This document shows, piece after piece, positions 1 through 47,184 of a stretch of 47,184 nucleotides of DNA. Position numbers and translations under genes: made by a program. Location of the stretch: positions 1 to 47,184 of the forward strand of contig JAIUOS010000029.1 in the NCBI GenBank assembly GCA_020161755.1, in the 5' to 3' direction. The notes below the pieces were generated by a model, which ran no database searches, was not told the origin of the DNA, and saw nothing but the letters and a program-made list of their open reading frames with translations. The stretch comes from Actinomycetota bacterium. GTDB lineage: Bacteria; Actinomycetota; Actinomycetes; Propionibacteriales; Propionibacteriaceae. How positions within the stretch are numbered: position 1 is the first letter of the stretch; each line of letters begins with the position of its first letter.

Positions 1-269
1 TGATTGATCGCGGGCACAAGCGTGGGCAGGTCGCGCTTGTAGATGCGGCCCTGGGCGAGCCTTGCGGTGAGTTGTTCCAGGAGTTCGACCCACCCGTCCA
101 CGTCGCGCGGAGGGGCACCAACGGGCACCTCAATGGGTTGCTGAACGACCCGGGAGCGGATCGCGTGAGCGACGACGTGTGCGTCCGAGTTCTGGGCACC
201 GCGCGTGTCGCAGATCCGTGGTCTGTCGGTGGCCTTCGGATTCGGACGCGTTGACGACGGAGGCTCAGC
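1..269 (-). other. Open reading frame running off the left edge (gene fragment?)
   Basis: The minus-strand frame stays open from the stop codon at 270-272 down to position 1. It reads like real protein near the edge (for example WVELLEQLTARLAQGRIYKR), with charged helical character. No ATG lies in the visible part; the only conventional start in frame is a GTG at 128 with no clear ribosome binding site. It is in the same frame as the membrane-protein gene that ends at 270, so it may be a 5'-truncated remnant or a gene starting at 128 that continues outside the window. I do not recognise the family. Confidence 0.22.
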
Positions 270-719
270 TCAGGCAAGGGATGTCGGCTGCAGGCAGAAG
301 ATCGTGATGGTCGAGGCAAGCACGAGCACGACGATCAGAACGTCCGCGGCCAGCGTGAGTGGCGCGTCATCATTCGCGAGTTCGCGCAGCCCGTTCACCG
401 CGAACCCGATGACCGCTGCGCTCAGGAACAACGCTGGCAGCCATCCCCACCCGCGAAGATCGAACCCAGCCCCCGTTAGTGAAGCGAAGGACACCAAGCT
501 CGCCGCCATGAGCACGGCCATGAGGACGAACCAGGTGATGCCGGCTACCAGACACAGCCCCGACGGGAACGCCCTATTCGTGTCCCACCACTCGCGCAGC
601 GAAGTCCGCGCATCACCTCGACGCTTGGTGACCAGGTCCAGGATCCACAGCCCAGTGCCGCCATCGCCATGGAAGCCGGGCCCAACGCGGCACGGTTGCC
701 CGGTCCTGCGCTGAGTCAC
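270..719 (-). CDS. Hypothetical membrane protein
   Basis: A 149-residue protein of unknown function. After a polar N-terminal part of about 50 residues there are three hydrophobic stretches: roughly residues 53-77 (LCLVAGITWFVLMAVLMAAS), 92-112 and 121-142. They are separated by short charged turns (RELANDD), so it should sit in the cytoplasmic membrane. The GTG start at 719 has no convincing ribosome binding site and the first 30 residues look less protein-like than the rest, so the true start may lie further in or the gene may be 5'-truncated. Base composition around it is less GC-extreme than in the ferritin gene to its right. No domain family is recognised. Confidence 0.45.
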   Translation of the reverse strand: MTQRRTGQPCRVGPGFHGDGGTGLWILDLVTKRRGDARTSLREWWDTNRAFPSGLCLVAGITWFVLMAVLMAASLVSFASLTGAGFDLRGWGWLPALFLSAAVIGFAVNGLRELANDDAPLTLAADVLIVVLVLASTITIFCLQPTSLA

Positions 720-815
720 AGCGCAAGTCTCGCACGGCCTGCCTCGCTCGGTGTTGGCGCTCGGCGCGGCAAGGTCGCGCGATTCGAGACCACTTCACGC
801 CGGACCTCCTCAGCG

Positions 816-989
816 TCACTGCTCCATGTTGTCGGCGAGTTGGTATCGGACCCGCCAGGAGCGATCCTTGGCCAGCAGCTGAGTCTGTTCTCGGCGTAGC
901 CGATCGTTCTCGGCCGCGCTGGCTCGCACAATGTCGGATTGCTCGGTCAGCAAGGGTGCCAGCAGGTCGAGGTCCCGGGTGAGACGCAG
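816..989 (-). other. Possible 3' remnant of a coiled-coil protein gene
   Basis: The minus-strand frame ending at 816 reads like a natural protein C-terminus (DLLAPLLTEQSDIVRASAAE, then ENDRLRREQTQLLAK), amphipathic and charged as in a coiled coil. The frame loses protein character where it enters the inverted repeat at 991-1049 and has no good start. It is probably the tail of a gene whose 5' part is gone, or a very small gene starting at an in-frame GTG or TTG. No function can be given. Confidence 0.25.
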
Positions 990-990
990 A

Positions 991-1049
991 CGCCCCCGAA
1001 ACTCACAAACGCCCCCGAAGTTTCGGGGGCGTTTGTGAGTTTCGGGGCG
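991..1049. repeat. Long inverted repeat with nested direct repeat; probable terminator
   Basis: Positions 991-1019 and 1022-1049 are reverse complements over 28 bases with one extra C in the left arm. Each arm also contains two copies of a CGCCCC(C)GAA word flanking ACTCACAAA. It lies 33 bases beyond the ferritin stop codon and could terminate that transcript, though no T-run follows the hairpin. Confidence 0.7.
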
Positions 1050-1081
1050 TTTGCGCGGTGGCAGGGTCGGAGGGGCGGACG

Positions 1082-1612
1082 CTAGAGCGCCCCGCCGGCG
1101 GCGTCCGGGGCCTGGGAGTCCTCGCCGCCGCCGTCGCCCACGCGCTCGCGGGCGACGAAGTTCTCCAGGTCGAACAGGTTGTCCCCGGCCCGCTCGGCGA
1201 CGTTCAGCAGGGTGGTCATGGACGCGACCTCCTCGACCTGCTCCTTCAGGAACCACAGCATGAACTGCTCGCCCAGCGGGTCGCCCTCCTCACGGGCGGC
1301 CTTGAACAGCGCCTCGATCGCCGCGGTGACCTGCTTCTCCTGCGCCAGGGCCAGCGCGATCGGCTCGCGGGCGTCCGCGAAGTCGTTGCGGACGGCGTCC
1401 ACGCCCGGGACCTCCACCGGCAGGTTCCGGTCCAGCATGTACTGGACCATCATCATCGCGTGGTTCCGTTCCTCCAGTGACTGGCGGTAGAAGTGGCGCG
1501 CGAGCTGCGGCAGGTCTTCCGAGGCGAACCACACCGCCACGGCGATGTACTGCTGGGACGCCGCGAACTCGTTGCCGATCTGGGTTGCGAGGAGCTTGGT
1601 GAAGGTGGTCAT
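1082..1612 (-). CDS. Bacterial non-haem ferritin
   Basis: A 176-residue ferritin, an iron-storage protein that oxidises Fe(II) and stores it as a mineral in a 24-subunit cytoplasmic shell. The ferroxidase ligands are recognisable: Glu15, Glu48 and His51 (EERNH), Glu92 (QEKQ) and Gln125 (KEQVEE). The spacing is that of FtnA/BfrB-type ferritins rather than haem-binding bacterioferritin. The last 15 residues are a Gly/Asp-rich tail. The ATG at 1612 is preferred over an upstream in-frame start because family similarity begins with TFTKLLATQIG. TATGGT ends seven bases before the ATG, so the mRNA may be leaderless, although GTGAAG could act as a weak ribosome binding site. The gene stands alone. 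Confidence 0.93.
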   Translation of the reverse strand: MTTFTKLLATQIGNEFAASQQYIAVAVWFASEDLPQLARHFYRQSLEERNHAMMMVQYMLDRNLPVEVPGVDAVRNDFADAREPIALALAQEKQVTAAIEALFKAAREEGDPLGEQFMLWFLKEQVEEVASMTTLLNVAERAGDNLFDLENFVARERVGDGGGEDSQAPDAAGGAL

Positions 1613-1618
1613 GGCTTC

Positions 1619-1624
1619 ACCATA
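1619..1624 (-). promoter_or_regulatory. Candidate -10 element of the ferritin gene
   Basis: TATGGT on the minus strand with exactly six bases between it and the ATG at 1612. Transcription would begin at or next to the start codon, giving a leaderless mRNA. No convincing -35 hexamer is seen. Confidence 0.4.
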
Positions 1625-1672
1625 GGAGCGGCGGGTGCGCCCACCGAATGGGCAGGTCTGCCGCCCGACCAC

Positions 1673-2622
1673 TCAGTCCAGCGTGATGACCAGCCGCCCG
1701 GGACCCTCCGAGTTCCAGGCCTCGGCGACGTCCGCCAGGCGCGCGACCCGCACCACCAGCCCCAGGTGGCCGTCCGCGACCGCCGCGAGCAGCCGCGGCA
1801 GTTCCCGGAACAGCAGGGCCGGGTCGATGCTGCCGCCCCCGGACCCCGAGATCGTGAGCTGCCGGGCCCGCAGGATGGACGCGTCCAGCGCGACGCTGCG
1901 TCCGGCCACCGAGCCGATCTGCACGTACTGCACGGCCGAGCCCACAGCGGTCAGGCTCCGCGCCCGCAGGGCGTCCAGGGCCGCCTCCGCCACCGGCCCC
2001 CACAGGTAGTCCAGCACCACGTCCAGCCCCTCGGACGCGGCGGCGGCGATCGCCGCGGTGGTCTCCTCCCGCGACCCCAGCGGGATCGTCGTGACGCGGG
2101 GATCCTCAGCCAGCCGCGCGAGCGCATCGACGTTGCGGCCCGCCGCGAGCACCCGGCCGGCACCCAAATGCAGCGCGACCCGGACGGCCAGCGACCCGGC
2201 GACCCCCGTCGCCCCCAGCACCAGCACGGTCTGACCCGCCCCGAACCCCCGCGCGACCAGCGGCAGCCACGACGACATCGCCGGGTTCACGATCGCCGCC
2301 GCCAGTTCGGTCGACACGCGTCCGGCACCGGCACCGCCCAGCCGCGCGGGACCAGCGTCCGCTCGGCCATCGTGCCCAGCGGGTCGGGGCAGCCGCCGGT
2401 GTAGACCCGGACGCCGTCGAGCAGCGCGACCCCGTCCACCCCGGCGACGAACGGCAGTTCCTCGCCGGCTGCGTAGTGGGCGCCCGCGGCGATCCCGCGG
2501 ACGACCTGGTGCACGCCTGCTGCCAGCATCCTGACCTCGGTGAAGCCCTCCGTCGGGACCGGGTCGGGGAAGTCCGCGCACGCCGGCGGTGCCGCGAGGT
2601 CCGTGACCACGACTGCTCTCAT
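1673..2622 (-). pseudogene. Zinc-type alcohol dehydrogenase / quinone oxidoreductase family, frameshifted
   Basis: Two frames together make one medium-chain dehydrogenase/reductase. The first (2622 to about 2316) gives the N-terminal GroES-like domain, from MRAVVVTDLAAPPACADFP to RGWAVPVPDA. The second (about 2315 to 1673) continues STELAAAIVNPAMSSWLPL and holds the Rossmann domain with VLVLGATGVAGSLAVRVA and the NADP-binding region. The join lies in GACGCG-TG-TCGACC at about 2311-2320, where one inserted base would restore a continuous protein of about 316 residues. The ATG at 2622 has a good GGAGGG site. It diverges from a TetR gene and is almost certainly its target. A true mutation or a sequencing error are both possible. 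As read, only about the first 100 residues would be made correctly. Confidence 0.85.
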
Positions 2623-2645
2623 GAAACCCTCCGTTGTCCATTGAG

Positions 2646-2662
2646 TTTGAACATTGTTCAAA
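2646..2662. promoter_or_regulatory. TetR operator O1
   Basis: Perfect inverted repeat TTTGAAC-ATT-GTTCAAA. Its centre is 36 bases from that of the second copy at 2682-2698. It overlaps the region where the -35 of the rightward (tetR) promoter should lie; the -10 TATAGT is at 2675-2680. Confidence 0.85.
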
Positions 2663-2681
2663 TCTCCCTCCCGCTATAGTG

Positions 2682-2698
2682 TTTGAACACAGTTCAAA
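2682..2698. promoter_or_regulatory. TetR operator O2 inside the leftward promoter
   Basis: Perfect inverted repeat TTTGAAC-ACA-GTTCAAA with the same half-sites as O1. On the minus strand it fills exactly the 17-base spacer between a consensus -35 TTGACA (2699-2704) and a -10 CACTAT (2676-2681). Repressor bound here should block the oxidoreductase promoter. Confidence 0.85.
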
Positions 2699-2723
2699 TG
2701 TCAAGTGGGAGAGAGACGGACGG

Positions 2724-3359
2724 ATGCCCCGAGCGGTCCTCAGCCGAACCGCGATCGTCGACGCCGCGTTCGACCAGCTCGCCGAGGGCGGGCTGGAGTC
2801 GATCACCGCCCGCGCCCTCGCCCAGCGGCTCGGCGTCCAGGCCGGCGCGCTCTACTACCACCTGGCCGACATGACCGCCCTCCGCGACGAGATGGCCAGC
2901 CGCATCGTCGCCCGGATGCTGGCCGGCGCCGGCGGTGAGCCCGGGGTCGACTGGCGGACGCTCCTGCGCACGATCGCGCACCGGGTGCGTTCGCTCCTCC
3001 TGGAGTACCGGGACGGCGCCCGCGTCGTGTCCGGCACCCTGCTCACCGACGACGACGCCCTGCGTGCCCTGGAGGCGCCGCTCGCCGCCCTGGTCGCCGA
3101 CGGCTTCACGCCGCTGGACGCCCAGCGCGCGCTGGCCACGGTGAACGCCTTCGTCATCGGCTACGTGATCGAGGAGCAGCAGCGTCTCGCCCAGGGCACC
3201 CGCCGTTACACCGCCGAACAGCGGCGCGCCCGGCTCGACCCCGACGCCCAGCCGCTGAGCTACGCCCTCAGCGCAGAGGTGGTCGACCTGCCCGAGCAGG
3301 CCTTCGAGTGGGGCGTCGAGGCACTGGTGGCCGGCATCGGGGCGCACGCCGCCCGCTGA
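2724..3359 (+). CDS. TetR family transcriptional regulator
   Basis: A 211-residue one-component repressor. Residues 1-50 form the TetR helix-turn-helix (AIVDAAFDQLAEGGLESITA, then LAQRLGVQAGALYYHLADMT, with the LYYHLADK-like recognition helix). The rest is an all-helical ligand and dimerisation domain resembling TetR_C of tetracycline-repressor type (LLLEYRDGARVVSGTL; AFVIGYVIEEQQRL). The start MPRAVLSR at 2724 is chosen because GGGAGAGAG lies just upstream and the longer in-frame start would run through the operators. It is divergent from the broken oxidoreductase gene, and two identical-half-site palindromes lie between them, so it very probably represses both. The inducer is unknown. Confidence 0.92.
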   Translation: MPRAVLSRTAIVDAAFDQLAEGGLESITARALAQRLGVQAGALYYHLADMTALRDEMASRIVARMLAGAGGEPGVDWRTLLRTIAHRVRSLLLEYRDGARVVSGTLLTDDDALRALEAPLAALVADGFTPLDAQRALATVNAFVIGYVIEEQQRLAQGTRRYTAEQRRARLDPDAQPLSYALSAEVVDLPEQAFEWGVEALVAGIGAHAAR

Positions 3360-3406
3360 CCGCCCTCCGGGACCCGCCCGAGCGTTCCCAGGATGCGAGA
3401 CCCCGG

Positions 3407-3437
3407 TTGTGAGCTCCGGGCCGCGTCCGCCTACCCT
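3407..3437 (+). promoter_or_regulatory. Candidate promoter of the Cys-rich leader ORF
   Basis: TTGTGA (3407-3412), a 19-base spacer, then TACCCT (3432-3437). The -10 lies six bases before the ATG at 3444, the spacing expected of a leaderless transcript. Confidence 0.5.
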
Positions 3438-3443
3438 TGTCCC

Positions 3444-3515
3444 ATGAGTTCGAACCGGGCGCGCGTCGTCGCCGTCGCCATGGTTCGGGGTTGTTGTTGT
3501 CGAATGTCGCGCTGA
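3444..3515 (+). CDS. Cys-rich leader peptide (polycysteine attenuator type)
   Basis: A 23-codon ORF beginning ATG AGT TCG and ending at TGA 3513-3515. Its C-terminal part reads VRGCCCRMSR: three consecutive TGT cysteine codons next to Arg residues, just before the stop. There is no ribosome binding site and TACCCT lies six bases upstream, so translation is probably leaderless. Leaderless polycysteine short ORFs are known in mycobacteria (Ms5788A-type leader peptides) as cysteine-responsive attenuators: ribosome stalling at the Cys codons changes expression of genes downstream. The next 75 bases are C-rich and G-poor on the coding strand, as a Rho-dependent site would be. The first gene downstream is a 64-residue ORF, not a known cysteine or sulfate gene. 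Assignment rests on composition, position and leaderless start. Confidence 0.72.
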   Translation: MSSNRARVVAVAMVRGCCCRMSR

Positions 3516-3593
3516 CGTTCCCACCAACCCACCAGCCGCACTCCTGACCCGCGCCCTCCGCGCGCGCCTGCGGCCAACCCCGAGGACTCCGAC

Positions 3594-3788
3594 ATGGCCC
3601 TTCTCATCGAACCCAGCCACCACACCACCGCCGCCCGCCGACACCCTGCGGCCTTCACCGCAGCCGTGCACCTGGTGCCCGCCGGCGGCGTCCTGGTCTT
3701 CCCCGGCGCCCCGGACGGCATCGCGCCGCCCGCCCAGCTCGGGCCGATGATGAGCCCGCCCGGTCGCGAACGCCTGTTCGGCCGCTGA
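3594..3788 (+). CDS. Small hypothetical protein downstream of the Cys leader
   Basis: A 64-residue ORF starting at ATG 3594, with GAGGA about eight bases upstream (CCGAGGACTCCGACATG). The product begins MALLIEPSHHTTAARRHPAA, has a hydrophobic centre (AVHLVPAGGVLVFPGAPDG) and a Pro/Met-rich end (LGPMMSPPGRERLFGR). It has no cysteine, signal peptide or recognised domain. Its position 78 bases after the polycysteine leader stop, with its own ribosome binding site, makes it the obvious gene controlled by that leader. It could instead be a decayed remnant of a longer sulfur-metabolism gene. The antisense frame is also open here but lacks protein character. Confidence 0.45.
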   Translation: MALLIEPSHHTTAARRHPAAFTAAVHLVPAGGVLVFPGAPDGIAPPAQLGPMMSPPGRERLFGR

Positions 3789-3808
3789 ACCGCGCGCCTC
3801 GCCGGGGT

Positions 3809-3814
3809 TAGGCT
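3809..3814 (+). promoter_or_regulatory. Candidate -10 element of the SDR gene
   Basis: TAGGCT with seven bases before the ATG at 3822 and no ribosome binding site: a leaderless-type start. Confidence 0.4.
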
Positions 3815-3821
3815 GGCCGGC

Positions 3822-4679
3822 ATGCCACGCGTTGTCGTCACCGGGGCCGGCGGAAAGCTCGGCCAGGTCGTCGTCCGTCACCTCGCCGAACACGGCTACG
3901 AGGTCGCCGCCACCGACCGGACGCCGCCCCCGCCCGACCTGCCGGGGACCTGGACGCGCGCCGACCTGACCGACCTCGGCGCGGTGGTCGAGCTGCTCAC
4001 CGGCGTCGACGACCGCTACGACGGGGTGGACGCCGTGGTGCACCTGGCCGCCATCCCGGCGCCCGGGCTGTTCACCAGCGGCGTCACGTTCGCCAACAAC
4101 GTGCCGGCCACGTTCAACGTGTTCCAGGCCGCCCGGATCGCCGGCATCAAGAAGGTGGTCTGGGCCTCCAGCGAGACCGTCCTCGGCCTGCCGTTCGACG
4201 AGCCGCCGCCCTACGTCCCGGTGGACGAGGAGTACCGCGTCCGCCCGAACTCCACCTACTCGCTCGGCAAGGCCGCCGAGGAGGAACTCGCCCATCACTT
4301 CGCGCGCTGGGACCCCGGGGTGTCGATCATCGGGCTGCGGTTCTCGAACGTGATGCTGCCGGCCGACTACGCGGCCTTCGCCGGCTGGCAGGACGACCCG
4401 TCCGCCCGCCGCTGGAACCTGTGGGGCTACATCGACGCCCGGGACGGCGCCCAGGCCGTGCGGCTGGCCCTCGAAACGCCCCTGACGGGCTTCGAGGCGT
4501 TCATCATCGCCAACGCCGACACGGTCATGGAGCGGCCCAGCGCCGACCTGGTCGCCGAGGTGTTCCCCGACGTCGAGGTCCGCGGTGCCCTCGAGGGCCG
4601 AGAGACCCTGCTGGGCATCGACAAGGCGCGGCGCCTGCTCGGCTACGCGCCCGCCTACTCCTGGCGCAGCGAGGCGTAG
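3822..4679 (+). CDS. NAD(P)-dependent epimerase/dehydratase family protein (extended SDR)
   Basis: A 285-residue extended short-chain dehydrogenase, probably acting on a sugar or nucleotide sugar in the cytoplasm. The N-terminal Rossmann motif is TGAGGKLGQVVVRHL (family GxxGxxG), followed by AATDRTPP at the end of strand 2 and DAVVHLAAIPAPG at strand 4. The catalytic Tyr-Lys pair is in NSTYSLGKAAEEEL, and WASSETVLG supplies the active-site Ser region. The C-terminal part (WGYIDARDGAQAVRLAL) is typical of NAD-dependent epimerase/dehydratases. The ATG at 3822 has no ribosome binding site but a -10-like TAGGCT at leaderless distance. It overlaps psuG tail to tail by 25 bases. Substrate cannot be told from sequence alone. 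Confidence 0.88.
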   Translation: MPRVVVTGAGGKLGQVVVRHLAEHGYEVAATDRTPPPPDLPGTWTRADLTDLGAVVELLTGVDDRYDGVDAVVHLAAIPAPGLFTSGVTFANNVPATFNVFQAARIAGIKKVVWASSETVLGLPFDEPPPYVPVDEEYRVRPNSTYSLGKAAEEELAHHFARWDPGVSIIGLRFSNVMLPADYAAFAGWQDDPSARRWNLWGYIDARDGAQAVRLALETPLTGFEAFIIANADTVMERPSADLVAEVFPDVEVRGALEGRETLLGIDKARRLLGYAPAYSWRSEA

Positions 4680-5584
4680 GCCACCGCGAGCCGGGCGCCG
4701 AACGCGGCGTTGTTCTTGACCAGGGCGATGTTGGCCCGCAGCGACTCCCCGCCCGACAGCTCGACGATGCGTCCGAGCAGGTAGGGCGTGATGGCCGCGC
4801 CGGTGATGCCCCGGGCCTCCGCCTCGGCCACCGCGGCGTCGATCAGCCGGCCGATCTCGGCCTCGGGGATCTCCTCGGCGACCGGGATCGGGTTCGCCAC
4901 CATCAGCCCGCCGGCGATGCCGAGCTCCCACTTGGCCCTCATGGTGCGGGCCACGTGGTCGACGTCGTCCAGGCGCAGCGGGGACGCGAAACCGCTGGAG
5001 CGGGAGTAGAACGACGGGAAGTCGTCGGAGCCGACGGTGATCACCGGCACACCCAGGGTCTCCAGCACCTCCAGCGTCCGCCCGATGTCGAGCAGGGACT
5101 TCACGCCCGCGCTCACCACCGCGACGTCGGTGAGGCTCAGCTCGGTGAGGTCGGCGGAGACGTCCATCGAGCTCTCGGCGCCGCGGTGCACTCCCCCGAC
5201 GCCGCCGGTCACGAAGACGCGGACGCCGGCCAGCGCGGCCAGGCGCATGGTCGAGGCCACCGTGGTGGCGCCGTGCTCGCCGCGGGCGACCACGAACGGC
5301 AGGTCGCGGATGCTCACCTTGCGCACGTTCTCGTCCGAACCCAGCAGGTCGAGTTCGGCGTCGTCGAGGCCGATCCGGGGCACGCCGTGCAGGATCGCGA
5401 CCGTCGCCGGCACCGCGCCGCCGTCGCGGATGATCTGCTCGACCTCGCGCGCGGTCTGCACGTTCTTCGGGTACGGCATGCCGTGGCTGATGATGGTCGA
5501 CTCCAGCGCGACCACCGGACGGCCGGACGCGAGCGCGTCGCGCACCTCCGGCGACAGGGCGAGCATCGGGTGCGGATCGGTCAT
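4655..5584 (-). CDS. psuG: Pseudouridine-5'-phosphate glycosidase
   Basis: 309 residues, full length for PsuG. It splits pseudouridine 5'-phosphate into uracil and ribose 5-phosphate, the second step of pseudouridine catabolism. Family features are all present: PVVALESTIISHGMPYPKN with the conserved Glu28, the catalytic-Lys region ENVRKVSIRDLP (Lys89), the metal-site stretch VFVTGGVGGVHRGAESSMD, and the C-terminal SLRANIALVKNNAAFGA with the conserved Asn. The start at 5584 overlaps the stop of psuK as ATGA, so translation is coupled. The partner kinase upstream supplies its substrate, which makes the functional call secure. Confidence 0.97.
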   Translation of the reverse strand: MTDPHPMLALSPEVRDALASGRPVVALESTIISHGMPYPKNVQTAREVEQIIRDGGAVPATVAILHGVPRIGLDDAELDLLGSDENVRKVSIRDLPFVVARGEHGATTVASTMRLAALAGVRVFVTGGVGGVHRGAESSMDVSADLTELSLTDVAVVSAGVKSLLDIGRTLEVLETLGVPVITVGSDDFPSFYSRSSGFASPLRLDDVDHVARTMRAKWELGIAGGLMVANPIPVAEEIPEAEIGRLIDAAVAEAEARGITGAAITPYLLGRIVELSGGESLRANIALVKNNAAFGARLAVAYASLRQE

Positions 5585-6714
5585 CGGGTGACTCCTTCGG
5601 TTTCGGTCGGGTTGCGCCGGCCCAGTGCTGCCGCGACGGCGACGCCCAGGTCGGGACGGACGGTGTGGCCGCTGGCCACGGTGAGGGCGGCGGCGAGGTG
5701 GCCGCGACGGGCGGCGGCGACCGGGTCGTCGCCGGCGAGCAGCCCGTACACGAAGCCCGCGGTGAGCGCGTCGCCGGCGCCGGTGACGTCGCTGACCTCG
5801 GCGGCGACCGCGTCGAGGACGACCACCTGTCCGGGGCTCACCAGCAGGCTCCCCGCGGCGCCGCGGCTCACCCAGACGTGGGTCACGCCGCGGCCGTGCA
5901 GCACGGCGGCCGCGTCGACGATGTCGGCACGCTCGTCGGCGACCGGACGGCCGGCCAGCGCGGCGAGCTCGTCCACGTTCGGGGTGGCCGCGAACACCGG
6001 ACGCGTGGCGTCGAGCAGCGGGGCGATCCGGGCGGCCTTCGGCACGCTCACCGGCTCCAGCACCACCGGGACGCCGCCGGTCGCGGCGACGGACAGCACC
6101 CACCCGGCCACCTCGACCGGGATGTTACTGTCGACGACGACCACGCCCGCGCGTCCGAGCAGTTCCTGGGCGCGGGCGAGGCTCGCGACGTCCATGGCGT
6201 CGGTGGCGGCGAAGTCGGACAGGCCGATGACCAGCTCGCCGTCGGTGTCCAGCGCGGCAAGGTAGCTGCCGGTCGGGTGCGGGCTGGTGACCACCTGGTC
6301 GACGTAGACGCCGGCCTCCGCGGTGCGGGCGAGCAGGTCGCGTCCGCCGCTGTCGCCACCGACGGCCGCCACCAGGTGCACGCGTCCGCCCAGGAGGGCG
6401 ATGCCCTCGGCGATGTTGCGGCCCACACCCCCGGGCATCCGGGAGACCACCGCGGGGTTGGACGTGTGCAGCCGGGCGGTGGCGAGGCTGCGGGCCTTGA
6501 TGTCCCAGGCCGCGCCGCCCACGACGACCGCCCACGGCTCGCCCCGCAGCACATAGCCCCGGCCGACGATCTCACCCTTCTGGCTCAGCGAGGACAGTGC
6601 CACTGCGACCGCGCCCTTGCTGGTGCCGAGGCTGCGGGCGAGGCCAGCGGCGTCCAGTAGCGGTTGCGCGCGCAACAGCGCGAGGATCTCCCGCTCGCGT
6701 GGACTCAAGCTCAT
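5581..6714 (-). CDS. psuK: PfkB-family pseudouridine kinase with N-terminal winged helix
   Basis: 377 residues. The C-terminal two thirds (about 62-370) is a ribokinase/PfkB fold: MPGGVGRNIAEGIALLGG, AVGGDSGGRDLL, ATPNVDELAALAGRP and the anion-hole/catalytic DVTGAGDALTAGFVYGL. It should phosphorylate pseudouridine at the 5' position to feed PsuG. Residues 1-55 (LSPREREILALLRAQPLLDA, then AGLARSLGTSKGAVAVALSS) form a winged helix-turn-helix, known in some sugar kinases of this family. The protein may therefore also bind DNA and sense its own substrate. Two direct CTAAGA copies 19 bases apart lie over its promoter. The ATG at 6714 has no ribosome binding site. The stop overlaps psuG by ATGA. 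Confidence 0.93.
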   Translation of the reverse strand: MSLSPREREILALLRAQPLLDAAGLARSLGTSKGAVAVALSSLSQKGEIVGRGYVLRGEPWAVVVGGAAWDIKARSLATARLHTSNPAVVSRMPGGVGRNIAEGIALLGGRVHLVAAVGGDSGGRDLLARTAEAGVYVDQVVTSPHPTGSYLAALDTDGELVIGLSDFAATDAMDVASLARAQELLGRAGVVVVDSNIPVEVAGWVLSVAATGGVPVVLEPVSVPKAARIAPLLDATRPVFAATPNVDELAALAGRPVADERADIVDAAAVLHGRGVTHVWVSRGAAGSLLVSPGQVVVLDAVAAEVSDVTGAGDALTAGFVYGLLAGDDPVAAARRGHLAAALTVASGHTVRPDLGVAVAAALGRRNPTETEGVTR

Positions 6715-6721
6715 GCTAGAT

Positions 6722-6751
6722 ATTCTTAGTGCATCTTGATTCTCTTAGCAA
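6722..6751 (-). promoter_or_regulatory. psuKG promoter with two CTAAGA direct repeats
   Basis: On the minus strand: -35 candidate TTGCTA (6746-6751), an 18-base spacer, then -10 candidate AAGAAT (6722-6727), placed at leaderless distance from ATG 6714. CTAAGA occurs twice in the same orientation (6743-6748 and 6724-6729), one copy touching each promoter element. This is a natural place for autoregulation by the winged-helix part of PsuK. Confidence 0.45.
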
Positions 6752-6777
6752 GGGGTTTGGCGGACAGGTCGTCCGGC

Positions 6778-6783
6778 TAGTCT
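6778..6783 (+). promoter_or_regulatory. Candidate -10 element of the phosphotransferase-fold gene
   Basis: TAGTCT with exactly six bases before the GTG at 6790 and no ribosome binding site, indicating a leaderless transcript. TTGGCG lies about 15 bases upstream. Confidence 0.42.
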
Positions 6784-6789
6784 CGCCTC

Positions 6790-7749
6790 GTGTCCGCCGC
6801 ATCCGTTCCCGCCGCCCCGGGAACGATCTATGAGTGGTGCGAACTGCACTTGGGATCGACCCCGGTGCACAGCTTCATCACCGGCGCCCCGGCATCGCAG
6901 CTGTGGGGCTTCGAGCTGGCCGACACCCGCGTGATCGCGGTGAAGATGCGCCCGGCCTCGGCCCGGCTCAACACCTGTGTGGCCGCCCAGCGGGCCGCGT
7001 TCGACGCCGGCATCGGCTGCCCCGCCCCGCTGGCCGGCCCCGCGCCGATGGGCGAGGACCCGAACCTCACGGTGTTCGCCGAGACCTGGCGGGCCGACGG
7101 GGCGGTCTGGCCCGACGACGACCCGCCGGGCACCTACGGGCGACTCCTCGCCCGGCTCATCGCGTCGCTGGTCGACATCGACCCGGCACCGCTGGCTCCC
7201 CCGCCGCCGTCGTTGCGGTACGACCACCGCACGGCCGGACGCCTGTGGGCACCGGTGCCCGACGGCACCCGAGATCCCGAGTCGGCGCTCCGCGAGTTGC
7301 CGCCCGGACTGGCCGGCTACGCGCGGACTGCCCGGGAGCGGCTGCGGGCGTCCACCCTGCCGGACGTGACCGGCCACCCCGAGCTCAGCGGCGTGCACGT
7401 GCGCTGGCTGGACGGGCCCGGCGGCGCGCCGGCGCCGATCGTCCACGGCTGGGACGAGCTGGCCGGGCGGCCCGAGGCCGTGCTGGTGGGCTGCCTCACC
7501 GCCACCTACTACGAACTGCCCGACGAGACCCGGCTGGCGCCGGTGGACGACGGCGAACGCGTGCTCGCCGCCTACCAGGCCGAGGCCGGACGCGACCTGA
7601 GCCCCGACGAACTCGAGGTGGCGTGGGCGACGAGCACGTGGGTGGCCTGCCACACCGCGGCCCTCGAGCACGTGGACGGCGCGGCCGGCCAGGTCACCCA
7701 CCAGATCATGACGGACGCTCCGCTGCGCCTGCGGCTGGCGGGCTGCTGA
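6790..7749 (+). CDS. Aminoglycoside-phosphotransferase-fold protein with degenerate active site
   Basis: A 319-residue protein that reads like the APH/choline-kinase fold. The N lobe contains TRVIAVKMRP, with Lys52 where the ATP-binding lysine should be, and then FDAGIGCPAPLAGPAP. In the C lobe the catalytic loop HGDLHPxN appears to correspond to GHPELSGVHV (His196, Glu198 for Asp, no Asn), and the metal-binding DWD to VHGWDEL (Gly220 for Asp). All three catalytic acidic or amide positions are therefore changed, so kinase activity is doubtful. It may be a pseudokinase or a divergent enzyme. The GTG start is set by a -10 at leaderless distance. It overlaps the convergent permease gene by 44 bases. 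Alignment is by eye, so the family call is moderate. Confidence 0.6.
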   Translation: MSAASVPAAPGTIYEWCELHLGSTPVHSFITGAPASQLWGFELADTRVIAVKMRPASARLNTCVAAQRAAFDAGIGCPAPLAGPAPMGEDPNLTVFAETWRADGAVWPDDDPPGTYGRLLARLIASLVDIDPAPLAPPPPSLRYDHRTAGRLWAPVPDGTRDPESALRELPPGLAGYARTARERLRASTLPDVTGHPELSGVHVRWLDGPGGAPAPIVHGWDELAGRPEAVLVGCLTATYYELPDETRLAPVDDGERVLAAYQAEAGRDLSPDELEVAWATSTWVACHTAALEHVDGAAGQVTHQIMTDAPLRLRLAGC

Positions 7750-8971
7750 CACCCGCCGCCCGCGCGCCGTTCACCCGGTCGCGCCACGCCCGGTACCCGA
7801 CCGCCGCGGCCGCGACGACCAGCCCCATCAGCGCGGGCCAGCCGGTGAGCCACAGCAGCACGCAGACGCAGACGAACGCGAAGGCCGCCACGGCCTTCTC
7901 GCCGCGCCCGGGCAGCAACCGGACCGCCGCCGCCGTGCCGATCACGTACACCAGCGTCAGCCCGCCGGTCACGAGCAGCATCAGGACGTGCTGCTCGATC
8001 GGCAGCAGCGCGGCCGCCAGCGCCGCCACCGCCAGGAACACCAGGGAGCGCCGCGGCGTGCCGAACACCCGGTACGGCAACGCGCCCTCGGCGGCCAGCG
8101 CGGCGCCGAGCCGGGAGGCACCCGCGATGTAGGCGTTTACCGCGCCGAGGGTGAGCAGCACCGCCACCAGGGCCACCAGCGGACGTACGGGCCCACCGAT
8201 CCCGATCGCGAGCAGGTCGGCCAGCGGCGCCTGGCTGGTGGCCAGCTCCGGCCCGAGCACCACCACGCTCGCCCACGCCAGCGACAGGTAGATCACACCC
8301 ACCACGATCACCGCCAGCAGCGTCGCGCGCGGCACGTCGCGGCGGGGATCGGCGTACTCCGGCGATAGCGACGACACCGCCTCCCACCCGGCGAACGCCC
8401 ACACCAGCACGGCCGCGGCGGTGCCGACCGCGCCCCACCCGGCCGGGGCGAACGGGGTCAGGTTCTCCATGCGGGCGTGCGGGAGCGCGGCGCCGACCGT
8501 GACGAGCAGGAGCGTGGCCAGGGCCGCGGACAGCACCAGCTGGACCCGTCCGGACACGTGCAGCCCCAGCCAGTTCATGACGAACACCGCGCCGACGATC
8601 ACCACGAAGGTGGCGAACCGGGTGACCCAGCCGCCACCGAGCACGTCCTCGACGTACCCGGCGGCGAACGAACAGGCCACCGGCGCCCCGACCGGCACCG
8701 CGAAGTAGAAGATCCAGCCGACCGCGTCGGCGGCGCGGGTGCCGAACGCGCGCCGGACGTAGCTGGAAACGCCGCCGCCGTCGGGGAACCGCGCGCCGAG
8801 CTCGCCGAACGTCCACGCCAGCGGCGCCGACAGCAGCACGAGGGCGAGCCAGGCCACCAGGGACGCCGGTCCGGCGATCGCGGCGGCCAGCGCCGGCATC
8901 GAGATGATGCCCGCACCCAGCACCGCGGCCGCGCTGAGGGCCGTCCCCTGGGCGACGGTGAGCTTCTGCAC
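7706..8971 (-). CDS. APC superfamily amino acid permease, YjeH-like
   Basis: 421 residues with about 12 hydrophobic segments. The N-terminus (VAQGTALSAAAVLGAGIISM) carries the GAGI helix break of the APC fold. GELGARFPDGGGVSSYVRRA and VGWIFYFAVPVGAPVAC match the layout of the E. coli methionine/branched-chain amino acid exporter YjeH, which has nearly the same length. An FAGWEAVSSLSPEYADPRRD loop follows, as in this family. It probably moves amino acids across the cytoplasmic membrane; export is suggested only by the YjeH resemblance. The last 20 residues are a Pro/Ala-rich tail. The GTG start at 8971 has TAGGTT six bases upstream. The 3' end overlaps the convergent phosphotransferase-fold gene. 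Confidence 0.85.
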   Translation of the reverse strand: MQKLTVAQGTALSAAAVLGAGIISMPALAAAIAGPASLVAWLALVLLSAPLAWTFGELGARFPDGGGVSSYVRRAFGTRAADAVGWIFYFAVPVGAPVACSFAAGYVEDVLGGGWVTRFATFVVIVGAVFVMNWLGLHVSGRVQLVLSAALATLLLVTVGAALPHARMENLTPFAPAGWGAVGTAAAVLVWAFAGWEAVSSLSPEYADPRRDVPRATLLAVIVVGVIYLSLAWASVVVLGPELATSQAPLADLLAIGIGGPVRPLVALVAVLLTLGAVNAYIAGASRLGAALAAEGALPYRVFGTPRRSLVFLAVAALAAALLPIEQHVLMLLVTGGLTLVYVIGTAAAVRLLPGRGEKAVAAFAFVCVCVLLWLTGWPALMGLVVAAAAVGYRAWRDRVNGARAAGVSSPPAAGAAERPS

Positions 8972-8977
8972 CGGCCC

Positions 8978-8983
8978 AACCTA
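8978..8983 (-). promoter_or_regulatory. Candidate -10 element of the permease gene
   Basis: TAGGTT on the minus strand, exactly six bases before the GTG at 8971, with no ribosome binding site: leaderless type. Confidence 0.4.
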
Positions 8984-9487
8984 ACGGGCCCCACCGACAA
9001 CGGACATGCCGGACGCAACTGTTGCGCCCGGCGTCCGGCCACCACTAGCTAGCGGCCAGGGAACTTGAAGTCCCTCGGCATGGGCTCAGTCATGCCGGCA
9101 CCGACTTTGGACGAGACCGTGAACAAGAGACTCCACTTCCTGGAGGGTCTTGACTGGTATGAATCGACCGGGAAGGACAGTTCATTCGGGCCACCAGAGC
9201 CCATGCACGGTATTCCGAAAGCAAACGGCCTCGGGCTCGTTCTGCCTTTCTGAAACGGAACACCGAGCGAATGGCAATCAAGCTGGGCCGGCCCCGGCTC
9301 ACGACCGTGAACGACCGTTCTGCCGCCAGCCGGCCATACATCACCCACTGACGAAATGGCGAGCGCCGGGCCGGCCAGCGCAGCAAGATCCCACCAACCC
9401 ACGGGGTTTGTAGACCGTCTCTTGGGTCGAGGTAGCACCAAGAACCGCCTCGATGCGTCTGGATTCGGCCGGAAACACTCTTGCGGT
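8984..9487. other. Stretch of about 500 bases without a supported gene
   Basis: Base composition falls clearly here compared with the neighbouring permease and amylase genes. Short open frames exist on both strands (a plus-strand one from 9065, minus-strand ones ending at 9049 and 9090), but none has a ribosome binding site or recognisable protein. They read as decayed or foreign DNA. It lies immediately downstream of the SUKH gene. Confidence 0.5.
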
Positions 9488-10051
9488 TCAGACCACTCCT
9501 GTCGTTCCCAGTGGCGAGTGAGGTGCCTCCCAAGCTATGCCGTCGGGATCGGAGAAGTACCTTCCCTCATGCTCGTAACGCAGATCTGCATCCGAGGCCT
9601 CATCTGCGGTCTGGATCAAGAACTTCGCCAAGGTCTCGGCGGTCGGGTATATGTCGTCCTCCTGCCAGTCGACGTACCACACCATGCCGGTATCGACATC
9701 GACCGCCCAGTGAACTGCATGGGCGAAGTGGAAGACTCGAAACCAGCTGGGTCGCCAGAGTCGCTCGAGACCGGCGGAATTCTCCCGGAGCGCAAGGGTG
9801 GCGCTCACAGATGCAGCAAGATCCGGGAAATCGAGACCGGGCAGGGCATGCGCACCAAGACCTTGAACGAACACCATCCCGTCGGCCAACTGGTAGAGCT
9901 CGTTCAGCTCCGGTGTGAAACGGAGCCCGAGCGGCACCTCGGCGTCAATCAGGCTCGTCGGGTCTACGCCAGGGCGGCAGGCCTGTAGTGGATCGAGGCC
10001 GGCGCGCTGGAGAAGTGCGATGCAAGCGACCCACGCGTCCTTGAGGGTCAT
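9488..10051 (-). CDS. SMI1/KNR4 (SUKH) family protein, possible orphan immunity protein
   Basis: A 187-residue acidic soluble protein. The stretch from LRFTPELNELYQLADGMVF through GLDFPDLA and FRVFHFAHAVHWAVDVDTGM to YVDWQEDDIYPTAETLAKFL has the feel of the SUKH/SMI1-KNR4 fold: a conserved early helix ahead of the first strand, the central aromatic strands with ..VDTG.V.YVDW, and a final helix starting near LAKFL. Many SUKH proteins neutralise a toxin encoded just upstream. Here no toxin gene is visible on either side, so it would be an orphan immunity gene, or the toxin has been lost. The local drop in GC supports acquisition by transfer. It could also be a housekeeping SUKH protein. Start ATG 10051, three bases after the stop of the preceding open frame. 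Confidence 0.6.
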   Translation of the reverse strand: MTLKDAWVACIALLQRAGLDPLQACRPGVDPTSLIDAEVPLGLRFTPELNELYQLADGMVFVQGLGAHALPGLDFPDLAASVSATLALRENSAGLERLWRPSWFRVFHFAHAVHWAVDVDTGMVWYVDWQEDDIYPTAETLAKFLIQTADEASDADLRYEHEGRYFSDPDGIAWEAPHSPLGTTGVV

Positions 10052-10053
10052 GG

Positions 10054-10190
10054 CTACGGCCTGCAGACGGCGAACGAAGGGACTGTTCGAGTTGTGACGG
10101 GCACGACGTAGAACTTAGTGCCGAACGTCGGCTGGATGTTCACGATCGTCTGGCTACCGGTGGCGACCGCGATGGTCGGCGCCCCGAGCT
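10054..10190 (-). other. Possible 3' remnant of a gene upstream of the SUKH gene
   Basis: The minus-strand frame ending at TAG 10054-10056 reads DELGAPTIAVATGSQTIVNI and QPTFGTKFYVVPVTTRTVP before its stop, close to the SUKH start. This could be the last 45 residues of a lost upstream gene such as a toxin. Further upstream the frame becomes low-complexity antisense of other sequence. The plus-strand fragment from 10141 overlaps it, so at most one of the two is real in the shared part. Confidence 0.2.
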
Positions 10191-10371
10191 CGTCGACCCC
10201 GAGGACCCGGTCCGCCCGGAGGGACTCCGTTCGCTCGTCATCCTGTCCGGCCTGTTCGCCTTCGCCCTCCTGCTGGCGGTAATTGTGCCCGGCCTCGGCT
10301 ACTGGGCGCTGCTGGTCCTCGTGCTCACGCCGGTATTGGATCAGATCGGGCGTCGTTTTCGGCGCACCTGA
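10141..10371 (+). pseudogene. 3' fragment of a membrane protein gene
   Basis: A plus-strand frame ending at TGA 10369-10371 encodes a convincing C-terminus: RPELVDPEDPVRPEGLRSLV, then a hydrophobic hairpin (ILSGLFAFALLLAVIVPGLG and YWALLVLVLTPVLDQ), then a basic tail IGRRFRRT. No ATG or GTG start exists in frame before the transmembrane part; the frame is closed by a stop at 10042-10044. The coding sequence seems cut on its 5' side where the lower-GC patch with the SUKH gene begins, as expected if an insertion or deletion removed the front of the gene. Family unknown; two membrane helices remain. Confidence 0.5.
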
Positions 10372-10462
10372 GACCCTCCCAGCCAGGGCGGGTCGAGCTT
10401 CCCGCCCGGAACCCACCCCTCCCGCGGAACCGCCACCCGCAACGGATGCGAAGGAGCATCGA

Positions 10463-13400
10463 ATGCGTCGTCCCGTCCTCAGCCTCCTGCTCAGCATCGC
10501 CCTCGCGTGCGGGCTCCTGGCCGCCGGCACCGCCCCGTCCGCCACCGCGGCCACCACGTCCGTGACCCTGGTCGGCGACCTCCAGAACAAGCTCGGTTGC
10601 GCCGGCGACTGGGACCCGGCCTGCGTGGAGACGCACCTGGCGCCGGTGGCCGGGAGCGAGACGGCCTGGCAGGCCACGTTCCGGGTGCCGGCCGGGACGT
10701 ACCAGTTCAAGGTGGCCATCAACGACGACTGGGCCGAGAACTACGGCGCGGGCGGGGTCAGCAACGGCCCCAACATCCCGCTGGTGCTGCTCGGCACCGC
10801 CGACCTCATCTTCAGTTTCGACAACGCCAGCCACCAGATCGGCGTCCAGCCCGTGAAGCTGGGCGGGGCGACCAACCCGGGCGACCGCAGGCTGGCCGAG
10901 AACTCACTGCGGCGGCCGCTCACCGACGAGCGCTACTACTTCGTGATGACCGACCGGTTCGCGAACGGCGACACCACCAACGACACCGGCGGGCTGACCC
11001 CGTCCGACGATCGGCTGGTCACCGGCTTCGATCCGGCCGACAAGGGCTTCTACCACGGCGGCGACCTCAAGGGCCTCACCGGCAAGCTCGACTACATCAA
11101 GGGCCTGGGCACCACCGCGATCTGGCTGACGCCGTCGTTCAAGAACCGCGCCGTGCAGGGCACCGGCGTGAACGCCAGCGCCGCCTACCACGGCTACTGG
11201 ATCACCGACTTCACCCAGATCGACCCGCACATGGGCACGAACGCCGAGCTCAAGCAACTGATCAACAAGGCGCACGCCAAGGGCATGAAGGTCTTCTTCG
11301 ACATCATCACCAACCACACCGCCGACGTCATCGACTACACCGAGGGCCAGTACGGCTACATCTCCTCGGCGACCAGCCCGTACCGCGACGCCAGTGGCAC
11401 GGTGTTCGACCCCACCGACTACGTCAACTCCCCCGACTTCCCGACCCTGGACGCCAACACCTCCTTCCCCTACCACCCCTACGTGCACTCCGCCGCCGAC
11501 GCGACCGTCAAGGTGCCGAGCTGGCTGAACGACCTCACGCTGTACCACAACCGCGGCGACTCGACCTACGCCGGTGAGTCGTCGGAGTGGGGCGACTTCT
11601 CCGGTCTGGACGACCTGTTCACCGAGAACCCGAAGGTCGTCAACGGCATGATCGACATCTACAAGACCTGGGTCGACTTCGGCGTGGACGGGTTCCGCAT
11701 CGACACCACCAAGCACGTCAACATGGGCTTCTGGCAGAAGTTCTCCCCGGCCATGCAGGCCGAGGCGAAGCGGATCGGCAACCCCGACTTCTTCATGTTC
11801 GGCGAGGTGTACGACGCGCGTCCGTCGTTCATGAGCACCTACACCACCTCCGGCACGCTGCCGGCGACGCTCGACTTCGGCTTCCAGTCCCAGGCGCAGG
11901 CGTTCGCGTCCGGCAAGGCCACCACCGGCCTGCGCGACCTGTACGCCGACGACGACTACTACACCGACAGCGACTCCAACGCCTACCAGCTGCCCACGTT
12001 CCTGGGGAACCACGACATGGGACGGCTGAGCATGCTGATCAAGGGGACGTCGAGCACCGACGCCGATCTCATGAAACGCGTGCAACTGGCCAACGCCCTG
12101 ATGTACCTGACCCGCGGCCAGCCGATCACCTACTACGGCGACGAGCAGGGCTTCATCGGCTCCGGCGGAGACAAGGACGCCCGCCAGGACATGTTCGCGA
12201 CGCAGACCGCGCAGTACGCGGACGAGGCCGTCCTCGGCGGCCCGTCCGGATCGAAGGACCGGTACGACACCTCCGCGCCGCTGTACCGCTTCATCGCGAA
12301 GCTCGCGCAGCTGCGCAAGGCCAACCCCGCGCTCGCGGACGGCGCCCAGATCCACCGGTACGCCTCGAACAGCGCCGGGATCTACGCGTTCTCCCGCGTC
12401 GACCGCAAGACCGGCATCGAGTACGTGGTGGCGCTGAACAACGCCACCACCACGAAGAAGGCCACCTTCGACACCTTCAACCGGTTCGAGCGGTTCAGCC
12501 CCCTGTGGGGCGCACAGTCCTCCCTGCGCAGTGACGCGGACGGACGGGTCACCGTCGAGGTCCCGCCGCTGTCGGCGGTCGTCTACAAGGCGAAGAGCCG
12601 GGTGGACTTCACCTGGCGTCCGACCGCGGTCACGCTGACCGCACCGCAGCCGGGCGGCGTCCTCGCCGACCGGGCGGAGATCTCGGCGGCGCTGAACACC
12701 GACACCTTCGCCCAGGCCAGCTTCTACGTCCGCGGCGTGGGCACGTCGGCGTGGAAGCTGCTCGGCACCGACGACAACGCCCCGTACCGGGTGTTCAGCG
12801 ACGTGTCGGGCGACGCGACCGGGACGCTGCTGGAGTACCGCGTGGTGGTCTCCGACGCCCTCGGCCGGGTGTCGGCGACCTCGTCGTACGGCGTCGTGGG
12901 CACGGCGGCGCCCGCCGGCGGGGACGACGGCAACCTCGGCCCGGTCACGCAGCCGGACGCGGTGAGCGTCGCCGGCGACCTGGACAGCGAGCTGGGCTGC
13001 CCCAAGACCCCGCTCAGCACGGACACCGGGGACTGGGCGCCGGACTGCGACGAGGCCCAGATGACGCTCAACTCCACCGACAAGATCTGGCGCAAGACGG
13101 TCACGCTGCCGGCCGGCGAGTACTCCTACAAGGCCGCGATCAACCGGAGCTGGACGGAGAACTATGGCGCGGGCGGGGTGAAGGACGGCGCGAACATCTC
13201 GCTGAGCGCGGGAACGCAACCGATCACCTTCTACTACGACCACCGCACGCACTGGATCACCTCGGACGCGCAGGGCCCGATCATCACCGCCCCGGGCGGC
13301 TGGAACGCCGATCTCGGGTGCGCAGGCGACTGGCAGCCCGACTGCATGCAGCCGTGGTTGCAGGACCCGGATGGGGACAAGGTCTACACTTGGGCGACCG

Positions 13401-13969
13401 CCGACCTGCCCAAGGGCACCTACGAGTTCAAGATCGCCCACGGGCTGTCCATGGACGAGAACTACGGCGCCGGCGGGGTGAAGGACGGGCCGAACCTCGC
13501 GGTCGTCGTGCCCGATGACGGCATGGTGGTCCGGGTCAGCTACGACCTCGCCACCCACGTGGCGACCGCCACGGCGAAGGCGCTGACGACGGCGCCCAGC
13601 CTGGACGCCACCCCGAAGGGCGTCTGGGTGTCGCCGGGGTTGATCGCGTACCCGTCCAAGGCCTTGCCGTCGGACCCGGCCTGGCTGGAGTTCCGGCTGC
13701 ACTGGGGCGCGTCCGGCTCGCTCGCAGTGGACGCCGAGGACATCACCGGCGGCGACTCGGCCGTGTTGCGGTACGACCCGCACGGCGTGCCGGCGTCGGT
13801 GCTGGCCGGCCTGCCGGACTCCGACACGGTCAGCTACATCGCACTGCGGGTGGACCGGTCGACCTCTCGGCGGCTGCCCGGGATCGCCTCGGGTGACGTG
13901 GCGGTCGGGGCGTACTTCACCGGCCGGTTGGTGGACGCCCGGCGGCTGGACGTGAGCGCCGTCGACTGA
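10463..13969 (+). CDS. Secreted alpha-amylase family (GH13) protein with X25/pullulanase-type modules
   Basis: 1168 residues. It begins with a Sec signal peptide (LSLLLSIALACGLLAAGTAP, cleavage probably after SATA). An X25-like starch-associated module follows (about 30-135, WAENYGAGGVSNGPNIPL), then a GH13 catalytic barrel. All four GH13 regions are intact: DIITNH (about 279-284), GFRIDTTKH with the nucleophile Asp414, MFGEVYD with the acid Glu448, and FLGNHD with Asp518. After an Ig-like domain come two more X25 modules (TENYGAGGVKDGANI and DENYGAGGVKDGPNL). The end (GVWVSPGLIAYPSKALPSDP to YFTGRLVDARRL) resembles the N-terminal domain of pullulanases, but the pullulanase barrel that should follow is missing. 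The start is fixed by AAGGAG before ATG 10463. Likely an extracellular alpha-glucan hydrolase. A 32-bp palindrome follows the stop. Confidence 0.93.
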   Translation: MRRPVLSLLLSIALACGLLAAGTAPSATAATTSVTLVGDLQNKLGCAGDWDPACVETHLAPVAGSETAWQATFRVPAGTYQFKVAINDDWAENYGAGGVSNGPNIPLVLLGTADLIFSFDNASHQIGVQPVKLGGATNPGDRRLAENSLRRPLTDERYYFVMTDRFANGDTTNDTGGLTPSDDRLVTGFDPADKGFYHGGDLKGLTGKLDYIKGLGTTAIWLTPSFKNRAVQGTGVNASAAYHGYWITDFTQIDPHMGTNAELKQLINKAHAKGMKVFFDIITNHTADVIDYTEGQYGYISSATSPYRDASGTVFDPTDYVNSPDFPTLDANTSFPYHPYVHSAADATVKVPSWLNDLTLYHNRGDSTYAGESSEWGDFSGLDDLFTENPKVVNGMIDIYKTWVDFGVDGFRIDTTKHVNMGFWQKFSPAMQAEAKRIGNPDFFMFGEVYDARPSFMSTYTTSGTLPATLDFGFQSQAQAFASGKATTGLRDLYADDDYYTDSDSNAYQLPTFLGNHDMGRLSMLIKGTSSTDADLMKRVQLANALMYLTRGQPITYYGDEQGFIGSGGDKDARQDMFATQTAQYADEAVLGGPSGSKDRYDTSAPLYRFIAKLAQLRKANPALADGAQIHRYASNSAGIYAFSRVDRKTGIEYVVALNNATTTKKATFDTFNRFERFSPLWGAQSSLRSDADGRVTVEVPPLSAVVYKAKSRVDFTWRPTAVTLTAPQPGGVLADRAEISAALNTDTFAQASFYVRGVGTSAWKLLGTDDNAPYRVFSDVSGDATGTLLEYRVVVSDALGRVSATSSYGVVGTAAPAGGDDGNLGPVTQPDAVSVAGDLDSELGCPKTPLSTDTGDWAPDCDEAQMTLNSTDKIWRKTVTLPAGEYSYKAAINRSWTENYGAGGVKDGANISLSAGTQPITFYYDHRTHWITSDAQGPIITAPGGWNADLGCAGDWQPDCMQPWLQDPDGDKVYTWATADLPKGTYEFKIAHGLSMDENYGAGGVKDGPNLAVVVPDDGMVVRVSYDLATHVATATAKALTTAPSLDATPKGVWVSPGLIAYPSKALPSDPAWLEFRLHWGASGSLAVDAEDITGGDSAVLRYDPHGVPASVLAGLPDSDTVSYIALRVDRSTSRRLPGIASGDVAVGAYFTGRLVDARRLDVSAVD

Positions 13970-13982
13970 CGAGGGAAACAGC

Positions 13983-14014
13983 GGAGCGGACGAGCCGATC
14001 GGCTCGTCCGCTCC
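13983..14014. terminator. Perfect 32-bp palindrome after the amylase gene
   Basis: Sixteen-base arms (GGAGCGGACGAGCCGA and its complement) with no loop, starting 13 bases after the amylase stop. A strong hairpin but no T-tract; probably the transcript end. Confidence 0.65.
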
Positions 14015-14132
14015 ACTTGCGTTCGCTGCGTTTGGTCGTCCTCAGGTCAGTCGCTACGGCCAGCGGCCCGCAACAGCTAGCGGCTGCTCCCCCCCTGCAC
14101 CCCTCATCCTAGGGAGTCGGCTCGCCGGCGTC

Positions 14133-14152
14133 TGTCCCCCCGAAGGGGGACA
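14133..14152 (-). terminator. Hairpin after the DUF4349 gene
   Basis: TGTCCCCC-CGAA-GGGGGACA: eight-base arms around a four-base loop, four bases past the stop of the DUF4349 gene. No T-run follows. Confidence 0.55.
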
Positions 14153-14156
14153 CCGC

Positions 14157-15107
14157 CTACCCGGCGTCCGCCTGGTCGTCCGCGGACGGCGGCTCGGCGG
14201 GCTGCGTGGCGGGCGTGGCGGTGGCCGACGGGTGACGCCGCCGGCGACGCCACACCATCAGCGGCAACCCGATCACGGCGACCACCGCGGCGAACGGCAG
14301 CACGGCGCCCAGCACGGTCATCAGCACGCGGCTGCTGGCCAGCAGCGCGTTCCAGCCGGCGACCAGGCCGCCGAGGAAGCCGGTGGCCTCAGCGACCGGG
14401 GCGTCCGCGGGCAGGGTGAGGGTGAGGGTGATCGGCGACTGGGCGACCCGCTTGGCGAGCGCGTTCTGCTGTGCCACCAGGGAGTCGCGCTCGGAGATCC
14501 GGGTCTGGATCTCGTTCTCGAGCTGGGTGAGTTCGCTGATCCGGCCGGCGCGGCTCCACAGGTCGCGCAGGCGCGCGATCGAGTCGTTCAGGGTCTTGAT
14601 GCGGGCGTCGACGTCGGCCACCTGCAGGGTCACGTCCTCCGTGGTGATCACCCGGTTCGTGATCGTGCCCACCGACTTCAGCTGCTCGAGCGCGGAGTCC
14701 AGCCGGTCGGCCGGCACCGAGATCACCATCGTCGAGGTGGGGACGACCTTCGCGTCCGCCCCGACGCGGCTGACCAGGTTCTCTGCGGTCACCTGGCCGT
14801 CCAGCGACGCAGCGAGCGCCCGCAATTGGGTGGCGGCGGCCTCCACGTCGGTGACCGTGAGGCTGACCCGCGCGGTGCGGGCGAGCTTCTGCTCGACGAT
14901 GACGTCGGGAACACCCGCGGGGACGTCCTCGGGGGCCTTGTCGGCGTAGTCGGCGCCACCGTTCGCCGGTTGGGCGGCGACGCCACCGTTGTCCTCGGGC
15001 AGCGAGGCGGCGGAGCCGGAGGACGAGCCGGAGCAACCGGCGAGGAGGGCGAGGGAGGCGACGGCGAGGACGCCGAGAGCCCGCAGTGACTTCATGCTCT
15101 GCATCAT
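14157..15107 (-). CDS. DUF4349 domain lipoprotein
   Basis: 316 residues. The N-terminus is a lipoprotein signal (LAVASLALLAGCSGSSSG, lipobox LAGC), so it should be lipid-anchored outside the membrane. After a low-complexity linker the DUF4349 domain runs from about residue 75 to 285: RTARVSLTVTDVEAAATQLR, TSTMVISVPADRLDSALEQL, VITTEDVTLQVADVDARIKT, then a coiled coil (ELTQLENEIQTRISERDSLV) and ITLTLTLPADAP. A transmembrane helix near the C-terminus (VLMTVLGAVLPFAAVVAVIG) is followed by RRRRRH and a cytoplasmic Pro/Ala tail. The protein is thus tethered at both ends. Function of the family is unknown. ATG 15107 is used; 15104 and 15095 are alternatives. It diverges from the oxidoreductase at 15201. 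Confidence 0.88.
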   Translation of the reverse strand: MMQSMKSLRALGVLAVASLALLAGCSGSSSGSAASLPEDNGGVAAQPANGGADYADKAPEDVPAGVPDVIVEQKLARTARVSLTVTDVEAAATQLRALAASLDGQVTAENLVSRVGADAKVVPTSTMVISVPADRLDSALEQLKSVGTITNRVITTEDVTLQVADVDARIKTLNDSIARLRDLWSRAGRISELTQLENEIQTRISERDSLVAQQNALAKRVAQSPITLTLTLPADAPVAEATGFLGGLVAGWNALLASSRVLMTVLGAVLPFAAVVAVIGLPLMVWRRRRRHPSATATPATQPAEPPSADDQADAG

Positions 15108-15200
15108 GCCGATTCCACGTTCAGGGCGCGGACTTCGTTGCGGGAAACCGGTCAACTCTGCCCACTGTTGCCGAATCGTGACCTCGACCACACTGGGGCG

Positions 15201-16601
15201 ATGGCAGCGCAGACCTATGACGTCGTGGTGATCGGGGCCGGACCGGCCGGGGAGAACGTGGCCGACTACGCCGTCAGGGGGTCGTCGCGGACCGCCCTGC
15301 TGGCCGACCGCGAGCTGTTCGGCGGCGAGTGCTCGTACTGGGCGTGCATGCCCAGCAAGGCCCTGCTGCGGCCCCTGGACGTGCGGGCGTCGGCCGAGCA
15401 CCTGGGCGGCCTGCCCGACGCTGTACCGCTGGACGTGCCGGCGCTGCTGGCCCGCCGCGACTACTGGGTGTCGAACTACAGCGACGCCGGGCAGGTCGGC
15501 TGGGCGCAGGGCGCGGGCATCGAGGTGGCCCGGGGCACCGCACGGCTCGCCGGGGAGCGCCGGGTGGTCGTCGGTGAGGGCGACGCCGCACGCGAGGTCG
15601 AGGCACGGCTGGCCGTGGTGGTCGCGACCGGGAGCCGGCCGGTCGTACCGCCGGTGTTCGCCGGCCTGCACCCGTGGCTTTCCCGGGACGCCACCGGCAT
15701 CGTCGAAGTGCCGGCGTCGATCGCCGTGGTCGGCGGCGGCGTGGTCTCGGTGGAGGCCTGCCTGTGGCTGGCCGCGCTCGGCGCGAAGGTCACGCTGCTG
15801 GTGCGGGGCGACCGGCTGCTGGAGCGGTTCGAGCCGTTCGCCTCCGACCTGGTGGCCGACGGCCTGCGGAAGGCCGGAGTGGACGTCCGGTTCTCCGCAG
15901 CGGTAACCGGCGCCTCCCGCCTCGACGCCGCCGACACCGGCGTGGGCAGGGTGCACGGTGGCCCGGTGCGGCTCGACCTGGCCGGCGGCCCGCTGGACGT
16001 CGCGGAGGTCCTGGTCGCCACCGGACGCCGCCCCAACACCGACGACATCGGCCTGGACAGCATCGGGCTGACCCCCGAGGGGTTCGCCCACGCCGACCAG
16101 CGGCCCGACTGGCTGCTCTCGGTCGGCGACGCGGGCGGGGAGGCCCCGCTCACCCACTGGGGCAAGTACGCGGCCCGGCTGGCCGGGGAGCGCATCGCGG
16201 CCCTGGCCGAGGGCCGCCCGGCGCCGGACGTGCCGGCGGACGTGCCGGTCCCCCAGGTGGTGTTCACCGACCCGCAGGTCGCCTCCTCCGGCTGGACCGA
16301 GGCCGAGGCGGGTGCCCGCGGCGTGGCGGTCGACTGCGTGCAGGTCCCGATGAACAGCGCGGCGGGCTTCGGCCTGCTGCGGGACGACGCCACCGGAACC
16401 GCCAAACTCGTGTTCGAGGCCGGCACCGGACGGCTGCGGGGTGCCACCTTCGTGGGGCCGGAGGTGGCTGAACTCGTGCACGCCGCCACCGTGGCGATCG
16501 TCGGCGGGCTGACCGCGGAGACCCTGTGGCACGCGGTGCCGTCGTACCCGACCGCCAGCGAGGTGTGGCTGCGGCTGATGGAGGCCCACCGGTCACGCTG
16601 A
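15201..16601 (+). CDS. NAD(P)/FAD-dependent disulfide oxidoreductase (lipoamide dehydrogenase-like)
   Basis: 466 residues, full length for the class I pyridine nucleotide-disulfide oxidoreductases. FAD site VVVIGAGPAGENVADYA; redox disulfide GGECSYWACMPSKALLRP (Cys44, Cys49, the family CxxxxC); NAD(P) site IAVVGGGVVSVEACLWLAAL; second FAD motif LLSVGDAGGEAPLTHWGKYA; C-terminal dimerisation domain. In true lipoamide dehydrogenases the C-terminal end carries an HPTxxE dyad with the catalytic His. Here the matching segment is HAVPSYPTASEVW, with Tyr in place of His. It is therefore unlikely to be a standard E3 and may reduce quinones or another disulfide. No dehydrogenase-complex genes are nearby. 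Start at ATG 15201, where the family N-terminus begins. It overlaps dprA by nine bases. Confidence 0.88.
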   Translation: MAAQTYDVVVIGAGPAGENVADYAVRGSSRTALLADRELFGGECSYWACMPSKALLRPLDVRASAEHLGGLPDAVPLDVPALLARRDYWVSNYSDAGQVGWAQGAGIEVARGTARLAGERRVVVGEGDAAREVEARLAVVVATGSRPVVPPVFAGLHPWLSRDATGIVEVPASIAVVGGGVVSVEACLWLAALGAKVTLLVRGDRLLERFEPFASDLVADGLRKAGVDVRFSAAVTGASRLDAADTGVGRVHGGPVRLDLAGGPLDVAEVLVATGRRPNTDDIGLDSIGLTPEGFAHADQRPDWLLSVGDAGGEAPLTHWGKYAARLAGERIAALAEGRPAPDVPADVPVPQVVFTDPQVASSGWTEAEAGARGVAVDCVQVPMNSAAGFGLLRDDATGTAKLVFEAGTGRLRGATFVGPEVAELVHAATVAIVGGLTAETLWHAVPSYPTASEVWLRLMEAHRSR

Positions 16602-17708
16602 CCTCCTCGGCGGCAGCTGCCACTCCCCGATCAGGTTCTGCGCCAGGAAGCCCCGCTCGGCCAGTTGGTCGAGCACCGCCAGGCAGCGTGGCAGGGCCAG
16701 GCCCGCCCGCAGCGCCAGCTCGCCGGCCGGCAGGCTGCCGCGACCCGGCACGGCCTCGAACAGCCGCAGCTCGTCGGCGTCCAGGTCGTCGGTGGGGCGG
16801 CGCTCCCCCGGCCGCCGCGGGTTCGCCCGTCCCAGGGGCGACAACAGCTCCAGCACGTCGGAGGCACTGGCGACCAGCACCGCCTCGGCCTCCCGGATCA
16901 GGCGGTGCGGGGTGACCGAGGTGGCGCTGGTGATCGGCCCGGGAACCGCCATCACCACCCGCCCCAGTTCATTCGCCCAGGTGACCGTGTTACGGGCCCC
17001 CGAGCGGGCGGCCGCCTCCACCAGCACCGTGCCGGGCGTCAGGGCGGCGATCAGCCGGTTGCGGGCCAGGAACCGCACCCGTGTGGGGTGCTCGCCGGGA
17101 GCGAGCTCGCTGACCAGCACGCCCTTCTCCGCGACCCGCGCGAACAGCGGACGGTGGCCGCCCGGGTACGGCTCGTCGAGCCCGGCCGCCAGCACCGCGA
17201 CGGTCGGCGTCCTCCCGGCCAGGCAGCCGCGGTGGGCGGCGGCGTCGATGCCGTACGCGCCGCCGGAGACCACGCAGCGCCCGTCCTCGGACAGTTCGGC
17301 GGCGAGGTCGGACGCGACGGTGTCGCCGTACGCCGTGGACGCCCGCGACCCGACCATCGCCACCGACGACGCGCACAGCGCGCCGAGGCTGCCGCCGCCG
17401 GCCACCCACAGCCCCACCGGCTCGCCACTGAGCTGGTTGACCGGTTCGCAGCCGGCCAGGTCGGCCAGCCCGGGTGGCCAGTCGTCGTCGCCGGGCACCA
17501 GGAACCGGAGCCCGGCCGCCCGCGTCCGGGCGGCCAGGTCGTCGGGGTCGAGGCGTCGGGCGCGTTCGGCGAGCGGCATCCGGGCCCCGGCGTCGACCAG
17601 GCTCGCCCACACCTGCGCCGCCCCGTAGCTGCCGACCGCCTCGGCCACCGCGGGGTGCCCCGGTTCGACCACTGCCGCCAGGCACATCCGTGCCATCCGT
17701 TCGTCCAT
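16593..17708 (-). CDS. dprA: DNA-processing protein DprA
   Basis: 371 residues. DprA (Smf) loads RecA on incoming single-stranded DNA during natural transformation, and is widely kept in non-competent bacteria too. The Rossmann-like core is clear: VAMVGSRASTAYG, VVSGGAYGIDAAAHRGCL, TVAVLAAGLDEPYP, FLARNRLIAALTPGTVLVEA and ARNTVTWANELGRVVMAVPG. The C-terminal 60 residues are a winged-helix DML1-type domain (DADELRLFEAVPGRGSLPAG). The first 75 residues form the helical SAM-like part. ATG 17708 is one base from the stop of the ComM gene, so yraN-comM-dprA form one operon. Confidence 0.96.
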   Translation of the reverse strand: MDERMARMCLAAVVEPGHPAVAEAVGSYGAAQVWASLVDAGARMPLAERARRLDPDDLAARTRAAGLRFLVPGDDDWPPGLADLAGCEPVNQLSGEPVGLWVAGGGSLGALCASSVAMVGSRASTAYGDTVASDLAAELSEDGRCVVSGGAYGIDAAAHRGCLAGRTPTVAVLAAGLDEPYPGGHRPLFARVAEKGVLVSELAPGEHPTRVRFLARNRLIAALTPGTVLVEAAARSGARNTVTWANELGRVVMAVPGPITSATSVTPHRLIREAEAVLVASASDVLELLSPLGRANPRRPGERRPTDDLDADELRLFEAVPGRGSLPAGELALRAGLALPRCLAVLDQLAERGFLAQNLIGEWQLPPRRSA

Positions 17709-17709
17709 C

Positions 17710-19236
17710 TCAGGCCGCCTCCGCTCCCTCGCCGCGCCGCATCGCCAGCGCGGTGTGCACGTGTTCCCTGGTGGGCCGGGCCGCCCCGGCGAGGTCGGCG
17801 ATGGTCCACGCCAGCCGGAGCACTTTGTCGACGCCGCGCGCGGACAGCCGTCCCCGGGCGACCGCCGTGTCGAGCAGGTCGGCGCCCTCGGGCAGCGGCA
17901 GGCGCTTGCGCAGCGCCGGCCCCGGCACCTCCCCGTTGGTGCGCCAGCCGCTCGGCTCCAGCCGGTCGCGCTGGCGCGCGCGGGCGTCCGCCACCCGCTC
18001 GGCCACGACCGCGGAGCTCTCCCCCGGTTCGTGGACGCGGCTCAGGAACGACGCCCGCGGCGTCCGCAGGTGTTGATGGATGTCGATGCGGTCGAGGATC
18101 GGCCCCGACACCCGGGACGCGTACCGCCGCACCACCATCGGCGGGCAGCGGCAGTCGCCTCCCGGCGTACCCGCCAGCCCGCACGGGCACGGGTTCGCCG
18201 CCAGGACCAGCTGGAAGCTGGCCGGATAGGTCGCCGTGGCCACCGCCCGTCCGAGCACGATGCGGCCCGACTCCAGCGGCACCCGGAGTGCCTCCATCAC
18301 CCGCGGCGAGAACTCCGGCGCCTCGTCCAGGAAGAGGACGCCGCGATGCGCGCGCGACACCGCTCCGGGCAGGGCGATGCGCGCCCCACCGCCGACCAAG
18401 GACGCGATCGACGCCGAGTGGTGCGGGTCGGCGTACGGCGGACGCCGCACCAGGCCGGCGTCGAGGTTCAGCCCGGCGAGGGAGTGCACGGCCGACACCT
18501 CCAGGGCCTCGCTCAGCTCCAGGTCGGGCAGCAGGGACGGCAGCCGCTCGGCCAGCAGCGTCTTGCCCACCCCCGGCGGGCCGTGCAGGTACAGGTGGTG
18601 CCGCCCGGCCGCCGCCACCTCCAGTGCCCACTTCGCCTCCGCCTGCCCGGCCACGTCGGCGATGTCGAGGTGGGGCGCACCGTTCGCGGCCGGCTCGGCC
18701 GGTGGCGGGAGCATCGCGCCCGGCCCGCCGGTGAGGATGTCGAACAGGTCGGCGAGGTCGGCCGCGCCGGAGACGCTCAGCCCGGTCACCAGGGCGGCCT
18801 CCCGCATCTGCCCGGCCGGCACCACCACCCGGTGGAAGTCGCCGCGCGCGACCGTCAGCAGGGCGGGCAGCAGGCCCCGCACCGTGCGCACCCGCCCGTC
18901 GAGGCCCAGTTCGCCGAACAGTGCGGTTCCCTCCAGCGCGCCGGGGTCGAACTTGCGCCCGGCGGCGGCCACCGCCGCCGCGATCGCCAGGTCGTAGTGC
19001 GAGCCGGCCTTCGGCAGCGTGGCCGGGGACAGATTGATCGTCACCGGGTCGGACGGCCAGCCGACCCCGGTGGACGCCATCGCGGCCCGGCACCGGTCGC
19101 GCGCCTCGTACAGAGCGGTGTCGGGCAGCCCCACCATGCGGGTGCTCGGCAGGCCGCTGCTGATCGCCGCCTCGACCTCGACCAGCCGGCCGTCGATGCC
19201 CACCAACGCCACCGACCAGGCCCGCGCCTGGCTCAC
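17710..19236 (-). CDS. comM: YifB/ComM family Mg-chelatase-like AAA ATPase
   Basis: 508 residues. ComM-type proteins are hexameric AAA+ helicases that promote branch migration during recombination of acquired DNA. The N-terminal Lon-protease-like fold (VEVEAAISSGLPSTRMVGLP; NLSPATLPKAGSHYDLAIA) is followed by the ATPase with Walker A LHGPPGVGKTLLAERL, Walker B GVLFLDEAPEFSPRVMEALR and the Cys-rich insert NPCPCGLAGTPGGDCRC. The C-terminal Mg-chelatase domain includes RLSARGVDKVLRLAWTIADL. The GTG at 19236 overlaps the yraN stop as GTGA, implying coupling; longer in-frame starts would run into yraN and give non-protein sequence. It works in the same pathway as dprA downstream. Confidence 0.95.
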   Translation of the reverse strand: MSQARAWSVALVGIDGRLVEVEAAISSGLPSTRMVGLPDTALYEARDRCRAAMASTGVGWPSDPVTINLSPATLPKAGSHYDLAIAAAVAAAGRKFDPGALEGTALFGELGLDGRVRTVRGLLPALLTVARGDFHRVVVPAGQMREAALVTGLSVSGAADLADLFDILTGGPGAMLPPPAEPAANGAPHLDIADVAGQAEAKWALEVAAAGRHHLYLHGPPGVGKTLLAERLPSLLPDLELSEALEVSAVHSLAGLNLDAGLVRRPPYADPHHSASIASLVGGGARIALPGAVSRAHRGVLFLDEAPEFSPRVMEALRVPLESGRIVLGRAVATATYPASFQLVLAANPCPCGLAGTPGGDCRCPPMVVRRYASRVSGPILDRIDIHQHLRTPRASFLSRVHEPGESSAVVAERVADARARQRDRLEPSGWRTNGEVPGPALRKRLPLPEGADLLDTAVARGRLSARGVDKVLRLAWTIADLAGAARPTREHVHTALAMRRGEGAEAA

Positions 19237-19598
19237 CGTCCGATCCCCGCGACGTGGGTGATCACCGGCGGCGCGTCCCGGGTCAGCAGCACCCCCACGC
19301 CGTCGAACCGGATGTGGCGCACCGGCGCCGGCTGGGCGCGCAGCCAGTGCAGCGCCACCTCCCGCAGCTTGGCCACCTTGGCCCGGGTGATGCCCTCCAG
19401 CGGCGGCCCGAAACCCAGCCCGGTGCGGCACTTCACCTCACAGAACACCACCACCGGCTCGGGACCCGGCTCCACCGCCACGATGTCGAGCTCGCCGACC
19501 GGGCAGCGCCAGTTGCGGTCGACGATCGTCCAGCCCAGCCGCACCAGGTGCGCAGCGGCCACCTCCTCACCGACGTGCCAGACCTCCGCCCGTTCCAC
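19233..19598 (-). CDS. YraN family (UPF0102) putative endonuclease
   Basis: 121 residues. UPF0102/YraN proteins have a restriction-endonuclease-like fold and usually sit next to comM, rnhB or dprA. The conserved core is visible: GEEVAAAHLVRLGWTIVDRN, then CPVGELDIVAVEP with the acidic ELD, and VVFCEVKCRTGLGFG with the ExK active-site pair. The GTG at 19598 is preferred to those at 19607 and 19604 because GGAGG stands eight bases before it and the family begins at ERAEVWHVGE. The stop overlaps comM. Enzymatic activity is inferred from the fold only. Confidence 0.92.
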   Translation of the reverse strand: MERAEVWHVGEEVAAAHLVRLGWTIVDRNWRCPVGELDIVAVEPGPEPVVVFCEVKCRTGLGFGPPLEGITRAKVAKLREVALHWLRAQPAPVRHIRFDGVGVLLTRDAPPVITHVAGIGR

Positions 19599-19698
19599 GA
19601 CCACCACCTCCCGCCGGTCACTATCGGCAGGAGTGCGGAAAACGTGTCAGCGGATCGGGCCGCCTGTGGACAACTCCCGTCATCCACAGGCCAAGGGC

Positions 19699-20010
19699 CT
19701 ACAGGTTGTCTGGCACCTTCAGGTCGCTGTGCGCGATCTCCTCGATGGAGACGTCACGGAAGGTGAGCACCTTGGCGCTCTTCACGAAGCGGGCGGGCCG
19801 GTACATGTCCCAGACCCACGCGTCGCCCATCGACACCTCGTAGTACACGTCACCGCCCTCGGTGCGCACCTTCAGGTCGACCGCGTTGCACAGGTAGAAG
19901 CGCCGTTCGGTCTCGACCGCGTAGGTGAAGATGCCGACGACGTCCTTGTACTCCTTGTACAGCTGCAGCTCGAGTTCGGATTCGTACTGCTCAAGGTCCT
20001 CGGCGCTCAT
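19699..20010 (-). CDS. DUF2469 family protein
   Basis: 103 residues, acidic, beginning MSAEDLEQYESELELQLYKE and continuing EYKDVVGIFTYAVETERRFY. This is the actinobacterial DUF2469 family, found almost always directly after rnhB. The sequence is highly conserved, with many aromatic residues (YYEVSMGDAWVWDMYRPARF), but no function is known. ATG 20010 overlaps the rnhB stop as ATGA, so the two are translationally coupled. Downstream there are about 100 bases before yraN, without a clear terminator. Confidence 0.95.
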   Translation of the reverse strand: MSAEDLEQYESELELQLYKEYKDVVGIFTYAVETERRFYLCNAVDLKVRTEGGDVYYEVSMGDAWVWDMYRPARFVKSAKVLTFRDVSIEEIAHSDLKVPDNL

Positions 20011-20654
20011 AACGCATTCACCTTAATCGTTCGCCGGACGTTCTCGAAGCACATCCGGTGGATCGTGCTCGGCCCGTGCTCCTCCAGCCGCTCCTGGTGC
20101 AGCGGGGTGCAATAGCCCTTGTGGATGTCGAACGCGTAGTCGGGCAGGTCGGTGTGCCAGTCGGCCATGATGCGGTCGCGCGTCACCTTCGCCACCACGG
20201 ACGCCGCCGCGACGCACGCCGCCACCCGGTCGCCCTTCCAGATCGCCAGGTTCGGCATGCCGAGACCGTCGACGCTGAACCCGTCGGTGAGAGCGAACTC
20301 GGCCGCCGGCGACAGCCGCAGCAGCGCCCGGCGCAGCCCGGCGAGGTCCGCGTGGTGCATGCCGAGGCGGTCGCACTCGTCGGCTTCGACGCTGACTACC
20401 GTCCAGGCCAGGGCGCGCTTGAGGATCTGGTCGTAGACCCGCTCGCGTGCTGACGCGGTGAGCAGTTTGGAATCGGCCAGCCCGGGGATCTCGCCGCCCT
20501 TGCCGGGCTTGAGGATGACGGCGCCGGCCACCAGCGGACCCGCGCAGGCGCCCCGTCCGGCCTCGTCGGCGCCGGCGATCAGGCCGAAGCCGCCCCGCCG
20601 CAGCGAGGCCTCGTAGCCGTAGATGCCGGCGTCCCGGCGAACCACGATCGCCAC
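20007..20654 (-). CDS. rnhB: Ribonuclease HII
   Basis: 215 residues. Removes RNA from RNA/DNA hybrids and misincorporated ribonucleotides in DNA. The active-site motif GADEAGRGACAGPLVAGAVI (Asp30, Glu31) and ADSKLLTASARERVYDQIL match RNase HII, and the later GLGMPNLAIWKGDRVAACVA and AASVVAKVTRDRIMADWH supply the third and fourth acidic positions and the conserved GDxxxxxIAAASVxAKVxRD box. YDAGIYGYE-type N-termini are usual in Actinobacteria (here RRDAGIYGYEASL). GTG start at 20654, seven bases after the lepB stop, so it is read with lepB. Confidence 0.97.
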   Translation of the reverse strand: MAIVVRRDAGIYGYEASLRRGGFGLIAGADEAGRGACAGPLVAGAVILKPGKGGEIPGLADSKLLTASARERVYDQILKRALAWTVVSVEADECDRLGMHHADLAGLRRALLRLSPAAEFALTDGFSVDGLGMPNLAIWKGDRVAACVAAASVVAKVTRDRIMADWHTDLPDYAFDIHKGYCTPLHQERLEEHGPSTIHRMCFENVRRTIKVNAL

Positions 20655-20661
20655 GGCCGGG

Positions 20662-21435
20662 TCAGCAGACGACCTTGGGACCGGCCAGCACCGGTGCGGA
20701 CGGCGGCGTGCCGCCGGCGGGGACGCCCTCGAAGGTGATCGGCCTGCTGATCCCGTGGAAGCGGCTGAACGGGTACACGACGGCCACCGCCGTGCCCACG
20801 ATGTTGTCGACCGGGATGAAGGCCTTCGAGCCCTCGGCCGCGCCCTCGGGGTCGTCGCTGAGGTGGCAGCGGGAGTCGGCGGAGTCGTTGCGGTGGTCGC
20901 CCATCACGAAGACGGTACCGGCCGGCACCACCACGTCGAACGCGACCGAGGACGGCTCCACCTGTTTGCCCGTGGTCGGGTCGCGGTAGAGGTAGTCGCC
21001 CTCGTTGAGCGCGGTGCCGTTGACGGTGACCCGTCCGCGGGCGTCGCAGCAGGTGACATGGTCTCCGGCGACGCCGATCACGCGCTTGATCAGGTGGTTC
21101 GAGCTCTCGTCCGGCGCGAGGCCGATGAAGACCAGGGCCCTCTTGAGCTGGTTGTCCTCCACCTTGGCCGGCGCGAGCCAGCCGAGGGTGTCGCGGAACA
21201 CGATGACGTCGCCGCGCTGGTACGGGGCGACCTTCTGGACGGCCACGCGGTCGCTGATCAGCAGCGTGTTCTCCATCGATCCGGACGGGATCACGAACAT
21301 CTGGGCGACGAACAGCCTCAACAGGGTGGACGCGATCAGCGCCCCCACGACCACGATGGCGATCTCACGCAGCCAGCCGCCTGCGGCCGAGAGCGCGTCC
21401 TTGCCGCCGCTCCTGGTCTCGCTGGGTGCGCTCAC
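20662..21435 (-). CDS. lepB: Signal peptidase I
   Basis: 257 residues, a membrane-bound serine/lysine protease that removes Sec and Tat signal peptides outside the membrane. One N-terminal transmembrane helix (about 23-45, REIAIVVVGALIASTLLRLF). The family boxes are intact: IPSGSMENTLLISDRV with the nucleophile Ser53, RGDVIVFRD, LIKRVIGVAGD with the general base Lys116, and VFVMGDHRNDSADSR. GGAAGGGAG precedes ATG 21435. It lies between rplS and rnhB as in other Actinobacteria. It would process the secreted amylase and similar exported proteins (inference). Confidence 0.97.
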   Translation of the reverse strand: MSAPSETRSGGKDALSAAGGWLREIAIVVVGALIASTLLRLFVAQMFVIPSGSMENTLLISDRVAVQKVAPYQRGDVIVFRDTLGWLAPAKVEDNQLKRALVFIGLAPDESSNHLIKRVIGVAGDHVTCCDARGRVTVNGTALNEGDYLYRDPTTGKQVEPSSVAFDVVVPAGTVFVMGDHRNDSADSRCHLSDDPEGAAEGSKAFIPVDNIVGTAVAVVYPFSRFHGISRPITFEGVPAGGTPPSAPVLAGPKVVC

Positions 21436-21496
21436 CGCACTCCCTTCCGTTGGGCCGCTGTTCCGCCGGCCCGGGCAACCCTGGGCGTCGGACGCC

Positions 21497-21847
21497 TCAG
21501 CGGTCGCGCTTCTCCTTGATCTTCGCAGCCTTGCCGCGCAAACCGCGGAGGTAGTACAGCTTGGCGCGTCGCACGTCGCCCAGGCGCTCGACCTCGATCT
21601 TCTCGATGATCGGGCTGTGCAGCGGGAAGGTACGCTCCACGCCGGTGCCGAAGCTCACCTTGCGGACCGTGAAGGCCTCGGCGATGCCAGAACCGTTGCG
21701 GGCGATCACGGCGCCGGCGAAGACCTGGATGCGGGAGCGGTTGCCCTCGATGACCCGGACGTGCACCTTGACGTTGTCGCCGGGGCGGAAGTCGGGGATG
21801 TCGTCGCGCTGAGCGGCCTTGCCGATCTGCTCAACCAGCTGGTTCAT
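21497..21847 (-). CDS. rplS: 50S ribosomal protein L19
   Basis: 116 residues, at the 30S-50S interface of the ribosome. Typical features: [60 protein letters not shown] and the C-terminal [23 protein letters not shown] 21847 is chosen for the GCGAGGAAACC site and family length. A hairpin immediately upstream of the ribosome binding site (21862-21923) may be an autoregulatory leader. Confidence 0.98.
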
Positions 21848-21861
21848 GGTTTCCTCGCCAG

Positions 21862-21923
21862 TGCCACAGGACACTTCGTCTCGTACGTCCAATGAGGTCC
21901 GCCAACGCCTTCCCCCTGTGGCA
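21862..21923 (-). promoter_or_regulatory. rplS leader hairpin
   Basis: In the rplS mRNA, TGCCACAGG (21915-21923) can pair perfectly with CCTGTGGCA (21862-21870) across 44 bases that can form smaller stems (for example GGAC with GTCC). The 3' arm ends about six bases before the GAGGAA ribosome binding site. Ribosomal-protein leaders for L19 exist in other phyla. This could be one, or a simple UTR stem. Confidence 0.45.
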
Positions 21924-22012
21924 GGAGCGTTCACGGCACAACGAGGACCAAGTTTGCCACACCGGTCACCGGGCGCGGAAATCGGGGGCCGCATCCGGAC
22001 GGCGTCCGCCGC

Positions 22013-22741
22013 TCAGTCGTCGGCGGGCGAGGTCGGACGGTGGCCCACGCCGGGCACCAGGCTGAGCTTCTGCCAGATCTTGCGGGCCATCCCGTTGGTG
22101 AGGTTCTCGATGTCGGAGATGGTGGCCAGGACCGCCGGGTCGGTGGTGCGTTCGGCGTAGACGGCCGCCGTCTTCGAGACCAGCGAGAGCAGTTCCGAGC
22201 AGTAGTCGAGGTAGTTGGCCATCTCGATCGGGCTGAGCGACACCTCGACGCTCTGGGCGGTCGGACGGAAGGACGCGGCGAACCTCTCGGGGTCCTTGGT
22301 GAGCTGGTGCATGTCGATCACGTGCGCGAGCGACCGCAGCCGGTGCAGCTCGCCGAGGATGCGCCGCCGCTCCAGCTGGGAGGGCAGGACCCACAGGAAC
22401 ACCACCGCGATCCCGGCGTAGACGATGTCGCTCACGATCGTCTCGACCGCCGACAGCCAGGCGAGCGTCGTGCCGCCCTCGGTGACCAACTCCGCCACCG
22501 CGGCCACCAGGGAGGCGCACGACAGCACCACGATGAGACCGATCAGCACCAGTCCGGCGACCCGGAGCGCGGTGATCCAGGTCGAGCGGGCGGCCGCACG
22601 CTCAACGTCGGAGGCGACCTCGACGAGCCGTTCGGCCACCCGTCCCAGGTTGCGTCCGGGGAACCGGGCCGCGATCCGGGCCTGCAGCCGCCGGGCCGTC
22701 GCCAGCACCGCGTCCGCGTCCAGCTTCTCGTAGGGCGCCAT
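22013..22741 (-). CDS. Hypothetical membrane protein
   Basis: 242 residues, no recognised domain. Residues 1-55 are charged and helical (KLDADAVLATARRLQARIAA, then RVAERLVEVASDVERAAARS). Two transmembrane segments follow, about 60-86 (LRVAGLVLIGLIVVLSCASL) and 98-122 (AVETIVSDIVYAGIAVVFLW). The cytoplasmic C-terminal half (LERRRILGELHRLRSLAHVI to GMARKIWQKLSLV) is helical with an HRLRSLAHVIDMHQLTKDPE stretch. GGGGGAG stands before ATG 22741. It is a lone gene between rplS and the sdh operon; a 50-bp palindrome lies just upstream. It may be a small helical membrane sensor or scaffold, but nothing firm can be said. Confidence 0.8.
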   Translation of the reverse strand: MAPYEKLDADAVLATARRLQARIAARFPGRNLGRVAERLVEVASDVERAAARSTWITALRVAGLVLIGLIVVLSCASLVAAVAELVTEGGTTLAWLSAVETIVSDIVYAGIAVVFLWVLPSQLERRRILGELHRLRSLAHVIDMHQLTKDPERFAASFRPTAQSVEVSLSPIEMANYLDYCSELLSLVSKTAAVYAERTTDPAVLATISDIENLTNGMARKIWQKLSLVPGVGHRPTSPADD

Positions 22742-22793
22742 CGCTCCCCCTCCCGTCGCGGACGATCCTGCCCCCCGCGCCCCGTTCCCGCCA

Positions 22794-22843
22794 CCGAATT
22801 GTCCCCTCGCGCCCGGAATTCCGGGCGCGAGGGGACAATTCGG
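22794..22843. repeat. Perfect 50-bp palindrome
   Basis: Twenty-five-base arms with no loop, centred on GGAATTCC and ending CCGAATTG/CAATTCGG. It sits between the hypothetical membrane gene and a second hairpin (22856-22890) beyond sdhB. Every position pairs. Confidence 0.9.
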
Positions 22844-22855
22844 GAGCGAGGACGC

Positions 22856-22890
22856 AGCACGGCCCCCGGAGCGACTCCGGGGGCCGTGCT
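22856..22890 (-). terminator. Hairpin after sdhB
   Basis: Fifteen-base perfect arms (AGCACGGCCCCCGGA and its complement) around GCGAC, 22 bases past the sdhB stop. No T-run. Likely end of the sdhCAB transcript. Confidence 0.65.
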
Positions 22891-22912
22891 GAGGTGTCGG
22901 CTGCTCTCCGAC

Positions 22913-23670
22913 CTACTTGCCGTCCTTCTTGAACAGCGAGGAGATCAGGTCGCGGTTGAGCTGGCTGATCGTGTCGAACGGGATCTGCTTGGGGCAGACC
23001 TCCGCGCACTCACCGATGTTGGTGCAGCCGCCGAAGCCCTCCTCGTCGTGCTGGGCCAGCATCGACTTGACCCGGAGGAACCGCTCCGGCTGGCCCTGCG
23101 GGAGCATCGCCAGATGGGTGATCTTCGCCGCGGTGAACAGCATGGCCGAGGAGTTCGGGCACGCCGCCACACAGGCGCCGCAGCCGATGCAGGTGGCCGC
23201 GTCGAAGGCACGGTCGGCCTTCAACTTGCCGACCGGCGCCGCGTGGGCGTCCGGAGCCGCACCGGTGTTGGCGGAGATGAAGCCGCCGGCCTGGATGATC
23301 CGGTCGAAGGCCGACCGGTCCACCGCGAGGTCCTTGATCACCGGGAACGGGCCCGCGCGCCACGGCTCGACGTCGATCGTCGCACCGTCCTCGAAGGACC
23401 GCATGTGCAGCTGGCAGGTGGTCGTCGGCACCGGGGAGTCGCCACGGCCGTGGGCGGTGCCGTTGATGACGACGCCACACATGCCGCAGATGCCCTCACG
23501 ACAGTCGTGGTCGAAGGCCACCGGCTCCTCGCCCTTGACCGTGAGGTCCTCGTTGAGCAGGTCGAGCATCTCCAGGAACGACATGTCCGGGGACACGTCG
23601 CGCACCTGGTAGGTGACCATGCGCCCCTCAGCAGACGCGTTCGCTTGGCGCCATACGCGCAGGGTGATGT

Positions 23671-23674
<4 letters not shown>
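22913..23674 (-). CDS. sdhB: Succinate dehydrogenase iron-sulfur subunit
   Basis: 253 residues. Carries electrons from the SdhA flavin to the membrane haems. All three cluster motifs are present: [2Fe-2S] [19 protein letters not shown], [4Fe-4S] [15 protein letters not shown] and [3Fe-4S] [16 protein letters not shown] 23674 overlaps the sdhA stop as GTGA, so the subunit is made by coupled translation. This form matches the Bacillus/epsilonproteobacterial-type (type B) enzymes with a single cytochrome subunit. Confidence 0.97.
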
Positions 23675-25706
<2,032 letters not shown>

Positions 25707-25707
<1 letters not shown>

Positions 25708-26423
25708 CAGTGAATCCATCCGAAGAGAACAGCCACCGGCATGATCATGAAGCCGATGTAGAGGAGCAGGGCGACGGCCCAGGCGCAGCCGTTGAGGACC
25801 GCGCGGGCGGTGGCGCTGGTGTTGGCGCCCAGGGTCGCGAACGCGCTCCAGAAGCCGTGCCGGATGTGCATGCACACCGCCAGCATCCAGATCGCGTAGA
25901 CGATGACCATCCACCAGATGCCGAACTCACCGATCACCATCGCGTAGGGGCTGCCGCCGTACGGGCCGGCGACCAGGGCCGCGTGGACGGTGAACTGCGC
26001 CAGGTGGAAGATCAGCAGGCCGGCCAGGATGATGCCGCCCCAGCGCATGGTGCGCGCCGAGTAGGTCTGGGCCAGCTTGCGCTTCGCCGCGTAGGTGGAC
26101 GGGTTCGCCGCGAGGGCGCGCTTCCACAGCGTGGCGGCGGAGTACATGTGCAGCACGACGGCCGCCAGCAGCACCACGCGGAAGATCCAGATGAACCAGC
26201 CCTTGGGAACGAGCGGGTAGAGGATGCCACCGTCTTCGCTCTCGCCCTTCAGCCACTCCGCGTAGTGGTTGAAGGCCTCGGGCCCGATGAACATCTTGAG
26301 GTTGCCGAACATGTGCACCAGAAGGAAAGCGATCAGGATCAACCCGGTGACAGCCATCAAGGCTTTCAGCGCGACCGTTGATCGGAGGGCCCTCTGGTGA
26401 GGGGTAAGAGTCGTTGTCGCCAC
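25707..26423 (-). CDS. sdhC: Succinate dehydrogenase cytochrome b subunit (b558 type)
   Basis: 238 residues with five transmembrane helices: about 17-38 ([24 protein letters not shown] follows), 75-98, 124-146, 168-188 and 210-232. It is the single, di-haem membrane anchor of type B succinate:menaquinone oxidoreductases. Candidate haem-ligand histidines lie in LLVHMFGN (His37), [16 protein letters not shown] and VCMHIRHG. First gene of sdhCAB. The GTG start at 26423 has no ribosome binding site but TAGTGT exactly six bases upstream. The operon sits between the L19 and TrmD genes. Confidence 0.95.
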
Positions 26424-26429
26424 GGGTCC

Positions 26430-26435
26430 ACACTA
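26430..26435 (-). promoter_or_regulatory. Candidate -10 of the sdhCAB operon
   Basis: TAGTGT on the minus strand with six bases to the sdhC GTG, placing the transcript start on the start codon. No clear -35. Confidence 0.42.
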
Positions 26436-26563
26436 GTGAGAACCGGCCCCTGTTACTGACCGCGCAGGCCTTTCCGGGCAGGCTGGTCTCAGAGTTCGGA
26501 CAGGGACTGGACGAAACGGCAATTCAGCGCATTTGAGCAATGCGGACGTTGCCTAATTGCGCC

Positions 26564-27268
26564 CTATTCGGGGGCGTCGAGGAGGTCCGGACGGCGCTCC
26601 GCGGTCCGTCGTCGGGACTGCTCCAGCCGCCACGCCGCGACCTGTCCGTGGTGGCCCGACAGCAGCACCGACGGCACCTCCAGACCCCGCCAGGTGGCCG
26701 GCTTGGTGTACACCGGGTACTCCAGCAGCCCGTCGAGGTCGGCGCCGTGGGACTCCTCCCGCAGCGACTCCGGGTTGCCCAGGACGCCGGGCAGCAGCCG
26801 CACCACGGCCTCGGTGATCGCCAGCGCGGCCACCTCGCCCCCGTTGAGCACGTAGTCGCCCAGGCTCACCTCGAGCACGTCCATGCGGGACGCGGCGTGC
26901 TCGGCCACCCGGGCGTCGATGCCCTCGTAGCGCCCGCAGGCGAACACCAGCCGGTCACGCCCGGCCAGCTCGTGCGCGAGCGCCTGGGTGAACGGGACGC
27001 CGGCCGGCGTCGGCACCACCAGCAGCGGGCGCGGGCCGCCGTCCGGGACGAGGGCGTCCAGCGCCTCGCCCCACGGCTCGGGCTTCATCACCATGCCGGC
27101 ACCGCCGCCGTAGGGGGTGTCGTCGACGGTGCGGTGGCGGTCGTGGGTCCAGTCGCGCAGGTCGTGGACGCCGAGGTCGAGCAGCCCGGATTCGACCGCC
27201 TTGCCGACCAGCGAGAGCCGCAGCGGCGCGAAGTAGTCGGGGAAGATCGTGACGAGGTCAATCCGCAT
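26564..27268 (-). CDS. trmD: tRNA (guanine-N1-)-methyltransferase
   Basis: 234 residues. Methylates G37 of tRNAs using S-adenosylmethionine, preventing +1 frameshifting. SPOUT-fold signatures: [50 protein letters not shown] and [20 protein letters not shown] from the trefoil knot, and the C-terminal [20 protein letters not shown] and [16 protein letters not shown] 27268 lies 11 bases inside rimM, the normal actinobacterial arrangement. Confidence 0.98.
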
Positions 27269-27767
27269 CGGGAAGCTCCTCCAACAGCCCGGGGATGGGG
27301 TCGATCACGACCCGTCCGCCGGCCGGGTCGACCTCGGGCACCAGCGCCGCCACGAACGGCACCAGCCGGTCGCCGGACGGCGTCCGCACCACCAGGAGGT
27401 CCTGCAGCGGCGGGTGCTCGACGGCGACCACCTCGCCCAGCGTGCGGCCGTCGGGGGCGACCGCGGTCAGTCCGACCAGTTCGGCGTCGTGGAACTCGTC
27501 CTCGCCGGTGGGTTCACCGATCCCGTCGGCCCACAGGTCGAGGCCGCGGAGCGCCTCGGCGTCCGTCCGGTCGGTGACGCCGGCGAACCAGACCACCAGG
27601 CGTCCCTGGGTGAAGCTGTGGCCGGCCACGGTCAGCGTGCGGCCGGCGGCCACCACGGTGCTCCCGGGGGCGAAACGTTCCTCGACGCTGTCGGTACGCG
27701 GGCGCACGCTCACCTGGCCACGCAGGCCGTGCGCGCGGCCGACGGTGCCGACGATCACCTGCTCCAC
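27258..27767 (-). CDS. rimM: 16S rRNA processing protein RimM
   Basis: 169 residues. Assists maturation of the 30S head by binding S19. N-terminal beta-barrel ([20 protein letters not shown]) and C-terminal PRC barrel ([57 protein letters not shown]). A GGAGG site is present before ATG 27767 (CGTGGAGC follows as part of the coding start). A hairpin at 27800-27843 lies between khpA and rimM, so rimM-trmD may be partly uncoupled from rpsP-khpA. Confidence 0.97.
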
Positions 27768-27799
27768 GGGACCTCCTCAACGGCGGGACGGAAAAACGG

Positions 27800-27843
27800 A
27801 ACCGTCCCCTCATCGGCCAGGGGTGGCCGAGAAGGGGACGGTT
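27800..27843 (-). terminator. Hairpin between khpA and rimM
   Basis: Twenty-base arms with 18 matches around a GGGG loop (outer part AACCGTCCCCT). It lies 12 bases past the khpA stop and 32 bases before rimM. No T-tract. It may be a terminator, attenuator or processing site inside the rpsP-khpA-rimM-trmD cluster. Confidence 0.6.
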
Positions 27844-27855
27844 TCTGAGTGTCGT

Positions 27856-28110
27856 TCAGCGGCGACGGGACGGGCGGCGGTCGACATCGACGAAGTCGAT
27901 GCGGACCTGCTCCCGGCCGGCCAGCGCGGCGATCACCGTGCGCAGGGCACCAGCGGTGCGTCCCTGGCGTCCGATGACCTTGCCGATGTCCTCGGGGTGG
28001 ACCCGCACCTCGAGGGTGCGGACGCGGCCCCGGTCGGACTCGCGCACCCGGACGTCATCCGGGTTGGGCACCAGTCCACGAACCAGGTGTTCCAGCGCGT
28101 CGGCGAGCAT
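27856..28110 (-). CDS. khpA: KH-domain RNA-binding protein KhpA
   Basis: 84 residues, a single KH domain. KhpA (YlqC) pairs with KhpB in many Gram-positive bacteria and binds RNAs affecting cell elongation and division. LADALEHLVRGLVPNPDDVR is followed by EVRVHPEDIGKVIGRQGRTA with the RNA-binding GxxG (GRQG), then ALRTVIAALAGREQVRIDFV. The C-terminal tail is basic (DRRPSRRR). It starts two bases after the rpsP stop and is certainly co-transcribed with it. Confidence 0.95.
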   Translation of the reverse strand: MLADALEHLVRGLVPNPDDVRVRESDRGRVRTLEVRVHPEDIGKVIGRQGRTAGALRTVIAALAGREQVRIDFVDVDRRPSRRR

Positions 28111-28112
28111 GC

Positions 28113-28550
28113 TCAGGCCTCTTCGGTGGCCTCAGCCGGGGCCTCGACCTCGGCCTCGGGCTCAGCGGCCTTCTTCTTCGACCGCGAGATCGCCGCAGTG
28201 GCGGGCTCGCTGTCGGCCTCGGCGAGGGCGGCGTTGAACAGGGCCACCTTGTCCCGGGGAGCCGGCTGCGGCTCCAGCCCGGACGGCGAGGTGTCGCCAC
28301 TGAACTTCTGCCAGTCACCGGTGCGCTTGAGCAGCGCGACGACGGCCTCGGTCGGCTGGGCGCCGACACCGAGCCAGTACTGCGCGCGCTCGGAATCGAC
28401 GCGGATCACCGACGGGTCGTTCTTCGGGTGGTACAGCCCGATCTCCTCGATGGCCCGCCCGTCACGCTTGGTGCGGGAGTCCATGACGACGATGCGGTAG
28501 TGCGGGGAGCGGATCTTGCCGAGCCGCTTCAGGCGAATCTTGACAGCCAC
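28113..28550 (-). CDS. rpsP: 30S ribosomal protein S16
   Basis: 145 residues. The S16 core ([20 protein letters not shown], then [20 protein letters not shown]) occupies the first 85 residues. An Ala/Glu/Lys-rich C-terminal extension of about 60 residues ([20 protein letters not shown]) follows, as usual in Actinobacteria. GTG 28550 with AGGAG about 11 bases upstream. First gene of rpsP-khpA-rimM-trmD. Confidence 0.97.
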
Positions 28551-28703
28551 GTGTGTGGTTTCTCCTGTGGAAGATGGACCGGTGACGCCACCGGGCCGGA
28601 CGGGTGAACGCCGGTGTCCGCTGTGGGGCAACGTCTGCCGGGTTCGGATGGATCCGCAACCGCCGGCGATGAGAGGGCGCCAACGGGCACAGATGCGTCG
28701 GAC

Positions 28704-28734
28704 ATTCTGCCAGAGCAGGGCCGGACGGCGCCAA
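28704..28734 (-). promoter_or_regulatory. Candidate rpsP promoter
   Basis: On the minus strand TTGGCG (28729-28734), 19 bases, then CAGAAT (28704-28709), giving a leader of about 150 bases before rpsP. The spacer is longer than ideal. The rest of the 250-base gap up to mntH shows no gene. Confidence 0.35.
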
Positions 28735-28788
28735 TGAGACGCTCGGCGACGCCCGGGGGTCGGCACGGCCGCGGACAACCCCGCCGTG

Positions 28789-28794
28789 TAGCCT
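28789..28794 (+). promoter_or_regulatory. Candidate -10 of mntH
   Basis: TAGCCT with nine bases to ATG 28804 and no ribosome binding site, so the leader would be two or three bases at most. No manganese riboswitch or palindromic metal-regulator box is evident. Confidence 0.3.
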
Positions 28795-28803
28795 GCCGGA
28801 ATC

Positions 28804-30072
28804 ATGTTCCAGCCAGGCGCCCGCCGTACCGGCTCCCGTAGCGGCTCCCGCACCGTGGTGGCGGGGTCGCTGGGCCTGCTCGGCCCGGCGTTCGTGGCCA
28901 GCGTCGCCTACGTCGACCCGGGCAACGTCGCGGCGAACCTGAGCGCCGGTTCGAACTACGGGTACACGCTGGTCTGGGTGCTGGTCGCGGCGTCGCTGAT
29001 GGCCATGGTCATCCAGTACCAGTCGGCGAAGCTGGGGCTGGTCACCGGGCAGACCCTGCCGCAGGCGATGGCCGAACGCTTCGGCCGGCGCGGGCCCCGT
29101 CCCGCCCTGACGTTCGCCTACGGGCTCCAGGCGTTCGTGATCGCGATCGCGACCGACCTCGCCGAGGTGGTCGGCGGTGCGCTGGGGCTCTACCTGTTGT
29201 TCGGGCTGCCGCTGTGGGCGGGCAGCATCGTGGTCGGCGTGGTGGCGATCGTCCTGCTCTGGGTGCTGCGCGCCCGCGGCGAACGGGTCTTCGAGGCCGG
29301 CATCGGCGCGCTGCTGGCGGTGGTCGCCCTCGGGTTCGTCGGCGCGCTGTTCTTCCGTCCGCCCGACTGGGGCGCCACCGCCGCCGGGCTGTGGCCGGTC
29401 GTACCGTCCACGGACGCGTGGCCGCTGGTCGCGGCGATGCTGGGCGCCACGGTGATGCCGCACGCGATCTACCTGCACTCGGCGCTGGCGATCGACCGGC
29501 ACCGGCCCGACGGCACCCTGACCGCCCCGGTCGGGAAGCTGCTGCGGATCCAGCGCTGGGACGTGGCCCTGGCCCTGCTGCTGTCGGGGTCGGTCAACAT
29601 CTCGATGCTGCTGCTCGGCGCGGTCGCGCTGGCCGGCCACCCCGGCGACACCATCTCCTCGGCCCACGAGGCCCTCGGGCTCGAGCTGGGCGCGTGGCCC
29701 GCGGCGATTTTCGCCGTCGGCCTGCTGGCGTCCGGCATCGGCTCGGCCGTGGTCGGCACCCACGCCGGGTCCCGGATCCTGAAGGACCTGCACGTCTGGC
29801 AGGTCTCCCCCACCCTGCGCCGGGTGTTCACGATCGCGCCGGCCGTCCTGCTGCTGCTCACCGGCGTCCCGCCGACCGAGGTCCTGATCTGGAGCCAGGT
29901 GGTACTCAGCTTCGGCGTCGCGCTGGCCGCCGCGCCGCTCGCCGTGGTCACCGCCGACCCGCAGGTGATGGGCGAGCACGCCGAGCGTCCGGCACAGCGG
30001 GTGGTCAACTGGCTGGTCGTCGGCCTCGTCGTCGCGCTGAACGTCGTCGTCCTGTGGGTGGGGTTCGGGTAG
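28804..30072 (+). CDS. mntH: NRAMP family Mn2+/Fe2+ transporter
   Basis: 422 residues, about 11 transmembrane helices. Proton-coupled divalent metal uptake. The metal site is intact: [20 protein letters not shown] in helix 1 (DPGN) and [20 protein letters not shown] in helix 6 (MPH). The conserved transport-signature loop after it ([17 protein letters not shown]) is present too. The start at 28804 gives a short basic N-terminus of usual length. The ferritin gene of this window would store iron brought in by such carriers, but nothing shows they are linked. Confidence 0.95.
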
Positions 30073-30127
30073 CCACGCCCTCAGCGAACACCGGAACACC
30101 GCGGACGCCCCCGCGCGTTCGGGTGGC

Positions 30128-31048
30128 ATGGCAGATTCCGAGGCGATGGACGCCTACTCGGCGGCCGTGGTGCGGGTGGCCCGGCAGGTGCTGCCGAGCG
30201 TGGCCAGCCTGCGGGTGCGCGGCTCCCGGGGCGAGGGTGCCGGGAGCGCCAGCGTCCTGACCGCCGACGGCTTCCTGCTCACCAGCGCCCACGTCGTCGA
30301 GGGCGCCGACCGGGCGACCGCCGAGTTCGCGGACGGCACCCAGACCCCGGTCGAGGTGACCGGGCGCGACCCGCTGTCCGACCTGGCCGTGCTGCGGGCG
30401 TCCGGCCCGGTGCCCGACCCGGTCGTGCTCGGGGACGCCGCCGGCCTCCAGGTCGGCCAGCTGGTGGTGGCGCTGGGCAACCCGTTGGGGCTGGCCGGCA
30501 GCGTCACCGCCGGCATCGTGTCCGGGCTCGGACGCTCGCTGCCCACCCAGCGCGGGCGGGTCGTCGACGAGGTGATCCAGACGGACGCGGCGCTCAACCC
30601 GGGCAACAGCGGCGGGGTGCTGGCCGACAGCGCCGGGCGCATGGTGGGCGTGAACACCGCGGTCGCCGGCGTCGGGCTCGGCCTGGCGGTGCCGATCAAC
30701 TCCAGCACCCAGCGGATCATCGCGTCCCTGATGAACACCGGACGGGTCCGGCGCGCCTGGCTGGGCGTCGCCGCCGGACAGGCCCCGCTGCCGCCGCCGC
30801 TGGCCGCACGGCTGGGCCGGGCGAGCGGCCTGCGGGTCGCCCAGATCGTGCCCGGCAGCCCGGCGGCCGTCGCCGCGCTGAAGGTCGGCGACGTGGTGGT
30901 GGCCGTGGCCGGCGAGCCGATGGGCTCGGCCACCAGCCTCCAGCGCTGGATGGTCGAGGAAGCGATCGGGCGTCCGGTCGAGATCACGGTCTGGCGCAAC
31001 GGCGCCCTGGTGGACGTCATCGCGGTGCCCAGCGAGCTCAGCGAGTGA
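30128..31048 (+). CDS. Trypsin-like serine protease with PDZ domain (HtrA/S1C type), no membrane anchor
   Basis: 306 residues. The protease domain has a full catalytic triad: LLTSAHVVEGA (His55), DPLSDLAVLR (Asp85) and AALNPGNSGGVLADS (Ser161). A PDZ domain covers about 215-300 (GLRVAQIVPGSPAAVAALKV, GDVVVAVAGEPMGS). HtrA proteins normally act outside the cell and carry a signal peptide or transmembrane helix. Here the N-terminus (MADSEAMDAYSAAVVRVARQ) is hydrophilic and goes straight into the protease domain, so it should be cytoplasmic as read. The 55-base gap from mntH has no encoded anchor. It overlaps the convergent amidohydrolase by 11 bases. Confidence 0.88.
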   Translation: MADSEAMDAYSAAVVRVARQVLPSVASLRVRGSRGEGAGSASVLTADGFLLTSAHVVEGADRATAEFADGTQTPVEVTGRDPLSDLAVLRASGPVPDPVVLGDAAGLQVGQLVVALGNPLGLAGSVTAGIVSGLGRSLPTQRGRVVDEVIQTDAALNPGNSGGVLADSAGRMVGVNTAVAGVGLGLAVPINSSTQRIIASLMNTGRVRRAWLGVAAGQAPLPPPLAARLGRASGLRVAQIVPGSPAAVAALKVGDVVVAVAGEPMGSATSLQRWMVEEAIGRPVEITVWRNGALVDVIAVPSELSE

Positions 31049-32207
31049 CCACGCGTCCGCGCAGGATCACCAGTTCGGGATGGCGGACGACGCCGACCTC
31101 GAGCCGCGGGTCGGCGGCGTAGACCACCAGGTCGGCCCAGGCGCCGTCGGCGACCGGCGGTGCGCCCAGCCAGGCGCGCGACCCCCAGGACGCCGCCCCC
31201 AGGGCGAACTCCGGCCCGCCCACCCCGGCGAGCAGCCCGATCTCGGTGCCGAGCACGCCGTGGCTGATCGTGCCGCCGGCGTCGGTGCCGGCGTAGACCG
31301 GCACCCCGGCGTCCCCCGCCGCCCCGATCGTGGCCAGCCGTCGGTCGTACAGCGCCCGCATGTGCGCGGCGTAGCGCGGGAACTTCGCCTCGCCCGCGTC
31401 GGCGAACGCCGGGAAGTTCTCCAGGTTGACCAGCGTCGGCACCAGCGCCACCCCGCGCTGCGCCATCAGCGCGATCGTGGCGTCGTCCAGCCCGGTGCCG
31501 TGCTCGATCCCGTCGATGCCGGCCCGCACGAGCTCGTGCACCGACTCCTCCCCGAAGCAGTGGGCGGTCACCCGGGCGCCGAGGTCGTGGGCGCGGGCGA
31601 TGGCGGCCGCCGCCACGTCCGCCGGCCACAGCGGCGCGAGGTCGCCGGTGCTGCGGTCGATCCAGTCCCCGACGAGCTTCACCCAGCCGTCGCCGCGCAG
31701 CGCCTGCCGCGCCACCTCCTCGATCAGCTCGTCGGGCTCCACCTCGGCCGCGTAGTTGCGGATGTAGCGCTTGGGCCGGGCGATGTGGCGTCCGGCGCGG
31801 ATGATCCGGGGCAGGTCGGGGCGGGCGTCGATCCAGTGGGTGTCGACCGGCGAGCCGGCGTCGCGGATCAGCAGGGTGCCCGCGTCCCGGTCGGTGCGGG
31901 CCTGCGCCTCGGCGACGTCGGCGGGCACCGCCCCGTCCGCGCCCAGGCCGACGTGGCAGTGGGCGTCCACCAGGCCGGGCAGGATCCACGCGTCCGAACA
32001 GACGGTGACCGCGTCGGCGACCGGCTCGGTGCGGATGACGCCGTCGGCGACCCACAGGTCGACCTGCTCACCGCCGGGCAGCAGGACGCCGTTCAGGTGC
32101 AGCCGTTCCGCCTCCGGTGGCCCTGGCGGTCCGGACGGGACCGCGGGGGCATGGCTGTGCCCGAAGAACTCGGGCTCCCCCAGCCCCGGCGGCGCGTGAC
32201 CGGACAT
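31038..32207 (-). CDS. Amidohydrolase family protein (imidazolonepropionase-like)
   Basis: 389 residues. Metal-dependent hydrolase fold. Metal ligands: DAHCHVG (His83, His85), a Lys in GWVKLVGD (177), ARVTAHCFGE (His216), DGIEHGTG (His236) and AGTDAGG (Asp309). This is the arrangement of the imidazolonepropionase-related subgroup, which includes peptidases such as prolidase-like Sgx enzymes. The N-terminal 35 residues (Pro/Gly-rich) are extra compared with the usual start near LHLNGVLLPGGEQ. No better start codon exists in frame. The substrate is unknown and the neighbours do not suggest one. Confidence 0.88.
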   Translation of the reverse strand: MSGHAPPGLGEPEFFGHSHAPAVPSGPPGPPEAERLHLNGVLLPGGEQVDLWVADGVIRTEPVADAVTVCSDAWILPGLVDAHCHVGLGADGAVPADVAEAQARTDRDAGTLLIRDAGSPVDTHWIDARPDLPRIIRAGRHIARPKRYIRNYAAEVEPDELIEEVARQALRGDGWVKLVGDWIDRSTGDLAPLWPADVAAAAIARAHDLGARVTAHCFGEESVHELVRAGIDGIEHGTGLDDATIALMAQRGVALVPTLVNLENFPAFADAGEAKFPRYAAHMRALYDRRLATIGAAGDAGVPVYAGTDAGGTISHGVLGTEIGLLAGVGGPEFALGAASWGSRAWLGAPPVADGAWADLVVYAADPRLEVGVVRHPELVILRGRVVTR

Positions 32208-32226
32208 CCCTCGCGGCGCGTCCGGG

Positions 32227-33789
32227 CTAGCGGGGGCCGGTGTTCTTGGGGTTGAACAGGTTCTGCAGCTCCGGCGGCAGCTGGAACTCCCCCAGCGACT
32301 TCGCCAGCTCGGCGTCGCTGGGCACCTGCTGGCCGAACGCGGACGCGGCGGGCTGCGCGGGCAGCTGGGCGGCCGGGGCGCCGGCCCGCTTGGCCGGGTT
32401 GCCGGACACCTTGTTCGTGCCCTTCTTCTTCTTCGCCTGCTGCCTGGCCGCGGGACGCCGCGCGCCCGGCATGCCGGGCATGCCGCCGCCGGCCAGGCTC
32501 TGCATCATCTTGCGGGCGTCGAAGAAGCGGTTGACCAGGGAGTTCACGTCCGAGACCTTGGTGCCGGAGCCGGCCGCGATCCGGGCGCGGCGGGAGCCGT
32601 CCAGGATCTTCGGGTTGGTGCGCTCGGCGGGGGTCATCGAGTAGATGATCGCCTCGATCCGGTCGATCTCGCGTTCGTCGATGCCGGCGATCTGGTCCTT
32701 CATCTGGCCCATCCCGGGCATCATGCCGAGGATCTTGCTCAACGGGCCCATCCGGCGGACGGCCTGCATCTGCTGGAGGAAGTCGTCGAGGCCGAACTCG
32801 CCCTTGCCGGCGATCAGCTTCTGCGCGGCCTTCGCCGACTGCTCGGCGTCGAACGTCTTCTCGGCCTGCTCGATCAGCGTGAGCAGGTCGCCCATGCCGA
32901 GGATGCGGCTGGCCATGCGGTCGGGGTGGAAGGCGTCGAAGTCGCCGAGGCCCTCGCCGTTGGACGCGAACATGATCGGCTTGCCGGTGACCCGGGCGAT
33001 CGACAGCGCAGCGCCGCCACGGGCGTCACCGTCCAGCTTGGAGAGCACGACGCCGTCGAAGCCGACACCGTCAGCGAAGGCCTGGGCGGTGTTGACCGCG
33101 TCCTGGCCGATCATGGCGTCGACGACGAACAGGATCTCGGTGGGGTTCACCGCGTCCCTGATGTCGGCGGCCTGCTGCATCAGCTCCGCGTCCACGCCGA
33201 GGCGTCCGGCGGTGTCGACGATGACCACGTCGTAGAGCTTGCTCATCGCCTGGAGGATCGAGTTGCGGGCCACCGCGACCGGGTCGCCGGTGCCGTTGCC
33301 GGGCTCCGGGGCGAACACGTGCACGCCCGCGCGCTCGCCCACCACCTGCAGCTGGGTGACCGCGTTCGGGCGCTGGAGGTCGGCGGCGACCAGCAGCGGC
33401 GAGTGGCCCTGGTCCTTCAGCCACTTGCCGAGCTTGCCGGCCAGCGTGGTCTTGCCGGAGCCCTGGAGGCCGGCCAGCATGATCACGGTCGGCGGACGCT
33501 TCGCGAACCGCAGCGGCCGCGCCTGGCCGCCGAGGATCGTGATCAGTTCCTCGTTGACGATCTTGATGATCTGCTGCCCGGGGTTCAGCGCGGCGCTCAG
33601 TTCGGCGCCGTGGGCCCGTTCGCGGACGTTGCCGATGAACTCCTTGACCACGGTGAGGTTGACGTCCGCCTCGAGCAGCGCCAGGCGGATCTCGCGCGCG
33701 GTCGCGTCGATGTCGGCGTCGGTCAGCCGGGTCTTGCCGCGCAGCCCGCGGAACGCGGCGGACAGGCGATCGGACAGGGTGTCGAACAA
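32227..33789 (-). CDS. ffh: Signal recognition particle protein Ffh
   Basis: 520 residues. The SRP GTPase that binds signal sequences on the ribosome. N domain (LFDTLSDRLSAAFRGLRGKT), G domain with GLQGSGKTTLAGKLGKWLKD, DTAGRLGVDAELMQQ and LSKLDGDARGGAALS, and a methionine-rich M domain from about 300 (MMPGMGQMKDQIAG; NRFFDARKMMQSLAGGGMPG) ending in a long basic, Ala/Gln-rich tail. The start is a TTG at 33789 (GAGGT seven bases upstream). Its receptor FtsY is encoded two kilobases upstream. Confidence 0.97.
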   Translation of the reverse strand: MFDTLSDRLSAAFRGLRGKTRLTDADIDATAREIRLALLEADVNLTVVKEFIGNVRERAHGAELSAALNPGQQIIKIVNEELITILGGQARPLRFAKRPPTVIMLAGLQGSGKTTLAGKLGKWLKDQGHSPLLVAADLQRPNAVTQLQVVGERAGVHVFAPEPGNGTGDPVAVARNSILQAMSKLYDVVIVDTAGRLGVDAELMQQAADIRDAVNPTEILFVVDAMIGQDAVNTAQAFADGVGFDGVVLSKLDGDARGGAALSIARVTGKPIMFASNGEGLGDFDAFHPDRMASRILGMGDLLTLIEQAEKTFDAEQSAKAAQKLIAGKGEFGLDDFLQQMQAVRRMGPLSKILGMMPGMGQMKDQIAGIDEREIDRIEAIIYSMTPAERTNPKILDGSRRARIAAGSGTKVSDVNSLVNRFFDARKMMQSLAGGGMPGMPGARRPAARQQAKKKKGTNKVSGNPAKRAGAPAAQLPAQPAASAFGQQVPSDAELAKSLGEFQLPPELQNLFNPKNTGPR

Positions 33790-33819
33790 GGAATTACCTC
33801 ACGCTCGGGAACGCGCGCC

Positions 33820-33825
33820 ATCCTA
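33820..33825 (-). promoter_or_regulatory. Candidate -10 of ffh
   Basis: TAGGAT on the minus strand, 30 bases before the TTG start, leaving room for the GAGGT ribosome binding site; a conventional leadered transcript. Confidence 0.35.
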
Positions 33826-33840
33826 CCGGGACCGCTCCGC

Positions 33841-33882
33841 GCTCCCCACCCCGCCGACTTGGCTCCCCACCCCGCCGACTTG
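33841..33882. repeat. 21-bp tandem duplication
   Basis: A 21-base unit beginning GCTCCCCACCCCGCC is repeated exactly twice (33841-33861 and 33862-33882). The second copy runs into the left arm of the inverted repeat at 33875-33928. Confidence 0.9.
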
Positions 33883-33928
33883 TCAGAACCTCATTGCGCC
33901 ATAGCGCAACCAGTTTCTGACAAGTCGG
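33875..33928. repeat. Inverted repeat between ffh and the acetyltransferase gene
   Basis: Twenty-five-base arms with 22 matches (outer 14 bases CCGACTTGTCAGAA perfect, inner GCGC) around CATA. It lies nine bases past the stop of the acetyltransferase gene, so it may end the ftsY-acetyltransferase transcript. No T-tract follows. Confidence 0.7.
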
Positions 33929-33937
33929 GAGAGGGGG

Positions 33938-34426
33938 TCAGAGGAAGAGCTGGACGAGGACGAGGTCGAGCCAGCGGTCGAACTTGCGGCCCACCTCGGG
34001 CAGGCGGCCCACCTCGACGAAGCCCAGGGAGCGGTGCAGGTGCAGCGAGACCTCGTTGTCGGAGCTGAGTCCACCGATCAGGGCGTGGACGCCGTGGGCG
34101 CGGGCCGACTCGATCACCGCCACCAGCAGCGCCCGGCCGGTGCCGTGGCCCTGCGCGTCCGGGCGGACGTAGACGCTGTGCTCCATCGTGCCCGCGTAGC
34201 CGGCCTTGGGCCGGAACGGCCCGTAGGCGGAGTAGCCGAGGATCTCGCCGTCGGCGTCCGCGACCAGGATCGGGTGCCCGTGTTCGGCCTTGGTGGCGTA
34301 CCACTCGGCGTGCTCCACCGGCGTCCAGGGCAGCAGGTCCCAGCTGGCGGTGGTGTGCACCACCGCGTCGTTGTAGATCTCCAGCAGGGCCGGCAGGTCC
34401 GCCGGGCGCGCGGGACGGATCCGCAT
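33938..34426 (-). CDS. GNAT family N-acetyltransferase (phosphinothricin acetyltransferase-like)
   Basis: 162 residues. RIRPARPADLPALLEIYNDA, HTTASWDLLPWTPVEHAEWY and the acetyl-CoA loop VRPDAQGHGTGRALL (QxxGxG/A) identify the PAT/bar-like branch of GNAT enzymes, followed by NEVSLHLHRSLGFVEVGRLP and a C-terminal KFDRWLDLVLVQLFL. It would acetylate a small amine, possibly an amino-acid-like compound such as methionine sulfoximine or phosphinothricin; substrate not provable here. ATG 34426 overlaps the ftsY stop as TGATG, so it is translated with ftsY. Confidence 0.92.
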   Translation of the reverse strand: MRIRPARPADLPALLEIYNDAVVHTTASWDLLPWTPVEHAEWYATKAEHGHPILVADADGEILGYSAYGPFRPKAGYAGTMEHSVYVRPDAQGHGTGRALLVAVIESARAHGVHALIGGLSSDNEVSLHLHRSLGFVEVGRLPEVGRKFDRWLDLVLVQLFL

Positions 34427-35571
34427 CACGCCTCCTGGAGCAGCGCGTCCACGAAGCCCTCGGCGTCGAACGGGGCCAGGTCGTCGGGGCCCTCGCCCAG
34501 GCCGATCAGCTTCACCGGCACGCCGAGCTCGCGCTGCACCGGCACCACGATGCCGCCCTTCGCCGAGCCGTCCAGCTTGGACAGCACGATGCCGGTGACG
34601 TCCACCACCTCGGCGAACACCCGCGCCTGCGCGAGCCCGTTCTGGCCGGTGGTGGCGTCGATGACCAGCAGCACCTCGGTCACCGGGGCCTTGCGCTCGA
34701 TCACCCGCTTGATCTTGCCGAGCTCGTCCATCAGGCCGGTCTTGGTGTGCAGGCGTCCCGCGGTGTCGACCACCACCACGTCCGCTCCGTCGGCGATCCC
34801 GGTCTCGACCGCGTCGAACGCGACGGACGCCGGGTCGCCGCCCTCCGGCCCCCGCACCACCGGGACGCCGACCCGCGACCCCCAGGTCTGCAGCTGGTCG
34901 GCGGCCGCCGCCCGGAAGGTGTCGGCGGCGGCCAGCACCACCGAGTGGCCCTCGGCCACCAGCACCCGGGACAGCTTGCCGATCGTGGTGGTCTTGCCGG
35001 TGCCGTTGACGCCGACGACCAGGACGACGCCCGGCAGCCCGTCGGCCCCGGTCACGTTCAGCGACCGGTCCGCGTCGGTGCCGACCAGCTTCAGCAGTTC
35101 GGCCCGCAGCACGCGGCGGGCCCGGTCGGGGTCGGAGACGGCGTCGATCGCCAGCTCCCGGCGCAGCGCGGTGATCAGCTCATCGGTGGGTCCCACGCCC
35201 AGGTCGGACGTGATCAGGGTCGCCTCCAGGTCGTCCCACGCCTCGGCATCCAGCCGGTCCGCGGCCAGCAGGCCCAGCAGGCCGCGGGCGAACGGGTTGG
35301 TGCTGGCGCTGAGCCGGCGCCGCAGCCGGGTGAGCCGGGACGCGGGCGGCTCGGGCTCCTCCAGCGCGGGCGCCACGGGCTCGGGCGCGACCGACTCGGG
35401 GGCGGCCTCCGCCGCCTGCTCCGGGGCGCCAGGGCTGGCCGGGGAGGCCGGCAGTTCCGGGGTCGGGGGTGCGGGGGGCAGGGCACGGCGCCGGCTGACG
35501 ACGATCGTGACCGCGGCCACCACCAGGACGACGGCCACGGCCGCCATGAGGTACCAGAAGAAGAGATCCAC
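34426..35571 (-). CDS. ftsY: Signal recognition particle receptor FtsY
   Basis: 381 residues. The SRP receptor GTPase. An N-terminal transmembrane helix (FFWYLMAAVAVVLVVAAVTI) and an acidic Pro/Ala/Glu-rich A region (EEPEPPASR end) lead to the NG domain: VVLVVGVNGTGKTTTIGKLS, AADTFRAAAADQLQTWG, VVVVDTAGRLHTKTGLMDEL, LSKLDGSAKGGIVVPVQREL and GLGEGPDDLAPFDAEGFVDA. The GTG at 35571 has TACCAT six bases upstream and no ribosome binding site, so it looks leaderless. Works with Ffh. Confidence 0.97.
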   Translation of the reverse strand: MDLFFWYLMAAVAVVLVVAAVTIVVSRRRALPPAPPTPELPASPASPGAPEQAAEAAPESVAPEPVAPALEEPEPPASRLTRLRRRLSASTNPFARGLLGLLAADRLDAEAWDDLEATLITSDLGVGPTDELITALRRELAIDAVSDPDRARRVLRAELLKLVGTDADRSLNVTGADGLPGVVLVVGVNGTGKTTTIGKLSRVLVAEGHSVVLAAADTFRAAAADQLQTWGSRVGVPVVRGPEGGDPASVAFDAVETGIADGADVVVVDTAGRLHTKTGLMDELGKIKRVIERKAPVTEVLLVIDATTGQNGLAQARVFAEVVDVTGIVLSKLDGSAKGGIVVPVQRELGVPVKLIGLGEGPDDLAPFDAEGFVDALLQEA

Positions 35572-35577
35572 GCGGTC

Positions 35578-35583
35578 ATGGTA
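35578..35583 (-). promoter_or_regulatory. Candidate -10 of ftsY
   Basis: TACCAT on the minus strand, exactly six bases before the GTG at 35571: leaderless-type spacing. Confidence 0.4.
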
Positions 35584-35613
35584 GGCAACCCGACCGGCTC
35601 CGGCGTGCGCGCG

Positions 35614-35865
35614 TCAGCGCGTGGGCGGCTCCGAGGCCGAACCGGCGCTGCGTGCCGAGGCGGCGCTGCGCGGGATCTCGTCGAAGAAGTCGACCAGGCC
35701 CTGCGGCGGTTCGGCGTCCCCGTTGAGGTGCCGGGCGGTGTTCGCCAGCACGTTCGCGACCTCGGGGGCCTTGTCGGCGAGACTGCCCCGCATGCCGACC
35801 GCGACGACCGCTATCACGCACAGCGCGATCGCGACGATCGCCACGGTGATGATCACGTAGGTCAC
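35614..35865 (-). CDS. Small single-pass membrane protein between smc and ftsY
   Basis: 83 residues. The N-terminus is one transmembrane helix (TYVIITVAIVAIALCVIAVV). A cytoplasmic region follows (GSLADKAPEVANVLANTARH, then PPQGLVDFFDEIPRSAASA) with a Ser/Ala-rich end. The GTG at 35865, with GGAAGG upstream, is preferred over a TTG at 35886. CATAAT at 35899-35904 is a good -10 on the minus strand. No known domain. The conserved-looking FFDEIPR segment suggests a binding motif, but function is unknown. Confidence 0.65.
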   Translation of the reverse strand: MTYVIITVAIVAIALCVIAVVAVGMRGSLADKAPEVANVLANTARHLNGDAEPPQGLVDFFDEIPRSAASARSAGSASEPPTR

Positions 35866-35944
35866 AGTTGGAGGCCCTTCCGCCAAAGGTTCGACTTCAT
35901 TATGCCTGACGCCCCTTGCCGCTCAGGAAATCCACCGGAGGCTC

Positions 35945-38900
35945 TCAGTCTTCCCTCAGACGCTGGCTGATCACGGCCGAGACCCCGTCGGCGCGCATGG
36001 TGACGCCGTACAGGGCGTCGGCGATCTCCATCGTCCGCTTCTGGTGGGTGATCACCAGCAGCTGGCTGTTCGCGCGCAGCTCCTCGTAGATCTCCAGCAG
36101 CCGGCCCAGGTTGGTGTCGTCGAGCGCGGCCTCGACCTCGTCGAGGATGTAGAACGGGCTCGGACGGGCCTTGAACAGCGCGACCAGGAAGGCGACCGCG
36201 ACCAGCGAGCGCTCGCCGCCGGACAACAGCGACAGCCGCTTGACCTTCTTGCCGGCCGGACGCGCCTCCACCTCGACCCCGGTGGTCAGCCACTGGCCGG
36301 GCTCGGTCAGGACGAGGCGTCCCTCGCCCCCGGGGAACAGCCGCGAGAACGAGTCCTCGAACGCCTGCTCCACGTCGGCGTAGGCCGCGGCGAACACCTC
36401 CTGCACCCGGGTGTCGACGTCGGCGATGATGTCGCTGAGGTCGTCGCGGGTCTTGCGCAGGTCGGCCAGCTGCTCGGCCAGGAACGTGTGCCGCTCGCTG
36501 AGCGCGTCGAACTCCTCCAGCGCCAGCGGGTTCACCTTGCCGAGCACCGCGAGGTCGCGTTCGGCCGCCCGCAGCCGCTTCTCCTGCTCGGCCCGGACGT
36601 AGGGCACCGGGTCGGGATGGGGGTCGTCCTCGGCCAGCGGCGTCCCGTCGGGGTTCACCAGCACCGGCACCGGCTGGTCGGGGCCATACTCGCTGACCAG
36701 CGCCTCGTTCTCCAGCCCCAGCTCGGCCAGGGCCTTCTCGGCGAGCGCCTCGATCTTCATCTGCTGCTGGGCGCGGGCGAGCTCGTCGGCGTGGACGCTG
36801 TCCACCAGGCCCTCGAACGCCTTGGCCAGCTCACGGCCCCGCTGGCGGGCGGCCGTGAGGTCGGCCTCGGCCTCGGTGCGGCGCTGCTGGGCCAGGGTGC
36901 GCTCGGTCTCGGCGAGCGCCCGGGACGCGGCGATCCGCTCGGCCAGCCAGCCGGCGGCCGTCTGTACGGCGGCGGCCACCTCGGCCTCCCGGCGTAGCTG
37001 CTCACGGCGGGCGGCGGCCTTCGCGCGGGCGTCGCGTTCGGCACCGGCAGCGCGCAGCAGGCTCTCGGCGCGGCCGGCGAGCGCACGGGCGCGTTCCTCG
37101 ACGGTGCGCAGGGCCAGCCGGGCGTCCATCTCGGCCGAGCGGGCCGCCCTGGCCTGCGCGGCGAGGTCGTCGCGCTCGGTCGGGTCGGCCTCGCTGAGCT
37201 CGGTCTGGGCGGACGCGAGCTCGAGGCGCGCCTCCAGTTCGCCGAGGCTGGCCAGCGCCTGCTCGCGGGCGGTGGCGGCGTTCTCGGCCGCGGCGGCCAG
37301 GCGTCCGGCCTCGGCCTGCGCCGAGCGGACGGTCTGGTTGAGCTCGCCGGCCTCCTCGGCGAGCGCGGCGTGCTCGGCGTCGGACTCGTGCAGCCGGGCC
37401 AGCGCGGCGTCCGACCGTTCCCTGGCCACGGCGAGCGTGCCCTGGGCCTCGGCGATCGCGAACCGCAGCCGTTCGGTCTCGGCCTGCGCGGCGCCGAGCC
37501 GGGTGTTGGCCTCGTCGAGCGCGGCCTGCACCTCCAGCAGCGACGGTTTCGCCGACGACCCGCCGGCCGCGAACCACGCGCTGAGCACGTCGCCGTCGGC
37601 GGTCACCGCGGTCACCTCCGGCAGCGCGGCGACCAGGCGGCGGCCCTCGGCGAGGTCGTCGACCACGGCCACCTTGAACAGCAGCCGCTCGATCGCCGGC
37701 CGCAGCGTCGCCGAGCACTCGATCATGCCGGCGGCATAGCGGGCCTGCCCGGGCAGCGCCGGCCAGGAACTGGTGTCGGGGCCGGACGGGCCGCCGAGCA
37801 GCAGTCCGGCCCGGCCCAGGTCCTCGGCCTTCAGGTGGTCGAAGGCGGCGACGGCCGCGTCCAGGCCGGTGACGGCCACCGCGTCCGCCGCCGAGCCGAG
37901 CGCGGCCGCGATGGCCACCTCGGCGCCGGCCGGGACGCTGATCAGCGCGGCCACCGACCCCAGCAGGCCGTCCAGCCGGTCGCCGGCGGCCATCAGTGCC
38001 GCGGTGCCGTCGCGGCGTTCGAGGCCCAGCGCGAGCGCCTCGGCCCGGGCTGCGGCGGCGCCGCGTTCGGCGGCGGCGACCCGTTCGGCCTCCTGGAGCT
38101 CCTCCAGCTGCCCGGCGGCGTACTCGGCGTCGGCCTCGGCAGCCTCGTAGGCGGCGTCGAGGCCGGTCTCGCCCGCGCTGAGGCCGGCGAGGCGGGTCTC
38201 GAGGTTCGCGAACTGGCGCCGGGCGCCCTCGGCCCGCTCCTCGGCCTCGGCGCGGGCGGTGGTCAGTCGTCCGATCTCGGCGCCGGCCGCCTCGGAGCGG
38301 CTGCGCAGCGTGTTCACCTCGCCGGTCAGTCGGGCCAGGCCCTCACGGCGGTCGGCGATCGCGCGCTGCTGGGCGGCGAACTGCTTCTCCGCCTCGGCCT
38401 GCCTGGTCTCGGCCGCCCCCCGCGCCTCGGTGGCCGCAGCGAGCGCCTGCGCCTTGGCGTCGACCTCGGCCTGGAGCTCGGCCTCGGCGCGACGCACCTC
38501 GGCCGCCTCCCGCTCGATGGCCTCGGGGTCGCGTCCGGGACGGTCCTCGGTGCCCACGCTCTCGGCGTTGCGGAGCCGCTCGCCCGCGATCGAGGCGGTG
38601 CTGGCCACCCGCTCGGCCAGCCCGGCCAGCGCGTACCAGGTCTCCTGGGCCGAGGTCAGCTGGGGCAGCGCGTCGCGCGCGGCGGCCTCGGCGACCTGTT
38701 CGGCCTGCCGGGCCCAGGAGAGTTCCTCCTCCAGTCGCAGCCGGCGCTGCTTGAGCTCGGCCTCCGCGGCCAGCTCGACCTCCAGCGCACCGGTCAGCGA
38801 CACCAGGTCGTCGGCCAGCAGCCGCGCGCGGGCGTCGCGCAGGTCGGCCTGGATGACGGCCGCCTTGCGGGCGACCTCGGCCTGGCGTCCGAGCGGCTTG

Positions 38901-39505
38901 AGCTGGCGCCGGATCTCGCCCAACAGGTCGCTGAGCCGGTTGAGGTTGGCGGCGGTGGCCTCGAGCTTGCGCTCGGCCTTCTCCTTGCGCTTGCGGTGCT
39001 TGAGGACGCCGGCGGCCTCCTCGATGAAGCCGCGGCGGATCTCCGGCGTCGCCTGCAGGATCGAGTCGAGCTGGCCCTGGCCGACGATCACGTGCATCTC
39101 GCGGCCAATGCCGGAGTCGCTGAGCAGGTCCTGCACGTCCAGCAGGCGGGCGGGCGACCCGTTGATCGCGTACTCCGAGCCGCCGGAGCGGAACATCGTC
39201 CGGCTGATCGTCACCTCGGTGTAGTCGATCGGCAGCGCGCCGTCGGTGTTGTCGATGGTGAGCACGACCTCGGCGCGGCCCAGCGGCGCCCGCCCGGACG
39301 TGCCGGCGAAGATGACGTCCTCCATCTTGCCGCCGCGCAGGCTCTTGGCCCCCTGCTCCCCCATCACCCACGCGAGGGCGTCCACGACGTTGGACTTGCC
39401 CGAGCCGTTCGGCCCCACCACACAGGTGATGCCCGGTTCGAACACCAGCGTGGTGGTCGACGCGAACGACTTGAAGCCGCGCAGCGTGAGGCTCTTGAGG
39501 TACAT
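35945..39505 (-). CDS. smc: Chromosome segregation protein SMC
   Basis: 1186 residues, full length. Condensin ATPase that organises and segregates chromosomes. Head N-part with Walker A VVGPNGSGKSNVVDALAWVM (about 30-50); long coiled coil of Ala/Glu/Arg-rich heptads; hinge about 500-640 (VALISVPAGAEVAIAAALGS, FDHLKAEDLGRAGLLLGG); second coiled coil; head C-part with signature LSLLSGGERSLVAVAFLVAL and Walker B PSPFYILDEVEAALDDTNLG. ATG 39505 follows gtrA by seven bases. Confidence 0.98.
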   Translation of the reverse strand: MYLKSLTLRGFKSFASTTTLVFEPGITCVVGPNGSGKSNVVDALAWVMGEQGAKSLRGGKMEDVIFAGTSGRAPLGRAEVVLTIDNTDGALPIDYTEVTISRTMFRSGGSEYAINGSPARLLDVQDLLSDSGIGREMHVIVGQGQLDSILQATPEIRRGFIEEAAGVLKHRKRKEKAERKLEATAANLNRLSDLLGEIRRQLKPLGRQAEVARKAAVIQADLRDARARLLADDLVSLTGALEVELAAEAELKQRRLRLEEELSWARQAEQVAEAAARDALPQLTSAQETWYALAGLAERVASTASIAGERLRNAESVGTEDRPGRDPEAIEREAAEVRRAEAELQAEVDAKAQALAAATEARGAAETRQAEAEKQFAAQQRAIADRREGLARLTGEVNTLRSRSEAAGAEIGRLTTARAEAEERAEGARRQFANLETRLAGLSAGETGLDAAYEAAEADAEYAAGQLEELQEAERVAAAERGAAAARAEALALGLERRDGTAALMAAGDRLDGLLGSVAALISVPAGAEVAIAAALGSAADAVAVTGLDAAVAAFDHLKAEDLGRAGLLLGGPSGPDTSSWPALPGQARYAAGMIECSATLRPAIERLLFKVAVVDDLAEGRRLVAALPEVTAVTADGDVLSAWFAAGGSSAKPSLLEVQAALDEANTRLGAAQAETERLRFAIAEAQGTLAVARERSDAALARLHESDAEHAALAEEAGELNQTVRSAQAEAGRLAAAAENAATAREQALASLGELEARLELASAQTELSEADPTERDDLAAQARAARSAEMDARLALRTVEERARALAGRAESLLRAAGAERDARAKAAARREQLRREAEVAAAVQTAAGWLAERIAASRALAETERTLAQQRRTEAEADLTAARQRGRELAKAFEGLVDSVHADELARAQQQMKIEALAEKALAELGLENEALVSEYGPDQPVPVLVNPDGTPLAEDDPHPDPVPYVRAEQEKRLRAAERDLAVLGKVNPLALEEFDALSERHTFLAEQLADLRKTRDDLSDIIADVDTRVQEVFAAAYADVEQAFEDSFSRLFPGGEGRLVLTEPGQWLTTGVEVEARPAGKKVKRLSLLSGGERSLVAVAFLVALFKARPSPFYILDEVEAALDDTNLGRLLEIYEELRANSQLLVITHQKRTMEIADALYGVTMRADGVSAVISQRLRED

Positions 39506-39512
39506 CAGCGGC

Positions 39513-40061
39513 TCACACCAGGCTGGCGTGCTTGTTGCGGACGTGGCTGAAGGTCCACAGCTTGTTGACTACGAAGTTGATCGGCGTGGTGATCACGATC
39601 GTCAGCAGCTGCGACCAGTACTCGCGGGACTGCAACCCGGCGTTCTCGTGGAACCACGGTTCGGGAAGGTACACCGGCGACGTCGGGTTGGTGAAGGCGA
39701 TCTTGATGAAGATACCGGCGATCGCCGCCGCGCTGCCGACCGCGAGGAACGGCCAGAACTCGTGGAACCACGGCGCCTTCGCGGTGTGCCGGAAGGTCCA
39801 GGAGCGGTTGAGCTGGAAGTTGAACACGTTGGCGACCAGGAAGCCCACGATCCACACCAGCGTGGTGAAGCGGACGTTGTACGGCGTACCGGGGATCGCC
39901 CAGACCACGCTCTGGGCGTTGATCGTGCCGCCGTTGGCCTTGTTCATCAGAATCGCGACCAGCATGTTGACCACCACGCCGGCCCCGCCGACGATCCCGA
40001 ACTTCACGAACTGGCGCAGCGTGTTGTGCCACCGGTTTCGTGTGGGCGCGGGAGAGGTCAC
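39513..40061 (-). CDS. GtrA family membrane protein
   Basis: 182 residues with four transmembrane helices. FVKFGIVGGAGVVVNMLVAI, TTLVWIVGFLVANVFNFQLN (NFxxNRxWTF motif: NFQLNRSWTFRHTA), FLAVGSAAAIAGIFIKIAFT and a last helix ending FVVNKLWTFSHVRNK are typical of GtrA/DPMS-like proteins that help move lipid-linked sugars across the membrane. The loop between helices 3 and 4 is longer than usual. GTG 40061; TAAGGT lies eight bases upstream. Probably co-transcribed with smc. Confidence 0.92.
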   Translation of the reverse strand: MTSPAPTRNRWHNTLRQFVKFGIVGGAGVVVNMLVAILMNKANGGTINAQSVVWAIPGTPYNVRFTTLVWIVGFLVANVFNFQLNRSWTFRHTAKAPWFHEFWPFLAVGSAAAIAGIFIKIAFTNPTSPVYLPEPWFHENAGLQSREYWSQLLTIVITTPINFVVNKLWTFSHVRNKHASLV

Positions 40062-40069
40062 GAGGCGCA

Positions 40070-40075
40070 ACCTTA
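40070..40075 (-). promoter_or_regulatory. Candidate -10 of gtrA-smc
   Basis: TAAGGT on the minus strand, eight bases before GTG 40061; near-leaderless spacing. Confidence 0.33.
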
Positions 40076-40150
40076 CCGGTCGCCGCCCACCCGGGCGGTA
40101 CGCGGACGCCGCTGGCAGGCGCGGCACAGGGAGATTCGACCGACTCCTCG

Positions 40151-40576
40151 TCACGCGGAGGGCGCGATGTACTCGTGTTGCAGGTCTGTGACGCTCGCGA
40201 TGTGGTCGAAGTCGTGGTCGGCGGTCAGCACCGTCGCGTCGTTGACGATGGCGTAGCCCGCGATGAGGATGTCGACCGCGCCGGCCGACCGGACGAGACC
40301 TGAACTCCACAGGGCCGTCTGGATGTCGAGCTGGATGTCGAGCACCAGCGACTCCTCCGGTGCGCGCTCCAGCGGGAAGCCGAGACTGATCCGCCCCCGG
40401 TACTGAAGGTGCTCCTCCGGTGTCCGGGCGCTGTGGCAGAACTCAAGCACCTGGGGCGGGCAGGTCACGAACAGATCCGCCGGCGCGCGCTCGATGCGCC
40501 GGAGCCGGGCGGTGATGCCGACATCTCCGGTGGCCAGTCTGGCCCACACCGAGTTGTCGACCAGGTAGTCGGTCAC
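40151..40576 (-). CDS. vapC: VapC-type PIN-domain toxin ribonuclease
   Basis: 141 residues. PIN-domain RNase, usually cutting tRNA or rRNA when its antitoxin is lost. Acidic residues are in place: TDYLVDNSVWARL (Asp7), VLEFCHSAR (Glu45), GAVDILIAGYAI (Asp102) and VLTADHDFDHIA (Asp120, Asp122). The ATG at 40576 overlaps the antitoxin stop as ATGA. Toxin-after-antitoxin order is standard. Confidence 0.93.
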   Translation of the reverse strand: MTDYLVDNSVWARLATGDVGITARLRRIERAPADLFVTCPPQVLEFCHSARTPEEHLQYRGRISLGFPLERAPEESLVLDIQLDIQTALWSSGLVRSAGAVDILIAGYAIVNDATVLTADHDFDHIASVTDLQHEYIAPSA

Positions 40577-40803
40577 GAGCGGTGGGTCTGGCCTGCGGGG
40601 GCGGCCGGAGGATCGACGGGCGCGTCGACTTCGGTCGGCAGGTCGACCAGTTCCGCAATTCCGTCGATCATCGCGCCCTTCTGCTTGGAGGCGATGAGGC
40701 GACGGAGCGCAAGGTCGAGCACGGCACGATTCGACCGCTCACCGGTCAGCTCCCGGGCACGTTCGATCAGCTCCGGGTCCAGGTCGACACTCGTCATCGC
40801 CAT
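40573..40803 (-). CDS. vapB: VapB-type antitoxin
   Basis: 76 residues. MTSVDLDPELIERARELTGE and RSNRAVLDLALRRLIASKQK form a ribbon-helix-helix of the DUF2191/VapB type that would bind DNA as a dimer; the Pro-rich C-terminal part (LVDLPTEVDAPVDPPAAPAG) should wrap the toxin. The start ATG at 40803 has GAGGAG six bases upstream. A palindrome over the promoter (40822-40843) is its likely operator. Confidence 0.9.
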   Translation of the reverse strand: MAMTSVDLDPELIERARELTGERSNRAVLDLALRRLIASKQKGAMIDGIAELVDLPTEVDAPVDPPAAPAGQTHRS

Positions 40804-40821
40804 GATGCGCTCCTCTCCCTT

Positions 40822-40843
40822 GTCATATGGTTGAGTATATGAC
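40822..40843. promoter_or_regulatory. vapBC operator/promoter
   Basis: GTCATAT-8-ATATGAC inverted repeat. A minus-strand -10 TATACT (40834-40839) lies within it, 30 bases before the vapB start. Consistent with VapBC autorepression. Confidence 0.6.
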
Positions 40844-40856
40844 GAGCGCGCGTTGC

Positions 40857-41696
40857 TCAGCGCTTTCGCTGGCAGGCGCGGCACAGGTAGCTCGAGCGGT
40901 TCATGAACGGCTCGCGGGCGACCGGACGTCCGCAGCGCAGGCACGGCAGCCCCTCGCGTCCATACACCGACAGCGACCGCCCGAAGTAGCCGGAGCTGCC
41001 GTTGACGTTCACGTACAGCGCGTCGAAGGACGTGCCGCCCTGCGCGAGCGCCTCGGCCATCACCTCGGTCGCGGCGTCCAGCAGGGCCACCGTCCGTGCC
41101 CGGGACAAGCCGTCGGCCGGCGTCTCGTAGTGCACCCGCGCCCGCCACAGGGACTCGTCGGCGTAGATGTTGCCGATGCCGGAGACCACGGTCTGGTTCA
41201 GCAGCACCCGCTTGATGCCGGAGCGCCGGCGGCGGATGTCGGCCACCAGGGCGGACCGGTCGAGTTCGGGGTCGAACAGGTCGCGGGCGATGTGCGCGAC
41301 CTCGTCCGGGAGGTCGGCGCCGCCGGCGCTGAGCCACAGCCCGCCGAACATGCGCTGGTCGGCGAACCGCAGCTCGTCGCCGTCGTCGGCGAACGTGAAC
41401 ACCACCCGGCACTGCGGTGGCAGCGGGCTGCCGGGCGCGTCCAGCCGGAACTGTCCGCTCATGCCGAGGTGGGCCATCAGGGCGTCACCGTCGTCGAACG
41501 GGAGCCACAGGTACTTGCCGCGCCGGCGCGGCACGGCGAAGGTGCGCCCGGCCAACGTCCCGGCGAAGTCGTCGGGCCCGGGCGTGTGCCGGCGCACCGG
41601 ACGCGGGTGCAGGACGGTGACGCGGTCGATCCGGCGTCCACCCACGGCGGCGGCCAGTCCGGACCGGACCACCTCCACCTCGGGGAGTTCAGGCAT
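40857..41696 (-). CDS. mutM: Formamidopyrimidine-DNA glycosylase
   Basis: 279 residues. Removes 8-oxoguanine and formamidopyrimidines, then cuts the abasic site. The start [17 protein letters not shown] gives the catalytic Pro2-Glu3 after Met removal; the conserved Lys lies in [12 protein letters not shown]2TH region [19 protein letters not shown]-terminal zinc finger CLRCGRPV...YLCRACQ complete. The ATG at 41696 is used, not a TTG one codon upstream. It overlaps the rnc stop by eight bases, so the genes are coupled. Confidence 0.97.
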
Positions 41697-42360
41697 CAAC
41701 CTGCCCGGTGATGGCCTCGAAGGCGTTCCTCGCGGCGCCCTGCTCGGCCTGCTTCTTCGACGTCCCGTTGCCCGCCGGGTAGGCCTGGTTGGCCACGATG
41801 GCCACCGCCTCGAACCGCTTGTCGTGGTCGGGGCCGGACTCGGTGACGCGGTAGCTCGGCGACCCGAGCTCGGTCTCGGCGGCGAGCTCCTGGAGACTGG
41901 TCTTCCAGTCCAGGCCCGCTCCCATCGCGGCGGCCTCCAGGACCAGTGGGTCGAACAGGTGGTGCACGAGGCGGTCGGCGGCGTCGCGTCCGGACGAGAT
42001 CAGGACGGCGCCCAACAACGCCTCGAACGCGTCGGCGAGGATCGAGGACTTGTCGTGGCCGCCGGTGGAGACCTCGCCCTTGCCCAGCAGCAGCACGTCG
42101 CCCAGGTCGAGCGAGCGGGCCACGTCGGCCAGGCTGTGGGCGTTCACCACGGCGGCCCGCAGCTTTGCCAGCCGGCCCTCGGGGAGGTCGGGGAAGCTGC
42201 GGTAGAGGAACTCGGTGACGACCACGCCGAGCACGGCGTCACCGAGGAATTCGAGCCGTTCGTTGTGCGGCAGCCCGCCGTTCTCGTACGCGTACGAGCG
42301 GTGGGTCAGGGCAAGCGTCAGCAGCTGGGGATCGAGATCGATCTCCAGCTGCTCGATCAA
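41689..42360 (-). CDS. rnc: Ribonuclease III
   Basis: 223 residues as started here. Cuts double-stranded RNA, including pre-rRNA. Signature [20 protein letters not shown] with the active-site acids, later [12 protein letters not shown], and a C-terminal double-stranded-RNA-binding domain ([20 protein letters not shown] to [17 protein letters not shown]). No ATG or GTG is available: the best choices are TTG 42360 (chosen) or CTG 42417, which would overlap the rpmF stop. The start is uncertain, the gene is not. Confidence 0.95.
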
Positions 42361-42413
42361 CGCGAGGACGCGGCCCTGGGCCGCCTCGGAACCGGACGTG
42401 GCCGGAGCCGGGC

Positions 42414-42605
42414 TCAGGGCTCGAGGATCTGCCGGCGCGCGGCGCGCGGGCCGTACTGGCCACACTCGGGGCAGGCGGTGTGCGGCAGGTGCTTGGCGCC
42501 GCAGGCCGCGTTGGCACAGGTCACCAGGGTCGGCGCGGAGGTCTTCCACTGGGAACGGCGGGCCCGCGTGTTGGCGCGGGACATTCTCCGCTTGGGAACG
42601 GCCAC
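42414..42605 (-). CDS. rpmF: 50S ribosomal protein L32
   Basis: 63 residues. [20 protein letters not shown] is the L32 N-terminus. The zinc ribbon reads [19 protein letters not shown]: the first pair is Cx4C instead of the usual Cx2C, the second Cx2C. Starts four bases after the DUF177 gene's stop, the typical DUF177-rpmF-rnc order. Confidence 0.97.
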
Positions 42606-42609
42606 GGCG

Positions 42610-43170
42610 TTACTCCTTGTTCTTCGGTTCGTTCGTCGGTTCCGTCCACCCCGTCAGGCCCTGCCATCTCGGGTCGATGGCGTCGGCGTGGCTGTGGTCC
42701 TCCTCGTTGTTCAGGTTGGCCCCACAGTCGGGGCACAACCCTGCACAATCCGGACGGCACAGTGGCGTGAACGGCAGGTCGAGCACCACCGCGTCCCGCA
42801 GGACGGGCTCGAGGTCGATCAGTTCGCCCTCGATGCGCAAGGCCTCGGCATCGTCGAGTTCCTTCCCCGGGTAGCAGTACAGCTCCTGGAGGTCGACCTC
42901 CTCGGTCGCGGAGATCTCTTCCAGGCAGCGTGCACACGTACCCCGGAGCCGGACCACAGCGGTACCGGTGACCAGGACCCCCTCCACCACCGACTCCAAC
43001 CTGAGGTCGAGGTCGACGGGTGAGCCGGGTGGCACCCCGATTACTTCGATGCCGAGATCCGCCGGCGCCTCCGCGACCCGGGTGACCTCCTTCAGCACAC
43101 CTGCCCTGCGACTCAGTTCATGAGTGTCCAGGACGAGCCCGGATCGAGGGTCAGGCAGACGGGGAGGCAC
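42610..43170 (-). CDS. YceD/DUF177 family protein
   Basis: 186 residues. The YceD/DUF177 family, always next to rpmF and linked to 23S rRNA accumulation in plants and bacteria. Features: [59 protein letters not shown] and a Cys cluster [17 protein letters not shown] that may bind zinc. GTG 43170 is chosen because AAGGGA lies six bases before it; a TTG at 43188 is the alternative. Confidence 0.93.
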
Positions 43171-43218
43171 GACGGTTCCCTTCAGCAAGCGTCACGACAG
43201 CGTCATAACCAACGCAGA

Positions 43219-43248
43219 ACTCTACCGTGAGCGGCGACCGGGAAACAA
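43219..43248 (-). promoter_or_regulatory. Promoter of the DUF177-rpmF-rnc-mutM operon
   Basis: Minus strand: -35 TTGTTT (43243-43248), an 18-base spacer, -10 TAGAGT (43219-43224). The leader to GTG 43170 would be about 42 bases. Confidence 0.5.
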
Positions 43249-43279
43249 AACGGGTGCCCGGGGTCGCCGCCGGAGGGCC

Positions 43280-43774
43280 CTACTGGAGGCGCGGCAGTGC
43301 CTGGGTGGAGGTGTCGTCCAGGGACGACCGGCTGGCGAGCCGGTCGCGCATGGTGCGCACCTGGGACATGGTCTTCTGCAGGCCCGCCTCGAAGGAGGCG
43401 ATCCGGGCGTCCACGTAGGCGTCGGCCTCCCGGCGCAGCGCCTCGGCGTCGGTCAGCGCCTTCGCCTCCAGCTGCGTGGCCTTCTGCCTGGCCAGCTCCA
43501 TCACCGGGGTCTGGCCGGCCAGGAAGTGGGCCTTCTCCTCGGCCGAGGCGATGATCTGCCTGGCCTCGGCCTGCGCTCGCTCCAGCGTCTCCAGCGAGGT
43601 GGCGGTGACGCGTTGCGCCTCGCCCACGTCGTCGGCGAGCGCGCTGGTCGCCTGCTCGATCAGGCTGAGCGCCTCGGCCCGGTTCACCATGCAGGACGCC
43701 GACATCGGCACCGCCTTGGCACCCTCGACGAGCTGGCGCAGCTGCCGCAGGACCTCGTTCGTCCGTTCAACCAT
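43280..43774 (-). CDS. sepIVA: SepIVA-like DivIVA-family septation protein
   Basis: 164 residues. It resembles mycobacterial SepIVA (Rv2927c) at both ends: LRQLRQLVEGAKAVPMSASC and VNRAEALSLIEQATSALADD at the front (PMxxxCxVxR motif), and AYVDARIASFEAGLQKTMSQ at the back. The middle is coiled coil (LETLERAQAEARQIIASAEE). It is about 80 residues shorter than the mycobacterial protein, the loss being in the coiled coil. It also sits beside coaD and rnc as in mycobacteria. Probably a cytoplasmic division or growth-site scaffold. ATG 43774 overlaps the end of coaD by eight bases. Confidence 0.82.
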   Translation of the reverse strand: MVERTNEVLRQLRQLVEGAKAVPMSASCMVNRAEALSLIEQATSALADDVGEAQRVTATSLETLERAQAEARQIIASAEEKAHFLAGQTPVMELARQKATQLEAKALTDAEALRREADAYVDARIASFEAGLQKTMSQVRTMRDRLASRSSLDDTSTQALPRLQ

Positions 43775-44258
43775 TGGCCTGCTCTCCTCCCTGCGACTTC
43801 TGGCGGATCCGCCGGGCGACCACCTCGGGTACGAAGGCGGAGACGTCGCCGCCGTAGGAGGCGACCTCGCGCACCATCGTGGACGACAGCGTGGACCAAA
43901 CCGACGATGCGGGCAACATCACGGTCTCGACAGCGCCGATCGCTGCGTTCATGTGGGCCATCTGCAACTCGAAGTCGAAGTCCGACGCGAACCGGATGCC
44001 CTTCACCACCACCCCGGCGCCGTGCGCCCTGGCGAAGTCGACCAGCAGCCCGGACAGGGGCTCGGCGGTCACGTTCGCCAGCCCTGCTGTGGTCTCGCGG
44101 ACCAGCTCCAGCCGCTCGTCCGGGGTGAACAGGTAGTGCTTGGCCGGGTTCTGGCCGACGCCGACGACGACCTCGTCGAACAGCGCGGCGGCGCGGGCGA
44201 TCACGTCGAGGTGCCCGTGGGTGATCGGGTCGAACGATCCGGGACAGACCGCGATCAT
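43767..44258 (-). CDS. coaD: Phosphopantetheine adenylyltransferase
   Basis: 163 residues. Penultimate step of coenzyme A synthesis, joining 4'-phosphopantetheine and ATP. IAVCPGSFDPITHGHLDVIA with the nucleotidyltransferase (T/H)xGH motif, VVVGVGQNPAKHYLFTPDER, VVVKGIRFASDFDFELQMAH and the C-terminal STLSSTMVREVASYGGDVSA. The start ATG at 44258 gives the family N-terminus. Read with rsmD upstream (22 bases). Confidence 0.97.
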   Translation of the reverse strand: MIAVCPGSFDPITHGHLDVIARAAALFDEVVVGVGQNPAKHYLFTPDERLELVRETTAGLANVTAEPLSGLLVDFARAHGAGVVVKGIRFASDFDFELQMAHMNAAIGAVETVMLPASSVWSTLSSTMVREVASYGGDVSAFVPEVVARRIRQKSQGGEQANG

Positions 44259-44280
44259 GCGCGGCCTCCGGTCGGGGTGT

Positions 44281-44865
44281 TCATTCCGGTGCCCTTCTGG
44301 CGAAGTACAGAGTGGTCTCACCGTAACGCCGATCCCAGCGCTCGGACAGTTCGGGGGGCCACGGCGGCGCGAGGTCTCGACTGGCCCTTTCGACCACGAC
44401 CAGGCCGTCGGTGGCCACCCAGCGCTCGGCGACCGCCGCGAGCACCGGCGCCAGCCGCTCGCCGGACACCGCGTAGGGCGGGTCGGCCCACACCACGTCG
44501 AAGGGTGCCGGCGGGCGTCCGGCGACCACCTTCTCGACGGTCGCGGCGTGGACGGTGACCGCCAGCCCGGTGGCGTCCGCGTTGCCCCGGATGATCCGCG
44601 CGGTGGGCTGGTCGCTCTCCACCGCCCACACCGGCTCGGCGCCGCGGCTGGCGGCTTCCAGGGCCACGCCGCCGGACCCGGCGTACAGGTCGAGGAACCC
44701 GAGGCCGGCCAGCATGGTGTCGGCGGGCTCACCCAGGGTCCCCGCCCAGTCGGCGACCAGGGAGAACGCCGCCTCCCGCACCCGGTCGGAGGTGGGACGG
44801 GTGGCCGACGAGGACGGTGTGCGCAGCCGCTGCCCCTTGGCGCGGCCGGCGATGATCCTGGTCAC
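44281..44865 (-). CDS. rsmD: 16S rRNA (guanine(966)-N2)-methyltransferase RsmD
   Basis: 194 residues. TRIIAGRAKGQRLRTP, RPTSDRVREAAFSLVADW, SAM-binding FLDLYAGSGGVALEAASRGA, catalytic VVWADPPYAVSGE. The GTG at 44865 has TACTCT exactly six bases upstream, inside the 27-base gap after recG, so it may have its own leaderless transcript as well as readthrough. Confidence 0.96.
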   Translation of the reverse strand: MTRIIAGRAKGQRLRTPSSSATRPTSDRVREAAFSLVADWAGTLGEPADTMLAGLGFLDLYAGSGGVALEAASRGAEPVWAVESDQPTARIIRGNADATGLAVTVHAATVEKVVAGRPPAPFDVVWADPPYAVSGERLAPVLAAVAERWVATDGLVVVERASRDLAPPWPPELSERWDRRYGETTLYFARRAPE

Positions 44866-44871
44866 CGGCTC

Positions 44872-44877
44872 AGAGTA
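44872..44877 (-). promoter_or_regulatory. Candidate -10 of rsmD
   Basis: TACTCT on the minus strand with six bases to GTG 44865. Confidence 0.38.
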
Positions 44878-44892
44878 GCCAGTTGCGCTGCC

Positions 44893-47097
44893 TCAGTTGC
44901 GCTCGAGCCAGTCGGGCGAGGCCAGCAGTTCGGTGGCGCGGATCGCGTCCACGAAGCCGGGGGTGTCCAGGTCGGGGTCGCGGGCAACACACTCGGCGGC
45001 GAGGTCGCGGGCGGTGGCGATGAGGTCGGCGTGCTCGAGGACGCGGAGCAGCCGCAGGCTCGACCGGCTGCCGGCCTGGCTGGCGCCGAGCACGTCACCC
45101 TCGCGCCGCTGCTCGAGGTCGAGCTCGGCCAGTTCGAACCCGTCCCTGGTGGCGGCGACCGCGTCCAGGCGGACGCGGGCCGGCTCACCGGCGGGAGCCC
45201 GGGTGACCAGCAGGCAGATGCCGGGGTGGGCGCCGCGGCCGATGCGTCCGCGCAGCTGGTGGAGCTGGGAGATGCCGAACTTGTCGGCGTCCCACACCAC
45301 CATCATCGAGGCGTTCGGGACGTCGACGCCGACCTCGATCACGGTGGTCGCGACCAGCACGTCGAGGTCGCCGGCGGCGAAGGACCCCATCACCTCGTCC
45401 TTGGTGTCAGTGGGCAGCTGTCCGTGCAGTACGCCCACCCGGACGCCGGCCAGCGGCCCGGCGCGCAGCTCGTCGGCCAGCTCGACCACGCCCTTGTCCT
45501 CGCCCTGGCCACCGATCCGCGGCACCACGACGAACACCTGGCGGCCGGTGCCCACCTCCTCCCGCACCCGCTCCCAGGCACGGTCGACCCACTGCGGGCG
45601 GCTCGAGGCGTCCACCACCACGGTGCTCACGTCGGCGCGGCCGGCGGGCTGCTCGGTGAGGGTGGAGACGTCGAGGTCGCCGAAGATCGTCATGGCGACC
45701 GAGCGCGGGATGGGCGTGGCGGTGAGCACCAGCACGTGCGGACGGCTGGCCGCCTTGTCGGCCAGGACGGCACGCTGCTCGACCCCGAACCGGTGCTGCT
45801 CGTCGACGACGATCAGGCCGAGGTCGGCGAACTGGATACGGTCGGACAGCAGCGCGTGGGTGCCGATCACGATGCCAGCCTCCCCGCTCGCGGCGCGCAG
45901 CATCGCCGACTTCTTGGCCGCGGCCGGCAGCGAGCCGGTGAGCAGCACGACGTCGGTCGCGACGTCGGGGGTGCCGAGCATGCGGCCCTGGCCGAGGTCG
46001 CCGAGCAGGCTGCGGATGGTCTGGAAGTGCTGGGACGCGAGCACCTCGGTGGGCGCCAGCAGCGCGGCCTGGCCGCCGGCGTCGACCACGGCCAGCATCG
46101 CCCGCAGCGCGACCACGGTCTTGCCCGAACCCACCTCGCCCTGCAGCAGGCGCTGCATCGGGCGCGGCCGGGCCAGGTCGGCGAGGATCGCCTCGCTCAC
46201 CTCGGCCTGCCCGGCCGTGAGGGTGAACGGCAGCCGGGCGTCGAAGGCGTCCAACAGCCCCCCGTCGATGCGGACGCGGGGCTGCGCGGGCCGGTTGGCG
46301 GCGTCCGCGCGGCGGTAGGCCATGGTGAGCTGGGTGGACATCGCCTCGTCGAAGCGCAGCCGGTCGGCGCCCTGCCCGGCCTCGCTGAGGTTCGCGGGAT
46401 GGTGCACGGCGGCGAACGCGTCGGGCAGCGCCATCACGCCGGCCTTCTCGCGCAGCCAGGCCGGCCACGGGTCGTCCGCGCCGGACAGCGCCTGCAGGGC
46501 CAGCCGCGCGCACTCGGCGACCTTCCAGGTGGGGAGCTTGGCGGTGGCCGGGTACATGCCGACCAGCCCGCCGGTGGCGAGCGCGGCGATGCGCTCCTTC
46601 TCCTCGGAGGTGGCCACAATGCGGCCGGCCGCGTCCATCATGGCGAAGACCGGGTGGCTCATCTGGAGCTGGTTGCGGAAGCTGCCGACCTTGCCCACGA
46701 ACACGCCCGCCACGCCCTCGCGCAGCTGCCGCTCCCACCACGACAGCAGGTGCGACTTGCCGAAGAACGTGGCGGTGAGCCGGCCGTGGCCGTCGCTGAG
46801 CAGCACCTCGAGCCGACCGGGACGGGCGGCGCGTCCGGGCGACCCGTGGGCCTCGTGGCGCGTGATGTCGGCGACCTTGGCGATGACGGCCACGTGTTCG
46901 CCCTCGACGAGCGTGGCGAGGTCGGTGAGCTCGGTGCCGGACAGGTAGCGGCGCGGGATGAACCGGAGCAGGTCGCCGACGGTCTGGATGCGCAGGCCGG
47001 CGAACTCCTTCGCCGTGCGGTCACCCAGGACGCTCGCCAGCGGCGCGGCCAGCTCGGCGTACAGCTGGGTCCGCCAGCCACTCAGCACCGCGTCCAC
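44893..47097 (-). CDS. recG: ATP-dependent DNA helicase RecG
   Basis: 734 residues. Remodels stalled forks and Holliday junctions. N-terminal wedge/OB domain ([40 protein letters not shown]), helicase core with [60 protein letters not shown], and the C-terminal part [20 protein letters not shown] with [20 protein letters not shown] (TRG motif). GTG start at 47097. Confidence 0.97.
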
Positions 47098-47103
47098 GGT
47101 CAG

Positions 47104-47184
47104 TCAGCCTAGATCAGTAAGTCCAAGGGTGCGGACGGCGTGGCGTGCCCGGAGGTGGGTGAGGGTGTCCAAGAGTCGGTGTTG
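47104..47184 (-). other. Possible 3' end of a gene upstream of recG
   Basis: From the right edge a minus-strand frame reads QHRLLDTLTHLRARHAVRTL GL and stops at TGA 47104-47106, six bases before recG. The residues look natural for a protein C-terminus. The same bases contain TAGGCT (47106-47111) eight bases before recG, so a promoter is the competing reading; both could hold. Too short to assign. Confidence 0.35.

Follow-up and report, generated by a model that had tools for sequence, protein, structure and literature searches.

A putative leaderless polycysteine attenuator with an unusual target gene in a member of the Propionibacteriaceae

The DNA considered here is a stretch of 47,184 nucleotides (the window) from the genome of a member of the Propionibacteriaceae. 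On its forward strand is a short leader ORF (3444-3515), consisting of 23 codons and a TGA stop, which encodes the peptide MSSNRARVVAVAMVRGCCCRMSR and ends in CCCRMSR. The three cysteines are specified by tandem TGT codons (3492-3500, forward strand), followed by CGA ATG TCG CGC TGA. Among 25 long window ORFs picked by base composition, 8 of the 74 Cys codons are TGT and 14 of the 764 Arg codons are CGA. A -10-like hexamer, TACCCT (3432-3437, forward strand), ends exactly 6 bases 5' of the leader ATG, and no Shine-Dalgarno sequence was seen in the sequence before that ATG. The initial annotation had described such an ORF, with its tandem Cys codons near the end, its missing ribosome binding site and its hexamer, and all of these are present as described. 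A second in-frame ATG at 3393 gives a 40-aa ORF with a C-terminal end identical to that of the leader ORF.

The leader is followed by a spacer of 75 nt (3516-3590, forward strand) that contains 41 C and 16 G, in agreement with the C-rich, G-poor composition originally ascribed to it. A Shine-Dalgarno-like GAGGA (3582-3586, forward strand), with an aligned GGACTC block that is invariant in five copies, precedes a 64-aa ORF (3594-3788, forward strand), the likely regulated gene. Next comes a gene of the NAD-dependent epimerase/dehydratase family (3822-4679, forward strand; Pfam PF01370, E 4.3e-26), which may be the second gene of the unit. As initially stated, no cysteine, sulfate, sulfurtransferase or other sulfur gene is among these two behind the leader in the window.

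The leader stop is the only one in the window, on both strands, that ends an ATG ORF of 10-45 codons with CCC within the last 12 residues. Dinucleotide-shuffled windows contain a mean of 0.05 such ORFs, and 38 of the 40 shuffles contain none.

A DNA search of 30 genomes of the genus yielded six copies of the leader in five genomes: G000 (the window genome), G001, G015 (two copies), G018 and G019. One more genome, G157, belongs to another genus, which brings the total to seven copies in six of the 198 family genomes. The pattern C-[CR]-C-R-M-S recovers all six genus copies together with one match inside a long frame in G003. Across the 198 family genomes it matches 17 places in 16 genomes, ten of them new, and one of the new places is the short leader of G157, MHTTSWPLGSALVAVRAMMCCCRMSA. 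The G003 match and the other nine, which lie in long frames or in frames without a near start, were not counted as leader copies; the partial G480 of a separate search was left out. A stricter pattern that includes the stop codon occurs at five places in 4 of 391 genomes of the order, every one a known leader copy. All seven copies use TGT for the last Cys and CGA for the Arg. The comparison with related genomes that had been proposed as a check found that relatives keep the short ORF and its tandem Cys codons close to the stop; across species the start, the stop, the Cys codons and the position of the hexamer are conserved. The leader, spacer and ribosome site of the window also align with those before the sulfur genes of congeners.

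Further upstream, the block TTCCCAGGATGCGAGAC (3385-3401, forward strand) is partly conserved in a MAFFT alignment 5' of all six genus copies. It occurs once in the window, where 0.75 occurrences are expected by chance when up to 3 mismatches are allowed; that it might be an activator site is a guess. An intact CCCRMSR leader in G015 (L027:7805) is an orphan, without the conserved spacer end, ribosome site or a gene behind it.

In 13 hand-picked leaders that start with ATG, the distance from the end of a [CT]ANNNT hexamer to the ATG is 6 or 7 nt. Two leaders before MetN-like genes have a hexamer of the [CT]ANNNT type six nt before an in-frame GTG, in a comparison that left out the G016 and G017 leaders at contig ends. 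Because the leaders of this survey were hand-picked, a blind count of short ORFs was made, restricted to ATG starts and with no selection for the hexamer, at the window, L001-L079 and L161-L226, with L080-L160 left out. A TANNNT with its end 6-7 nt from the ATG was found for 18 of 72 Cys-tail short ORFs and 18 of 4586 others, and a [CT]ANNNT at that distance for 22 of 72 and 108 of 4586, respectively, in a sample where Cys motifs or sulfur genes were the reason for fetching many of the loci and each nested start of an ORF is scored separately. The ATG-only blind count is the figure to trust, since the hexamer had already been considered when the GTG starts of the two MetN-like leaders were picked, which makes that part circular. 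A leaderless mode of transcription, starting at the leader ATG or right beside it, is a prediction that the sequence supports well.

Sulfur genes follow the leader in G001, in G018, behind the first copy of G015 and in G157. In G001 and G018 a TQXA/thioester-domain protein comes first, then the SrpI-like shell protein of a type 2A encapsulin (E 9.5e-96). Further along the operon are a cysteine desulfurase-like aminotransferase class-V protein, whose N-terminus is long and rich in Pro, and a cysteine synthase-rhodanese fusion; the proteins scanned against the families were those of G001. Behind the first G015 copy lies the gene of a TudS-related protein, with an E of 9.2e-36 and a score of 122.8 bits that does not reach the curated cut-off of 130; a close relative of it follows the G018 operon. 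The gene behind the G157 leader encodes a Cys/Met-metabolism PLP enzyme.

Other Cys leaders of the genus are found before a rhodanese gene that is itself ahead of encapsulin and desulfurase genes (G025 and G026), before cysK operons (G003, G004, G007, G011 and G029), before the cysteine synthase-rhodanese gene of G026 and before a MetN-like transporter (G001 and G019). On the minus strands of L207 and L225, RMCCR leaders whose in-frame GTG lies six nt downstream of TACGGT or TACCGT are followed by a MetN-like ABC transporter gene. The minus strands of L182 and L196 carry leaders that are very short or have a double Cys run (MLFHTCCCL and MFKTAVASVCCCAMPSAACCRMR) before cysteine synthase genes, with a TANNNT seven nt upstream.

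Type 2A encapsulin loci were read in 11 of the 12 matching family genomes, a fragment in G137 being left out; in G019 and G180 the upstream part was shorter than 1.1 kb. Leaders lie 5' of the encapsulin gene in G001, G018, G025 and G026. A candidate leader in G080 is found about 4.3 kb 5' of the encapsulin gene, heading thioredoxin-, cysK- and rhodanese-like frames, and its hexamer ends 8 nt before the ATG, outside the 6-7 nt range. Polycysteine leaders head operons of type 2A encapsulin and cysteine desulfurase-like genes at L026:6216-11800, L028 (minus strand, from 13504), L074:5127-8085 and L078:609-3910, from four congeners, and there is a further candidate in L072. The TQXA/thioester-domain protein at L026:6367-7779 and its L028 homologue head the encapsulin operon, and no signal peptide was evident in them by eye.

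A similar arrangement occurs in another genus of the class, g43, which might, as a guess, be Mycobacterium. All seven g43 encapsulin loci read (L161-L167) have a polycysteine leader with a hexamer, divergent from the encapsulin gene. A TQXA-like gene, recognized by eye from an RTDLIRLNP stretch, stands behind the leader in all seven, and a cysK-like gene is next in all five loci where the listing resolves it. A both-strand count found no Cys-tail short ORF with a hexamer in the remaining 9 of the 16 class loci; Cys-rich short frames in five class loci were taken by eye as coding-frame noise. The leader-encapsulin neighbourhood extends beyond the genus of the window, and its presence in seven of seven g43 loci makes it less new. 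No paper tying encapsulins to leader peptides or attenuation was found in the literature searched, which included the accessible parts of PMC8049743 and PMC8346489. From the genes behind the leaders in the congeners, G157 and g43, the sulfur link of this type of leader is clear.

The 64-aa ORF has no match in Pfam or NCBIfam, and the protein alone is modelled by AlphaFold with a mean pLDDT of 62.1. A homologue with 52% identity over 63 positions is found in G019, a genome with a listed contamination of 9%. There, too, it follows the leader, and it is monocistronic within the stretch read; the epimerase/dehydratase gene does not lie behind the leader there. Over 58 codons the two sequences differ at 21, 17 and 32 first, second and third codon positions, with dN 0.43, dS 1.18 and dN/dS 0.36, which suggests apparent purifying selection between the two species. 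A search with both copies placed the gene in 2 of 195 family genomes with no further convincing member; 12 of the 14 matches, which are partial and lie in other frames (E 6.8e-5 to 0.01), were dropped. The regulated target had initially been called apparently new, which is right for this genome and one congener but not for the leader in general, as congeners have sulfur genes behind it.

The idea that the 64-aa ORF derives from the TQXA protein was considered and rejected. In six comparisons, each with 200 shuffles, the similarity was mostly no better than for shuffled sequences, with the score reached by 186, 98 and 1 shuffles for the G000 ORF and by 11, 98 and 95 for that of G019. The single suggestive value came from the G000 ORF and the G170 protein, and the G019 copy does not repeat it.

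The C-minus-G excess of the spacer is equalled in 0.083% of the 75-nt stretches on both strands of the window, and no terminator-like site was found in the leader-spacer region. The absence of an intrinsic terminator there goes together with a C-rich spacer that would suit Rho and fits a candidate Rho-loading site. The predicted RNA fold of the leader region is unremarkable (z -1.33). A hairpin attenuator of the trp type was rejected on this value, the lack of a terminator-like site with a T run and an unfavourable covariation term. A search of 3300-3850 against Rfam gave nothing above the gathering score, only three sub-threshold snoRNA matches.

Canestrari and colleagues reportedly described polycysteine leaderless sORF attenuators of mycobacteria in 2020. 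Leaderless short ORFs with tandem Cys codons near the end and ahead of an operon were found in mycobacteria (Shell et al. 2015, PMC4633059, in the part available). The leader described here is likewise a short, putatively leaderless ORF whose last part carries tandem Cys codons, but it differs in its CCCRMSx tail, in having the 64-aa gene as its target and in having no cysteine or sulfur gene behind it. In Mycobacterium, P. acnes and B. longum, according to the part of the source available, Cys leader peptides have Cys codons in runs close to the stop, a spacer with candidate Rho sites and no terminator hairpin that is conserved; Rho-dependent attenuation via ribosome pausing was proposed for the cys leaders (Seliverstov et al. 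2005, PMC1262725). The present leader shares all three features, whereas those leaders precede cys operons or cbs. The anatomy of leader and spacer fits that type of attenuation; for M. smegmatis, a review reports attenuation (PMC9031893, in part).

The g43 leaders resemble the Mycobacterium cys operon leaders of 2005, as far as that source was available (PMC1262725), and, like the one in the window, have a leaderless-type hexamer, a Cys-rich tail and, in most cases, a C-rich spacer. The encapsulin gene is divergent from the g43 leaders, whereas it lies downstream on the same strand in G001 and G018. In the available part of PMC8079986, a leader before metNIQ of S. lividans is leaderless and ends in ARCMCRRMCAF; its authors see a methionine- and threonine-rich peptide. 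Its Cys/Arg/Met tail is akin to that of the genus RMCCR leaders before the MetN-like gene.

The leader is probably a leaderless cysteine-responsive attenuator with the 64-aa gene as its target. Judging from the hexamer, transcription would start at or beside the leader ATG, and ribosomes would translate the 23 codons. If Cys-tRNA is plentiful, the ribosome would finish and leave, exposing the C-rich spacer, and Rho would stop transcription before the 64-aa gene. With scarce Cys-tRNA the ribosome would pause at the three rare TGT codons and cover the spacer; the 64-aa gene would then be transcribed and translated from its own GAGGA site. Since such an attenuator opens when Cys-tRNA is scarce, the 64-aa protein would be made in cysteine or sulfur shortage.

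The initial annotation had likewise proposed a leaderless polycysteine attenuator. Conservation of the leader, its Cys codons, hexamer placement and ribosome site, the enrichment of the hexamer, the base bias of the spacer, which fits a Rho site, the lack of an intrinsic terminator, the apparent purifying selection on the 64-aa ORF and the sulfur genes of relatives all argue for it; we infer the transcript start, Rho dependence and cysteine response. Counting against it are the orphan G015 leader with no gene, the upstream in-frame ATG at 3393, the fold (z -1.33), the restriction of the 64-aa gene to two of 195 family genomes with no sulfur link of its own, and a dN/dS from only two sequences and 58 codons. 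The leader appears to belong genuinely among the leaderless polycysteine attenuators; its target is unusual and unstudied, and its control by cysteine is presumed.

A less likely explanation is that the leader is a relic of a sulfur operon lost from this genome, of which the leader, spacer and ribosome site are left, the 64-aa ORF being in decay or fortuitous. The intact orphan leader in G015 would agree with this, as would the rarity of the 64-aa gene and the MAxLIE start common to the 64-aa ORF and the G001 TQXA protein. No type 2A encapsulin was found in G000, which is about 96% complete, and the cysteine synthase of the operon has only a generic 44% match there. However, the 64-aa ORF is retained in two species with a dN/dS of 0.36, its ribosome site aligns with those of relatives, and its similarity to TQXA proteins is mostly at the level of shuffled sequences.

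Translational control by the leader is improbable. The first bases of the RNA (3446-3451) would pair with the ribosome site (3584-3589), which a paused or queued ribosome would free. At least six pairs are possible in five of five aligned copies, with a predicted pairing probability of 0.7-1.0 for most pairs. However, the helix shows wobble changes only and no compensatory ones, with an unfavourable covariation term of +2.64. Control ribosome sites (263 cases) pair equally well in 5.7-23.6% for these copies and in 36-96% for eight other leaders, which do not share the pairing. A modelled paused ribosome failed to free the site, and adding a queued one gave partial release in three of five copies. 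A chance ORF without function is very hard to credit: GC-rich DNA commonly holds short ORFs, but conservation across species, with sulfur genes behind, extends to the start, the stop, the Cys codons and the position of the hexamer, and only 0.05 such ORFs are expected per shuffled window.

With the attenuator as the preferred reading, the 64-aa gene may, tentatively, encode an undescribed small protein that is produced when cysteine is short and that has, in this lineage, replaced the TQXA/encapsulin or TudS-type sulfur genes behind a modular cysteine attenuator exchanged among sulfur genes. The leader would extend cysteine-codon attenuation to a group where the leader signature reveals a likely regulon of encapsulin 2A operons, cysK, the MetN-like transporter and the TudS-related pair. 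It would connect sulfur encapsulins to the supply of Cys-tRNA and points to an unstudied small protein that cysteine shortage would switch on.

Elsewhere in the window, a perfect inverted repeat with arms of 26 nt and a loop of 2 nt lies between genes at 994-1047.
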